A stretch of 54,957 nt of DNA from Bacteroidales bacterium (lineage in GTDB: Bacteria > Bacteroidota > Bacteroidia > Bacteroidales > JAADJA01): assembly GCA_020438135.1 (NCBI GenBank), contig JAGQVF010000047.1, forward strand, positions 1-54,957, read 5' to 3'. The position numbers were made by a program, and so were the translations under genes. The notes under the pieces are model-generated. The model was given only the letters and a program-made list of their open reading frames with translations. It did not search any database and had not been told where the DNA came from. This document shows positions 1 to 54,957 of this stretch, piece after piece; the stretch's first letter is position 1; each line of letters opens with the position of its first letter.

Positions 1-317
1 GGTAAAAGAAAACGATCCGTCAGGTGGCGGACCGCTTTAAATGTTTTCACAACGGAATAATCCTTATATGTCAAACCTGCCCGCCAATGCAAATGATCAG
101 GCCAGGCAGGCGGGGATACAATCTGAAAGCAATTCACCAGAGTAGAAAGTACCAAGCCTCGTGTATTGAAAGAGCAAATCATCATTATTCACAAACTTAA
201 AATTCCTTTATGCTTTCAATTTATAAACATTGTGAAGGCCATAAATACTATTTTTACGATGTAAATATTTTCGCATTATAAGAATTTAAAATCATATCTA
301 ACCAATAAATAAAATCG
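1..317. other. Non-coding left edge with a GC-rich imperfect inverted repeat
   Basis: I find no convincing coding region here. At 76-85 and 105-115 there are two GC-rich blocks (CCTGCCCGCC and GGCAGGCGGGG). They can pair in two registers, CCTGCC with GGCAGG or CCCGCC with GGCGGG, around a loop of about 23 bases. The surrounding DNA is AT-rich. This resembles the short GC-rich palindromic intergenic repeats common in Bacteroidota genomes, but one copy cannot prove repetition. The last 100 bases probably hold the promoter of the gene at 318. Confidence 0.3.
230..256 (+). promoter_or_regulatory. Possible Bacteroidota-type promoter for the gene at 318
   Basis: A TTG at 230-232 is followed after 16 bases by TATTTTTA at 249-256, which matches the TAnnTTTG -7 consensus except for the last base. 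It lies about 60 bases upstream of the ATG at 318. The match is weak and the call is based on spacing and sequence only. Confidence 0.25.
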
Positions 318-1106
318 ATGAAAATTACCGGATCATTTATCCTGCTTTATTTAATGATTTTTCCTTTCATTCTTTCTGCACAGGGAAAAAGTAAAATACA
401 TATCGGAATTGAAGCAGGATCGCAGATCTTTATCAATGAAGTTCCTGCATATAATTTTATTCGAGGCGATATAGATCCATACGGGACCGGAATGGCTGCC
501 GGACAACTTTCAGGATATACCGGAAACTGGTCAGCAGGGGCTAAAATGGAAACGTACGCATCAAACGGGAAGTTTGCCTTTGGTGGCGGGTTGAGGTTTA
601 CCTTATTAACATCCCTCCTTGGCAAAGAGAACCGGTACGATGATAACAACGATTTTTTTTACCTCTTGCTCCGCGAAGAAGGCCCCGATACCGATTATTT
701 AAAAGTTAAAAATGTGTCACAACATACAGGATTCATTGGCATACCCTTCTCTGTGAAATATATTCCTTATTTCGAAGATTTTTTTGGCTTTTTTCTGAAG
801 GCCTCTACCGGGTTTCATTTAAAGATATTTAACCATCAATCGGCTGATTTTACTAATTCACACATGGAGAAATATGAAGATAATGTGGTAAACATGTTTG
901 AAGAACCCGGCAATTTTTATTCTGAATTCGGACTTGGAGCAGGTATGTTATTTGGAAAGCCGGATAAAATAAACCTCAGTTTGGATGCCAATGTTCCTGT
1001 TTTTGCCTTCGGAGCGGCGATGGAAGGTCTTTTCGACAGTACCCTCGGAGTGGGCATACAAATAAATCTGTTAATCCCCATAAATACTACACATGAAAAC
1101 CAATAA
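318..1106 (+). CDS. Outer membrane beta-barrel protein, unknown role
   Basis: A 262-residue protein with a clear N-terminal signal peptide (residues 1-22, ending in LSAQ). The rest alternates glycine-, aromatic- and hydrophobic-rich strands, for example GGGLRFTLLTSLL near 90 and GLGAGMLFG near 205, as in small Bacteroidota outer membrane barrels of the PorT/OmpA-barrel type. The C-terminal part ends in a strand-like segment (VGIQINLLIPI). Its last 14 bases overlap the start of the lipoprotein gene at 1093, so the two are almost certainly co-transcribed and may work together in the outer membrane. The ATG at 318 is chosen because the signal peptide follows directly. No specific function can be given. 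Confidence 0.7.
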   Translation: MKITGSFILLYLMIFPFILSAQGKSKIHIGIEAGSQIFINEVPAYNFIRGDIDPYGTGMAAGQLSGYTGNWSAGAKMETYASNGKFAFGGGLRFTLLTSLLGKENRYDDNNDFFYLLLREEGPDTDYLKVKNVSQHTGFIGIPFSVKYIPYFEDFFGFFLKASTGFHLKIFNHQSADFTNSHMEKYEDNVVNMFEEPGNFYSEFGLGAGMLFGKPDKINLSLDANVPVFAFGAAMEGLFDSTLGVGIQINLLIPINTTHENQ

Positions 1107-1701
1107 ATTAATCTCTGTTATTGTTTTATCAGCAATGCTGACAGCTGCCTGCAGTAAAGAACGGGAGCTCGAAAAATCGGTCTTTATTCCCGATGATACA
1201 TTTCCTGAACTCCCCGCTTACTCAGAATGGGGTTACAACACTTTCGGAGCATTTTATGACCGCTTGGTTTTCATTTCCTCCGATTACCAATCACCCCTCA
1301 GGGTTTCTGCAACAGCAGATACCACTTACTTTATTTTTACCGGAGTTATCAATCGCCCTGATATTGAAGTTAATAAAATGACTCTAATATTTGCGATGGA
1401 TAACTTTTTCCCCAACGATTACCGCGATCTTATCAGTCTTCACAATACCTGGTACGACTTGTTGGATCCCGGAATTAAGGTGAAGATAATGGAAAGTGAC
1501 ATATCAAAAAACGTGTCGCTGATCGAAGGGACACTGAATTTTAAAAGGGCTCAAAATTTAAGGGTTGACGAACAACAAGTTGAAACCATTCTATCCGGAA
1601 CATTCGATTTAAAAGCAATCATAGACGATGAACCGATTTCAATCAGTGAAGGTCGCTTCGATGTCGGTGTCGGGACCTACAATTTTTTTGATTTTAAATA
1701 A
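1093..1701 (+). CDS. Predicted lipoprotein, unknown function
   Basis: A 202-residue protein with a lipoprotein signal: a basic N terminus, a hydrophobic stretch and the lipobox LTAAC with Cys20 as the predicted lipidated residue. The mature part is beta-rich and soluble in character and I recognise no domain. The start codon lies inside the 3' end of the upstream barrel gene (14-base overlap), which suggests translational coupling and a shared outer membrane role. It ends about 45 bases before the convergent C1 peptidase gene, and I see no strong hairpin terminator in between. It could belong to the family of hypothetical lipoproteins encoded beside barrel proteins, but nothing shows this directly. 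Confidence 0.65.
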   Translation: MKTNKLISVIVLSAMLTAACSKERELEKSVFIPDDTFPELPAYSEWGYNTFGAFYDRLVFISSDYQSPLRVSATADTTYFIFTGVINRPDIEVNKMTLIFAMDNFFPNDYRDLISLHNTWYDLLDPGIKVKIMESDISKNVSLIEGTLNFKRAQNLRVDEQQVETILSGTFDLKAIIDDEPISISEGRFDVGVGTYNFFDFK

Positions 1702-1745
1702 CCCGAAAAGGAAGATAATTGTCCATCAATACATGGGTTTACAGT

Positions 1746-2972
1746 TTATTTGATGATTTTATCCATCACCTGTTTGGCTGCGTACTTGTGTGTCATCAAA
1801 CCAAGCACTTTTAATTTTACATAATCTTCCCGCATAAACATATATCCTTTATGTGGTCCGTCAAAACCGGTGCTACTTGAATCTTTGATCAGAAACCAAT
1901 ATCCCTCACCGGTTTCCTGGTATCCAACAATATGAATACAATGATCGTCGGTAGTTGACTTATTCTGAAACCTGAATTCCCTTGCGCTGGCATTTATATT
2001 TTCATTTGGAATATCAAAGTCAGGAATGATCCCCACCTCCTGGTATCGGTTATATCCCGGTTCACTTACATCACCACAAATACTAACCGTATACCCGTTA
2101 TCAATCGCATGGGTAAGAACCGAAACAAATGTCTCGGGATCTACATTGTAATAAGCATCACTTTGCCACCAGTTATCGGGTACATTTAATACACCTTTTT
2201 GATTGTAGGGCTGAGCAGTGGTTGACATAAAACAGAAATAGTCATCCGGGTTGATCCGGAGAATTTCCATAAATGATGTTGCAGTAAACGATTTACCATT
2301 AAATGTAAAGGTTTCAGGAGGTGTTCCCATATGATGATTGAGAATGCTTTTTACTGTATTGACAACAAATTCTTCATTCCAGAGCTGATCCTCCCTAACC
2401 TCTTCCAAAAATGATTTGATCTCTTTGAAAAGTAAACCGTGATCATGGTATTTCTGCCCCTGCAGTTTACCGGAATAGGCCGAAAGTGGCATGGCGCCGT
2501 AATTTTTCATGATCCGGGTAACAGCATTTGATTCCGAACCCTGACCCAGATTCATGTTACCCCGGTTTTTGACGAAATATTTGGCTCTCTCAACATACTC
2601 CCAGTAAACAGTATGCATTTCAGAAAGCTTTACTTTTTGCCCTGTTATCCGGTAAACTTCCGATTCGATGAACGACGTTCCTGCAAAACACCAGCAGGTT
2701 CCGGTAGCACCCTGCGAAAGGGGTTTGTTATGCCAAAGCGATGTATAATTTTCAGGATCGGTTGGGAATTCAAGCCCTGTAAAATCCATCGAAGAGTATT
2801 GTTTGGTTGGCTCCTCCCTTTGCCCGAATTCCCGAATAGCAGGCTGAATACTATCGTAATAAAAAGAGGGTCCACGCTCCGAATAAATAAAAGTATCAGT
2901 TGAAGATCTCTTTTGAGCAACCAGGTTGGATGCGAATGCAATAAAAAGTACAAGGGTTAAAAAGTGTTTCAT
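1746..2972 (-). CDS. Secreted papain-fold (C1, bleomycin hydrolase/PepC-like) cysteine peptidase
   Basis: A 408-residue protein with a signal peptide (1-19, ending LVAQ), so it acts in the periplasm or outside. The papain-type active site is visible: oxyanion Gln87, catalytic Cys93 in GTCWCFAG, and His344 in DDHCIHIVGY. The position of the usual Asn (papain NSWG) holds Asp364 in IKDSSS. As I recall, Bacteroidota relatives annotated as aminopeptidase C often have KDS here, so this is probably a family trait and not damage. The C-terminal segment GYMFMREDYVKLKVLGLMTHK also fits that family. There is no pro-domain of typical papain size. Substrates are likely short peptides (inference). The gene stands alone, convergent with the lipoprotein gene. 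Confidence 0.85.
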   Translation of the reverse strand: MKHFLTLVLFIAFASNLVAQKRSSTDTFIYSERGPSFYYDSIQPAIREFGQREEPTKQYSSMDFTGLEFPTDPENYTSLWHNKPLSQGATGTCWCFAGTSFIESEVYRITGQKVKLSEMHTVYWEYVERAKYFVKNRGNMNLGQGSESNAVTRIMKNYGAMPLSAYSGKLQGQKYHDHGLLFKEIKSFLEEVREDQLWNEEFVVNTVKSILNHHMGTPPETFTFNGKSFTATSFMEILRINPDDYFCFMSTTAQPYNQKGVLNVPDNWWQSDAYYNVDPETFVSVLTHAIDNGYTVSICGDVSEPGYNRYQEVGIIPDFDIPNENINASAREFRFQNKSTTDDHCIHIVGYQETGEGYWFLIKDSSSTGFDGPHKGYMFMREDYVKLKVLGLMTHKYAAKQVMDKIIK

Positions 2973-3172
2973 AATCAGAATTTTTTGAATGAAAGGTTAA
3001 AAGTATGAAATGTGCGCTTGTGGACATAATTTGTCATAAGATGAACGGTAATTTAAAATGCTTATAAATAAATACAGCCCATACAATACTACATATCAAC
3101 ATCTTACACAAGTTGGCATAGATATGGTTCAGATCATGATACCAATTTAAACACATAAAAACAATTTATACC

Positions 3173-3676
3173 ATGAAGACACTAACGTTACTCCTGCTGA
3201 TTCCGGCTACCTTTTGGATTCAGCAAACAACTGCCAGCACTACCCTTGATTTGCCCATCGGAAATGTGTATGAAAATCCGGTTGCAATTTTATCCGAACT
3301 CAGTGGAACAAAAACACCTATTTTACTGGGAGATGATAATAATCCCGGTAAGTCAGATGCTACCAACGATAGAGACACCGTTGTGATTGATCTGGCTGAA
3401 ATTGTGATTACCAGTCCGTTTCCGTCAAATTCAGCCGATTGTATTCTTGAGCAGGTACCTTATCCGGTTTTTGCCCAGGAAGAAGGGCTTGAAGGAGGGG
3501 TAATCCTCAGATTTTCTTTTGACCCTGAAGGCAAGATCCACGTGCTCGAATCAAATGCCACCGATTACCGGCTTGAAAACTATGTGATTGGCCGGGTTGA
3601 AAATCTTCAACCAAAACGTTGTATGGTTGAAATCGGAAAAGATTATTATATAAAATTCATTTTTAAACTATTATAA
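3173..3676 (+). CDS. Small secreted protein with TonB C-terminal-like domain
   Basis: A 167-residue protein with a signal peptide (about 1-21, ending TTAS). Residues about 95-167 look like a TonB C-terminal fold: a proline-containing entry, then EGGVILRFSFDPEGKIHVL and a helix ending in VIGRVENLQ, followed by a final strand (YYIKFIFKLL). Unlike true TonB there is no N-terminal membrane anchor or proline-rich spacer, so it cannot couple energy from the inner membrane in the normal way. Free-standing TonB-C-like proteins occur often in Bacteroidota, with unknown roles. A strong terminator follows at 3796. Confidence 0.6.
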   Translation: MKTLTLLLLIPATFWIQQTTASTTLDLPIGNVYENPVAILSELSGTKTPILLGDDNNPGKSDATNDRDTVVIDLAEIVITSPFPSNSADCILEQVPYPVFAQEEGLEGGVILRFSFDPEGKIHVLESNATDYRLENYVIGRVENLQPKRCMVEIGKDYYIKFIFKLL

Positions 3677-3795
3677 CTGTATGCCGGTTATGCCTGGATC
3701 ATGTGGCCATAAATCGCAAGTTTACACCGGCAATGCAAGTTTAAATGAGTCAACATTTCTTTTCTACCCACTATATTCCTCTTCATGATCATTTT

Positions 3796-3827
3796 CCCCC
3801 GGCTGATTGCCGGGGGTTTTCTTTTTT
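3796..3827 (+). terminator. Strong intrinsic terminator
   Basis: A perfect 8-bp stem, CCCCCGGC at 3796-3803 and GCCGGGGG at 3809-3816, with loop TGATT, is followed by TTTTCTTTTTT. It ends transcription from the small TonB-C-like gene 120 bases upstream. The helicase gene begins only about 24 bases further on, so that gene's promoter must lie within or just after this hairpin, or it depends on read-through. Confidence 0.85.
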
Positions 3828-3850
3828 GGTATTTTCGTTGAAAGTTTTAC

Positions 3851-6800
3851 ATGTCGTTCACAGTTTATAAATCATCGGCAGGTTCGGGAAAAACCTTCAC
3901 ACTCGTGAAGGAGTACATCAACCTTGTTTTGGCTGATCCTAACAGATACAGGCATATACTTGCCATAACATTTACAAATAAAGCGGCCAACGAAATGAAA
4001 CAGCGGATCCTGGGTTCGCTTGCCGAAATCGCCGATCATAAAAATCACATGGGATCATCAGCTGTCTCGATAATGCTTCCTGATATTGGCAAAAAAACCG
4101 GATTGCAAACTGAAGTGCTGATAGAAAATGCTTCAAAAGTACTGACACTGATACTTCATAATTATACCGATTTTGCAGTTAGTACCATTGACAGCTTTAT
4201 GCATCGCGTGATTCGTAGTTTCGCTTTTGACCTGCATATACCGCTTGATTTTGAGGTAGAAATGGAAAGTGATGCTTTGCTCAACAAGATGGTGGATGTG
4301 CTGATTAGCCGGGCCGGAACGGAAGAAAAACTGACCAGATTCCTTGTTGAATTTACCAGGATAAAGGCAGATGATGAAAAGAACTGGAATATAGAACTTG
4401 ATATTTTCAAAATTGCTGAACTATTACTTAAAGAAGACAGCAACCGTTATCTGAACAAACTCAATTCGCTTACCCTGGAGGATTTCACCAAAATTATCAG
4501 GATATTACAAGATCATGTTTTCAGTTTTGAAAGCCGGATTAAAAATACCGGAAATGAAGCTTTAGAACTGATTCGTTCGCAAGGTTTGCAACAGGGAGAT
4601 TTTTCACATGGTCGATCAGGAATTGGAAAATATTTTCAAAATCTTGCCGAAGGAATCGTAGACAAACTCGAGCCCAACAGTTATGTCCGAAAAACCATCG
4701 AGGAAAACAAGTGGACATCCTACTCTGCCAAACCGGATGTTATTCAAAAAATTGACGCAATCAGTGAAAAACTTAGCAGGCTCTATACTGAAATACAGGA
4801 TTTTATCCAAAAGAATTTAAGTTTATACATCCTGTATGCTGATATTTTACAAAACATTTATCCCCTGGCTATTTTGCACGAAATTGATACAATATTAAAT
4901 GAGTATAAGCAGGAAAACGGCATACTGCTCATCTCGGAGTTTAATAAGCGCATTGCCGAAATAGTTTTACATGAGCCTGTTCCATTTATTTACGAACGAG
5001 TTGGGGAGAAATACGGCTATTTTTTGATTGATGAATTTCAGGATACTTCGGTACTGCAATGGCAAAACCTGTTGCCACTCATCGAAAATGCCCTGGCTGT
5101 AAATAACTTTACGATGATAGTGGGCGACGGCAAGCAAGCTATTTATCGCTGGAGAAGTGGAGAGGTAGAACAATTTGCCGCACTGCCCGACATATACAAT
5201 ATGCCGGATGATCCCGTAAATAAACAGCGACAATCGATGCTGAAGAGAAATTATCAGCCCCATGTTTTAAACAGTAATTTCAGGTCAGCCAACGAAATAG
5301 TCAATTTTAACAACCGGTTTTTCACGATGGTCAGCAATTTTCTCGACGAATCGAAAAAAGGAATTTATGAAGATGTTATCCAGCACCCCGGGAGCAAAAA
5401 GACCGGTGGATACGTCGAGTTCAACTTTTACGATAAGCAGTTGAGCGAATTGAACTTTGAAGAATACAACATTCATGAAATCCGGGTCAGAATAAATGAT
5501 TCAGTTTCCAGGGGATACCGATACCAGGATATTGCAGTACTTTGTCGAAGTAATAATAATGCTGCCACCATAGCAACTTCACTTTTGGAAGCAGGAATTC
5601 CGGTTGTTTCTGCAGAATCTCTTCTTCTTACAAATTCCAAAAATGTAAGGCTTGTTATTGCATCTGTTAAAACACTGATTAATAAAAAGGATCATGTTTC
5701 AAAAACGGATGTTATTCGTTGGGTTGAAAACAACAAGGAATCTCCTGACCTTCATACAGCGATGAAAGAAGCAGGCTTATTTCTCAGCCTGAATAAAGAA
5801 ACCGACTTCACCGATAATTTTTTCAATTATCTCGAAAAAAACGGTATATCATGCGATCCATCAAAATTACTGACACTACCTCTTTATGAGCTGTGTGAAG
5901 AATTGATCCGACTTTTTGGTTTGGCAGAAAAACAAGATCCTTATCTTCAGTTTTTGCTGGATGCGGTTTTGGACCAATCAACCGATCCTACACTGGATGC
6001 CTCGGCGTTTATCGATTGGTGGGAAGAAAAAAAAGAGAAGCTCTCTGTTATTGTACCCGAAGGATTGGATGCTGTTCATGTCATGACCATTCACAAAGCC
6101 AAAGGACTTGAATTTCCGGTTGTAATTTACCCCTTTGCCAACAACAGGATAAACAAAACGAAAAACCTTCTGTGGGTTGATATGAATGATGATAAATTAG
6201 CAGAATTGCCGGCTGCTCTTATCAGCACAACTTCAATAATGGGAAATACGCAATTTGGAGATTTGATTGCAGAGGAAGAATCCAAATCGCTGCTCGACCT
6301 GGTAAATATTTTATACGTTGTGCTCACCAGGCCAACTGATGAACTTTACATCATTACTGCAATGCCCCCGGCCAATCCTACGCAAACAGCTACTCTTCCT
6401 GTATTTTTTTATCAATTTTTATTGCAAAATGAGGAATGGGAAACAGGGAAAATGTTATATCACTTTGGTCAGAAAACAAAAAAAATAATACAGGCAAAAC
6501 AAGCACAAAGACAATGGAAATCAGAAGCCTGGATTTCGCATGATTGGGTAGACCGGATCAGAATTAGCCGGCAGGCACCGAAGTACCTGAATACAGAAAC
6601 AGATACAGATAAAACCAAATGGGGCAATCTGATCCATGAGATACTAGCAGATATCACAACTAAAGACGATGTAAATCCAGTATTGGAAGTTTACAGGCAA
6701 CAGGGCATTATTAATCTAACCGATCAACAGCAATTGTTGGAAATTTTACTTGATTTCATCAATCACCCTGAAATTAGGCCTTTTTTCAGCCCATCTGGTG

Positions 6801-7036
6801 AGGTAATAAATGAAGTTGAGATACTTCTGCCCAATGGAAAGATTTACAGACCCGACCGTGTAATTGTAGAAAAGGAAGCAATTATTGTAATCGATTTCAA
6901 AACAGGTGTATATTCTGAGAAACATGAGGAACAGGTAAGAAACTACATGCATGCAATTTCAGAGATGTATGAAAGGGTATGTGTCGGAAAGCTCCTTTAC
7001 CTGAACGAAAAGATTAAAATTATCCCTGTTCATTAA
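3851..7036 (+). CDS. AddA/RecB-like UvrD-family helicase with C-terminal RecB nuclease
   Basis: A 1061-residue helicase-nuclease for processing double-strand DNA ends. Walker A (SAGSGKT, Lys14) sits at the extreme N terminus, as in Bacteroidota AddA-like proteins. The UvrD Walker B/motif II is LIDEFQDTS near 393, motif III-like GDGKQAIYRWR follows near 425, and a late helicase motif VMTIHKAKGLEFPVVIY lies near 745. The C-terminal RecB-type nuclease has Asp1002 (RPDRV), Asp1015 and Lys1017 (IDFKTG), and the QxxxY motif Q1028/Y1032. All residues needed for both activities are present. An AddB partner normally lies beside it in this phylum, but none is seen here. A perfect 11-bp hairpin follows the stop codon. 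Confidence 0.88.
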   Translation: MSFTVYKSSAGSGKTFTLVKEYINLVLADPNRYRHILAITFTNKAANEMKQRILGSLAEIADHKNHMGSSAVSIMLPDIGKKTGLQTEVLIENASKVLTLILHNYTDFAVSTIDSFMHRVIRSFAFDLHIPLDFEVEMESDALLNKMVDVLISRAGTEEKLTRFLVEFTRIKADDEKNWNIELDIFKIAELLLKEDSNRYLNKLNSLTLEDFTKIIRILQDHVFSFESRIKNTGNEALELIRSQGLQQGDFSHGRSGIGKYFQNLAEGIVDKLEPNSYVRKTIEENKWTSYSAKPDVIQKIDAISEKLSRLYTEIQDFIQKNLSLYILYADILQNIYPLAILHEIDTILNEYKQENGILLISEFNKRIAEIVLHEPVPFIYERVGEKYGYFLIDEFQDTSVLQWQNLLPLIENALAVNNFTMIVGDGKQAIYRWRSGEVEQFAALPDIYNMPDDPVNKQRQSMLKRNYQPHVLNSNFRSANEIVNFNNRFFTMVSNFLDESKKGIYEDVIQHPGSKKTGGYVEFNFYDKQLSELNFEEYNIHEIRVRINDSVSRGYRYQDIAVLCRSNNNAATIATSLLEAGIPVVSAESLLLTNSKNVRLVIASVKTLINKKDHVSKTDVIRWVENNKESPDLHTAMKEAGLFLSLNKETDFTDNFFNYLEKNGISCDPSKLLTLPLYELCEELIRLFGLAEKQDPYLQFLLDAVLDQSTDPTLDASAFIDWWEEKKEKLSVIVPEGLDAVHVMTIHKAKGLEFPVVIYPFANNRINKTKNLLWVDMNDDKLAELPAALISTTSIMGNTQFGDLIAEEESKSLLDLVNILYVVLTRPTDELYIITAMPPANPTQTATLPVFFYQFLLQNEEWETGKMLYHFGQKTKKIIQAKQAQRQWKSEAWISHDWVDRIRISRQAPKYLNTETDTDKTKWGNLIHEILADITTKDDVNPVLEVYRQQGIINLTDQQQLLEILLDFINHPEIRPFFSPSGEVINEVEILLPNGKIYRPDRVIVEKEAIIVIDFKTGVYSEKHEEQVRNYMHAISEMYERVCVGKLLYLNEKIKIIPVH

Positions 7037-7041
7037 AACAA

Positions 7042-7077
7042 GAAACCGCCTGCTAGTAAAGAACAGGCGGTTTCTTT
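7042..7077. terminator. Bidirectional terminator between convergent genes
   Basis: A perfect 11-bp inverted repeat (7042-7052 with 7064-7074, GAAACCGCCTG and its complement) encloses an 11-base loop and is flanked by a short T-rich run. It lies between the stop codons of the helicase-nuclease (plus strand) and the T9SS cargo gene (minus strand) and could serve both. Confidence 0.75.
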
Positions 7078-7096
7078 CCAACACTAAATTATCAGA

Positions 7097-8647
7097 CTAT
7101 TTTACAGTCACCTTTTGTTTCAGTGTCTTTTCACCGTTATTCAACATCAGGAGGTAAATTCCCTTAGCCAGAGAACTTGCATCAAATGTAGTTTGGTAAT
7201 CCTGACCGGCATAAGTGTATTCATTATACAGTTCCATCACTTTTTTGCCCATCATGTTGTAAACTTCGATGGTAGTTGTATTATCAGAATCAGTTGAAAA
7301 ATCAACAGTTGCAACATTGGCAACAGGATTCGGATAAACATTCATTTCGTTAACAGGCATTCCGAGATTCCCTGTCAGATATTCTTCCTGGTAGAATTGC
7401 TTATCAAAATCTCTTAATGCTTCTTCTGACTCAAATTCAGGAATTTCAGCAAGCAGTGGAGTGGTTTTGTAAAGATCACAAGAACCGATCTCATCGCCTA
7501 AACATAACAGTATACTTGCTACGATAGGATGCACACATACAGTGTATTGGATATTTTGACACCAAAATGAGGTATGACAAACCAACACGCCATGATTTCC
7601 CCAACCACATCTAACATCCACAACTTCAACAGTTACTTCATCCGTAGCAACACAACCGTTAGCATCTGTTACAGTAACCGTGTAAACAGTTGTTTCGCAA
7701 GGATTAACACAAATATTTTCTGTTGTTGCTCCATTGCTCCACTGATAAGTATACGGTGGAACTCCATCATAGGCCTCAGCAGAAATAGTTGTGTGCGACA
7801 AAGGCGCATAACCATGATAAACGGTTTTGTCCTCACCGGCATCGACTACCGGATAGTTGGTAAGGCAAACATCAAGTTGTTCTTCCACATTTACTACAAT
7901 ATTACCAGTTATGAATGAATCACCTGTTCCCCAGGCAAAGGGTGAATAGATTACAACCTGAACGTTGTCAACGTTACCGGCAACATCTTCCAGAACAACA
8001 GGCTCAACATTAAGGTGAGCACCTGAATTGGGTTCTGTAAGTGTGAGCGTTTCGGTTTTGTCACCGGCAGTTACTGTGATAACACACAAACGGGTATTGT
8101 AGGCCATTTCAGCAATGATACTGGTAGCTGTAATATCGCGAACATCATCGGCTGTGTTAATCGGGATATTAAATACACCCGGGTTGGTTTCGCCATTTCT
8201 GTAAAAGAAACCGTGATCTTCATTTACTACACTGTAATGATCAGCTGATGCAGAAGTTCTGTAAATGTAAGCAACAAATGAATGAACGCCTTCCAGGTTA
8301 TTCAGCGTATTGAGTGTAATACTCGGTGCGGGCTGCATAACGGCCCTGAAATAACTTGGATGAACACCGTAATCAGTACCATCGGCAGTGTAGATGTATT
8401 CTACGCTAACAGCATCTGCACTGATGGTTTCATTTACCGACACAAATTCGACAGGTCCGTCAACCGGATCAGGTGATTTGTAAGCTGCTTCCACAACTAT
8501 ATAATCCACAGTTGATGGATCATCGATAATAAGTTCGGTTGATGGATTGTTGTAAGCTCCCTTGCCAACAACATCGACATACTGAGCGTTTAAGATTTGC
8601 ACTGTTAAAAGGATGAGTGCAGTCATCAGGATAGATTTCATTTTCAT
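7097..8647 (-). CDS. Secreted T9SS cargo protein with PKD/SprB-like repeat
   Basis: A 516-residue protein with a signal peptide (1-21, ending LNAQ) and a type IX secretion type A sorting domain in the last about 75 residues: VYPNPV at about 440, a central VYNMMGKKV segment and the ending KGIYLLMLNNGEKTLKQKVTVK. Residues about 270-345 form a PKD/SprB-like repeat (YQWSNGATT, YTVTVTDANGC). After it comes a Cys-rich module, VRCG...VCH...CVHP...GDEIGSC, that resembles a known CH..C/GDxLGxC element of secreted Bacteroidota proteins but lacks its usual histidines. It is exported and probably displayed on the surface or released. The ligand or substrate is unknown, and no enzyme domain is seen. Confidence 0.82.
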   Translation of the reverse strand: MKMKSILMTALILLTVQILNAQYVDVVGKGAYNNPSTELIIDDPSTVDYIVVEAAYKSPDPVDGPVEFVSVNETISADAVSVEYIYTADGTDYGVHPSYFRAVMQPAPSITLNTLNNLEGVHSFVAYIYRTSASADHYSVVNEDHGFFYRNGETNPGVFNIPINTADDVRDITATSIIAEMAYNTRLCVITVTAGDKTETLTLTEPNSGAHLNVEPVVLEDVAGNVDNVQVVIYSPFAWGTGDSFITGNIVVNVEEQLDVCLTNYPVVDAGEDKTVYHGYAPLSHTTISAEAYDGVPPYTYQWSNGATTENICVNPCETTVYTVTVTDANGCVATDEVTVEVVDVRCGWGNHGVLVCHTSFWCQNIQYTVCVHPIVASILLCLGDEIGSCDLYKTTPLLAEIPEFESEEALRDFDKQFYQEEYLTGNLGMPVNEMNVYPNPVANVATVDFSTDSDNTTTIEVYNMMGKKVMELYNEYTYAGQDYQTTFDASSLAKGIYLLMLNNGEKTLKQKVTVK

Positions 8648-8819
8648 AAGTTAGTTTAATTTAATTATAAATATTTGACTGGTTTAACTTTGATCCATCC
8701 TGATTTCAATCATTATGCCTTTGAATAAAGTACTGACAACCAAACATATATCAAAGGACCATAAATAAACTACTTCCCAGATTGAGAAATTCTTCCAGAT
8801 ATAGGATAAAAAAAAGGAA

Positions 8820-9425
8820 TTATCCGAAGAGGTGGTTAATAAAGATTATTGCAAACTCCGGATTGACTGCAATGGTAAAAGCAATTCCATAAACGGCTCC
8901 CCAGAAATGGGCACTATGACCGATATTATCCGAACCCCTTTTTGCCATATATGCCGAATATGCAAGGTATAAGATCCCGAAGACAGGTGCTGGAATCCCT
9001 ATGGGTATGAAAAAGAGAAAGATTTTACCGGCGGGATAAAGAATAATACTGGAAAATACAACTGCCGAAACGGCGCCACTTGCTCCTACTGCGTTGTAGT
9101 ATATATTTTCCTTGTGTTTTCCAAAATCATATAAAGAAGAAAATCCAATACCCCCAACATACAATAATATAAAATAGAGGATCGATTTGTTGCCAAAATA
9201 ATGTTCAAAAAACTGAACAACAATATCACCAAATGAATACAAAACAAACATATTGATGAAAAGATGCATCCAGTCGGCATGAACCAACCCATATGAAAAG
9301 AACCGAAACCATTCGCTTTCGTGACGAATGTACCAGGCATTGAATTTAAGTTTATCAAAAACATCCGGCCGGCTAAACGACAGAATGCTTATAAGAACCG
9401 TTATGCCGATAATCAGGTATAACAT
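8820..9425 (-). CDS. Rhomboid family intramembrane serine protease
   Basis: A 201-residue polytopic membrane protein of about six segments. It has the rhomboid catalytic pair: Ser116 in the GASG motif of the fourth segment and His173 in HSAHFWGA of the last. The HADWMHLFINM segment at 49-60 supplies the conserved loop and second-segment His/Asn region. It cleaves single-pass membrane proteins inside the bilayer, with the substrate unknown here. Its start codon lies two bases after the stop of the upstream membrane protein gene, so both are translated from one message. No extra cytosolic domain is present, which is the minimal bacterial form. Confidence 0.93.
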   Translation of the reverse strand: MLYLIIGITVLISILSFSRPDVFDKLKFNAWYIRHESEWFRFFSYGLVHADWMHLFINMFVLYSFGDIVVQFFEHYFGNKSILYFILLYVGGIGFSSLYDFGKHKENIYYNAVGASGAVSAVVFSSIILYPAGKIFLFFIPIGIPAPVFGILYLAYSAYMAKRGSDNIGHSAHFWGAVYGIAFTIAVNPEFAIIFINHLFG

Positions 9426-9427
9426 AC

Positions 9428-10249
9428 TTAATCCGAGGTTCCGATTTCACCCGTACCGTAATCAAGTTCAGAGCCGAACATGCTGTGAGGGATCAGGTAA
9501 ACCAATAATAGAATTACTGATGCAGCAATGGCCCAGCCGCGGTTTGATTTGTTTTTCCGAAGTCGAACGTAGGCTATTACCCAGGCAATAAACGCAAAAA
9601 GTGTTTTATTATCAGTTAAATCCTGCCCAAAAGGCCAACCCGTCCAGAATGCATCAAATGCATATTTTTGAACGATGGGGCCAAGTATCATTCCACCTAA
9701 GAAAAAAAGCACGAGGGTTATCTTTGTATAACTGTATGTTTTTTCTCCTTTTATTAATGCTTCAATACCGGTTCTGGTGGAAAACAGCATGGCAAGGAAC
9801 ATTAACAAAATATGAGGAAACAAGATGAAATCCGGAACGGCCCCCTTAAATCGTATTACTACAGGTTCTTCTGTTAATTCAATGGTTTTGCCACCATGGG
9901 TAACCGAAACAAAGTATTCTAGTTTACCGGCCGGTGGCTGGGATGGCAGCTCAACAACCAGGTCTTCATTGCGGATTGTAAAGTTTTTCTCTGTCCAGGC
10001 GTCATTCGTATTTAATCGTTTGAAACGAATTGTAGCTGTAGCTTTTTCGGCAGCCTCTTTCAAAACCACGTCTGCAGGCTCACCCGATTCGGACGATCTT
10101 ACTAACCTGTATGATAGCTTTTCACCTGCTAGTTCAACTTTTCCTCTTACCGGATAGGTCGGTCCGGTCATGCGCTGATAAACCGCTATAGCAACAGTAA
10201 AAATAAAAGCGAATATCCAAATTATCGTCGATTTAACTTTTTTGTTCAT
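9428..10249 (-). CDS. Conserved-looking membrane protein with periplasmic beta domain
   Basis: I do not recognise the family. From the ATG at 10249 the protein has 273 residues (start MNKKVKST). An upstream in-frame ATG at 10354 would add 35 residues without improving the signal, whereas a GGGGA stretch sits just before 10249. A first membrane helix (about 7-25) is followed by a soluble beta-rich part of about 110 residues (VRGKVELAGEKLSYRLV onward) and then four membrane helices (about 130-260). It is directly upstream of, and nearly touching, the rhomboid gene. This coupling suggests it could be a rhomboid partner or substrate, but that is only context. Confidence 0.6.
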   Translation of the reverse strand: MNKKVKSTIIWIFAFIFTVAIAVYQRMTGPTYPVRGKVELAGEKLSYRLVRSSESGEPADVVLKEAAEKATATIRFKRLNTNDAWTEKNFTIRNEDLVVELPSQPPAGKLEYFVSVTHGGKTIELTEEPVVIRFKGAVPDFILFPHILLMFLAMLFSTRTGIEALIKGEKTYSYTKITLVLFFLGGMILGPIVQKYAFDAFWTGWPFGQDLTDNKTLFAFIAWVIAYVRLRKNKSNRGWAIAASVILLLVYLIPHSMFGSELDYGTGEIGTSD

Positions 10250-10420
10250 GTGTCCCCGTTCTCTATTCTGTTTTGCTTTTAAATCATTTTGTATTGGTGC
10301 CAAAAATAGTAAAAGCGTATAATAATTTATCAATTTGAGAAACTTATTTAGCATCAGCGTGTAAAAGCATTTAAATTAAAAAACTACGTAAAAGAGAAAT
10401 ATGGACTAAATCCCATCGAC

Positions 10421-11953
10421 ATGCTCAGGAAATTGGAACTCATAAACCTAGGAATGCTCATAACAGTTATTATCTTGTTGTTGTGTGTGAGAACGTTTGC
10501 CCAAAATGAAAACCGTGGATTTTGGTCAGGATGGTCACTCAACCTGAACGGAGGCACCAGCCTTTTCTATGGGGATGTTGAACACTCAGACTTAATTCCG
10601 GCATTCTCCGATAAAAATGAATGGAGTGTCGGATATGGAATTATGCTTCAAAAAAGATTCAATCCCATTTTATCTGTTAGAGGTCAATTGTTCTCCGGTT
10701 CGCTTACCGGCTCCAAAAAGCAATACAATTACTGGTTCGAAAGCGAGGTTATCGAAACAAGTGTGAACCTGAAAGCCGACATAATGAATATCTTCAGGGA
10801 ACGAAAAAATCAGAAAACATCCATTTATTTGATGGCTGGAGTGGGATTATCACACTGGCATTCGCAACTTAAAAATTTTCAAACTGATGAAATTATCAAT
10901 GAAAACGGCAATGACAATACAGGATCCGGTTTGTTTGGCAGAACAGTGGAAGGTGTCATCCCGTTTGGTGGAGGTTTCGAATATAATTTCAACGAAAACT
11001 GGTCGGCTAATATCGAAGTGACCCTGCGGCCCGTAAATTCAGATAAACTGGATGCGAAAACCGGTATGTTCGAGTATGATTTTTACAGTTACAATTTTAT
11101 TGGCATCTCCTACCATTTCCGTAAAAAACAGGCAAAAGAACCAGATCTCATCCGTGATGAACTTGCAGTTGAAGAATCGGAACAACCGGTTGAAGTAACC
11201 GAACAGCCTGTTGAGGAAATTGCCGAAGAAGAACCTGTTTTGATCGTTGAACCTGAACCAATTATTGAAGAACCGAAAGCGGAAATTGTGCAACAGGATG
11301 CAGAGAAATCAATTGAAGACAAAATCCTCGATAAGGAATACAGGACAGGATTATACGAATCGCCGTGGCCCGGTGTTAGCTTCACAATCCAGGTAGCAGC
11401 TTCAAGGACCTATATCGAGCCCACTCAAATTGCCAAACAATATAATCTCGAAGGTGACATCATCGTGAATAATGCTGATGGTTGGTACAGGTATTCTGTA
11501 GGCAATTATATTAAATATTGGAAAGCACGCGAGTACAGGAATATTCTTGCAACAAGGTTTAATATATCTGATGCTTTTGTAGTTGCCTACAAAGATGAAG
11601 AGCGGCTGATGCTTAGCGACTTGATCGAGTCATCAGGTAGTAGTTTGGAGCAAGCTGAACAGCAAATAGCCAAACAACAACGGAAAGAAAGTCAGGTATC
11701 GTTCAGTGTACAGGTTTTGGCCACTACAAATGGGAATATTTCGCCGAATGCAATCAGGGAAATGTTTGAAATCGATTCTGACGTTATCCGCGAAGAACAA
11801 AACGGATTATTTCAATACACTGCTGGCATATTCGCAACATACAACGATGCAGCCAAGCTCAGAAATAAACTAAAAGCCCGTGGCATATCAGGTGCATTCG
11901 TTGTTGGATACAAAGACGGTGTTAGAACGGAAATCAGAGAACTGATGAATTGA
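10421..11953 (+). CDS. Outer membrane barrel protein with acidic linker and two SPOR-like domains
   Basis: A 510-residue protein. After a signal peptide (about 1-28, FAQN) comes an outer membrane barrel-like region (about 30-235, with repeated Gly/aromatic strands such as LNGGTSLFYGDV). An acidic, proline-containing linker rich in EEP/VE follows (about 240-300), then two SPOR-like repeats. The first begins FTIQVAAS near 325 and the second FSVQVLAT near 428. Each ends with the same AFVV(A/G)YKD strand, so they arose by duplication. SPOR domains usually bind denuded septal glycan, so this protein may tie the outer membrane to peptidoglycan (inference). The gene is divergent from the membrane protein at 9428-10249 and is followed by a terminator. 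Confidence 0.75.
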   Translation: MLRKLELINLGMLITVIILLLCVRTFAQNENRGFWSGWSLNLNGGTSLFYGDVEHSDLIPAFSDKNEWSVGYGIMLQKRFNPILSVRGQLFSGSLTGSKKQYNYWFESEVIETSVNLKADIMNIFRERKNQKTSIYLMAGVGLSHWHSQLKNFQTDEIINENGNDNTGSGLFGRTVEGVIPFGGGFEYNFNENWSANIEVTLRPVNSDKLDAKTGMFEYDFYSYNFIGISYHFRKKQAKEPDLIRDELAVEESEQPVEVTEQPVEEIAEEEPVLIVEPEPIIEEPKAEIVQQDAEKSIEDKILDKEYRTGLYESPWPGVSFTIQVAASRTYIEPTQIAKQYNLEGDIIVNNADGWYRYSVGNYIKYWKAREYRNILATRFNISDAFVVAYKDEERLMLSDLIESSGSSLEQAEQQIAKQQRKESQVSFSVQVLATTNGNISPNAIREMFEIDSDVIREEQNGLFQYTAGIFATYNDAAKLRNKLKARGISGAFVVGYKDGVRTEIRELMN

Positions 11954-11982
11954 TAAATAATAACAAGTATCAAATAACAAAC

Positions 11983-12017
11983 AAACCGGAGATGAACACA
12001 TATTTCCGGTTTTTTTT
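11983..12017 (+). terminator. Intrinsic terminator after barrel-SPOR gene
   Basis: Stem AAACCGGA (11983-11990) pairs with TCCGGTTT (12005-12012) and is followed by a T run. It lies 30 bases past the stop codon at 11953. Confidence 0.75.
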
Positions 12018-12068
12018 CTATTTAATACCTGAAGATTCTACAAATTCCTGCGAAAAATGATGAATGCT

Positions 12069-15000
12069 TTAATTGGGAATTTTCATCTGTTCGAGCCTAC
12101 CGATTTCATTGCCTGCGTCATTCTGTTCTCTTCCCTTCAAAGCATCATAGATCGCCTGTTGAATATCGGTTCGTATATTCTGCCGGATAAGTTTAATATT
12201 GGAAGCAGTAGGATTTACACGATTCGACAAAAATATATAAACAAGGTTATACTTCGGATCGGCCCAGCAATAGGTTCCTGTAAATCCGGTATGGCCAAAA
12301 CTATCAAGAGATGCACTTTTACAGGTAGGTCCTTTATCTCTCTCAACAGGTTCCGGTTTATCAAATCCAAGTCCACGCCGGTTATCGTTTAAAGGAAATT
12401 GCTGAGCGGTGAATTGTTCAACAGTTTCGGGCTTTACATACCTGATTCCTCCATAAAATCCATCCTGCAGCAACATCTGAAAGATGATAGCCAGATCGTT
12501 TGCATTCCCGAACAACCCGGCATGCCCCGAAACACCACCCAACATGGCAGCTCCCGGATCATGTACGAACCCATGAACCAGCTGATGTCGAAAATAATCA
12601 TCCTTTTCGGTTGGCACAATCACCTTTTTATCAAACCGAGATAATGGATTAAATCCGGTATACTGTAATCCAAGCGATTTATAAAACGACTCGTCAACAT
12701 ATTTATCCAGTGGTTTATTGGTAATATTTTCAACTGATATTTTCAGCAAATAAAAACCAAGATCACTGTATTTGTAATCCCGCTTTTTTCGTAATCCTGA
12801 AGTAACTATTGAGTCGATCATTACAAAACCATAATCCCGGTTGATGAATAAATGGTCCGCAACCTGCACCGTATGTTCAGCATCCAGTTTATTGCCATAA
12901 AGCTTTTTATCCGGGTTACCCTTTTTATCAAGTGTATTCAGGTAAAAAGGAATCCATGATTTCAGTCGTGCCTGATGCGTCATTACATCACGAATTACAA
13001 GATTTTCTTTATTCGATCCATTCAGGAACGGGAGATAGCTAACCAGCCTGTGATCGATATCCATTTTCCTTTCATCGTACAGTTTCATTATGCTCAGGGT
13101 AGTAGCAGCCACCTTTGTGATGCTGGCCAGATCGTAGATGTCCGTATTTTTTACAAAATTGCCCTTCACATAAGTGTGATAACCAAACGACTTCTGGTAA
13201 ATTACATTTCCGTCAACAGCAACCAATACCTGGCAACCGGGAGTTGCCTTATCAGCGATACTTTTTAGAACGATACGGTCAATTTTCTCCAGGTCTTTAG
13301 CATCAATACCCATCTCCTCCGGAATGGTGTAACCCAACCTTCCGATCGGCAACGTTTCAATTCCACCTCCTGTTTTAAATTTGTCCCCGACAGTTACGGG
13401 TAATTTACCTTTCGCTCCCAAATTTCCCATAATGATCCTTGCAGCGATCTCATTGGCAGTCCTTGTATCCTGATGCCCTAATATAATAGACTTGTAGCTT
13501 GCCGGGTCATTCATCATTTCAAGGCTATACGGACTGGCAAAAAGACATAAAACCGTGTTTAAGGAATCTGCAATTTCCCCGGCAAGGTTCAATTCGTCAG
13601 GATCTATTCCAAAATTCTTTGAGGGAAAAATGTTGGTATTATGTATTCCGATGATAACGAGGTTATAATCTTCCAGTTTATGTAGAAGTGTTTTTTTCTC
13701 GTTTGGAGTAAACTTTTTCAGAATATTAAAGTGATCAATCTTTGTATAATTCCCGAGCATTTCCTGGAAAGGTGTGAGCGACGGAGATCCAATCGAAACT
13801 GAAGCGATTTTCAAAGAATCGAATTTCTGTAAAGGAATTAAATCATTATCATTCTTCAACAAAGTGATTGCTTCTTCAAAGATCTTACGGTCGAGCAATT
13901 CATTACGAAAAGTTGACAATTGCTCATAAAGGGAATCGGTTTTTGCCTTTTGCCATTTTGCCAGGCCGGCTTTTTCTTTGTACAACAAAATCTTCTTGCA
14001 TCGTTGATCTATCACATCTTCGCTGAGTGTTCCGTCTTCAACTGCCTGACTGATGCGATCGATAGCTGCTCCGATATCCTGTGGCAAAAGCAATATGTCG
14101 TTGCCGGCCATCAGTGCCTTCAACTCAATATCTCCGGGTTTATGGTGGATGGTTACACCTTTCATGTCCAGTGCATCGGTTATTACCAGGCCATCAAATC
14201 CCAGACTTTTTCGTAGCAGACCTGTAACAACGGGTTGTGATAAAGTTGTTGGTGTATTTGGGGTGCTATCGAGAGAAGGAATGAACAAGTGCGCTACCAT
14301 CACCCCATCAAGACCATTATCAATAAGTTGTTTAAAAGGAAACAACTCGATTGAATCGATCGATTCAGTGGTTTTATCAATCACCGGCAAGGTATAATGT
14401 GAATCGGAGCCCGTATCTCCATGCCCCGGAAAATGCTTGGCAGTAGCTATTATACCGTTGTCCTGCAAACCTCTCATGTAGGCAATTCCCTTTTGTGCAA
14501 CATTGTTTTTATCCTCCCCGAATGAGCGACTGTTGATCACCGGGTTGGCCGGATTATTATTAATATCAACCACGGGTGCAAAATTGATATGAACACCCAT
14601 CAGCTTCATTTGCCTCGCTATTTCTGAAGCAGCCTTGTAGATCAGACTATCATCAGTAACTGAACCGAAAGTCATGTTAAAAGGAAATGAATGGCAACTA
14701 TCCAAACGCATTCCTGCTCCCCACTCAGCATCCATGGCGATAAATACCGGAGTTCTGGCAACTGCCTGATAACGGTTTGTGAGTTTTGTTTGCATCACCG
14801 GTCCACCCTGAAAAAAACACAAACCACCCGGATTGTACTTTTTGATTATAGCCTCGGTTTCTGCGTAATAGGCTGAGTCTTTATCAGAGTAAGTACGAAG
14901 CATAAGAAGTTGGGCAATTTTTTCATTGAGGGTAAGGGTTTGCAACACCGAATCGCTCCATGAAGAAGCCAATATTTCTGTTTCGACCGCCGGTTTAACA

Positions 15001-15080
15001 AGTGAATCCTGGGCTTGTGAAACCTGAAGTAAAACGAATAGAACCAAAAACGGAAAGATGAAATTTACCTTCGTATACAT
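12069..15080 (-). CDS. GH3 beta-N-acetylhexosaminidase (NagZ-like) fused to class C beta-lactamase-like serine hydrolase
   Basis: A secreted 1003-residue two-domain protein. I choose the ATG at 15080. An in-frame GTG at 15089 is only about 6 bases from the predicted transcription start. Numbering below starts at this ATG. A signal peptide (about 1-23, VSQAQ) is followed by GH3 (about 40-580) with the NagZ loop KHFPGHGDTGSDSH (catalytic His228) and nucleophile Asp302 in ITDALDMKG. The C-terminal domain (about 590-1003) has the serine-hydrolase SxxK (Ser653-Ile-Thr-Lys656), a YSD motif at 771-773 in place of YxN, and HTG at 930-932 in place of KTG. The fusion probably acts in cell-wall recycling: GlcNAc removal plus peptide or D-amino-acid hydrolysis (inference). 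Such fusions are known in Bacteroidota. Confidence 0.9.
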   Translation of the reverse strand: MYTKVNFIFPFLVLFVLLQVSQAQDSLVKPAVETEILASSWSDSVLQTLTLNEKIAQLLMLRTYSDKDSAYYAETEAIIKKYNPGGLCFFQGGPVMQTKLTNRYQAVARTPVFIAMDAEWGAGMRLDSCHSFPFNMTFGSVTDDSLIYKAASEIARQMKLMGVHINFAPVVDINNNPANPVINSRSFGEDKNNVAQKGIAYMRGLQDNGIIATAKHFPGHGDTGSDSHYTLPVIDKTTESIDSIELFPFKQLIDNGLDGVMVAHLFIPSLDSTPNTPTTLSQPVVTGLLRKSLGFDGLVITDALDMKGVTIHHKPGDIELKALMAGNDILLLPQDIGAAIDRISQAVEDGTLSEDVIDQRCKKILLYKEKAGLAKWQKAKTDSLYEQLSTFRNELLDRKIFEEAITLLKNDNDLIPLQKFDSLKIASVSIGSPSLTPFQEMLGNYTKIDHFNILKKFTPNEKKTLLHKLEDYNLVIIGIHNTNIFPSKNFGIDPDELNLAGEIADSLNTVLCLFASPYSLEMMNDPASYKSIILGHQDTRTANEIAARIIMGNLGAKGKLPVTVGDKFKTGGGIETLPIGRLGYTIPEEMGIDAKDLEKIDRIVLKSIADKATPGCQVLVAVDGNVIYQKSFGYHTYVKGNFVKNTDIYDLASITKVAATTLSIMKLYDERKMDIDHRLVSYLPFLNGSNKENLVIRDVMTHQARLKSWIPFYLNTLDKKGNPDKKLYGNKLDAEHTVQVADHLFINRDYGFVMIDSIVTSGLRKKRDYKYSDLGFYLLKISVENITNKPLDKYVDESFYKSLGLQYTGFNPLSRFDKKVIVPTEKDDYFRHQLVHGFVHDPGAAMLGGVSGHAGLFGNANDLAIIFQMLLQDGFYGGIRYVKPETVEQFTAQQFPLNDNRRGLGFDKPEPVERDKGPTCKSASLDSFGHTGFTGTYCWADPKYNLVYIFLSNRVNPTASNIKLIRQNIRTDIQQAIYDALKGREQNDAGNEIGRLEQMKIPN

Positions 15081-15101
15081 ATATATCACGCAATCTTATT
15101 G

Positions 15102-15109
15102 CAAAAGTA
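15102..15109 (-). promoter_or_regulatory. -7 box (TACTTTTG) for the GH3-beta-lactamase gene
   Basis: CAAAAGTA on the plus strand reads TACTTTTG on the minus strand, an exact TAnnTTTG. Transcription would begin around 15095, giving a leader of about 15 bases to the ATG at 15080 and arguing against the GTG at 15089. No good -33 TTTG is visible at the right distance. Confidence 0.45.
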
Positions 15110-15209
15110 CCCTAAGCCATCCATTTTAAACCGGTTGCGGTTTATTTTTTCCAACACAGTGATGTTTAAAATTTTCCCGGGTAGTTTTTTCTATTCCATT
15201 GAATTCATG

Positions 15210-15217
15210 TACATTTG
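15210..15217 (+). promoter_or_regulatory. -7 box (TACATTTG) for the VWA gene
   Basis: TACATTTG is an exact match to TAnnTTTG and lies about 84 bases before the TTG start at 15301. A T-rich stretch (15185-15190) sits at -33 spacing in place of TTTG. Confidence 0.4.
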
Positions 15218-15300
15218 AATCCGATTAAGCCGTTATCAAATCGTATGAAAATGTGAACGTTGAGAATGGCAATTTGTTTCAAACATAAAAAATTTCACTT

Positions 15301-16689
15301 TTGAAAATAAGAGCTTTAATTTCAGGACTTTTACTGATCCTATTCTGCCAGCCGTTACTGGCCCAAAACAACGAACAGGAGGAGATTACCCCACCATTAA
15401 CACGAATTCTTTTTGTATTGGATGCGTCCCAAAGTATGTATGGCAGGTGGCAAAGCGACATGAAAATCTCAATCGCCCGAAAACTTCTATCCAACCTGCT
15501 CGATAGTCTCGAAAGAGTAGACAACATCGAACTGGCTTTAAGGGTTTACGGACATCAATACCGGTTTCCGCCACAGGTATGCAACGACACAAAACTCATT
15601 GTTCCCTTTGGCCCTGAAAGTATTAAGTCGATCAAACACAAGCTGAGAACGCTTACACCTAAAGGTACAACTCCCATCGCCTACGCACTTGAAGAGTCAG
15701 GCTCAGATTTTCCGGAATGCGATAATTGCCGGAACATTGTCGTTTTGATTACAGATGGACTGGAAGAATGTGATGGCGATCCCTGTGCAGTTTCAAAAGC
15801 CTTGCAAAAGAAAGGTGTGGTACTTAAACCTTTTATTATCGGTATCGGGAAAAATTTCCAGGAGGCATTTGATTGTGTTGGAACTTATTTTGATGCTTCG
15901 AGTGAAGAAGATTTCAGCAAAGCGTTAAATGTGGTAATTTCACAAGCCCTGAATTCTACAACCATGCAGGTGAATCTCCTGGATACCTACGACAAAGCCA
16001 CAGAAACCAATGTTGCGATGACATTTTACGACGATTTCAGTGGTCTGGTAAAATACAACTTTATTCATACAATGAACAACAAAGGAGTTCCCGACACTTT
16101 GCTGATTGATCCTTTACTAACCTATAACCTTGTGATTCACACCATTCCGCCCAGAAAACTTGACAAGATCACCCTAACTCCGGGAAAACATACCACGGTT
16201 GGAATTCCTGTTCCGCAAGGGATACTTGATCTAAAACTCGATAGTCGTGATAAAACAGTTCGGGACCTGAAATGTATCGTACGTGAAAACGGTAAAATGA
16301 AAACGCTGAATGTTCAGCCTTTCGGTTCAACAGAAAGATACATTACCGGTATTTACGATCTGGAAGTGTTAACAACTCCCCGAATTTATATCGACGATGT
16401 GGAAATTACACAGAGCCACACTACCACAATTGAAATACCAATGCCCGGTATTGCAATCATCGAAAAAAAGACCAGCGGCTATGGTGGCATCTACCTTGAG
16501 AAGGAAAATAAACTTGAATTGGTTTACAACCTGAGAGACAGCTACCTGGAAAGGGAAACGATTGTTTTACAACCCGGAAACTACAGGGTAGTATTCCGTT
16601 CAAAATATTCTGATAAAGCAGTCTATACTGTGGAAAAACGATTTATAGTTGAAACGGGTAAATCGGTAAACGTAAAACTTTTCAGATAA
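15301..16689 (+). CDS. Secreted von Willebrand factor A domain protein
   Basis: A 462-residue protein that starts with TTG at 15301. The signal peptide MKIRALISGLLLILFCQPLLAQ follows at once, and the next ATG would remove it and the MIDAS motif. The VWA domain (about 35-220) keeps the metal site: Asp41-x-Ser43-x-Ser45 in DASQS, the Thr in PKGTTPIAYAL and the Asp in ITDGLEEC. Cysteine pairs around DNCRN/DGDPC suggest disulfides. Residues about 230-462 form several beta-sandwich-like repeats with PGKHTTVGIP and PGNYRVVF strands, like carboxypeptidase-regulatory-like folds. It probably binds a protein or surface partner in a metal-dependent way. It is divergent from the GH3 fusion gene and faces tatA. 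Confidence 0.82.
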   Translation: MKIRALISGLLLILFCQPLLAQNNEQEEITPPLTRILFVLDASQSMYGRWQSDMKISIARKLLSNLLDSLERVDNIELALRVYGHQYRFPPQVCNDTKLIVPFGPESIKSIKHKLRTLTPKGTTPIAYALEESGSDFPECDNCRNIVVLITDGLEECDGDPCAVSKALQKKGVVLKPFIIGIGKNFQEAFDCVGTYFDASSEEDFSKALNVVISQALNSTTMQVNLLDTYDKATETNVAMTFYDDFSGLVKYNFIHTMNNKGVPDTLLIDPLLTYNLVIHTIPPRKLDKITLTPGKHTTVGIPVPQGILDLKLDSRDKTVRDLKCIVRENGKMKTLNVQPFGSTERYITGIYDLEVLTTPRIYIDDVEITQSHTTTIEIPMPGIAIIEKKTSGYGGIYLEKENKLELVYNLRDSYLERETIVLQPGNYRVVFRSKYSDKAVYTVEKRFIVETGKSVNVKLFR

Positions 16690-16724
16690 AATTGTTGCTT
16701 TAATTTTCAGGACAAAAAAAGTCT

Positions 16725-17057
16725 CTATTTCAAGTCAGAGTCTGTCTTTGCTTCTCCTTCCGTTGTATTATTCCCCGGGCTCTCTTCCGGTTTTTTATAG
16801 CTGGTGTCGGTTTTGGAACTGGCAGTAGTTTTCTCGTTTTTACTTTTGAAAGGATCTTCCACGTGAATATCCTTCTTTACATTATCAACTTCACGGTTAA
16901 ATTCTCTTTTAATATCATCTGTTGCTCTACGGAGTTCGTTAATACCTTTACCAAGCATACGGGCCAGTTCGGGTATTTTTTTCGGACCGAATACAAGGTA
17001 AACCACAATGACGATCAGTAGAATCTCGCCGCCGCTGATATTAAAAAATAAGAGCAT
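16725..17057 (-). CDS. tatA: Twin-arginine translocase subunit TatA/TatB family
   Basis: A 110-residue protein with the TatA/E layout: a short N terminus, one membrane helix (about 9-22, GGEILLIVIVVYLVFG), the FGPKKIPELAR hinge and amphipathic helix, then a charged tail rich in Lys, Glu, Ser and Thr. TatA forms the pore that moves folded, cofactor-bearing proteins with RR signal peptides. The short hydrophobic helix and the long polar tail fit TatA better than TatB, though many Bacteroidota have a single protein serving both roles. tatC is not in this window. It follows secDF on the same strand but has its own -7 box, and a terminator lies between, so it is probably expressed separately. Confidence 0.9.
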   Translation of the reverse strand: MLLFFNISGGEILLIVIVVYLVFGPKKIPELARMLGKGINELRRATDDIKREFNREVDNVKKDIHVEDPFKSKNEKTTASSKTDTSYKKPEESPGNNTTEGEAKTDSDLK

Positions 17058-17081
17058 AATTTCCGTTCAAAATCAATAAAG

Positions 17082-17089
17082 CAAAGATA
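17082..17089 (-). promoter_or_regulatory. -7 box (TATCTTTG) for tatA
   Basis: CAAAGATA on the plus strand gives TATCTTTG on the minus strand, an exact TAnnTTTG. It begins right after the T run of the secDF terminator, and the leader to the tatA ATG at 17057 would be under 20 bases. Confidence 0.5.
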
Positions 17090-17117
17090 AAAAAAAGTCC
17101 CCCGGTTGGGAGGACTT
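17089..17117 (-). terminator. Terminator of secDF
   Basis: On the minus strand AAGTCC plus CCC pairs with GGGGGACTT (one bulged base) and is followed by eight T. Plus-strand arms are 17095-17103 and 17108-17117. It lies 22 bases after the secDF stop. Confidence 0.75.
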
Positions 17118-17138
17118 AAATTTTTCTTTTTGCAGGAA

Positions 17139-20100
17139 TTATTTTCCCCTTTTCTTAGTTGGCACAGCTACTTCAACTGCAGCGGACTTTGATTTTACAA
17201 GGTCGTAAACAATCGGACTGGCATTAAAGAGCGAAGAGTAGGTTCCCACAACGACACCCATGAGCAATGCAAAGGTAAATCCGCGGATCACCTCCCCACC
17301 AAATAAAAAGATGGTGAGCAATACAAGGATTGTCGTACCGGATGTGTTGATGGTTCTTGCCAATGTACTGTTCAAGGCAGCATTGATGTTCGTTTTCATA
17401 TCGCGTTTATGATACAACACATTGTATTCCCTTATCCTGTCGAAGATGATTACCGTATCATTGATCGAATAACCGATAATGGTCAGGATGGCAGCAATAA
17501 ATGCCTGATCAATCTCCATATTAAACGGCAACAGGTTGTAGAACAATGAGAATAAACCAATGGTTATGATGGTATCATGAAACAAAGCAACAACCCCCGC
17601 AAGGCCAAACTGCCAGCGACGGAAACGAATTGCGATGTAAATAAATATAATAATCAGCGCAAATAGTACTGCCATAACCGCACGGTTACGGATATCATCA
17701 GCAATGGTAGGTCCAACCTTTTGAGAGCTCAAAATACCAAGCAATTTATCCTCCGTTTCAGTATCTGTACTGAACTGTTTATAAGCAATTTCCTGATCTT
17801 TATAAAAGGGTTTTAAACCCTGGAATATTCTACTTTGAATAATGGAATCAACATCAGTGTCGGTATCATCAATCTTAAATTTCGTGGTGATCTTCACCTG
17901 TTTGGCAGGACCAAACGTCTTCACCTCAGGTATGTCTTTCTCACCATCTTCGTAAACAAAAACATCCGAGAGGGCATTCCTGATGTCAGAAGTATTAACA
18001 TCCTGATCGAAGCGAACCACATAGGTTCTTCCACCTGAAAAATCAACACCATAATTCAATCCTCTTACAGCCAGTGAAGCAACACTAATAATAATAATAG
18101 CCGAAGAAATGATATAGCCGTATTTCCTGATGTTCAGAAAATCAAATTTGGCATTGGCAAGGGTGTTGAGGGTTAGCTTGTTGGCAAAATTAATATCCCT
18201 GTTTTTGTTAAGTGCCCAGTTGAATATCAATCTGGAAATGAAAATTGCAGAGAAAAGTGATGACAGAATACCAATGATAAGCGTGGTAGCAAAACCCTGA
18301 ACCGGTCCTGAACCAAATACATAAAGCACAATACCGGTCAAAAGGGTTGTTACGTTACCATCGATGATCGCAGAATACGCATTTTTATAACCGTCATCAA
18401 TGGCAAGTCTGAGACCTTTACCTGCTCTGACCTCCTCTTTGATACGTTCGTAGATGATCACATTGGCATCTACAGCCATACCCAGCGTTAATACAATACC
18501 GGCAATACCAGGCAGTGTTAATACTGCTCCGAAAGAGGCCAGTACACCAAACAGGAAAAAGATATTTGTAATTAGTGCAAGGTCGGCTATGAAACCGGCG
18601 CGATTGTAATAGAATATCATATAGACCAGCACCAGGATAAATGCAATTACAAAAGACCAGAGACCAGCGTTAACAGCTTCATGTCCGAGTGAGGGTCCAA
18701 CAACTGCTTCTTCAACAATTCTTGCAGGTGCGGGCAATTTACCTGCTTTCAGAATATTTGCCAGGTCCTGAGCTTCCTCAACGGAGAAGTTTCCGCTGAT
18801 TGACGATTGTCCGTTCGGGATCTCCTGGTTCACGTTGGGTGCAGAATAAACATAATCATCGAGAACAATAGCGATTTGACGACCCACATTGTCGCCGGTA
18901 AGTCGCTTCCAGGTTTTCGCACCTTCAGCATTCATCGACATGCTAACATCCACTTTACCATTCTGATCGTAATCCTGACGGGCATTGGTAATTACATCAC
19001 CACCCAGTGCAGGCTTCATCTCCCGTGGGTTGGATATCTTAAGTGCAACAAGTTCCAGTACATCGCTGCCTTTAGCTCGTGGTTTGTTCATCCAGGCGAG
19101 CTTCAGATCACGTGGTTTCAGGTTTTTAGTTTCACGTAAAAGTTTATTAACCTTGGCCGTATCTTTTATTGCTGCATACCCTACAGTTGCTGATTGCCCG
19201 GGGTAATATTGTCCGTTTCTTTGCTCGTAAGCCGGATTTAATACGGCATACAGGGGATTGTTTTTCTTATATTGCTCGAATTGCTGATCTTCACCAGTAA
19301 TATCGGTCGTATCACTTTCAAGCTGCTCAAGCAGTGAAACTTCAGAAGTGTCACCTTTTTCTGTTAAATCGGTGCCTTCATCTGCGGAGGCTGATTCCTG
19401 CTTCTGAGCTTCATCTGAAGAGGAATTATTTTCAGCCAGGGTTTCTTCATCCCCTCCTGCTGCATAAATTTCTGCCAGTTTTTTATTGGCTTCACCGAAA
19501 TATTCATATACTTCGTTAAAACGATAGGTTTCCCAGAATTCAAGTTTTGCAGTTCCCTGCAAAAGTTTTCTAACCCTCTCAGGATCTTTAATACCCGGAA
19601 GTTCAACCAAAACCCTGTTAGAAGAAGCAATCTTCTGAACATTGGGCTGAGTTACACCAAAACGGTCGATACGTGTGCGAAGGATATTAAAGGTACGATC
19701 AAAAGCTCCACTTGTCTCACGACGGATCATCTTTATTACTTCATCGTTAGTTGAGTTGGCTGTAATTCCTTTATCTCTGAATTCGTACAAGAAGATGGAA
19801 GCAAGGCTGAAATTGGGATCAATCTCATTGATCGATTCACCGAATAGCGTTACAAAATCTTCCTGAGAGTCTTTTTGTTTTTCATAAGCCAGTTCCATGG
19901 CTTTTAAAAACGTGGGATTCTGGCTGTTGCCTGACAATCCCCTGACGATGCTTCCGATTGAAACTTCAAGGGTAACGTTCATACCACCTTTCAGATCAAG
20001 TCCGAGGTTGATCTCACGTTCCTTACATTCTTTATAAGTATATTTTTTCAGAAGGATATTGTACACCTCCTGGTTAGCCATCGAATCGAGGTAATAATTC

Positions 20101-20312
20101 TCACGGGCCCTCATGATTGAATCAACATAATAGCCTTTCAAAACTTCGTGCCCTTTGGCCAATTCTTCCGCCATGCGGTAGGTGGCTTCACTTTCGGCAT
20201 AGTCCTGGGCTTTAGACTCAACACGTGAGGTTACAAAAGTGAAGGAAAGCTGAAACAAACATACCAATGCAAATAAAATTGCGAAAAATTTAATAGCTCC
20301 TCTGCTTTGCAT
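17139..20312 (-). CDS. secDF: Fused protein translocase subunit SecDF
   Basis: A 1057-residue inner membrane protein that uses the proton-motive force to pull proteins through SecYEG. The SecD half (about 1-720) has a first membrane helix, a large periplasmic P1 domain beginning with the LGLDLKGGMNVTLEV signature near 103, and five membrane helices with the D4 motif GMAVDANVIIYERI near 605-620. The SecF half (about 735-1057) has YGVDFSGGRTYVVRF and a matching IGYSINDTVIIFDRI motif near 945-960. The key Asp residues of both halves are present. P1 carries an acidic, Ser/Glu-rich low-complexity insert (about 285-345). A promoter with the 13-base core shared by rplS and the glycogen gene lies upstream. 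Confidence 0.96.
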   Translation of the reverse strand: MQSRGAIKFFAILFALVCLFQLSFTFVTSRVESKAQDYAESEATYRMAEELAKGHEVLKGYYVDSIMRARENYYLDSMANQEVYNILLKKYTYKECKEREINLGLDLKGGMNVTLEVSIGSIVRGLSGNSQNPTFLKAMELAYEKQKDSQEDFVTLFGESINEIDPNFSLASIFLYEFRDKGITANSTNDEVIKMIRRETSGAFDRTFNILRTRIDRFGVTQPNVQKIASSNRVLVELPGIKDPERVRKLLQGTAKLEFWETYRFNEVYEYFGEANKKLAEIYAAGGDEETLAENNSSSDEAQKQESASADEGTDLTEKGDTSEVSLLEQLESDTTDITGEDQQFEQYKKNNPLYAVLNPAYEQRNGQYYPGQSATVGYAAIKDTAKVNKLLRETKNLKPRDLKLAWMNKPRAKGSDVLELVALKISNPREMKPALGGDVITNARQDYDQNGKVDVSMSMNAEGAKTWKRLTGDNVGRQIAIVLDDYVYSAPNVNQEIPNGQSSISGNFSVEEAQDLANILKAGKLPAPARIVEEAVVGPSLGHEAVNAGLWSFVIAFILVLVYMIFYYNRAGFIADLALITNIFFLFGVLASFGAVLTLPGIAGIVLTLGMAVDANVIIYERIKEEVRAGKGLRLAIDDGYKNAYSAIIDGNVTTLLTGIVLYVFGSGPVQGFATTLIIGILSSLFSAIFISRLIFNWALNKNRDINFANKLTLNTLANAKFDFLNIRKYGYIISSAIIIISVASLAVRGLNYGVDFSGGRTYVVRFDQDVNTSDIRNALSDVFVYEDGEKDIPEVKTFGPAKQVKITTKFKIDDTDTDVDSIIQSRIFQGLKPFYKDQEIAYKQFSTDTETEDKLLGILSSQKVGPTIADDIRNRAVMAVLFALIIIFIYIAIRFRRWQFGLAGVVALFHDTIITIGLFSLFYNLLPFNMEIDQAFIAAILTIIGYSINDTVIIFDRIREYNVLYHKRDMKTNINAALNSTLARTINTSGTTILVLLTIFLFGGEVIRGFTFALLMGVVVGTYSSLFNASPIVYDLVKSKSAAVEVAVPTKKRGK

Positions 20313-20355
20313 TTCTTTCTGATTTAGTTATATCTACCTTAAATTTTTGAGGGTG

Positions 20356-20386
20356 CAAATATAGAACAACATTATTAAATAACCAA
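20356..20386 (-). promoter_or_regulatory. Promoter of secDF with shared 13-base core
   Basis: On the minus strand, TTG (plus 20384-20386) is followed after 20 bases by TATATTTG (plus 20356-20363) and then CACCC. The full core TATATTTGCACCC is identical upstream of rplS and of the glycogen fusion gene. The expected start near 20349 gives a leader of about 37 bases. Confidence 0.65.
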
Positions 20387-20465
20387 TTATCTGAAATTTA
20401 ATATTCAGGAATTTTTCAGGGGATAAAAAACCAGCATTTATAATTGATTTACAGGTATTTGTATA

Positions 20466-21818
20466 TCAATTTTTATATTTTATCCACTTCCACAATTCCT
20501 TGTAGCTGGTCTTTTTGCCATACATTAATATTCCGGTGCGGTAAATTTTACCAGCCAGCCAGGTTGTTCCAAGAAAACCAAGCACCAATAATGCCATCGA
20601 AAGGTATAGGTCGAACCAGGGTACTCCAAATGGAATTCTGATCATCATTACCACCGGTGAGGTGAGCGGAATAATGGATAACCAAAACGCTGCCGGTCCG
20701 TCGGGATTATACAGAATAAACTGCGATACCACGATCGACAGGATCAGTGGTATTGTCACAGGCATCATAAATTGCTGGGTATCTGTTTCGGCATCCACCG
20801 CAGAACCTATGGCTGCAAAAAGTGCTGCATATAAAAGATACCCACCAACAAAATAAAAAAGGAACATAAGGATCACAACACCAAAATTGATAGACCGGAT
20901 CGACTCAAAAATAGCAATGGCCGATTCATTCACCTGTGATCCATCCGATTCGGGCGCCAATGCTTCAGTCGCAGGCGCAGTCGTTTCAGTAGTGAATTCT
21001 TCAGTCATTTTCATCTGCGACTGTTGGTACGACTGTAAATCTCCCGAAAATACCGACAAAAAGGTGGTTACAATTAGTAAAGTGAGAACCACCCATAGCA
21101 CAAATTGTGTGAGCCCTACCAATGCCACACCTGTAATTTTACCCATCATTAGTTGAAAAGGTCTGACGGACGAAACAATAACCTCAACAATTCGGCTGGT
21201 TTTTTCTTCAATAACCCCACGCATCACCATGGCCCCATACATAAAAATAAATATGTAAATGATCAAACCTGAAATAAAACCGACTCCCATGCTCAGTTCA
21301 GTGGAACTGGCTTCTGCTTCGCCACCCTCGTCGAGTTTTACTGTCAACAGATTAATACTGGATTTAATGGACCGCAGAATATCGGGATCAACCCCGGATG
21401 CCTGCAATTTCATCGATTCGATCTCTTTGCGGTAACTATCCTTTATATATCCTTTCACCACAATGTTTGGTTGCCCGGTTGAGTATAGTTTTATAGTCTC
21501 CGGAACACTGAGTTCCGTTTTGGGAATATGTAAAATGGCATACAGATTCTTTTTGAGCATAACCTGTCGGGCGGAATCAAGATCGTCCTTCAGGGGAATA
21601 AAATGAATGTTTTCAGAATCATTGAATGTGTTGCCAAACATGCCGGTTTCGTCTATTACCCCGATGGTTTTAACATCTCCCTCTATTTGGGCAATATAAA
21701 CAGGTACAATAAACATGGCTGCCATCAGCACAGGACCAAGAATGGTCATGATAATAAAAGATCGCTTTTTGACACGTGTGAGATATTCACGCTTAATGAT
21801 CAACAGTATCTTGTTCAT
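20466..21818 (-). CDS. ABC-2 type exporter permease (NatB-like)
   Basis: A 450-residue permease with one membrane helix near the N terminus (about 20-42), a large extracytoplasmic domain (about 45-175), then about five helices (180-430), which is the NatB/ABC-2 layout. An acidic, Thr/Glu/Ala-rich insert (about 255-300) lies between helices. Its ATG overlaps the stop of the ATPase gene by four bases (ATGA type), so the two subunits are translationally coupled and form one transporter. The NatAB name refers to sodium export in Bacillus, and the true substrate here is unknown. It is the last gene of the grpE-dnaJ-ABC cluster. Confidence 0.85.
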   Translation of the reverse strand: MNKILLIIKREYLTRVKKRSFIIMTILGPVLMAAMFIVPVYIAQIEGDVKTIGVIDETGMFGNTFNDSENIHFIPLKDDLDSARQVMLKKNLYAILHIPKTELSVPETIKLYSTGQPNIVVKGYIKDSYRKEIESMKLQASGVDPDILRSIKSSINLLTVKLDEGGEAEASSTELSMGVGFISGLIIYIFIFMYGAMVMRGVIEEKTSRIVEVIVSSVRPFQLMMGKITGVALVGLTQFVLWVVLTLLIVTTFLSVFSGDLQSYQQSQMKMTEEFTTETTAPATEALAPESDGSQVNESAIAIFESIRSINFGVVILMFLFYFVGGYLLYAALFAAIGSAVDAETDTQQFMMPVTIPLILSIVVSQFILYNPDGPAAFWLSIIPLTSPVVMMIRIPFGVPWFDLYLSMALLVLGFLGTTWLAGKIYRTGILMYGKKTSYKELWKWIKYKN

Positions 21819-22759
21819 GGTTTTCGGTTGGTTTGGTTTTTTTTGTTTTCGTTAACTTTCCTGATGAAAATATCATTCATTGAAGGAAGTATTTCATTAA
21901 AGGATTGCAAATGCAGCCCGGGTAATATGGACTCAACCAGTTGATTTTGCGTGGTACCTTCCGACAACCTGATGGTATCAGTAAACAACCCGTCTTCTTC
22001 CAAACTGTCGAGAATGGTATAACCATTCGTTAAAACTTCATCAACAGGTACGGTGGGATTGGTATAACTAATACGGTAGGTATTCGATCGATACTGTTCT
22101 CGGATATCCTTCATTCTTCCCTCAAGAATTTTATGACTGTTATCTATCAGGGCTATATGATCACAAAGCTCTTCAACGCTCGACATATTGTGGGTACTGA
22201 AAATAACCGTAGAACCATTTTTTTTAAGTTCCAGGATCTCATCCTTCAGCAGGTTGGCATTGATCGGATCAAATCCACTGAACGGTTCATCAAATATCAG
22301 TAGTTCCGGCTCATGAACAATGGTTACAATAAATTGTACTTTTTGCTGCATGCCCTTCGAAAGTTCTTCAACTTTTCTGCTCCACCAGTTCAGAATGTCA
22401 AATTTATCAAACCATTTTTTAAGTTTAGTTGTGGCATCCTGCTTACTCATTCCTTTCAACTGAGCCAGATAAAGGGCCTGCTCACCAACCTTCATTTTTT
22501 TGTATAAGCCACGTTCTTCAGGCAGATAGCCGATCCGTGAAATATGTTGCTGAGAAAGCGGAACACCCTTGAACAAAACCTGTCCACTATCAGGTGCCGT
22601 AATTTGATTAATAATTCGTATAAAGGTTGTTTTTCCGGCACCATTTGGTCCCAATAAGCCATAAATAGAACCTTCGGGGACAGCAAGGTTCACATCCGAA
22701 AGTGCTTTATGATTTGTAAACTCCTTGTTGACCCCATGGGCTTCTAAAATGGTGCTCAT
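21815..22759 (-). CDS. ABC transporter ATP-binding protein (NatA-like)
   Basis: A 314-residue ATPase. Walker A is GPNGAGKT (37-44), the signature is LSKGMQ (133-138), Walker B is LLIFDEPFSG near 151-160, and the switch His is in STHNM near 190. A C-terminal extension of about 90 residues is typical of the DrrA/NatA group. It powers the permease encoded by the next gene (4-base overlap). It begins 16 bases after the dnaJ stop, so it is probably co-transcribed with grpE and dnaJ, a linkage that suggests a link with envelope or protein stress (inference). Confidence 0.92.
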   Translation of the reverse strand: MSTILEAHGVNKEFTNHKALSDVNLAVPEGSIYGLLGPNGAGKTTFIRIINQITAPDSGQVLFKGVPLSQQHISRIGYLPEERGLYKKMKVGEQALYLAQLKGMSKQDATTKLKKWFDKFDILNWWSRKVEELSKGMQQKVQFIVTIVHEPELLIFDEPFSGFDPINANLLKDEILELKKNGSTVIFSTHNMSSVEELCDHIALIDNSHKILEGRMKDIREQYRSNTYRISYTNPTVPVDEVLTNGYTILDSLEEDGLFTDTIRLSEGTTQNQLVESILPGLHLQSFNEILPSMNDIFIRKVNENKKNQTNRKP

Positions 22760-22775
22760 AACAGGATTGGTATAG

Positions 22776-23936
22776 TTACTGTGTGAAATATTCTTTCATT
22801 TTCGAGAAGAAGTTTTTTTCTCTTCCGGCAGGGTTTGGTTTAAAGTTTTCTGAATCTCTCAGTTTTTCGAGAATTTCACGCTCCTCCCTGCTAAGATTTT
22901 TAGGAGTCCAAACATTTATATTGATCAACAGATCTCCTCTTCCATAAGAATTTACGGATGGAAGACCCTTACCCTTTAAACGAAGGATTTTACCAGCCTG
23001 CGTTCCCGGTGTCACCTTGATTCTTGCCTTTCCTTCAAGTGTGGGTATGTCGAGTGATGATCCAAGTGCTGCATCGGCAAAGTTCACATAGGCATTAAGC
23101 AACAGGTTCATCCCCTGTCTTTCGAAATGTTCATGTTCAATCTCTTCAACCAAAATAATCAAATCGCCTGGCACACCACCTCGTGCTCCGGCATTTCCTT
23201 TTCCACTCATCGAAAGCTGCATACCTTCTTCAACACCGGCCGGTATTTTAATACTGATTACCTCTTCACCCCTGACAACGCCATCTCCGGTACAAGCCGG
23301 ACACTTATTTACAATTGTTTGTCCCTCACCGCCACAGGTAGGGCAAGTTGAGGAAGTTTGCATTTGTCCGAGAAAAGTGTTCGTAACCCGTGTGACCTGT
23401 CCTGTCCCATGACAGGTAGAACAGGTATGGTAAGAACTGCCCCCTTTTGCTCCACTGCCACTACATTCGGAACAGGTGATATATTTATTGACTTTAATCT
23501 TTTTTTCAACCCCGTTGGCGATTTCCTCGTAGGTAAGCTTAACCTTCACCCGGAGGTTCGATCCGCGGTTAACCCGCCTTCTCCCCTGCCTTCTGCCACC
23601 GCTGAAACCGCCAAACCCACCAAAACCACCGAAAGCATCGCCAAAGATATCACCAAACTGGCTGAAAATATCATCCATCGACATGCTATAACCACCGGTT
23701 CCGGCTGCACCACCAACTCCGGCATGACCATAGCGATCGTAGCGGGCCCGTTTATCGCCGTCGCGAAGAACCTCATAAGCTTCGGCTGCTTCCTTGAATT
23801 TTTCCTCTGCTTCCTTATCTCCTGGATTTTTATCCGGGTGATATTTTAAAGCCATTTGCCGGTAAGCTTTTTTGATCTCGCTTTCATTTGCGTCTTTTGA
23901 AACGCCTAATATTTCATAGTAATCTCTTTTCGACAT
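22776..23936 (-). CDS. dnaJ: Chaperone protein DnaJ
   Basis: A 386-residue full-length type A J-protein that delivers unfolded clients to DnaK and stimulates its ATPase. The J domain (about 4-70) has HPD at 33-35. A Gly/Phe-rich region (about 72-125, repeated GGFGG) is followed by the zinc domain with four CxxCxGxG repeats ([32 protein letters not shown]) and the two C-terminal client-binding sandwiches. All elements are intact. grpE is 43 bases upstream and dnaK is not in the window. No HrcA-type CIRCE inverted repeat was found upstream. Confidence 0.97.
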
Positions 23937-23979
23937 GCTAAGATTTTACTGTTATTAAAATTTTTTCAGTGTTGAACCA

Positions 23980-24576
23980 TTATTGGCCAATAACCGCTTT
24001 GGTATAGCGTATCACCTTTTCGTTAAGGAGATAACCCTTTTCAACTTCTTCAACTACCTTGCCCTTCAAGTCCTCTGAGGGTGCCGGGATGAAGGTAATG
24101 GCTTCATGAAAATCAGTATCGAAGGTCTCGCCTACTGATTCAATCACTTTCAGGCCCTTTTTTTCGAGTGTCGATCTAAGTTTATTATGGATCAGGATGA
24201 AACCCTCTTTCAGTGACTGACATTCAGTTGCTTCTTCAGAGCTTTTAATAGCACGTTCCATATCGTCCAAAACAGGTAGCAACTCTTTGATCACTTCTGA
24301 TGAAGCAGTTTTAACGAGATCAAGCTTTTCTTTGCTGGTGCGTTTTCGGTAATTGTCATATTCCGAATAAAGCCGGAGATATTTATCGTTGATCTCATCC
24401 AGCTTTTGCTGCAGATCCGATTCCTTCGAAGTGGTAGTTTCGGTTGAAGATTCGATGTGTTGTTCCGGATTGGCTTCATCAGTTCTCATATCCGTATCTA
24501 CAGCCGTTTGCTTTTTATTGTTAACTTCCGTATTTGTATGCTTTTCCGTTGTTTTTTTATGCTTCTTTTTTGCCAT
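23980..24576 (-). CDS. grpE: Nucleotide exchange factor GrpE
   Basis: A 198-residue protein that releases ADP from DnaK. The N-terminal 55 residues are polar and low-complexity (Lys, Thr, Glu). A long coiled-coil (about 55-130, with the typical LRLYSEYDNYRKRT segment) and the C-terminal beta domain (about 140-198, with the GETFDTDFHEAI motif and final strand) follow. Size and motifs fit the family. It is the first gene of a run grpE-dnaJ-ATPase-permease on the minus strand, and the promoter should lie in 24577-24715. Confidence 0.96.
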   Translation of the reverse strand: MAKKKHKKTTEKHTNTEVNNKKQTAVDTDMRTDEANPEQHIESSTETTTSKESDLQQKLDEINDKYLRLYSEYDNYRKRTSKEKLDLVKTASSEVIKELLPVLDDMERAIKSSEEATECQSLKEGFILIHNKLRSTLEKKGLKVIESVGETFDTDFHEAITFIPAPSEDLKGKVVEEVEKGYLLNEKVIRYTKAVIGQ

Positions 24577-24711
24577 ATATCACTTACACTTTTAAGTTTT
24601 TACCAACCGTGACCGGATAACAAATAATTTGCCATTAAAGGTATCAGGACAATGTGACAGGAATTTTAAAAATACATTGCCGTAAATTGACAGATGCTCT
24701 GTTATAAGCAT

Positions 24712-24743
24712 AAAAAAACTCCGTGTTCTCACGGAGTTCTTTT
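24712..24743. terminator. Bidirectional intrinsic terminator downstream of hppA
   Basis: A perfect 8-bp stem, ACTCCGTG (24718-24725) with CACGGAGT (24730-24737), has a TTCT loop, an A run on the left and TTCTTTTT on the right, so it can work in both directions. It lies 22 bases after the pyrophosphatase stop. Confidence 0.85.
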
Positions 24744-24759
24744 TCATTATGTCGTTTTA

Positions 24760-27180
24760 TCAGCTGCTTATTCTCATATTGAAAAATGAGCGGTATACAA
24801 AATACAGAGCGACCAAAAGGAATATAACACCAATGTAGTGTGCTACTCCACGGAAACCCGGAGCCAGAGCAATTTCCATTGCAAGCAAACCAAATAATGT
24901 TGTAAACTTAATGATCGGATTTAAAGCCACTGATGAGGTATCCTTGAACGGGTCGCCAACAGTATCACCAACCACCGAAGCAGCATGCAGTTCGGTTCCT
25001 TTCTCCTGCATATCCACTTCAACTACTTTTTTGGCATTATCCCATGCCCCACCGGCATTTGCCATAAAAATGGCCTGGAAAAGTCCAAAAAATGCGATCG
25101 AAAGCAGGTAGCTGACAAATAAGGAAACCGGCAAAGAATACTTTAATAATTCATCACCTGTCATTCCTTCTGTAAGTCCAACCGGTGAGGCCAGAAATGC
25201 GAAAGCAAGTGCAAAAGAAAATATGGCAATAAATATGTTCCACATCCCTTTCTGTGCATACACAGTACAGATCTGAACAACTTTTCTTGACATTCCAACA
25301 TCAGCTTTTTTGGGAGCATTCGGATCGAGGTTAATATTCTTTTTAATAAATTCAACTGCACGTCCGGCACCTGTGGTAACAGCTTGCGTTGAAGCTCCGG
25401 TAAACCAATAAATTACAGCGCCTCCGGCAATAAATCCAAGGATGCTATATGGATTAAGCAAATTGAGGATCAACTCCGGTTCAACACCAAGCATCTTATT
25501 GATAACAAGAATAAGAGAAAAGATCATGGTGGTGGCACCCACTACTGCCGTTCCGATCAGTACCGGTTTAGCTGTGGCTTTAAATGTATTTCCGGCACCA
25601 TCGTTTGCTTCGAGATAATATTTTGATTTTTCGAAATCAGGTTTGAAACCGAAATCTCTTTCAATTTCTTCAGAAATGCCTTCAGTTTCTTCAATCAATG
25701 ACAATTCATAGATCGATTGTGCGTTGTCGGTTACAGGTCCATAACTGTCGACTGCAATGGTAACGGGCCCCATGCCAAGCATACCAAAAGCAACAAGACC
25801 AAAGGCAAAAATGGAAGGATAGATCATAAATTCATTCAGTCCGAAAGTACTTGCATAATAGGCAATAAACATCAGGGCAATAAATACCAAACCCTTCCAA
25901 AAGGCACTGAAATTACCGGCAACCAAACCCGAAAGAATATTAAGTGAAGGACCTCCCTTTTTCGAGGACTCAACTACTTCGTTCACGTGGGTCGATTTAG
26001 GACTGGTAAATATTTTTGTAAATTCTGGAATCAAAGCTGCTCCGAGAGTACCGGCACTGATGATTACCGACATTGTAATCCATAGGTCGTGCGGAAGGTC
26101 GCCTATGATCAGGTAACTAACCACAAACGTAACAATTATAGATAAAATAGATGTGATCCAAACCAGGGATGTGAGTGGTTTTTCGAAATCAAGCTCATCG
26201 GTATTTCCATACCTTGATTGGCTTATTGCCCCATTAATCCAGTAAGAAACAACGGATGTTACGATCATCAGAATACGCATCAGGAAAATCCATGCAAGCA
26301 TCTGTACCTGGAAATCAACTTCAGTAACCGCCAAGAGGATGAAAGAAATTAGTGCCACTCCGGTTACGCCATAAGTTTCAAAACCGTCAGCAGTTGGTCC
26401 AACACTGTCGCCGGCATTATCTCCAACACAATCGGCAATGGTACCCGGGTTACGCGGATCATCTTCTCCAATCTTGAAGATCACCTTCATAAGGTCTGAG
26501 CCAATATCAGCAATCTTGGTAAAAATACCACCTGCTATCCTCAGCGCCGAAGCACCCAATGATTCACCAATGGCGAAGCCAATAAAACTGGCTCCTGCAT
26601 ATTCACCGGGAACAAACAGCAGGATGATCAACATCATGATCAATTCAAGTGAGATCAGCACAACTCCGATACTCATACCTGCACTTAACGGAATATTCAA
26701 CAGACGGATCGGTTTGCGTTCAAGTGATGCAAAAGCCATCCTCGAATTGGCCAGTGTGTTCATTCGGATACCAAACCAGGCAACACTATATGAGCCCAGA
26801 ATACCGATAATGGTCCAACCAAGGATCATCAGAACACCACCAAATCCGAAGTGTGCATCGCTGAGCCAGCCAAAATAAAAGGCCACCGCAGCACCGATAA
26901 AAAGGAACAGGATGGCCAGAAATTTTCCCTGTTGGATCAGGTACGTCTTCCCGGTTTCATAAATCACATTGGCAACATCAAGCATTGATTTATGTGCCCT
27001 GTTTTTTTTCACTTTCATAAATTGCATCAATCCGAATAAAAATCCGGCGAGTGTGATCAGAAATCCCCAATATAACATCGTTTCGCCTTTTATGGCTTCG
27101 GGAATTACCAGATCAGCCTCACTGGCAAAGGATAATACAGGTAAAGAAAGAATGGAAAAAAATGATAGTAACTTTTTCAT
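24760..27180 (-). CDS. hppA: Membrane-bound ion-pumping pyrophosphatase, divergent subgroup
   Basis: An 806-residue pump of about 16 helices with an N-terminal signal-like segment (1-20). It splits PPi and moves H+ or Na+ across the inner membrane. The substrate motif is DDPRNPGTIADCVGDNAGDSVG (about 240-261), where classical enzymes read roughly [23 protein letters not shown]. A second set lies near 475-485 (AVDSYGPVTDNAQ) and a third near 710-725 (NAGGAWDNAKK). Lys534 in GNTFKATAK occupies the position that makes classical enzymes K+-independent. These changes match what I recall of the distant Na+-regulated H+-pump group described from Chlorobium limicola, so proton pumping is the better guess. 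No partner genes are adjacent. Confidence 0.9.
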   Translation of the reverse strand: MKKLLSFFSILSLPVLSFASEADLVIPEAIKGETMLYWGFLITLAGFLFGLMQFMKVKKNRAHKSMLDVANVIYETGKTYLIQQGKFLAILFLFIGAAVAFYFGWLSDAHFGFGGVLMILGWTIIGILGSYSVAWFGIRMNTLANSRMAFASLERKPIRLLNIPLSAGMSIGVVLISLELIMMLIILLFVPGEYAGASFIGFAIGESLGASALRIAGGIFTKIADIGSDLMKVIFKIGEDDPRNPGTIADCVGDNAGDSVGPTADGFETYGVTGVALISFILLAVTEVDFQVQMLAWIFLMRILMIVTSVVSYWINGAISQSRYGNTDELDFEKPLTSLVWITSILSIIVTFVVSYLIIGDLPHDLWITMSVIISAGTLGAALIPEFTKIFTSPKSTHVNEVVESSKKGGPSLNILSGLVAGNFSAFWKGLVFIALMFIAYYASTFGLNEFMIYPSIFAFGLVAFGMLGMGPVTIAVDSYGPVTDNAQSIYELSLIEETEGISEEIERDFGFKPDFEKSKYYLEANDGAGNTFKATAKPVLIGTAVVGATTMIFSLILVINKMLGVEPELILNLLNPYSILGFIAGGAVIYWFTGASTQAVTTGAGRAVEFIKKNINLDPNAPKKADVGMSRKVVQICTVYAQKGMWNIFIAIFSFALAFAFLASPVGLTEGMTGDELLKYSLPVSLFVSYLLSIAFFGLFQAIFMANAGGAWDNAKKVVEVDMQEKGTELHAASVVGDTVGDPFKDTSSVALNPIIKFTTLFGLLAMEIALAPGFRGVAHYIGVIFLLVALYFVYRSFFNMRISS

Positions 27181-27434
27181 ATTTACAGTGTTTGATTTTT
27201 AATCGGGCGCTAAAATATAAAGTATTTTTTTACCATCGAACTATTTTATTTCAAATAGTTCATACTTTGACGCATGAGTTTTTATGCAATCAACCCACGG
27301 GTTCAAAAGAATCATTGTAATACATCCGGTTTAAAATCATCCTATAATAATGCTTCGTTGTTTGTAGTAAGGAAAGGGCTTTATTTAAGTGATTCATTCC
27401 CCGAATGATATATCCAGGGCAATCGATCTACAGC

Positions 27435-27460
27435 GCCGGAGTTGCAAGCCGGATTGCAAC
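27435..27460. repeat. Tandem GCCGGA(G)TTGCAA units forming a stem-loop
   Basis: GCCGGAGTTGCAA at 27435-27447 is followed directly by GCCGGATTGCAAC at 27448-27460. GTTGCAA (27441-27447) pairs perfectly with TTGCAAC (27454-27460) around a GCCGGA loop. The core resembles GCxGGATTGCAAxTCCGGC REP palindromes associated with RAYT transposases in Bacteroidota, here degenerate. Whether it is repeated elsewhere cannot be seen. Confidence 0.45.
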
Positions 27461-27519
27461 ATAGCTACAAGTTGCGGTTCAAATTTACTCAACCACACAA
27501 AGTTATGTTGATAACTTAA

Positions 27520-27527
27520 TAATTTTG
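27520..27527 (+). promoter_or_regulatory. -7 box (TAATTTTG) for the DUF151-nupC operon
   Basis: An exact TAnnTTTG match lies 75 bases before the ATG at 27602. No TTTG is found at -33, so the assignment rests on the -7 box only. Confidence 0.35.
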
Positions 27528-27601
27528 TACTTCGATTGGATACCGGGTTGACAAATTATTAATACTTTTATCCGATTATTAGAAAAATAGGACCGGACAG
27601 G

Positions 27602-28192
27602 ATGGATAAAATTAAACTCGAGATCATAGGAATGTCTTACAGCCAGTCGCAGAGCGGAGCGTATGCCCTGATACTGGGTGAAACACAGGGTAAAAGGAGG
27701 CTGCCTATCATTATTGGCGGATTTGAAGCACAGGCAATAGCTATTGAACTTGAAAAGATGAAACCTTCACGTCCACTCACCCACGACCTTTTTAAAAGTT
27801 TTGCCGAAACCTTTGGAATTGTCCTCAGCGAGGTGGTTATCAATAAATTTATCGAAGGTGTTTTCCATGCAGAACTGGTTTGCCTTGATGGAAAAAAAGA
27901 ATACCGCATTGATGCAAGAACATCCGATGCTGTAGCTCTGGCACTCCGATTCCATTGCCCGGTATTTACGAATGAAAAAATTATGTCGGAAGCCGGGATC
28001 ATCGTAGAAGATAAAAAAACAGGGAAAACCAAAAAGGAACAGGTGCCCCAGGTTGGAAAAACCAAAAGTGAATTGTCCGATTTTACCCTTACTGAATTGA
28101 AAGAAATGCTGCAAAAAGCAGTTAACAAAGAAGAATATGAAGAGGCTTCCCGGATAAGAGACGAGATCAACCGCCGGAAAAAGAAAAAATAA
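27602..28192 (+). CDS. DUF151 bifunctional nuclease family protein with C-terminal UVR motif
   Basis: A 196-residue cytosolic protein. Residues about 1-135 form the DUF151 (BFN) domain, with GETQGKRRLPIIIG near 27-40, the EAQAIAIELE helix and the RTSDAVALALR motif near 107-117. Family members are reported to have DNase and RNase activity. The last about 35 residues (LKEMLQKAVNKEEYEEASRIRDEI) are a UvrB/UvrC-interaction (UVR) motif, so it may dock onto a repair or Clp-type partner. It is the first gene of a likely three-gene operon with a nucleoside transporter (53 bases downstream) and a carbonic-anhydrase-like protein. The ORFs antisense to it are shadows. Confidence 0.9.
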   Translation: MDKIKLEIIGMSYSQSQSGAYALILGETQGKRRLPIIIGGFEAQAIAIELEKMKPSRPLTHDLFKSFAETFGIVLSEVVINKFIEGVFHAELVCLDGKKEYRIDARTSDAVALALRFHCPVFTNEKIMSEAGIIVEDKKTGKTKKEQVPQVGKTKSELSDFTLTELKEMLQKAVNKEEYEEASRIRDEINRRKKKK

Positions 28193-28245
28193 TCCTCCCC
28201 TACCAACCATAAAGCAAAAATTAGTTTGGTTATTAATGTGAATAT

Positions 28246-29751
28246 ATGATGCGAAAGTTGTTATTGCTGACCTTGTTGATTTTCAACTTTATTTCCCAGC
28301 CCGTTTTTTCATCTCCGGAAATGCAGGATTCAGTTAGGACTGCAGGTGTTTCTGCCACAGGTCTTAACGCAGATGATTCAACAGAAGTTTCGGAAACAGA
28401 AGTTACTGATAACTCAAAGTCAAATTTATTGATCAGCCGCGATACTTCGGGTGGCTTTAGCTTGATGACTATTTTAAGGGGACTAATCGGGATGGCAGTG
28501 CTGATCTTTATTAGCTGGATATTCAGTACCAACCGAAAAGCCGTTTCATGGAAGGTAGTAGCTACCGGACTTTCACTTCAGGTGTTGCTTGCCCTGGGTG
28601 TTTTGTACGTGCCTTTTATTCAGGTGTTTTTTGAATTCGCAGGAAAACTATTTGTAAAGGTTCTCGATTTCACCCAGGCAGGAGTTGACTTTTTATTTGC
28701 TTCAATGGTTACCGGAAAGATCGAAATGGGTTTGATCAATTTTGTCGTAAAGATTCTTCCTACGATCATCTTTTTTTCTGCTCTTACAAGTTTGCTTTTT
28801 TACCTCGGCATCATCCAGAAGATCGTTTACGGTCTTGCCTGGATCATGACAAAACTGATGAAATTATCCGGTGCTGAAAGTTTGTCGGTGGCTGGCAATA
28901 TCTTTCTTGGTCAAACCGAATCACCCTTAATGATCAAAGAGTACCTGCCAAAGATGAACAAATCCGAGATGCTCCTGGTGATGATGGGTGGTATGGCAAC
29001 GCTGGCGGGTGGGGTTTTGGCAGTTTATATCGATTTCCTCGGAGGTGATGACCCGGTTCAGAAACTGCTTTTCGCCAAACACCTGCTAACGGCTTCCGTA
29101 ATGGCGGCGCCGGGTGCGATCGTAGTTTCGAAAATACTGGTTCCGCAAACTGAAGATATAGACAAAACAATAGAAGTAACGAAAGAAAATGTGGGTAGCA
29201 ATATTCTTGATGCGATCTCCAATGGAACTACCCAGGGACTAAAACTTGCCGCAAATGTGGCAGCCATGTTGCTCGTTTTCATTGCGTTTATCGCAATGTT
29301 CAATTTTATAACCATGAAAATAGGTGCCTGGACCAATCTGAATACAATGATCGCTGAAAGTACCAACGGACGGTATTCTGAATTGTCGCTCCAGTTTTTA
29401 CTGGGTTATACTTTTGCTCCGATCATGTGGCTGATCGGGATACCGGTTCAGGATATTACTCTGGTAGGTCGTTTACTTGGAGAAAAAGTGATCATGACTG
29501 AGTTTATCGGTTATGTGAGTCTTTCAGAACTAAAAAGTGCCGGACTTCTCGATTCAAAATCGATTATTATGGCCACATACATGTTGTGTGGTTTTGCCAA
29601 CTTTGCATCCATTGGGATACAGATCGGGGGGATTGGTTCGCTGGCTCCGAATAAACGAGTGCTTCTCAGTCGTTTTGGAATGCGTGCTCTGTTGGGAGGT
29701 ACGATTGCTTCATTACTATCAGCTACAATTGTTGGTATGATACTCGGATAA
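28246..29751 (+). CDS. nupC: NupC-family concentrative nucleoside transporter
   Basis: A 501-residue symporter that brings nucleosides in with H+ or Na+. A signal-like segment (1-22) and a polar stretch (25-65) precede the CNT core. Core motifs are GQTESPLMIKEYL (about 225-237), where Gln and Glu bind the nucleoside, and the later FANFASIGIQIGGIGSLAPNKR (about 450-475). Helix number and length fit the longer Bacteroidota NupC form with an extra N-terminal part. It lies between the nuclease and the carbonic-anhydrase-like gene on the same strand with short gaps, which fits nucleic acid salvage. Two consecutive ATG codons (28246, 28249) are possible starts. Confidence 0.92.
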   Translation: MMRKLLLLTLLIFNFISQPVFSSPEMQDSVRTAGVSATGLNADDSTEVSETEVTDNSKSNLLISRDTSGGFSLMTILRGLIGMAVLIFISWIFSTNRKAVSWKVVATGLSLQVLLALGVLYVPFIQVFFEFAGKLFVKVLDFTQAGVDFLFASMVTGKIEMGLINFVVKILPTIIFFSALTSLLFYLGIIQKIVYGLAWIMTKLMKLSGAESLSVAGNIFLGQTESPLMIKEYLPKMNKSEMLLVMMGGMATLAGGVLAVYIDFLGGDDPVQKLLFAKHLLTASVMAAPGAIVVSKILVPQTEDIDKTIEVTKENVGSNILDAISNGTTQGLKLAANVAAMLLVFIAFIAMFNFITMKIGAWTNLNTMIAESTNGRYSELSLQFLLGYTFAPIMWLIGIPVQDITLVGRLLGEKVIMTEFIGYVSLSELKSAGLLDSKSIIMATYMLCGFANFASIGIQIGGIGSLAPNKRVLLSRFGMRALLGGTIASLLSATIVGMILG

Positions 29752-29785
29752 CATACAATTTATATGAATTGCAAACTCAATTAAT

Positions 29786-30160
29786 ATGAAAGCATTTGCT
29801 GCAGCAGTTAACTGCATGGATGGAAGGGTTCAGGAACCTGTGATCAAATACCTGAAAGAGAATTTTGAAATCGACTATGTAGATATGATTACCGAACCCG
29901 GTCCGGACCGAATACTTTCAGAAGAACAGGAAAGTATTCGTGTAAATAGCATAAAACAAAGACTTGATATTTCGGTGAATAAACATGGATCTAAAATTAT
30001 CCTGGTATCAGGCCATGATGATTGTGCAGGGAACCCGACCGACAAAGAAACACATATTGTTCAAACACTCAATTCGGCTGCAAGAATTAAAAAGTGGTTT
30101 CCATCGGCAGAAGTAATCCCGGTGTGGATCAATTCGGATTGGGAAGTAGAACCGGTGTAA
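29786..30160 (+). CDS. Minimal carbonic-anhydrase-like zinc protein
   Basis: A 124-residue soluble protein that keeps the beta-carbonic anhydrase zinc signature: Cys10 with Asp12-Arg14 in NCMDGR, then His77 and Cys80 in GHDDCAGNP. In beta-carbonic anhydrases these are two Cys and one His with the Asp-Arg dyad. It is far shorter than typical enzymes (about 200 residues) and lacks most of the surrounding helices, so its activity on CO2 is uncertain. It could be a related zinc enzyme on another small substrate. It lies 34 bases after nupC and is probably co-transcribed with the nuclease and transporter. Confidence 0.7.
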   Translation: MKAFAAAVNCMDGRVQEPVIKYLKENFEIDYVDMITEPGPDRILSEEQESIRVNSIKQRLDISVNKHGSKIILVSGHDDCAGNPTDKETHIVQTLNSAARIKKWFPSAEVIPVWINSDWEVEPV

Positions 30161-30307
30161 GGATTTGTTAAGAATTTTAATTATCAGTTTTATTTCCTGA
30201 TTGCCAATAAACTTCTTTCAGGTGAAATTCGATTCACAACTCAGGTTTCACAACACCCGCCTTTAGGAATCCTGACCTATTTAAAATTTAACAATTGTTT
30301 TTCAGGA

Positions 30308-30784
30308 TTATGATTCTTCCGGTTTTTCACCCTGACCTTCTTTTTTGACCAAAACGTTAACCGCTTTCAGTCCTTTGGGACCGGATTCGGTTTCGAATTC
30401 AACCTTGTCACCTGGTTCGGGTTCGTTGTCACAATCTTTGATATGAACAAAAACCGGATCCTGAAACTGGTTGCAGGAAATGAAACCGTATCCTTTTGCA
30501 GAGTCGAAATTTTTGATCTTACCGGTGTTCATCTGCACCTCTCTCACAAAACCCCCTTTGGGCACAGAAACAGGGATGTCTTCAGCTTTTACTTCGGTTT
30601 TTTGTGTTTCATCGGGAGGGGCATCGAGTATCTGGCCGTTTTCATCTACCCATGCGATCATATCGTCAAAGCTGTCTTTCCCCTGTTCTTTTCTTTCCAG
30701 TTTACGTTTTTCTTTTTCTTTACGCTTTTTGAGTTGTTTGTTACGTACTTCTTTTTTGCCAAAAGTTTCTTTGGATCTACCCAT
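30308..30784 (-). CDS. Cold-shock domain protein with basic N-terminal extension
   Basis: A 158-residue RNA/single-strand DNA binding protein. The N-terminal 36 residues are extremely basic (KKRKEKEKRKLERKEQGK). A short acidic linker with DDMIAWVDENG follows, and the C-terminal half (about 85-150) is a cold-shock domain with RNP1 KGYGFI (97-102) and RNP2 VFVHI (111-115). It is probably an RNA chaperone or translation-associated factor. This architecture recurs in Bacteroidota (family knowledge). It is separated from the next cold-shock gene by about 170 bases containing that gene's terminator, so it has its own promoter. Confidence 0.88.
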   Translation of the reverse strand: MGRSKETFGKKEVRNKQLKKRKEKEKRKLERKEQGKDSFDDMIAWVDENGQILDAPPDETQKTEVKAEDIPVSVPKGGFVREVQMNTGKIKNFDSAKGYGFISCNQFQDPVFVHIKDCDNEPEPGDKVEFETESGPKGLKAVNVLVKKEGQGEKPEES

Positions 30785-30882
30785 TCAGTTTAGTTTTTTG
30801 TTTATTGCGATCGGAAAAAAGTATTCCTATCTATTTTTTAATTGTTTTTATTGTGTTCAACCTGAGTATTATGCTAAAAAAA

Positions 30883-30920
30883 CAACACCGGTTTCTGCCC
30901 AAAAACAGGAACCAGTGTTG
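30883..30920 (-). terminator. Terminator of the RRM-csp operon
   Basis: CAACAC (30883-30888) pairs with GTGTTG (30915-30920) and GGTTTCTG (30890-30897) with CAGGAACC (30906-30913), with one mismatch between the blocks. On the minus strand a run of seven T follows. It lies about 35 bases past the csp stop. Confidence 0.7.
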
Positions 30921-30953
30921 ATGTTATTCAATTGATATTTGAGTGCCTTTGTG

Positions 30954-31145
30954 CTATTGTACATTAAAGGCAATCAAGCCTTTATCGCCACGTTTTACAT
31001 CAAATTGAACTTCCTGATCCGGGCTCAGCCCCGAGAAGGGACTAATGAGACCTGAACGATGCACGAAGATATCTTTTCCTTCGGAGGTTTCAATAAAACC
31101 AAATCCTTTGGTTTCGTTGTACCATTTAACTTTGCCTTTGTTCAT
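30954..31145 (-). CDS. CspA-family cold shock protein
   Basis: A 63-residue single cold-shock domain. RNP1 is KGFGFI (13-18) and RNP2 is IFVH (26-29). I use the ATG at 31145 because upstream residues in the same frame belong to sequence overlapping the RRM gene and are not part of the fold. It starts one base after the RRM stop codon, so the two RNA-binding proteins are translated from one message. It probably melts RNA structures at low temperature or under growth shift. A terminator follows at 30883. Confidence 0.93.
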   Translation of the reverse strand: MNKGKVKWYNETKGFGFIETSEGKDIFVHRSGLISPFSGLSPDQEVQFDVKRGDKGLIAFNVQ

Positions 31146-31146
31146 C

Positions 31147-31398
31147 TTAATATCTTTTACGTTCACGGGCTTCGTTAACAACCATTTGGCGGTTTTCGAG
31201 AGTAGCGCCGTTTAATTCACCGATGGCTTTATTGGCTTCATCGTCGTTGTCCATCACAACAAATCCAAAACCTTTGCTGCGACCACTGTATTTGTCGGTA
31301 ATGACCTTTACATCGGAAACATCACCGTATTCTTCGAAAACACCTCTCAGGTCGTCTTCGCTAACTTTGTAACCGAGGTTACCTACATAAATATTCAT
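31147..31398 (-). CDS. RRM-domain RNA-binding protein
   Basis: An 83-residue single RNA recognition motif. RNP2 is IYVGNL (3-8) and RNP1 is KGFGFVVM (42-49) with the aromatic residues kept, plus a short basic tail (ARERKRY). It is of the type found in Bacteroidota and cyanobacteria and thought to act in RNA folding or stability. It is the first gene of a two-gene operon with a CspA-like protein. Its leader may be long: the nearest exact -7 box is about 190 bases upstream, as is usual for cold-regulated messages (inference). Confidence 0.93.
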   Translation of the reverse strand: MNIYVGNLGYKVSEDDLRGVFEEYGDVSDVKVITDKYSGRSKGFGFVVMDNDDEANKAIGELNGATLENRQMVVNEARERKRY

Positions 31399-31722
31399 TT
31401 GTAATAAATTATTGCCTCAATCAGGCCTGTTATTAATGGCAGCCGGAAGATGAGCCTGGAACAAGGTAAAAGCTTAACCATGCAGGTCATTTGCTGCGTT
31501 ATTTCTGATATTGAACTCGAAAAAAAGACGTAGAAATAAATTATGGAAAGTATTTAATACGCGTATTTTTCTGATACAAAATCGGCACAAAAGTACATTT
31601 TGTATTTGGTAATACCTAATTTTATTATTACCAAGGCAGGTATTTACTCATAAAAAGGATCCAAACAGCAGGTTTAGCAATGGATTTATAGCATCATGCA
31701 GTTTCAGCAGAGGGCTGTAACT
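31399..31722. other. Intergenic region holding the long leader of the RRM-csp operon
   Basis: A 324-base non-coding stretch. A -7 box TACTTTTG (plus 31588-31595) points toward the RRM gene and would give a leader of about 180 bases. The rest, down to the recQ stop at 31723, shows no clear hairpin with a T run. No ORF or RNA gene is recognised. Confidence 0.5.
31588..31595 (-). promoter_or_regulatory. -7 box (TACTTTTG) for the RRM-csp operon
   Basis: An exact TAnnTTTG on the minus strand. The predicted leader of about 180 bases before the ATG at 31398 would resemble the structured leaders of cold-shock genes. A -33 TTTG is not evident. Confidence 0.4.
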
Positions 31723-33624
31723 TTATTCATTCCAGCGCAGTAATTGTCCCTGGTACACAACCTTGTCGTTGTCGAGCAGCCATTGAATTACTTTGATGAT
31801 CTTGTCGTGATTAGTGCCTGATAGGGTTTCTGCAAGGGTTTTAATGTCGCAGGGGGTTGTCTTCAAAAGAGGTTTAATCTGATTGAGGACACGATCGAAT
31901 TCATATTCGCTGAGTTCAATTCGGTTTCTTTCAACACAAACATCACATTTACCGCACCTGTTACTATCTTTTTCTCCGAAATAAGCAAGCAATTGCCGGC
32001 TGCGGCATTTGGTAGCATTTCCGAGGTATGAAATAACTGCTTCGAGTCGCTTGTCGGTGTCGGCCTTTCGGTTGCGGTAGTTCACATCCGAAAGAGTTAC
32101 ATCTTTCCCATCGAGGCGGGGTGCTAAGAAAGTGATTTGGGGTTGGGTTTTCCTTGGTTGATACTCGATAATCTCATACTTCTGCAGGGCATTCAGCATT
32201 TCTTCCACTTTTTTCTCATCAAGTCCAACCCTGTCGGCAAGTTCTTTTTCGCTGATGCGGCTGAACTCTGTAAATAAACCGGCATACGATCTTAACAGGG
32301 TTTTTATAAATTTATCGTATTTTACATTTTCAACCTGGAATTTATAGAGATCTTCTTTACGAGCTGTAAAGTGCACTTTTGCATCGTTGTCGACCACCTC
32401 CTGCAACACTATATAACCCTCCTTTTCGAGCAGTTTGAGTGAACTGAGGGTGATCAGCGGATTGAGATCATATTGATTGCAAAAGGATGTAAGCTCAAAA
32501 TCGAAACTCTGATCGCGACCGCTACCTATAGCAAGCCGGCAATAATTACCCAGTGCATGATAGGTGCGCCGGATGGTTTCGATAGGAGGAAATTGCATAG
32601 TAAGATTTTCACGAGCAGCAATTATGTCGGAAGGATCAAAAAGCATCACTGCATATGAGAGTTTGCCATCACGGCCTGCACGTCCGGCTTCCTGGAAATA
32701 GGACTCGATACTGTCCGGAATATCCATGTGGATCACAAACCTGACATTGGGTTTGTCGATACCCATTCCGAATGCATTGGTTGCAACAATTACCTGTGTG
32801 TCACCTTTCATCCAGGCCTCCTGCCTGCTCGCCCGTGTTCGTTGATCGAGACCCGCATGGTAAAACCCGGCACTGATCTTTTGCCGTTGGAGATATTCGG
32901 CAATTTCGCGTGTTTTTTTTCGGTTTCGCATGTATACAATACCAGTTCCCTTAAGGTTTTTGATCACTCTGATCATTCGGCTTAGCTTATCCTCTTCGTC
33001 TTGAACGACATAAATCACATTCTTGCGTTCGAAGCTCCTTTGAAACACATTTTTTTCCCTAAACAGAAGTTTGTCCTGGATGTCGTCAACAACCTGAGGA
33101 GTGGCAGTTGCCGTGAGAGCCAGTGTGGGCACTTGCTCAAGGTGTGATTTGATGTTGGCTATCTCCAGATATGAAGGTCTGAAATCGTAACCCCACTGCG
33201 AAATACAATGAGCTTCGTCCACCGCGAGCAAGTTGATGTTCATACGGTGAATATTTTGTGTGATAATGTCGGTTTTGAGTCGCTCGGGAGAGATATAAAG
33301 AAACTTCAGGGAGCTATGAACAGCATTGGAGATAACCACTTCAATCTCGGTCCGGCTCATTCCTGAATAAATGGTGGCCGCGGAAATTCCCTTTTTCTTC
33401 AGGTTTTCTACCTGGTCTTTCATTAGTGCAATAAGAGGTGAAATCACAAGGCACATGCCGTCCATTACGAGTGCTGGCACCTGGAAACAAACCGACTTAC
33501 CACCTCCCGTAGGCAACAGGGCCAGGGTATCTTTTCCATCAAGTACTGATTGGATGATCTCCTCCTGCCGGGGCCTGAATGATTGATGCCCCCAATATTT
33601 CAACAACACCTGGTGAATATCCAA
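31723..33624 (-). CDS. RecQ-family ATP-dependent DNA helicase
   Basis: A 633-residue 3'-5' helicase. Walker A is TGGGKS (39-44), the DEAH box is VDEAHC near 138, and motif VI is QEAGRAGRDGK near 325. Both helicase lobes are complete. Winged-helix-like segments follow (about 370-500). The cysteine cluster resembling the RecQ zinc site (CRSRQLLAYFGE, then CGKCDVC) sits near 541-562, after the winged-helix part, whereas in E. coli RecQ it comes directly after the helicase lobes. A short C-terminal helical segment ends the protein and there is no HRDC domain. It is probably the second, Bacteroidota-type RecQ paralogue acting in fork or recombination repair. Confidence 0.92.
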   Translation of the reverse strand: MDIHQVLLKYWGHQSFRPRQEEIIQSVLDGKDTLALLPTGGGKSVCFQVPALVMDGMCLVISPLIALMKDQVENLKKKGISAATIYSGMSRTEIEVVISNAVHSSLKFLYISPERLKTDIITQNIHRMNINLLAVDEAHCISQWGYDFRPSYLEIANIKSHLEQVPTLALTATATPQVVDDIQDKLLFREKNVFQRSFERKNVIYVVQDEEDKLSRMIRVIKNLKGTGIVYMRNRKKTREIAEYLQRQKISAGFYHAGLDQRTRASRQEAWMKGDTQVIVATNAFGMGIDKPNVRFVIHMDIPDSIESYFQEAGRAGRDGKLSYAVMLFDPSDIIAARENLTMQFPPIETIRRTYHALGNYCRLAIGSGRDQSFDFELTSFCNQYDLNPLITLSSLKLLEKEGYIVLQEVVDNDAKVHFTARKEDLYKFQVENVKYDKFIKTLLRSYAGLFTEFSRISEKELADRVGLDEKKVEEMLNALQKYEIIEYQPRKTQPQITFLAPRLDGKDVTLSDVNYRNRKADTDKRLEAVISYLGNATKCRSRQLLAYFGEKDSNRCGKCDVCVERNRIELSEYEFDRVLNQIKPLLKTTPCDIKTLAETLSGTNHDKIIKVIQWLLDNDKVVYQGQLLRWNE

Positions 33625-33649
33625 TGTTTTGTTTTTACTGGTTTAATGG

Positions 33650-33715
33650 GTAAAGATATGATTTTTGATTTTTGATCGCTGATTTTGGATAATGGATTTT
33701 GTATTGATTACTTCC
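33650..33715. repeat. AT-rich low-complexity stretch with repeated GATTTTTGAT-like words
   Basis: The words GATTTTTGATTTTTGATC, GATTTTGGAT and GGATTTTGTATTG follow one another between recQ and the 83-residue gene. It could be slippage-derived spacer or part of the promoter region. No coding potential is seen. Confidence 0.35.
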
Positions 33716-33791
33716 TAAATTTGGATTAACTTAATCCGCTGTTAACAATAAATACACATTGCACCTTTAGTTTTGAAAAAATTTTTCAGGT

Positions 33792-34043
33792 ATGGAAATG
33801 GAAATATCACAGGTAGAAAAATCACTCAGGGATTGCTTCGAATCGGCTTCTAACATATATGTTGATCCGGCTAATAATGAATGTGAAGTAACGGTATCGA
33901 TCGATGATTTCCAGGGAGAGATCGATGAAAGACTTTTTGAAAACGGGGTTTTTCTGTCGATGATCGATTATTGTGATGTATATCCTTACAAATATGTATT
34001 CAACTACACGATTAAAGAAAAGTCTGCTGCAACCACCGACTAA
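33792..34043 (+). CDS. Small acidic protein of unknown function
   Basis: An 83-residue protein that I do not recognise. It is acidic, with a helix near the N terminus (about 4-20), then strands (VTVSIDDF, YKYVFNYTI) and a Cys at 15 and 61. It has no signal peptide or membrane segment. Its codon use and regular alpha-beta pattern support a real gene, as does the tidy fit against the next gene: its TAA stop overlaps the TAG stop of the convergent M23 peptidase gene. It could be a small cytosolic regulatory or binding protein. Confidence 0.6.
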   Translation: MEMEISQVEKSLRDCFESASNIYVDPANNECEVTVSIDDFQGEIDERLFENGVFLSMIDYCDVYPYKYVFNYTIKEKSAATTD

Positions 34044-35752
34044 TATGTTAACGAAGAGCGGTATGTAGCCACATTACCGGATTCATCCTCAACCGTTAAC
34101 TCAAAACTATTTTCACCGTCTTTCAGGTGTTTGTCAAAAAAATAAGTAAGCAGATCGCTTTTTGCATCATATTCCATTAATATCCAGTTTCCGTTTAAAG
34201 TGCCTCGGTAGGATCTGATACCGGCTAATTCATCTTTTATTTTAATGCGGATATCCTGCTGAGCCAGCAGCGAACCATTGGCCGGAATATTTACCGGGAT
34301 GATTTGCGGAGGCAAGGTATCTGAAGCAACACAATACTTTCCGAAAGAACGAATTTGGGTATGAACAAATCCATCTTTGTAATATCCTCCGGCGGAACTC
34401 CATTTATTATCATCGTCAACGCGAACGATCAGTAATTTATCAGACAGATCCACCGGAAAATCCTTTGTTTTTATTGCGAGTTCGCACCAACTTTGAAGGG
34501 GTGTATATTCGTTGTGAATATGATACATCTCTGAAAATGATCCTGTTGGTCCGGGCTCACTTGTATACACAAAATGAAGGGTGTCATACAATGCACCTTT
34601 CGGCACGTCGAGCCTGATTTCTTTATTCAAAAAAGTATTGTCACTGTTGTAATTAAAAACCGTAGCTGAAAAAACAGATTCCTTTTCAGCTGCAGGTAGT
34701 TCGCCCTTTACTACAAAACTTAATATCGACGAATTCCCGGCAATGTCGGATACCTCGTATTCCATCCGGTAGATATCACCAGCCTGTGGATTAAAAACTC
34801 CATCTTTCAATACTTTTTTATAAATACTGAGTTGGTTGTTGGGTTCAACCCTGCTCTTCTGCACCTGCCGGCGGTTTTTTATAAATTCCGCATAATCGAT
34901 CAGGCTGTTAATATATCTTGTTTCGCTGAAAGAGAACGACTCCATTTCGTGTTCATATACCAACTCCGAATTGATGCTGAGCCTGATCCTATATACGCCG
35001 TTTTTATTAATTCCACCATTAAAAAGATCGATCGTATTGATACCCGTGTAAAACGGTCCGCCAATATGCAGGGTATCCTGTGCCCCAACGACATACCTGC
35101 TTCCGGTAATCTTCGGATAAAGATCGATAGCTTTATTGGATCCATTTATAAGGGTATTCGGACCAAAAGGATAAACTCTCAGTAAGTTAATGACCGGAGC
35201 CCGTTGATCTGCTACCCGGAAACCAAACAGCAAAGGATTGATCGGATGCTGATCTGCTTCGCGCCTGATTTCAAAATGGAGGTGTGGCCCACCAGAATAT
35301 CCGCTGTTACCACTATACGCAACAATTTCGCCTTTTTCAACAGTAATATCATCCGGTGTCAGATAGAGATCAATGGTATACGATTCCTGTTGATATTGGC
35401 TTTCGAGCACAAACTTACCTATGCGGTCGTTGAATTTTTCAAGGTGACCATACACAGACACATATCCATTGGGATGCGTAATGTAGAGAGCCTTGCCATA
35501 ACCGCCCTCCTGAATTTTTATACGGCTTACATAACCTCCGGCGATGGCATAAATATTCAACCCGGTTTGTTCACCGGTTTTAATATCGATGCCTGAGTGA
35601 AAATGATCGGTGCGCAATTCGGCAAACGTACCGGAAAGTTTCAGCGGAATATCAAGGGGCGAAACAAAATAATCCTGGGGAAAAGTGCTTTGACCATTGA
35701 GCTGAACTGTAACCAAAAATGAAAAAATAAGTTTCAGGAGTAGTTTGAACAT
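34040..35752 (-). CDS. Secreted M23 (LytM) family metallopeptidase
   Basis: A 570-residue protein with a signal peptide (about 1-20, VQLNG). The LytM domain is at the N-terminal end (about 40-165): zinc ligands His52 and Asp56 (HSGID), His103 (YGHLEKF) and the HLH pair His157/His159 in GPHLHFEIR. All are present, so peptidoglycan endopeptidase activity is likely. The long C-terminal part (about 200-570) consists of beta-sandwich domains, the last of Ig/Big type with DELAGIRSY and VEDESGNVATY. This N-terminal placement with a large beta tail is common in Bacteroidota. Its stop codon overlaps that of the convergent small gene. Confidence 0.9.
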   Translation of the reverse strand: MFKLLLKLIFSFLVTVQLNGQSTFPQDYFVSPLDIPLKLSGTFAELRTDHFHSGIDIKTGEQTGLNIYAIAGGYVSRIKIQEGGYGKALYITHPNGYVSVYGHLEKFNDRIGKFVLESQYQQESYTIDLYLTPDDITVEKGEIVAYSGNSGYSGGPHLHFEIRREADQHPINPLLFGFRVADQRAPVINLLRVYPFGPNTLINGSNKAIDLYPKITGSRYVVGAQDTLHIGGPFYTGINTIDLFNGGINKNGVYRIRLSINSELVYEHEMESFSFSETRYINSLIDYAEFIKNRRQVQKSRVEPNNQLSIYKKVLKDGVFNPQAGDIYRMEYEVSDIAGNSSILSFVVKGELPAAEKESVFSATVFNYNSDNTFLNKEIRLDVPKGALYDTLHFVYTSEPGPTGSFSEMYHIHNEYTPLQSWCELAIKTKDFPVDLSDKLLIVRVDDDNKWSSAGGYYKDGFVHTQIRSFGKYCVASDTLPPQIIPVNIPANGSLLAQQDIRIKIKDELAGIRSYRGTLNGNWILMEYDAKSDLLTYFFDKHLKDGENSFELTVEDESGNVATYRSSLTY

Positions 35753-35934
35753 TAATGTTTAAATTTGATAGTTCATGCAATATTATAAATAATACTGAAC
35801 GGATAACGCAGCTATTTATTAACATAGCTTCGTGAAAAACAGAAGAAATAGAGTTGGCCTCGAACGTATTTATTGAATAATATTGGCACCCGTGGGGAAC
35901 TTTTATTACGGGATTTTATCAGAAAATATATAAG

Positions 35935-37260
35935 GTGGAAAAACTCGATATATCTGTACTTTTCGTTGAAGACGAGGAATTGCTGAGGGCTATCTACGAA
36001 CGTATCCTCGACAAGATCGTGGCAAGGCTTTATATAGCTGAAAATGGCAAAGCCGGTCTGGAGGCTTATCATAAATATCAACCCGATCTGATTATAACTG
36101 ACATCATGATGCCTGTGATGGATGGACTAGAAATGGTTGAAAACATCCGTCAGACTGACAATTCTGTGAGGCTTGTGATCTTATCTGCCTACGGAGAAGC
36201 TGAATATTTTATGGATGCCATTAAAATAGGGGTAAACAGCTTTTTACTCAAACCGGTAGAAACTAAAAAACTGATCAGCCTGGTTGAAGAACTGGCCAAT
36301 GGTATCCTGCTCGAAAGAAAGGTAAAAGAACAGGAAAATCAGCGCAAGATTGCCGAGGAAAACCTGCGAAAACTCAACCAGGAACTTGAAAAACGGGTAG
36401 AAGCCAGGACTCAGGATCTTCAAAAAGAGATCAAGGAGCGGATCATGGCCGAAGAGGAGTTGAAAGAACTTAACCTGAACCTTGAAAAAAGGGTGATAGA
36501 AGAACTTAAGAAAAGGGAAAAACAGCAACAACTGCTTATTCAAAAGTCAAAACTCGAATCGATCGGTGAGATGGCTGCAGGTATTGCTCATGAGATCAAT
36601 CAACCGCTTGGGGGCATTTCGATGGGACTCGATAATATTCTTTTTAAACTGTCGATGGATGGCCTTTCTGAAGATTACATCCGGTCCAAGATAGATGCTT
36701 TGTTTACTGATATCGACCGGATACGGCAAATCATCAACCACGTCAGGGTATTCTCACGCGATCAGAAAAACCTGATTGATGATGAAGTAGATATCAATGA
36801 TGTTGTTAAAGATTCTCTTTCACTTATCAGCCGTCAATACCATAACCACAACATCGAAATTGCGATAGAACTTTCAAAAGACAAGTGTGTTACCGTTGGA
36901 AACAAATACCGCATCGAACAGGTATTTTTAAACCTTTTGTCGAATGCGAAATATGCAGTAGACGAACGATTTAAACATGAAAACGGTATCAATTTCAACA
37001 AACGGATAGATATTTCAAGCAAAAGGCTGGACTCAAAAGTAGTGGTTGAGATCCGTGACAACGGAACGGGAATCCCTGAAAAACATCTCGACAACATTTT
37101 CGATCCGTTTTTCACAACCAAAGACGTTGAATCCGGCACAGGTCTGGGACTTTCGATATCTTATGGAATAATTAAGGAGATGAAGGGGGATATAAAAGTT
37201 GATAGCGTTGAGAACGATCATACAAGTGTAAGTGTTATTTTACCGTTAAAGTCGGAATAA
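35935..37260 (+). CDS. Cytosolic receiver-histidine kinase (REC-HisKA-HATPase)
   Basis: A 441-residue signalling protein that starts with GTG. The N-terminal receiver (about 5-120) has phospho-acceptor Asp56 (ITDIMMP) and Lys106. A long charged coiled-coil (about 125-205) leads to the HisKA domain with His219 ([12 protein letters not shown]) and then the HATPase domain (about 310-441, with N box and [22 protein letters not shown]). There is no membrane segment or sensor domain, so its input is phosphorylation of Asp56 by another kinase or a coiled-coil partner. It ends 11 bases before the sigma-54 activator gene, its probable output. Confidence 0.93.
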
Positions 37261-37271
37261 TTTTTTTTAGT

Positions 37272-38663
37272 ATGGAAAAGGTCAAAATACTGGTAGTAGA
37301 TGATGAACAAAGGGTGCGGGACGAAATTGCCGAATTTCTAACCGAAAATAAATATGATGTTCAAAAAGCAGCACTGCCCTCGGAAGCATTCAATATTTTA
37401 CAAAAGAATGATATACATATTGTAATTCTCGATATTAAACTTCCTGAGATGGACGGTTTATCGGTGTTGGAGATCATCAAGGATAAATATCCCGACATCG
37501 AGGTAATTATGATCTCAGGTCATGGCGATATGAGTAGCGTGATTGAGGCGATGCGAAAGGGAGCTGCAGATTTTTTCCCAAAACCATTCCGCCTGATGGA
37601 CATCAATCTCGCCATACAACGCACCACCCGGTTTATAAACCTGAGCAACAAATACAAAGAACTTGAGAAAAACTACTCACTGATCTCATCAGAAATTCAG
37701 AAAAGCATCGGCCACCAGCTAATTGGTAAAAGCAAGGCTATGAAGCATGTGATCAGCATGATGTCAAAGGTTGCCAACGTTGAGAATACAACGGTTTTAA
37801 TAACCGGTGAAAGCGGAACGGGAAAAGAACTGGTTGCCCGTGGCATCCATTATCTCAGCAACCGAAACAAACAATATTTTCACTCAGTAAACTGTTCTGC
37901 AATTCCTGAAACTTTGTTTGAAAGTGAATTTTTCGGACATAAAAAGGGATCGTTTACCGGAGCAGTAGAAAACAAAGCCGGCTGGTTCGAAATTGCCAAT
38001 AAGGGTACATTATTCCTCGACGAAATTGGGGATATGCCTCTCAGTCAGCAGGCCAAATTACTAAGGGTACTCGAGGAGAGACAGGTATCGAGAGTGGGGA
38101 GTCATGATAAAATACCGGTTGATGTGCGGGTGATTGCGGCTTCGAACCAGGAACTTATAAAGATGAGTACCGAAAAAGAATTCCGCCTCGATCTGTATCA
38201 CCGCCTCAGCTCTTTTGTAATTCACCTCCCACCACTTAGAGAGAGAAAAGAAGATATCCCTGTATTGCTTAAATATTTTGTTGACCATTATTGCCGGACG
38301 CTCGGGAAGGAAGTAAAAAAAGTGGATCCTTCAATCGAAAAGGAATTTGTAAATTATGCCTTTCCCGGAAATATCAGAGAGCTGCGTAATCTGATCGAGA
38401 GAGCCCTTATCATTAGCGATAATGGCGTATTGAAGCTCAGTGATTTTCAGTTGGGATCTTCAGAGACTGTTGAACCACCCCAACAAATAACCGAAAGTGC
38501 CCCAACACCCAATGAACTGATATGGGACCTTGAAGAAGCGGAAAAAACGCTTATAAGAAAAGCACTGGACCGATCGAACAACAACAAATCAAAAGCTGCT
38601 GAATTGCTCAAAATTTCATGGCAATCGCTCGACAGGAGGATGAAAAAATTCGACCTTTCGTAA
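37272..38663 (+). CDS. NtrC-type sigma-54-dependent response regulator
   Basis: A 463-residue activator with receiver (1-120, Asp54 in ILDIKLP), AAA+ domain (about 145-380) and a Fis-type helix-turn-helix at the C terminus (NNNKSKAAELLKISWQSLDRRMKKF). Walker A is GESGTGKE (179-186) and Walker B is LFLDEIGD (248-255). The sigma-54 contact loop reads GSFTGA (226-231) in place of GAFTGA, a variant also seen in active members. It should open sigma-54 promoters when phosphorylated by the kinase encoded just upstream. Target genes cannot be read from this window, and no clear -24/-12 promoter was found. Confidence 0.94.
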   Translation: MEKVKILVVDDEQRVRDEIAEFLTENKYDVQKAALPSEAFNILQKNDIHIVILDIKLPEMDGLSVLEIIKDKYPDIEVIMISGHGDMSSVIEAMRKGAADFFPKPFRLMDINLAIQRTTRFINLSNKYKELEKNYSLISSEIQKSIGHQLIGKSKAMKHVISMMSKVANVENTTVLITGESGTGKELVARGIHYLSNRNKQYFHSVNCSAIPETLFESEFFGHKKGSFTGAVENKAGWFEIANKGTLFLDEIGDMPLSQQAKLLRVLEERQVSRVGSHDKIPVDVRVIAASNQELIKMSTEKEFRLDLYHRLSSFVIHLPPLRERKEDIPVLLKYFVDHYCRTLGKEVKKVDPSIEKEFVNYAFPGNIRELRNLIERALIISDNGVLKLSDFQLGSSETVEPPQQITESAPTPNELIWDLEEAEKTLIRKALDRSNNNKSKAAELLKISWQSLDRRMKKFDLS

Positions 38664-38778
38664 GGATATAACTTTACTTTTTTATAAGCTTCACCCACAA
38701 GCTATAAAGGTGAAATTTGAATAGACACCATGACAGAATTGCCTCTCGCATCTAATATATTCGCTGTTGGTAAATTTC

Positions 38779-39153
38779 TCAGAACAATTTTGGAAGAAAC
38801 ACAATTAGGCCAATTATAGCAGCTGCCATGGCAGAAAACAGTACGGCACCTGCAGCAATATCTTTGGCAAGGCCGGCTTTGGGATGAATATCAGGTGATA
38901 GTAGATCGGTTAAATATTCGACGGAAGTATTTACCAGTTCCATGGAAAAAACCAACCCAATGGCCAGGATTATCACAGTCCATTCGCCACTGCTGATATG
39001 CAAAATTCCTCCAAGAATCAAGGCAACAAAGGTCAAAAATAAATGTACCCGGGCACTGCGTTGTGTTCTCAGCATATAAAATATACCGCTAAAGGCATAC
39101 CCGAAACTCTTAAGAAAACCCACTGTTTCTGATGATTTTAAATCTTTTTGCAT
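38779..39153 (-). CDS. dgkA: DgkA-like diacylglycerol/undecaprenol kinase
   Basis: A 124-residue small membrane kinase with about three helices and the family's conserved stretch, MELVNTSVEYLTDLLSP then HPKAGLAKDIAAGAVLFSA, containing the Glu, Asn and Lys-Asp residues used for MgATP and lipid. In Gram-positives such proteins phosphorylate undecaprenol and in E. coli diacylglycerol, and either is possible here. It lies 11 bases after the KefB-like gene on the same strand, so the two are probably co-transcribed. Confidence 0.88.
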   Translation of the reverse strand: MQKDLKSSETVGFLKSFGYAFSGIFYMLRTQRSARVHLFLTFVALILGGILHISSGEWTVIILAIGLVFSMELVNTSVEYLTDLLSPDIHPKAGLAKDIAAGAVLFSAMAAAIIGLIVFLPKLF

Positions 39154-39164
39154 AACATAAAAGT

Positions 39165-41135
39165 TTAATTGTGTTCGGCAACATGTTCAAAGTTTTCAGA
39201 GGAGCCAAGGAAAAATAAAATATCCCCTTCCCTGAACACAAAATTATCTTCAAACCTTGTGATCACATAATTTCCACGACTCACACCTACCAACAGGATA
39301 TTGGATTCAATAAATGAACATTCGCCATAAGTGAGACCGGTTAATCTTGATTTTTCAGTTAAAGAAACCGAATGTATTTCAGGGATGGGAGCATGCACAG
39401 TTAACCGCGAATACTGCGATTCAGGCAGCGACAGTTTTCTGAACATTTCATATTGATGCACTCTGATCTCATGAACCAGTTTTTCGATCTCCTCATGCGG
39501 AATCAGGTACTTTGCAAGGATTCTTGCGAAAATTTCAACGGAAGTTTCAAATTCCTCAGGTATCACTTCATTGGCACCCAATTGATACAAAGGTTCCATA
39601 TCGCGGACAAATCGTGTACGGATAATGATGTGAAGATCAGGATTGATAGCCCTTGCCGTTTTCGTAATTCGCCTGGTATCTGCTGATGACGGCACCGTTA
39701 TAACCAACACCTGTGCTTGCTTAATATTAGCATGTTCGAGAATGATCTCCTGTGTGGCATCACCATAATAAATTGTTTCACCTTTGGCAATTTCTTCTTT
39801 TACTGTATCGGGATTCAATTCGATGATTACATGCGGTATGTTTGCAATTTTCGCAGCTCTTGCCACATTCCTGCCAACGATACCATAACCGGCAATGATA
39901 ACGTGGTCATGAAAATGCTCATCAGTTTTAACCGGCAGGTTGCGTAACCCACACCGTAGTTTTTCCGGCATTTTGAATTTAAGAAAATAATCAGCCAGGC
40001 GGGGTGCACTATGTATGATCAACGGTGTAAGTGAAAGACTGATTACAGCACTGGCAAGAAAAACCTGGTTGTTAAAAGCGGATAGCATCCCGTATTTAAT
40101 TCCATATTCCGATAAAACAAACGAAAACTCCCCAACCTGGGCAAGCGAAAGCCCAACCAGGAGTGTTGTCCTGAATGGATAACCTAGCACAAATGCAACA
40201 AATCCGGTTACAATGGTTTTCAGCAAAATAATTCCGATAGCAACCATGATAACCAACAAAAGATTCTCATAAACAAAACTGAGATTCAGCAACATACCAA
40301 CCGAAACAAAAAAGAAACTCGTAAACAAATCTCTGAATGGCATGATATTTCCAAAAGCCTGCTCGCTGAACTCAGATTCGGAGATCACCAGTCCTGCAAT
40401 AAAAGCACCGAGCGCCAGTGACAAACCAATTGAAGAGGTTAACCAGGCAGTGGCAAATCCAATAACGATAATGGTGAGCAGAAACAACTCATTACTTTGT
40501 GTACGCGCAATTTGGTGCAGGATGTAAGGGACAATGTATTTTGCACCGAGGATCATCAGGGCAATCACGCCAATGCCTTTGGCCGCCACCAAAAAATAGG
40601 ATTGACCTGTATCACCTGTTTGTCCGGCCATAATGGGTATCAGCAATATCATAGGAACAATAATGATATCCTGAAAAATGAGTATAGCAAGCGAAGTTTG
40701 TCCATGAAATGTTCCCAGGTCGCCACGGCTTTGAATCAGTTTCATAACAATCGCTGTAGAACTGAGAGAAACCAGAAACCCGGCAAATATTGAATCATTA
40801 ACCGGCATTCCCGAAACGCGGGCTATCAGAAAAGTAAACAGGATTACCAATCCAACCTGCAAGGCTCCCCCTACGATGACTGATCGCCTCGCTTTGATCA
40901 GGTTTTTAATCGAAAATTCGATACCGATGGTAAACAGCAACAATATAATGCCGATCTCGGCCAGTATTTCTACCTCATGCACGTTCTGGATAAGACCAAG
41001 CCCATGCGGTCCTGTGATAATTCCGGTAAACAGAAAGCCGATAATACTTGGTATCCTGACTTTATAAAATATATAGATTACCAGAATGGAGAGCCCGAAA
41101 ATGACCAGTATGTCCTTTAACAATGGAAATTCCAT
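39165..41135 (-). CDS. KefB-type cation:proton antiporter with TrkA-N and TrkA-C domains
   Basis: A 656-residue membrane protein. The first about 385 residues are a CPA2 antiporter of 12-13 helices (with VGFLFTGIITGPHGLGLI-like and LALGAFIAGLVISES segments). Residues about 410-540 form a TrkA-N/RCK nucleotide-binding domain beginning VIIAGYGIVGRNVA (GxGxxG), and about 565-650 a TrkA-C domain. It exchanges K+ or Na+ for H+ and is probably gated by NAD(H) or a nucleotide second messenger. It is upstream of the DgkA-like gene with an 11-base gap. Confidence 0.92.
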   Translation of the reverse strand: MEFPLLKDILVIFGLSILVIYIFYKVRIPSIIGFLFTGIITGPHGLGLIQNVHEVEILAEIGIILLLFTIGIEFSIKNLIKARRSVIVGGALQVGLVILFTFLIARVSGMPVNDSIFAGFLVSLSSTAIVMKLIQSRGDLGTFHGQTSLAILIFQDIIIVPMILLIPIMAGQTGDTGQSYFLVAAKGIGVIALMILGAKYIVPYILHQIARTQSNELFLLTIIVIGFATAWLTSSIGLSLALGAFIAGLVISESEFSEQAFGNIMPFRDLFTSFFFVSVGMLLNLSFVYENLLLVIMVAIGIILLKTIVTGFVAFVLGYPFRTTLLVGLSLAQVGEFSFVLSEYGIKYGMLSAFNNQVFLASAVISLSLTPLIIHSAPRLADYFLKFKMPEKLRCGLRNLPVKTDEHFHDHVIIAGYGIVGRNVARAAKIANIPHVIIELNPDTVKEEIAKGETIYYGDATQEIILEHANIKQAQVLVITVPSSADTRRITKTARAINPDLHIIIRTRFVRDMEPLYQLGANEVIPEEFETSVEIFARILAKYLIPHEEIEKLVHEIRVHQYEMFRKLSLPESQYSRLTVHAPIPEIHSVSLTEKSRLTGLTYGECSFIESNILLVGVSRGNYVITRFEDNFVFREGDILFFLGSSENFEHVAEHN

Positions 41136-41245
41136 GCTACTAACGTGTGCTTTGTTTTGGGATTACAAGTATAAAAAAATTCGCAATAATTTTTAAAGGT
41201 ATGAACCCATAAGAACCGAATTTGTTGACATTTCGCAAGATGGCA

Positions 41246-41273
41246 AAAAAAAAGCTACCCTGCAGGCAGCTTT
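41246..41273 (-). terminator. Terminator of rplS
   Basis: AAAGCT (41251-41256) pairs with AGCTTT (41268-41273), extended by CC/GG inside, and on the minus strand a run of T follows. It lies about 30 bases after the rplS stop. Confidence 0.7.
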
Positions 41274-41304
41274 AAATATCTTAATAGCCCTTCGAAATCC
41301 TGGA

Positions 41305-41658
41305 CTAAAATCTTTTTTCCTTGATTCTTGCTTTTTTACCCCTGAGACCACGCAGGTAGAAAATTCTTGCTCTGCGCACAACACCACGTTTATTGATGGT
41401 GATCTCTTCGATGAAAGGGGATGCGATGGGGAAAATCCTTTCTACGCCAACGTTTCCTGAAATTTTCCTGACTGTGAAAGTTTCAGTGTTACCACTTCCG
41501 CTTCTTTGCAAAACTGTTCCCTGGAAATTCTGGATACGTTCCTTATTTCCTTCTTTAATCTTATATTTTACAGTTATGGTATCACCGGCTTTGAACTTGG
41601 GAAATTCCTTCATCTCAACCGTATCTTCTACATATTTTAGTAATTCATGCTTGCTCAT
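41305..41658 (-). CDS. rplS: 50S ribosomal protein L19
   Basis: A 117-residue protein at the 30S-50S interface. Family landmarks are [38 protein letters not shown] and the C-terminal [21 protein letters not shown] use the ATG at 41658 because the preceding in-frame codon is a GTG and not needed for the fold. The gene stands alone, not with trmD/rpsP, with its own promoter carrying the 13-base shared core and its own terminator. Confidence 0.98.
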
Positions 41659-41693
41659 CACTCAATGTTTTAAGGGTAATCTTAAAAAGGGTG

Positions 41694-41726
41694 CAAATAT
41701 ACAGCTTTATTTTTTTTACTTGCAAA
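41694..41726 (-). promoter_or_regulatory. Promoter of rplS with shared 13-base core
   Basis: On the minus strand TTTG (plus 41723-41726), 21 bases, then TATATTTG (plus 41694-41701) followed by CACCC. The TATATTTGCACCC core is identical to those of secDF and the glycogen fusion. The leader would be about 30 bases. Confidence 0.7.
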
Positions 41727-41901
41727 AATAATTATACATTTTTTATGAAATAGCTCAGGTAAGCTTGCAACATCATACTGACCCACACATATTGAGTATT
41801 ACCATTTACAAAACACTGTTACCCGGATGCCTTGTTCTTAGGGAGAAGCAGATTGGATTTTCTCCCAAACCACTATATCTGCTTTCTCAATATAATAAAA
41901 A

Positions 41902-42756
41902 CTATGTAGCTTCTTTTCCCAAATCGTCGAAGCTGGTTTTTAAATGCAAATCACGCTGTGGAAATGGAATTGTGACATTGTTTTCCCTGAATTTATCATC
42001 AATCATAAACCTGAGGTCACTCTTTGTATTTTCAACTCTGAAAGAATTTTCCGTCCAGAAATAGAGCTGAAAATCGAGGGAGGAGTTTCCGAAGTCGTTA
42101 AATCTTACAAATGGTGCAGGGTTGTTCGAAATATTTGAATGCGCTGATGCACAACCCAATAAAATATTTTGCACCAATCGTGTATCCGAGCCGTATGCCA
42201 CACCCACATCCACATGAAATCTTGTATTACGCTTATTGTGACTCCAGTTGACCAGCATATCGTTTACCAGCATATGATTGGGAACAACAATTACATAGTC
42301 ATCACGCGTTTCAATTTTGCTGGTTCGCAATCCGGTTTGTTTCACTTCTCCGATCAGATCACCGAATTGAACCACATCATTCAATTTGATATTCCCTTCA
42401 AATAAAATAAGGATACCGGCCACGTAATCATTGAATATCTGTTGCAGACCAAGTCCGAGGCCGACCAGAAGTGCCGCAGAACTGGCGATTAGCAGATTGA
42501 ATTTAATACCGATCGATTCAAGGCCAATGCCAATGGCCACTACCCAAACAAAATATTTAACGATCTGAAACAATGCATAGGTTCCGCCGGCCTCAAGTTT
42601 ACGTTTTTTCAGCCTCCGGTCGATAAATTTCTTTATCACACGCATCAGTAGCCACGTTACAAAAATGATAACAGAAAAAACAAGCAACTGATATACGGTC
42701 AACTCAAATTTATCGGTTTCGATGAGCCTGAATTCGATGAGCTCTTTTATGGTCAT
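41902..42756 (-). CDS. MscS-family mechanosensitive channel
   Basis: A 284-residue channel with three N-terminal helices (about 20-125). The pore-lining third helix (LLIASSAALLVGLGLGLQQIFNDYVAGILIL) has the MscS Ala/Gly packing pattern and is followed by the cytosolic beta and alpha-beta domains (VVQFGDLIGEVKQTGLRTSKIETRDDYVIVVPN). It opens on hypo-osmotic swelling to release solutes. Length is that of classical MscS. An exact TAGTTTTG -7 box is upstream. A weak hairpin (GGGAGAA/TTCTCCC, 41841-41866) lies 36 bases after the stop and may end transcription. Confidence 0.93.
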   Translation of the reverse strand: MTIKELIEFRLIETDKFELTVYQLLVFSVIIFVTWLLMRVIKKFIDRRLKKRKLEAGGTYALFQIVKYFVWVVAIGIGLESIGIKFNLLIASSAALLVGLGLGLQQIFNDYVAGILILFEGNIKLNDVVQFGDLIGEVKQTGLRTSKIETRDDYVIVVPNHMLVNDMLVNWSHNKRNTRFHVDVGVAYGSDTRLVQNILLGCASAHSNISNNPAPFVRFNDFGNSSLDFQLYFWTENSFRVENTKSDLRFMIDDKFRENNVTIPFPQRDLHLKTSFDDLGKEAT

Positions 42757-42793
42757 TTTTACAAGTTTAATCGGAATATCACCAGTTTGAACA

Positions 42794-42801
42794 CAAAACT
42801 A
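42794..42801 (-). promoter_or_regulatory. -7 box (TAGTTTTG) for mscS
   Basis: An exact TAnnTTTG on the minus strand about 38 bases before the mscS ATG at 42756. It lies just after the terminator of the upstream protease gene. Confidence 0.4.
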
Positions 42802-42814
42802 AAAACAAAACGGT

Positions 42815-42848
42815 AAAAAAAGGGCTGCCTTTCAGCAACCCTTCATTT
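42815..42848 (-). terminator. Terminator of the Tricorn-like protease gene
   Basis: On the minus strand AAGGGTTGCTG and CAGCCCTTTTTTT form an imperfect stem-loop (GCTG/CAGC and AAGG/CCTT) ending in a T run. It begins directly after the stop codon at 42849. Confidence 0.6.
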
Positions 42849-45800
42849 TTATTTATTTTTAACAGGATAATCTGGAACCGGAGGTAATTCTTCCGGCCAA
42901 TCTTTCAATTCTTCCAAAATGACTTCGATAGCTTTGTTAAGCTGCTGATCAATTCCTTCATATTCTTGTGCCGGGTCATTATCTATTACAATGTCGGGTG
43001 TAACACCTCTTCCTTCAATCACAAATTCTTTGCCTTCGCGGTCGTAGGTTGCAAATTCGGGCTTTCTCAAATCTCCTCCATCGATAAACGGCAACGATCC
43101 CCTGATACCTACAACACCTCCCCAACTGCGCACACCTATAATCTTACCCATTTCAAGCGTTTTGAACTGATAAGGAAATAAATCACCGTCAGAAGCTGAA
43201 TAATTATCAATCAGCATCACTTTGGGGCCAAAATGCATTCCAGTGGGACTGGTATAGGGTGTTCCGTTGCGACTGATGCGCATCATCACCAGCTCACGAC
43301 GCAGCCGTTCAATGATCATGGGTGAAACATTCCCACCGCCATTTCCGCGGTCATCGATTATCAACCCACGTTTGCGAAGTTGTGGATAATAATATTTCAC
43401 AAATTCATTCAATCCGCGCGCACTCATGTCAGGAATGTGAATATAGCCAACCTGTCCATCGGTAGCTTCATTCACTTTCCGAATGTTTTCGCGAACCCAA
43501 TTAAAGTAATACAACCCGCTTTCGTCATCAACGGGAACCACAAGCACCTTGCGGCTGTTTTCCATTGAAGGTGATCCTGCTATAGTAAGCTCAACTTCTT
43601 TTCCTGCCTTACCAAGCAACGATTCATAAATGTTATCCATCTGGTTGGTTGGCATACCATTGACAGCAAGGATAAAGTCATTTTCTGAAACATCAACACC
43701 TACTTCAGTCAGAGGAGAGCGGGTGCCTTTATCCCAGTTTTGTCCCTTCAGTATTTTTTCGATTTTGTAATATCCCGATTCATCGCGGCTCAGTTCCGCA
43801 CCCAGCAAGCCGGTTTGGATGCGTTCGGGTTCCGTTTTATCACCACCGTTTACGTAGGCATGACCGGTGTTCAGTTCCCCAATCATTTCACCGATGATAT
43901 AATTCAGATCGTTCCGGTTGTTTACGTAAGTAACCAAAGGTTCATATTTGGTGCGGATTTCCTCCCAATTTACACCATGCATATCCGGATCGTAGAAAAA
44001 ATCACGCATTTGCCGCCAGGCCTCATTGAAAATCTGGTTCCATTCTGACTTCAGATCGACCCAAACCTTCATATTCGACAGATCGATATAGTCATCCGGT
44101 TTGATATTACCTTTCGGCAGATCAATCACAAAATATTTATCTCTTTCCGAAACAGCCATTTTTTTCTGGTCAGCAGAAATGAGATAACTACTGTAATTAC
44201 CCAGGTCTGTCTCCTTTTCTTTTTCCAGATCATAAACCATTAAAGAGGGCTTATCCTTTTTTGAGGAACCGGCACAATAATAAACTGAGTTTCCAACGGG
44301 ATTAATGTTCCAGTAATAACCGGCTTCTCCCGGCAACTGAATAATTCGGTCTGCAATTCCGTCGAAATCGATTTCAATGTTATTATTTTCCTTCTCAGTG
44401 GGCGAATCATCTGTTTTATCCTTGTCAGAATTTTTCTTGTCCTTGCCTTTCTCCTTACCTTTCTCTTCATCTTTATCTGTTTCAATCTCCGACTTGTCTT
44501 CTTTCATTTTCACCTCATCGTTTTCAGGTTTAAAAGGATTTTCAACATCTTTACGAAGGGTAACAAAATAAATATTGAACATATCGCGATAGGCAGTATT
44601 CCATTCAGTCCAGGAATAGATCGGGTTAAAATCGCGGGCAGAAGTAAAAAAGAGGTATTTGCCTTCAGAGCCGAAAACCGGGTTTCCAGAGCTATACCAG
44701 TTATCGGTAATCCGGTGTGCCTGCCCATCATCAAGTCCGAAGACGTACACACCTTCCATTTGATCCCTTGATGAAAGCGAATATGTAACCCAACGACTGT
44801 CGGGAGCCCAGTTGTAATCTCTGATCTCACCATCGGGATTATGTACTACCTGTATTATTTCCCTGCTATCGATATCAATATATTGCAGATTTTGGTTGCG
44901 ATCGGACCACATCAATTTTTTGCTATCGGGCGACCAAATCGGATTGTATTTATAGTTACTGCTTTCAGAGGTGATCTGAATGGCATCTGTGCTACCATCC
45001 TGTATCTGAATATAGATTTCATCTTCACCGGTACGATCCGAAATAAAGGAGATATATTTCCCATCGGGCGACCACTCCACATTTCTATCGTGCACACCCG
45101 AAGATTTTGTAAGATTTCTGGTGATCCCCTCTTTAACAGGAATTGTCCAAACATCGCCACGGGCACCTAATGTAAGGCGTTTGGCATCAGGTGAAATCGC
45201 CCAGCTATCAATATACTTAGAAGCATCTTTATATTCTGTTCTGCTTTCAAGCATATCGTTTGCAATTTTAATATTGATCTTTTGCGTAGTTTCATTCGGA
45301 ATATCGTAGTAATAGAGAAATCCGCCGTTCTCGTAAACAATATAATCACCTCCGATTGAAGGAAACTTGATATCGTACAGTGTGTAATTGGTTACCTTTC
45401 GGGTTTGGCCAGTTTGGATGTTGTAGGCAAACAGGTTCATAATTCGGTCGCGGTCTGAGAGAAAATAAATTTCCTCTCCATGCCACATGGGAATGATGTC
45501 CTGTGCATTGTTATTGGTTATATTGACCGTTTCCTTTGTTTGAAAATCGTGGATCCAGATATCATCTGCCATACCTCCGCGGTAATATTTCCAGGTTCTG
45601 AATTCGCGAAAAACACGGTTATAGGCCAATTTTCCGCCATCAGGGCTATAACTGCAAAAACCGCCTGACGGTAAAGGCAATTCCTCTGAAAGACTCCCAT
45701 CTACATTGGCAAGAAAAAGCTGTCCTTTAAATGAATTAAATGACTTTTTGCGGGATCTGTAAACAATCTGTTCATTGTCTTTCCAGGTCATCACAATATT

Positions 45801-46160
45801 ATTGGGTCCCATCCTGTCGGAAATATCATCCCTTTTCAGGGTTGCTGTATAGGTAAGCCTTTGGGGTACGCCTCCATCGGAAGGGATCATATAAACCTCG
45901 GTATTTCCATCATATTGTCCCGTAAACGCGATATGACTACCATCAGGTGAGAATCTGGCAAACATTTCATACCCCTCATCATTTGTGAGTTTTCGGGCGG
46001 TTCCGCCTGCTTTATCAACAGTGTAAAGATCGCCTGCATAAGTAAACACTACCTGGTTTTTTGAAATGGCCGGGAATCGCATCAACCGGGCCTCATCCTG
46101 CGACATTCCGGGTTTCAGAAGAAACAAAGCCGGAATCAATAACATTAACATTCTGTTCAT
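42849..46160 (-). CDS. Secreted Tricorn-like S41 serine protease with beta-propellers
   Basis: A 1103-residue protein with a signal peptide (1-20, PGMSQ). Two beta-propellers of TolB/PD40 repeats (ARFSPDGSHIAF, VEWSPDGKYISF and similar) cover about 25-680. They are interrupted by a Lys/Glu/Asp-only low-complexity insert near 550-595. A helical region with MHGVNW near 750 probably holds the catalytic His. A PDZ-like domain lies near 800-890, and the S41 core follows with the nucleophile in NYSASDGD (Ser990-Asp991) and Glu1049 in EGRGVTPDI. Tricorn degrades oligopeptides, but the secreted form here suggests periplasmic peptide turnover (inference). All main residues are present. Confidence 0.92.
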   Translation of the reverse strand: MNRMLMLLIPALFLLKPGMSQDEARLMRFPAISKNQVVFTYAGDLYTVDKAGGTARKLTNDEGYEMFARFSPDGSHIAFTGQYDGNTEVYMIPSDGGVPQRLTYTATLKRDDISDRMGPNNIVMTWKDNEQIVYRSRKKSFNSFKGQLFLANVDGSLSEELPLPSGGFCSYSPDGGKLAYNRVFREFRTWKYYRGGMADDIWIHDFQTKETVNITNNNAQDIIPMWHGEEIYFLSDRDRIMNLFAYNIQTGQTRKVTNYTLYDIKFPSIGGDYIVYENGGFLYYYDIPNETTQKINIKIANDMLESRTEYKDASKYIDSWAISPDAKRLTLGARGDVWTIPVKEGITRNLTKSSGVHDRNVEWSPDGKYISFISDRTGEDEIYIQIQDGSTDAIQITSESSNYKYNPIWSPDSKKLMWSDRNQNLQYIDIDSREIIQVVHNPDGEIRDYNWAPDSRWVTYSLSSRDQMEGVYVFGLDDGQAHRITDNWYSSGNPVFGSEGKYLFFTSARDFNPIYSWTEWNTAYRDMFNIYFVTLRKDVENPFKPENDEVKMKEDKSEIETDKDEEKGKEKGKDKKNSDKDKTDDSPTEKENNNIEIDFDGIADRIIQLPGEAGYYWNINPVGNSVYYCAGSSKKDKPSLMVYDLEKEKETDLGNYSSYLISADQKKMAVSERDKYFVIDLPKGNIKPDDYIDLSNMKVWVDLKSEWNQIFNEAWRQMRDFFYDPDMHGVNWEEIRTKYEPLVTYVNNRNDLNYIIGEMIGELNTGHAYVNGGDKTEPERIQTGLLGAELSRDESGYYKIEKILKGQNWDKGTRSPLTEVGVDVSENDFILAVNGMPTNQMDNIYESLLGKAGKEVELTIAGSPSMENSRKVLVVPVDDESGLYYFNWVRENIRKVNEATDGQVGYIHIPDMSARGLNEFVKYYYPQLRKRGLIIDDRGNGGGNVSPMIIERLRRELVMMRISRNGTPYTSPTGMHFGPKVMLIDNYSASDGDLFPYQFKTLEMGKIIGVRSWGGVVGIRGSLPFIDGGDLRKPEFATYDREGKEFVIEGRGVTPDIVIDNDPAQEYEGIDQQLNKAIEVILEELKDWPEELPPVPDYPVKNK

Positions 46161-46189
46161 GGTAAAATTTAGTTTTTTGATTATGAATA

Positions 46190-46222
46190 AATAAAAAAAT
46201 CCTGCTGAAGGGTGCAGGATTT
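46190..46222 (-). terminator. Terminator of the 203-residue secreted protein gene
   Basis: AAATCCTGC (46198-46206) pairs perfectly with GCAGGATTT (46214-46222), and on the minus strand a T run follows. It lies 50 bases past the stop at 46272 and only 38 bases before the Tricorn-like start at 46160. Confidence 0.8.
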
Positions 46223-46271
46223 CAATCGTTATAATAATTTTCGATTTCTATGAAAATTGGTTATCATTTTC

Positions 46272-46883
46272 CTATTCACAAGCTGATTTAAGATTGTTTG
46301 TTTCAGAAACAATGATATCGATCACCTGTTGATCAAGATCATTATTTAATGGAGCACCTGTGGAACTTTCGATGGTTTTCCAGGCAAGACAGTTATCTCC
46401 CGTATCAGAGGCTTGCTGCGCCTTTGCAAGCGAAAGAATTGTGTTAATTGTTGAACTGTTGGTAAGCCTGGTGTTGGCTTTCTCCAGAATCGGAAGTGCT
46501 TTCTCAGGATTTCCTTTATCATCTATTAAAGTAAGGTATCCCAGGATAAAAAGTTCTTCACCGTTCAATTTTTCCAAATTCAGGTTTGTAAAATCTTCTT
46601 TGTATTGACGGGCAATAAACTGTTTGTAAGTCTCAGCTATGTTACCTTTTGCATTGTTTCCAATAAATGCGTTGATCACAGCAGCTTTTTCATCAATAGG
46701 CGTATTATCATCCATCAGGAATTGAGCTACAAAACCATTAAAATCACCATTACTTTCAATTTGCTGAATTAAATCAATGTGGCTATAATGCTGATAAAAC
46801 TTCACGAGAGAGATTTCATTTGCGCCATTCACAAAAGTGAAAAAAAGCATTGAAATGAACAGGGCGAATAAACTATTTTTCAT
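46272..46883 (-). CDS. Secreted helical protein, unknown function
   Basis: A 203-residue protein with a signal peptide (1-20, FVNGA). The mature part is almost entirely helical, with repeat-like segments (ELFILGYLTLIDDKGNPEKALPILEKA) that resemble TPR helices but too few to be certain. Two Cys (in DNCLAW and near the C-terminal end) could form a disulfide. No enzyme motif is seen. It lies upstream of the Tricorn-like gene on the same strand but is separated by a strong terminator, so co-expression is not implied. Confidence 0.6.
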   Translation of the reverse strand: MKNSLFALFISMLFFTFVNGANEISLVKFYQHYSHIDLIQQIESNGDFNGFVAQFLMDDNTPIDEKAAVINAFIGNNAKGNIAETYKQFIARQYKEDFTNLNLEKLNGEELFILGYLTLIDDKGNPEKALPILEKANTRLTNSSTINTILSLAKAQQASDTGDNCLAWKTIESSTGAPLNNDLDQQVIDIIVSETNNLKSACE

Positions 46884-47117
46884 CTGTTTAAATTTTTATT
46901 TGTTTGGTCACCTTAGCTTCCCGGCATTTGAGAACAAAAAATCAATTTCGTTTTCATCACCGGAATTTGTGCCAGATTATCAGACACAAAGATAATCAAT
47001 AATTGAATGAAAGACAATATAAAGCGGAATTTGGGTTGCATCTGTTATCATATCCATCAATACAGCGCCAAATAAACAAACTTTATATTCAGGTTATTAC
47101 TTATATCCAACAAACAG
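46884..47117. other. Intergenic region without recognised features
   Basis: A 234-base AT-rich region between the 203-residue secreted protein gene and the glycogen fusion gene (both minus strand). No ORF, clear terminator or exact -7 box was found. Confidence 0.5.
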
Positions 47118-50100
47118 TTAAATCCATTTAACCAGTGGAAAATCCTGCCTGTGCGGAAGATCTTCATGTTTTGGAAATATCCTGAATGCAAAATCAAAAA
47201 CCCCTGATTCAGTTAAATTCAAGGTGCAGGTATAAATGGCATCTCCATTTATAGTTTCTCTTAGATCAAGGCTTTCCAGTTTAATGATCTCTCTCACTTC
47301 ATCGAGCACTTTCTGGCCCAAAACCAGGTCAACCCCCAGATATTTTGGTTCGATCTGATTGGTATTGATTTTAAGTTCGACATCGAAATTTTCTCCCAAC
47401 GAAAGTGGCTTATTTGTAGTATCAGGCAAACGAAGTGATATAACTTCAACGCCGGCCCATTTGTCAACAATGTGATTTTTCCAATCTTTGATTTCCCGTG
47501 CCAACTTATAATTATCTGCCTTAACTTTAGCGGATTGCAGAAACAATTTACTGTAAAACTTATCAAAATAGTCATCGATCATCCGCTTCATGGTAAATCT
47601 TGGAGCAATTTCGACAAGGTTTTTCTTCACCATGGCCATCCACTTATGCGAAACACCCTGTTTGTTTTTTTCGAAATACACATCCAGAATCTCCTCTTCG
47701 AAAAAACGGTAAATAATATCTGCATCCAGTTCATCCTGGAAAGCCTGATTGGCATATGTTTTGGCTTCCGCAACTGCCCAACCGGCATTTTTTACGTAAC
47801 CTTCAGCCCACCAACCATCCAGCACACTCAGGTTGAGAACACCGTTCATGATTGCTTTTTCACCGCTCGTTCCACTGGCTTCGAGGGGTCGTGTGGGTGT
47901 ATTCAACCAAATGTCCACCCCGCTTACCAATTTCCTTGCAACACCCATATCATAATTTTCGAGAAAAAATATTTTACCAATAAAATCGGGCTGCTTCGAT
48001 ATCTCAATAATCTTTTTAATCAGGTCCTGTCCGGGTTTATCATTTGGGTGTGCTTTCCCGGCAAAAACGAATCGCATGGGCCTTTCCGGATCATTCAAAA
48101 GGTCGGCCAGCTTCTTTGTATCGGTAAACAACAAATGCGCTCTTTTGTAGGTTGCAAAACGTCGGGCAAATCCAACATACAAAGCATTTTCGATGATACC
48201 CTCAGTTGACTTATAGATGGTTTGCGGACTCTCCTGCCGCTTTTCAAGATCGCCTACATATTTTTTCTTCAAATAGGCAACAAGTTCGTTTTTTGCTTTT
48301 ACACGCTGGCGCCAGAGAACCGCGTCGGAAATGGTATTGATCTTTTTCCAGGTTTCGCGGTCATGCAGATTTTTACCAAGTTTTGTTTCATAAAATGACA
48401 CAAAATTGGGGGCAGTCCATGTATTAAAATGGATACCGTTGGTTACATAACCGATATGCAATTCTTCCGGATAATATCCTGGATAAAGATTACGGAACAT
48501 ATCCCTGGTTACCCTGCCGTGAATTTTACTTACACCATTGATTTGCTGTGATAGATTGGCAGCAAGGATGCTCATCGAAAATTTTTCAGTAGGGTCACCT
48601 TTTTTATATTTACCGAGATTGATAAATTCAGTCCAGCTAATGTTCAACCTGTCTGGATAATGCGGAATGTAGGTCCTGATAATATCTTCGCTGAAGGTAT
48701 CATGACCGGCCGGAACAGGTGTATGTGTAGTGAATAATGAAGAAGCACGCACAATTTCGAGAGCAACAGAAAATTCCATTCCAAGATTTTCAACCATATG
48801 GCGAAGTCTTTCAACGCCCGCAAAAGCCGCATGACCCTCATTTAAATGATAAAGCGCAGGTTTGATATTGAGCGTATTAAGCAGTCTGACACCACCCACA
48901 CCGAGTAAAAGTTCTTGTTTAAACCTGTTGAACCAGTCGCCGCCATACAAACTATGGGTAATTTCCCGGTCCTCCATGTTGTTTTCTTCGATATCGGTAT
49001 CGAGCAGAAAAAGGCTGACACGTCCGATTTTGAGTTCCCAAACCTTTGCAAACAAGGTTCGTCCGGGAAGGGCAAGGCTTACCATCACCCATTTCTCATC
49101 TTGATCCCTAACCGGCAACAGGGGAAGATCAGTATATTTCTGAGGTTGGTTCTCCGCAATCTGGTCGCCAAACAAGGATATGCTTTGCTCAAAATAACCA
49201 TACCTGTACATCAGGCCTACTCCGGTAATATTTTTATTGGAATCGCTTGCTTCTTTCAAATAATCTCCCGCCAAAATCCCTAGTCCGCCGGAATATGTTT
49301 TTATCGATTCATGCAGACCGTATTCCATACTGAAATATCCGATACTTTCTTCAGGCTTTTCTTTCGGAACACTCAGATAATCCTTAAACTCACGATAAAC
49401 CGAATTCATTCCCGACATGAATTCTGCGTCGGATTTGAGTTCCTGCAATTGCTCGTACGACAGCCTGTTAAGCAATGCAACAGGGTTGTTGGAAGTTGAC
49501 TCCCAAAGTTCTTCATCAATGGAGCGGAATAAATCCTGCGCACGATAACTCCAAGTCCACCAAAGGTTGAAAGAAAGTTCTTTCAATGGGTCCAGTTCGT
49601 CAGGGATCAGTGTACGGACATAAAACTTTTTCCATTCGGGCTTATCAGCTACGCCATTGGTCGGGAAAACATATTCAACCAGCGCTTTTCGCTGAACGAT
49701 ATCGCTTCGCTTATCAGCCAGCGCACAAGATATTGAATACGCTTCGTCATAAGCAGAAGCCAGCAAATTCCATTGGAACTTTTCTGATAATTTAAAAGCT
49801 TCCTGACTCGCTTTTTCTGTTACTTTGGCATCAATTTCTGCAAAATGCCTGATCGAATCAGCAATGTCGCTTGTAAATGAGCTGTAATTTTCTTCGGTTC
49901 GATCAACCACAATGACCGATTTATGATCCACCTTCATTTTTGCCTTTACCCAGGCTCCAAAACCGGCAAGTGTAGTAGTGAGAGTAGGTATCCTGAAAGC
50001 TATACTTTCCAGTGGCGTATAACCCCAGGGTTCATAAAATGAAGGAAATATCGTAAGATCGAAAGCACTCAGAAAATGATAATACTCCAGGTTAAAAATT

Positions 50101-51347
50101 CCATCCGATCCATTCAGGTAAACGGGTACAAACATGATCTTAACCTTACTTCCTGAACCATTGTTGAGGTTGTTCTCCAATATCCGGCTAATTACCGGGT
50201 CGTTAAATTTATCATACAGATTATGGGTAAGATACTCATTGGTTATTGCCTTCTTAAAATCTGTATTATCCATCCTTTTAAGCAGGTCACGGTTGGGTCC
50301 GGATTGATTTGCCGGGACTGCAATGATGGCAAGGATCGTTTTGCCGGCTTTCTTTTCCGAATTGATCTTACTTAAAGCATCGATAAACGCATCTATTCCT
50401 TTGTTTCTGAATTCATACCGACCACTTGTCAGAACCAGCAATGTATCATCATCCAGCTTCTGGTTCATTAGGGCCTGGGCAACATCGAGTATTATTTTGC
50501 GTGATTTGTCGCGGGTTTCCTTTCTTTTATTTTCAGCGGGAGCAAATGAATCAGAGAATCCGTTGGGAGTTATCAAATCGGGTTCACGCTTAAGAAAATA
50601 TTTACACTCTTTTGCAGTAATTTCACTCACTGTGGTAAAACAATCAGCATGCAAAGAGGCATTCAGTTCAAGAGAATACTTTGAAACAACACCGAGTTGC
50701 CTGGCAATTTCCGACGGATTCACTTCAGCAATTTTCGAATATAACGGAATGTTGTTTCCGGCCATTGAACGGCCCAGGATGGTTGCATGGGTCGTAAAAA
50801 CAGTTCCAATCTTGGGTGCATTTTCCTTCAAATACAAAATCCCTGAACCGGTCATCCATTCATGAAACTGGGCAATGACTGCATCGGGTTGCGAAATGTA
50901 AAAATCATAAAAACTTTCAATCACTTTCCCGGCAGCATAACCAAACAAAGCTGGTTCAACATAGTCCCATCCCCCGGTTAACGAATCGAGTTTATAGGTT
51001 TCCCAGAAACCGGCAAAAATCTTATCTTTTTCAGTGAAAAAGGGAGTAAAATCAACCAAAACAGCAACCGGTTTGCCAGGGATGTTCCAACGTCCGATCC
51101 TGATTCGGATACCTTCCTTTTCAGCCTGTATTGTCCAGGAGCGATAAATGGATTTGTCTTCGATGAAATCAGGATTTTCACGGGTTTCTTTCCATACATC
51201 CGGACCAATAAAAATGTATCGGTCATCGTACCCTTTGCTTACCTGCTGGTATTTTGAAGATAATACTGTGTAAATTCCACCGACTTTATTACAAACTTCC
51301 CAACTCGTTTCAAATATCACATTGGGTTTTATAGTATTTTCAGACAT
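47118..51347 (-). CDS. Fused glycogen synthase (GT3) and alpha-glucan phosphorylase (GT35)
   Basis: A 1409-residue cytosolic enzyme with two opposing activities. Residues about 1-560 are a GT3 (eukaryote-type) glycogen synthase: KVGG at 21-24 and the E-x7-E motif FYEPWGYTPLESIAF near 440-450. Residues about 575-1409 are a short-type alpha-glucan phosphorylase. It begins with the DUF3417 segment (LKELSFNLWWTWS), has the central HLNEGHAAF and THTPVPAGHD motifs, and the pyridoxal-phosphate Lys1164 in EASGTSGEKAIMNG. Both halves keep their catalytic motifs. Bacteroides species encode these as neighbouring separate genes, so this is a gene fusion. Its promoter carries the 13-base shared core. A long antisense ORF at 47472-48209 is a shadow. 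Confidence 0.93.
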   Translation of the reverse strand: MSENTIKPNVIFETSWEVCNKVGGIYTVLSSKYQQVSKGYDDRYIFIGPDVWKETRENPDFIEDKSIYRSWTIQAEKEGIRIRIGRWNIPGKPVAVLVDFTPFFTEKDKIFAGFWETYKLDSLTGGWDYVEPALFGYAAGKVIESFYDFYISQPDAVIAQFHEWMTGSGILYLKENAPKIGTVFTTHATILGRSMAGNNIPLYSKIAEVNPSEIARQLGVVSKYSLELNASLHADCFTTVSEITAKECKYFLKREPDLITPNGFSDSFAPAENKRKETRDKSRKIILDVAQALMNQKLDDDTLLVLTSGRYEFRNKGIDAFIDALSKINSEKKAGKTILAIIAVPANQSGPNRDLLKRMDNTDFKKAITNEYLTHNLYDKFNDPVISRILENNLNNGSGSKVKIMFVPVYLNGSDGIFNLEYYHFLSAFDLTIFPSFYEPWGYTPLESIAFRIPTLTTTLAGFGAWVKAKMKVDHKSVIVVDRTEENYSSFTSDIADSIRHFAEIDAKVTEKASQEAFKLSEKFQWNLLASAYDEAYSISCALADKRSDIVQRKALVEYVFPTNGVADKPEWKKFYVRTLIPDELDPLKELSFNLWWTWSYRAQDLFRSIDEELWESTSNNPVALLNRLSYEQLQELKSDAEFMSGMNSVYREFKDYLSVPKEKPEESIGYFSMEYGLHESIKTYSGGLGILAGDYLKEASDSNKNITGVGLMYRYGYFEQSISLFGDQIAENQPQKYTDLPLLPVRDQDEKWVMVSLALPGRTLFAKVWELKIGRVSLFLLDTDIEENNMEDREITHSLYGGDWFNRFKQELLLGVGGVRLLNTLNIKPALYHLNEGHAAFAGVERLRHMVENLGMEFSVALEIVRASSLFTTHTPVPAGHDTFSEDIIRTYIPHYPDRLNISWTEFINLGKYKKGDPTEKFSMSILAANLSQQINGVSKIHGRVTRDMFRNLYPGYYPEELHIGYVTNGIHFNTWTAPNFVSFYETKLGKNLHDRETWKKINTISDAVLWRQRVKAKNELVAYLKKKYVGDLEKRQESPQTIYKSTEGIIENALYVGFARRFATYKRAHLLFTDTKKLADLLNDPERPMRFVFAGKAHPNDKPGQDLIKKIIEISKQPDFIGKIFFLENYDMGVARKLVSGVDIWLNTPTRPLEASGTSGEKAIMNGVLNLSVLDGWWAEGYVKNAGWAVAEAKTYANQAFQDELDADIIYRFFEEEILDVYFEKNKQGVSHKWMAMVKKNLVEIAPRFTMKRMIDDYFDKFYSKLFLQSAKVKADNYKLAREIKDWKNHIVDKWAGVEVISLRLPDTTNKPLSLGENFDVELKINTNQIEPKYLGVDLVLGQKVLDEVREIIKLESLDLRETINGDAIYTCTLNLTESGVFDFAFRIFPKHEDLPHRQDFPLVKWI

Positions 51348-51394
51348 TATATTCAGTTTAAGTATTCAGATACATAAATTCAAAAAACGGGTGC

Positions 51395-51424
51395 AAATAT
51401 ATTCTTTAATTGAGCAATTCAAAA
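51395..51424 (-). promoter_or_regulatory. Promoter of the glycogen fusion gene with shared 13-base core
   Basis: On the minus strand TTTG (plus 51421-51424), 18 bases, then TATATTTG (plus 51395-51402) followed by CACCC. It is identical over 13 bases to the promoters of secDF and rplS. The expected leader is about 40 bases. Confidence 0.65.
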
Positions 51425-51531
51425 AAAGTACTTTTTAACACTGCGGAAATTACTTTGTTTAAAGGGTTCCGGAATAATCAAATAAACAATCTGAAAGGGT
51501 TTGTGTTTTATCAAAAAATCAATCATATGTT

Positions 51532-51942
51532 ATGGCTGAGCTGAAAACAAAACAAAATAATCTGGATGTAAACGAATTTCTGAACACCATCGAAGATGAA
51601 CAGAAACGGGCTGATAGCCTTGATATCGTTGATATGATGAAAAAAGTGACCGGTGCCGAACCCAAAATGTGGGGAACCAGCATCATAGGTTTTGGCGAAA
51701 CACACCTTAAATATAAAAGTGGCCGGGATTTGGACTGGTTCCGGATTGGATTCTCTCCACGCAAGCAAAATCTCTCTTTGTACGTAATGGGCTATTTGGA
51801 TGGATATCAGGAGTTGCTTGACAAACTGGGAAAGTACAAAACCGGAAAAGGTTGTCTGTATATAAAAAGGTTATCCGATGTAAATTTAGACATCCTTGAA
51901 AAGATCTTCGTTAAATCTGCAAAGAAAGAAACCTACGAATGA
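51532..51942 (+). CDS. DUF1801 domain protein
   Basis: A 136-residue soluble protein matching the DUF1801 (YdhG/iron chaperone frataxin-like fold) pattern: an N-terminal helical start, WGTSIIGFGETHLKYKSG near 47-64, the FSPRKQNLSLYVMG strand and KGCLYIKRLSDVNLDIL near the end. Relatives are described as putative iron- or ligand-binding cytosolic proteins without firm function. It is a lone gene, divergent from the glycogen fusion and convergent with the spmAB-like gene. Confidence 0.82.
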   Translation: MAELKTKQNNLDVNEFLNTIEDEQKRADSLDIVDMMKKVTGAEPKMWGTSIIGFGETHLKYKSGRDLDWFRIGFSPRKQNLSLYVMGYLDGYQELLDKLGKYKTGKGCLYIKRLSDVNLDILEKIFVKSAKKETYE

Positions 51943-51978
51943 TTTTGTAAGCCTGCAACCGGGTTATCTGCGAATAAA

Positions 51979-51993
51979 TCGTGGCACCCACGA
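51979..51993. terminator. Short hairpin between convergent genes
   Basis: TCGTGG (51979-51984) pairs with CCACGA (51988-51993) around CAC. On the minus strand TTTATTCG follows, a weak terminator for the spmAB-like gene. No strong T run. Confidence 0.3.
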
Positions 51994-52012
51994 AAATCCT
52001 TTAAAAAAGGTA

Positions 52013-53245
52013 TCAGGCAAAAAACAGGTAAGCCATCAATATGGCAGCAATAATTCCGGTAAAATCAGCTATCAGGCCGCAGGTAACGGCATAGCGGGTT
52101 TTCTTAACCCCAACCGATCCAAAATAGACAGCAATGATATAAAAGGTAGTGTCGGTAGCACCCTGAACAGTGCTGGCAACTCGTCCAACAAATGAATCCG
52201 CACCATAGGTATGCATGGCATCCACCATCATACCTCGGGCCCCGCTACCACTCAGTGGTTTCATCAGGGCTGTGGGGAGAGCTTCTATAAAAGCAGTGTC
52301 AATCCCCATAAATATAAATATGCTTCGTATGGATTCAATCAACATTTCCATCGCTCCGGAAGCCCTGAAAACACCAATAGCAACGAGAATTGCTATTAGG
52401 AAGGGAATAATCTTAATGGCGATTTTAAAGCCATCTTTTGCCCCTTCAATAAAAGTTTCATACACATTGATCTTTTTACGGACTCCCAATGCAATAAAGG
52501 CAATAATGATACTAAACAGAATGAGGTTAGAAGCAATGGATGAAATACTGGTGATCTGCTCCTGGGGCATTGTTGAAAACCAATAAATGATGCCGGAAAT
52601 AAAAAGTGTAAGACCACCAAGATAAGCAATGATAACGCGATTTAAGAGGTTGATCTTTTGGTAAATTGCCACAGTAATCAACCCGGCCAGAGTGGAAAAA
52701 AAAGTAGCAAGCAAAATCGGAATAAATATATCGGAGGGATTGGCTGCTCCGAGTTGCGCCCTAAAAACCATGACGGAGATAGGCAAAATGGTAAGTCCGG
52801 AGGTGTTAAGCACCAGGAACATGATCATCGCGTTGCTGGCTGTATCTTTGTCGTGATTTGTTTTTTGTAACTCATCCATCGCTTTTAAACCGAGTGGAGT
52901 AGCGGCATTGTCGAGCCCGAGCATGTTTGCGGAAATATTCAGCATCATCGGTCCATAAGCCGGATGCCCTTTGTGTAGTTCTGGAAAAAGTTTATTAAAA
53001 AACGGTCCGACCAATTTAGAAAAAATCTTAACCACACCTCCTTCCTCACCTATCTTCATTAATCCTAACCAAAGGGTAAGCACCCCGGTAAGACCAAGTG
53101 AAATCTCGAAACCGGTTTTGGCCATATCAAAGGTGCTGTTGACCATTTCGGGAAAAACTTCCGTATTACCCAGAAAAATTAGCTGAAACAGACCGACAAC
53201 AAAAGCTGCAAGAAAAAAGAATATCCAGATGTAATTCAATGCCAT
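52013..53245 (-). CDS. Fused SpmA-SpmB nucleoside-recognition membrane protein
   Basis: A 410-residue polytopic membrane protein. The N-terminal half (about 1-200) matches SpmA, with MLGLDNAATPLGLKAMDEL near 110. The C-terminal half (about 240-410) matches SpmB, with PLSGSGARGMMVDAM and VQGATDTTFYIIAVYFG. In spore-formers the two are separate genes for spore-core dehydration. In Bacteroidota, which do not sporulate, the fused form is a putative transporter or gating protein of unknown substrate. The gene is convergent with the DUF1801 gene and divergent from the methyltransferase gene. Confidence 0.88.
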   Translation of the reverse strand: MALNYIWIFFFLAAFVVGLFQLIFLGNTEVFPEMVNSTFDMAKTGFEISLGLTGVLTLWLGLMKIGEEGGVVKIFSKLVGPFFNKLFPELHKGHPAYGPMMLNISANMLGLDNAATPLGLKAMDELQKTNHDKDTASNAMIMFLVLNTSGLTILPISVMVFRAQLGAANPSDIFIPILLATFFSTLAGLITVAIYQKINLLNRVIIAYLGGLTLFISGIIYWFSTMPQEQITSISSIASNLILFSIIIAFIALGVRKKINVYETFIEGAKDGFKIAIKIIPFLIAILVAIGVFRASGAMEMLIESIRSIFIFMGIDTAFIEALPTALMKPLSGSGARGMMVDAMHTYGADSFVGRVASTVQGATDTTFYIIAVYFGSVGVKKTRYAVTCGLIADFTGIIAAILMAYLFFA

Positions 53246-53485
53246 ATTGCCTGTTTTGAGTGCCGAAAATAAGCGAAAAATGGTCTCGTTCGTTCATGGA
53301 TTCATGATGTTTTTAAGAGTCAGGTGTTAATAGCCGGTCGATCCTTAGCTGGTATATCGGTTTGCCTTCTGAATCTCAGCAACAGAAATGAAAGGAAGTA
53401 ACAAAGTAACTAAATTTAACCTGCAATGTAGTTGAGAATAATTTTCTGAACCTGGAAAAAATTTGCTTCCTTTAATCCGGAATTT

Positions 53486-54418
53486 ATGAAAGAACTGTTA
53501 TTAAAAACGAAATTTATCCTCACTGAAGGAGCCATCGTCGAGAGGCTGAAAGCTGAATTTCATTTAAAGATGAATCCCGGTGTTAATCATGCCTTGATGA
53601 TCTATCAGCAACCCGCAGTCCTCAAAAAGTTATACAGGCAATATATCGAAACGGCTCAACGATTCGATCTACCGGTGATGATCATGACACCCACCCGAAG
53701 GGTTCACGTTGAATCGGCCCGGCAAACCGGATTTGCCTGCGGTAAATTAATTGAAGATTCCTGCAATTTCTTGCTCCAGGTAAAAAACAGCCATGGCAGC
53801 TATTCACATAAACTTCTGGTTGGCGGTCTGTTAGGATGCAAAAGTGATGCATACAGCGGTGAAAGAGTTTTGAATTCCGATGAAGCATATTATTTCCACA
53901 AACAACAAGCGGACATTTTCGGCAGGCAAAAACTTGATTTTCTATTTGCAGGCATTATGCCTGAATTACAAGAAGTGATTGGAATGGCCAGAGCTTTGAA
54001 CGAAACCGGAATTCCATACTTCATTAGTTTTATGATTCGCAAAAATGGTTGCCTGCTGGATGGAACCTCCATTGCTAAGGCCATTCAAACCGTTGATAAA
54101 TCGGTTTCAACAAAACCGGTAGGTTATATGGCCAATTGCATCCACCCTTCCAATCTTTTAAAAGCCCTTCAACATCCTGTAAACAAGAACAGCCCATTAT
54201 TGAAAAGATTTATTGGAATTCAGGCCAATGCCTCCGCGCAAAGTCCGGAAGAACTCAATGGCTGCATAATTGCCGAAAAAGGTGATTTTGACGAAATGGT
54301 TTCGCAGATGGTTCACCTTCGTCAACACTACGGTCTCAAAATTTTTGGTGGTTGCTGTGGAACCAATGATGTTTTTATTGAAAAATTAGCAACCGGTTTA
54401 ATCAAGTACATTCAATGA
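53486..54418 (+). CDS. Homocysteine S-methyltransferase family protein
   Basis: A 310-residue TIM-barrel zinc enzyme. The three Cys zinc ligands are present: Cys218 (YMANCIHPSN) and Cys290/Cys291 (FGGCCGT). The N-terminal strand LTEGAIVERL carries the family's usual start, although the common DGG sequence is replaced by TEG. It is single-domain, like YagD/MmuM, and not a full MetH. The methyl donor might be S-methylmethionine or another thioether (inference). Its stop overlaps the stop region of the next, convergent gene by seven bases. No SAM or cobalamin riboswitch was recognised in the 240-base upstream region. Confidence 0.88.
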   Translation: MKELLLKTKFILTEGAIVERLKAEFHLKMNPGVNHALMIYQQPAVLKKLYRQYIETAQRFDLPVMIMTPTRRVHVESARQTGFACGKLIEDSCNFLLQVKNSHGSYSHKLLVGGLLGCKSDAYSGERVLNSDEAYYFHKQQADIFGRQKLDFLFAGIMPELQEVIGMARALNETGIPYFISFMIRKNGCLLDGTSIAKAIQTVDKSVSTKPVGYMANCIHPSNLLKALQHPVNKNSPLLKRFIGIQANASAQSPEELNGCIIAEKGDFDEMVSQMVHLRQHYGLKIFGGCCGTNDVFIEKLATGLIKYIQ

Positions 54419-54861
54419 CCCTGTTTCTCCAGCTTCTTATGAGAAATGAGGTCAAAAATCAAACCCAGCAATAAAATTAAGATACCAGCTGTAGCGGCCA
54501 GCCAGGGCGGATTTGCAGGAGAATTCGTTTTTACATACAAAGTGGCATACAGGGTTGGGATGAGTGCTGCGAGTGCCACTAAAACCAGTGAAATTCCAAA
54601 AAATGTTTGTTTTTGTTTTAACCAGGAAATAAAAAACAAAGTGATAGCCACAGAAGTTGCAAGCCATCCTCCTCCTGAAACACGCATCAGAGCAATGATA
54701 AGTACCTGCAAACCGGCATCAACTTCTTCCCAGGGTTTTTCAACGGCAATGGCATGATAAGGCATAAATTCACTGCGAAACAAATATATCCCGGCAAAAA
54801 AATACCCCAAAATACCGACGAGTGCGTAAAAGATCTTTGATAGCGTTGCGAGCGTTTTCAT
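54412..54861 (-). CDS. Small four-helix membrane protein, unknown function
   Basis: A 149-residue protein with four predicted membrane helices (about 7-27, 50-75, 85-110, 118-138) and a short loop with FMPYHAIAVEKPWEEV between the first two. The C-terminal tail is polar and basic (SHKKLEKQGH). I do not recognise the family. It converges on the methyltransferase gene with a 7-base overlap at the stop codons. The rest of the window, 54862-54957, is non-coding. Confidence 0.6.
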   Translation of the reverse strand: MKTLATLSKIFYALVGILGYFFAGIYLFRSEFMPYHAIAVEKPWEEVDAGLQVLIIALMRVSGGGWLATSVAITLFFISWLKQKQTFFGISLVLVALAALIPTLYATLYVKTNSPANPPWLAATAGILILLLGLIFDLISHKKLEKQGH

Positions 54862-54957
54862 GAATGTTCCTTTCTGAATTTTAGTTGATTACATTCAATT
54901 AACATATTTAAATTGATTTTGATCCTTTGATACACAGGAAAAATTCAGAATTGATTA

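Follow-up and report, generated by a model that had tools for sequence, protein, structure and literature searches.

The locus and its reading frame

The window, the whole stretch of 54,957 nucleotides of Bacteroidales DNA that was analysed, carries on its minus strand a single open reading frame (47118-51347) with an ATG start, zero internal stops and 1409 residues, in which a glycogen synthase of family GT3 is followed by an alpha-glucan phosphorylase of family GT35. In the whole-genome search the stop-free open frame at this locus amounts to 1415 aa. The features referred to below are as follows.

47118..51347, minus strand: whole fusion gene, 1409 aa, GT3 glycogen synthase, DUF3417 and GT35 alpha-glucan phosphorylase
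49722..51347, minus strand: GT3 synthase half, residues 1-542 (PF05693, alignment to GYS1/Gsy2p, AlphaFold)
49650..49721, minus strand: linker, residues 543-566, variable in sequence
47118..49649, minus strand: phosphorylase half, residues 567-1409 (DUF3417 at 581-682, then the catalytic part)
51394..51423, minus strand: weak promoter-like match of the Bacteroidota type, TTTG-N18-TATATTTG, about 47 bases before the start codon
42849-46160, minus strand: tricorn-like S41 protease with beta-propeller repeats, 1103 aa

The first-pass annotation of this DNA had read one GT3-GT35 polypeptide here, and this is borne out: both families score above their curated cut-offs within one frame, and the coordinates, length, KVGG and E-x7-E motifs and PLP lysine that it gave all proved correct when the frame and the alignment positions were checked. 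The fusion of a GT3 synthase to a GT35 phosphorylase is thereby confirmed as real. The promoter-like match is suggestive at most, since the window holds four such matches where 3.06 are expected by chance, a count not above chance. The fusion gene is followed by a 203-aa open reading frame without family and then by the tricorn-like protease; in a genome of the same genus (G563) a small frame of 218 codons and a long gene of 1107 codons follow the fusion, and frames of matching sizes and order are seen at the same-genus locus L297. A PADLOC search gave no match.

The synthase half

The Pfam profile PF05693 (Glycogen_syn) matches the N-terminal half in two stretches (1.3e-95; 321.8 bits against a cut-off of 27). 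The KVGG motif lies at residues 21-24 and the E-x7-E glutamates at 439 and 447; E163, H187, R193, R310, K316, E439 and E447 align with E169, H193, R199, R320, K326, E509 and E517 of yeast Gsy2p, in native numbering, once an offset of 20 residues in the chain used for the crystal is subtracted. The roles of these Gsy2p positions (the E-x7-E pair, the nucleotide-sugar and the acceptor residues) are well established for the GT3 family. Most key synthase positions are kept in 93 to 98 of the 98 full-length fused proteins that were aligned, several of which come from isolates (Butyricimonas, Dysgonomonas, Labilibaculum); E447 and H187 are present in all 98, and E439 and K316 in 97 each. An inactive synthase half was considered for the window protein and rejected on the conservation of its catalytic residues.

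The AlphaFold model of this half (pLDDT 91.7) superimposes on human GYS1 and Gsy2p with TM scores of 0.82-0.89, as against 0.48-0.58 for enzymes of family GT5, and its top match in the PDB is human GYS1 (8z0a, TM 0.87). As modelled, the synthase half has the GT-B fold of the GT3 type. It is about 26% identical to the yeast and human enzymes, with which it has family, fold, catalytic residues and, presumably, the donor UDP-glucose in common, but it differs from them in carrying a C-terminal phosphorylase and in lacking both the tetramer insert and the arginine cluster of the eukaryotic type. In the alignment only 14 residues separate positions 357 and 372, compared to 61 in GYS1 and 71 in Gsy2p, and the stretch aligned to the arginine cluster of Gsy2p contains zero arginines. 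In eukaryotes the insert in this region is linked to tetramer formation, and the arginine cluster senses glucose 6-phosphate. Neither is necessary for membership of the GT3 family. Since both are missing, any control of the fusion must work otherwise than in eukaryotes, whose GT3 enzymes have extra helices for the formation of tetramers (PMC11046441).

The phosphorylase half and the linker

The C-terminal half matches PF11897 (DUF3417, residues 581-682) above its cut-off, PF00343 (Phosphorylase, residues 832-1178) with 112.5 bits against a cut-off of 27, and the NCBIfam profile TIGR02094 with 792 bits against 191.7. The PLP lysine motif EASGTSGEKA spans 1156-1165, with K1164 as the lysine; this residue together with H875, N970, the phosphate-site residues R1063 and K1068, and E1156 is invariant in all 98 fused proteins, and the six fall where GT35 enzymes have their glucose, phosphate and PLP positions. 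Two phosphorylases of solved structure, 9l6i and 20yr, both TIGR02094 chains with DUF3417, align along all of residues 567-1409 and have the PLP lysine and the phosphate-site residues in common with the fusion, but each of them stands free, with a length of about 850-870 aa, whereas here the phosphorylase is joined to a synthase. Loss of catalytic residues in one half was looked for by alignment and found in neither; the earlier statement that both halves are apparently active stands as far as both sets of catalytic residues are conserved, and activity of both is predicted on that basis.

The distance between anchor positions 541 and 581 is 38-43 residues in each of the 98 proteins, and a single position within 543-580 is invariant. 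Internal initiation, which would yield a separate phosphorylase, was rejected for the window gene, in which codons 530-600 contain zero ATG and a single TTG (codon 588). Among the aligned fused proteins, 49 of the 98 have a methionine near the junction, and an internal phosphorylase start may exist in such relatives.

Distribution of fused, split and partial forms

The first-pass annotation had implied that the fusion is rare, and proposed to map it in Bacteroidota; the mapping does not bear the rarity out. The synthase half has a match in 349 of 393 genomes of the order Bacteroidales, nearly all of the approximately 150 best listed matches in the order sit in open frames of about 1400-1450 aa, and the 80 relatives returned from named species genomes are all fused. 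Fusion is the norm across Bacteroidales. Phylum-wide, few genomes (21 of 395) have a GT3 synthase, and the TIGR02094 phosphorylases of other classes, among the matches listed, are free-standing in frames of about 700-980 aa. That the fusion is an assembly or sequencing artefact at the domain junction, an error which was looked for and to which a fragmented draft genome (384 contigs, 85.7% complete) might be prone, has practically no probability left, because fused proteins recur independently in the 98 aligned sequences, in a genome of the same genus (G563; 1420-aa frame, synthase half 67% identical) and in the isolates Butyricimonas synergistica DSM 23225, Dysgonomonas species and Labilibaculum filiforme.

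A set of Bacteroidales families has the two enzymes as adjacent genes (loci L141-L161), which encode close homologues of the two halves in the same order, but as two proteins; synthase precedes phosphorylase on one strand with 1-168 nt between them at all 21 loci fetched. A separate neighbouring pair had been ascribed to Bacteroides in the first-pass annotation; its occurrence in other families of the order agrees with that description, and the attribution to Bacteroides is consistent with our result. Unlinked synthase and phosphorylase genes occur in two families (G435/G636 and G480/G580). Other genomes (G398, G496, G497, G724) have a phosphorylase without a synthase. The trees intersperse them with fused lineages, a pattern that speaks for the synthase half having been lost or replaced on separate occasions.

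Several further variants were seen. A free phosphorylase stands alone at L176 and L177 (G398, G515, family f60) and also at L175, L178 and L180. A GT4-like gene lies just upstream of the free phosphorylase in G398 and G724 and might have taken over synthesis. A longer GT3 type (about 615 aa), closer to the GT3 enzymes of other orders, is present in some Bacteroidales (L170, L172, L174), as the sole GT3 found in G465 and G567 and as a second copy beside the fusion in G449. One fused protein (L191:543-4787, G425) has an intact phosphorylase half and a synthase half with K21R, H162Q, R193S, K316E, E439K and P440A, and milder losses of synthase residues occur in the fused L181, L182, L194 and L195. 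Such degenerate relatives are few; together with the count of invariant columns in the 98 fused proteins, 34 in the synthase half versus 125 in the phosphorylase half, they indicate that the synthase half is under looser constraint.

At L200 a GC-rich open frame of 480 codons (1475-2914) lies in frame upstream of the fused gene. A three-part fusion (1891-aa frame) was rejected there, the extra 480 residues having neither a family match nor a neighbour homologue, and a methionine standing at 477; the spurious-looking extension is a warning for automatic annotation.

Probable fission of an older fusion

The separate forms constitute a single clade with support of 100 in the synthase tree, the phosphorylase trees and the RpoB tree, the last of which served as a proxy for the species phylogeny. 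This clade is nested inside the fused forms in the phosphorylase and RpoB trees, which are rooted, and in the RpoB tree both branches that part at the order's deepest split include fused proteins. The careful mixture-model phosphorylase tree rejects a single clade of all fused forms (p-AU 0.010); the quick trees under simpler models do not reject it (p-AU 0.90 for GT3, 0.62 for phosphorylase and 0.26 for RpoB). The GT3 tree leaves the direction of change undecided, because its outgroup is distant and its root region unresolved. From the nesting of the separate clade and the test under the best model we consider it probable that the pair arose by one fission of an old Bacteroidales fusion. A view of the fusion as an odd joining of a Bacteroides-type pair is thus corrected: the fused form is usual, and a later split accounts better for the pair.

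Genomic context and likely sugar donor

At 26 of the 58 testable fused loci, those with at least 4.5 kb of upstream sequence, the fusion gene follows on the same strand an operon of debranching enzyme (GDE_N/GDE_C), GT4 and GH57 genes, and fused loci often have a GH13 branching enzyme in the vicinity. The same-genus genome G563 carries this operon about 4.3 kb upstream of its fusion gene; that of the window's genome sits on another contig (C20). The window's genome also has a GH57 gene and a 673-aa Alpha-amylase_C protein that is a candidate branching enzyme.

No glgC was found above cut-off in the window's genome, although at 85.7% completeness absences in this genome are not proof, and the profile for UDP-glucose pyrophosphorylase (PF01704) is uninformative, as it matched zero control genomes. 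Bacteroidetes are described as being without GlgC in one review (PMC10395257), and Prevotella bryantii is reported to make glycogen from UDP-glucose (cited in PMC7935935 and PMC4432691), by a eukaryote-like synthase (PMC7935935). On the grounds of GT3 membership, the lack of a glgC match over cut-off and the Prevotella biochemistry (PMC7935935), UDP-glucose is likely the donor for the synthase half.

Proposed function and coupling

We give a probability of about 80% to the explanation that the protein is a bifunctional glycogen enzyme with both halves on one particle and with its direction set by metabolites, descended from an old fusion that was once split. The N-terminal half would extend glycogen at its non-reducing ends, with UDP-glucose as the most likely source of the glucose, and the PLP-dependent C-terminal half would use phosphate to remove glucose from the same kind of ends as glucose 1-phosphate. 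A single polypeptide implies synthesis at a 1:1 ratio, which supports the claim of equal amounts in the first-pass annotation, and would place both activities on the same glycogen particle. Net direction would then be set by UDP-glucose versus phosphate and glucose 1-phosphate, contact between the halves possibly sharpening the switch, and control would not run via separate gene expression, phosphorylation or glucose 6-phosphate as in eukaryotes. Functional coupling, as local cycling or switching on one particle, is what we infer from this arrangement. There is little likelihood of classical substrate channelling, since each half works at the non-reducing ends of the polymer and glucose 1-phosphate first needs conversion to a nucleotide sugar by another enzyme.

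A reading with somewhat less than even odds accepts the bifunctional enzyme and disputes only the coupling: two independent enzymes would share a chain and gain equal amounts from it, with neither an allosteric nor a spatial benefit. This is compatible with the variable linker, with the existence of phosphorylase-only and degenerate-synthase relatives, and with the close spacing on one strand of the split clade's genes, which would give near-equal expression without fusion. It fits less well with the retention of the fusion across many families with a linker of near-constant length, which argues for some benefit, and with splitting having occurred apparently once in the sample. How well the split clade has done, and the existence of degenerate relatives, argue in turn that this benefit is not essential; the large size of that clade, the unlinked genes, the phosphorylase-only genomes and L191 indicate that the pathway survives without coupling, and degenerate or lost synthase halves weaken a strict need for it.

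A further reading makes the fusion a self-contained two-way valve on the glycogen particle: through their contact the halves would either exclude each other's reaction or hold the two in deliberate balance. Reserve control of this kind would replace allosteric and covalent regulation and would be ancestral for glycogen metabolism in Bacteroidales; this is a speculative and rather doubtful extension of the bifunctional reading. Less probable again is a device for glycogen cycling, in which both halves would run together and burn energy at carbohydrate excess. The synthase half is without the known eukaryotic off-switches, simultaneous synthesis and breakdown of glycogen is documented for some rumen bacteria such as Fibrobacter and discussed as energy spilling, and Prevotella bryantii is a known spiller with an undefined mechanism (PMC4432691); however, Fibrobacter stands outside Bacteroidales, and many fused forms derive from metagenomes of sediment and water, habitats that are not expected to favour waste.

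Relation to known fusions and significance

A full-text literature search, with most subscription papers outside its scope, returned no description of a GT3-GT35 fusion, and the passages found of a 2024 review give Bacteroidetes GT3 synthases a possible DPANN origin and leave the fusion unmentioned. The joined synthase-phosphorylase architecture, including whether joining matters, is apparently unstudied, and the novelty is limited to this, because the sequences are already in public databases. Other fused glycogen enzymes are the chlamydial GlgA-GlgB and TreS-Mak and the Neisseria GlgB-MalQ proteins, which like the present fusion place two alpha-glucan steps on one chain (PMC7935935; PMC11046441). 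Those proteins join consecutive or cooperating steps, whereas the GT3-GT35 protein joins synthesis and phosphorolysis of the same bond. In the textbook scheme of glycogen control, synthase and phosphorylase are separate, oppositely regulated proteins. Much of Bacteroidales puts both on one chain, including the gut genera Odoribacter, Butyricimonas and Dysgonomonas, and the notion of the separate pair as the original state is revised. Fused proteins and their naturally split relatives offer a clean comparison for glycogen cycling, storage and starvation survival.
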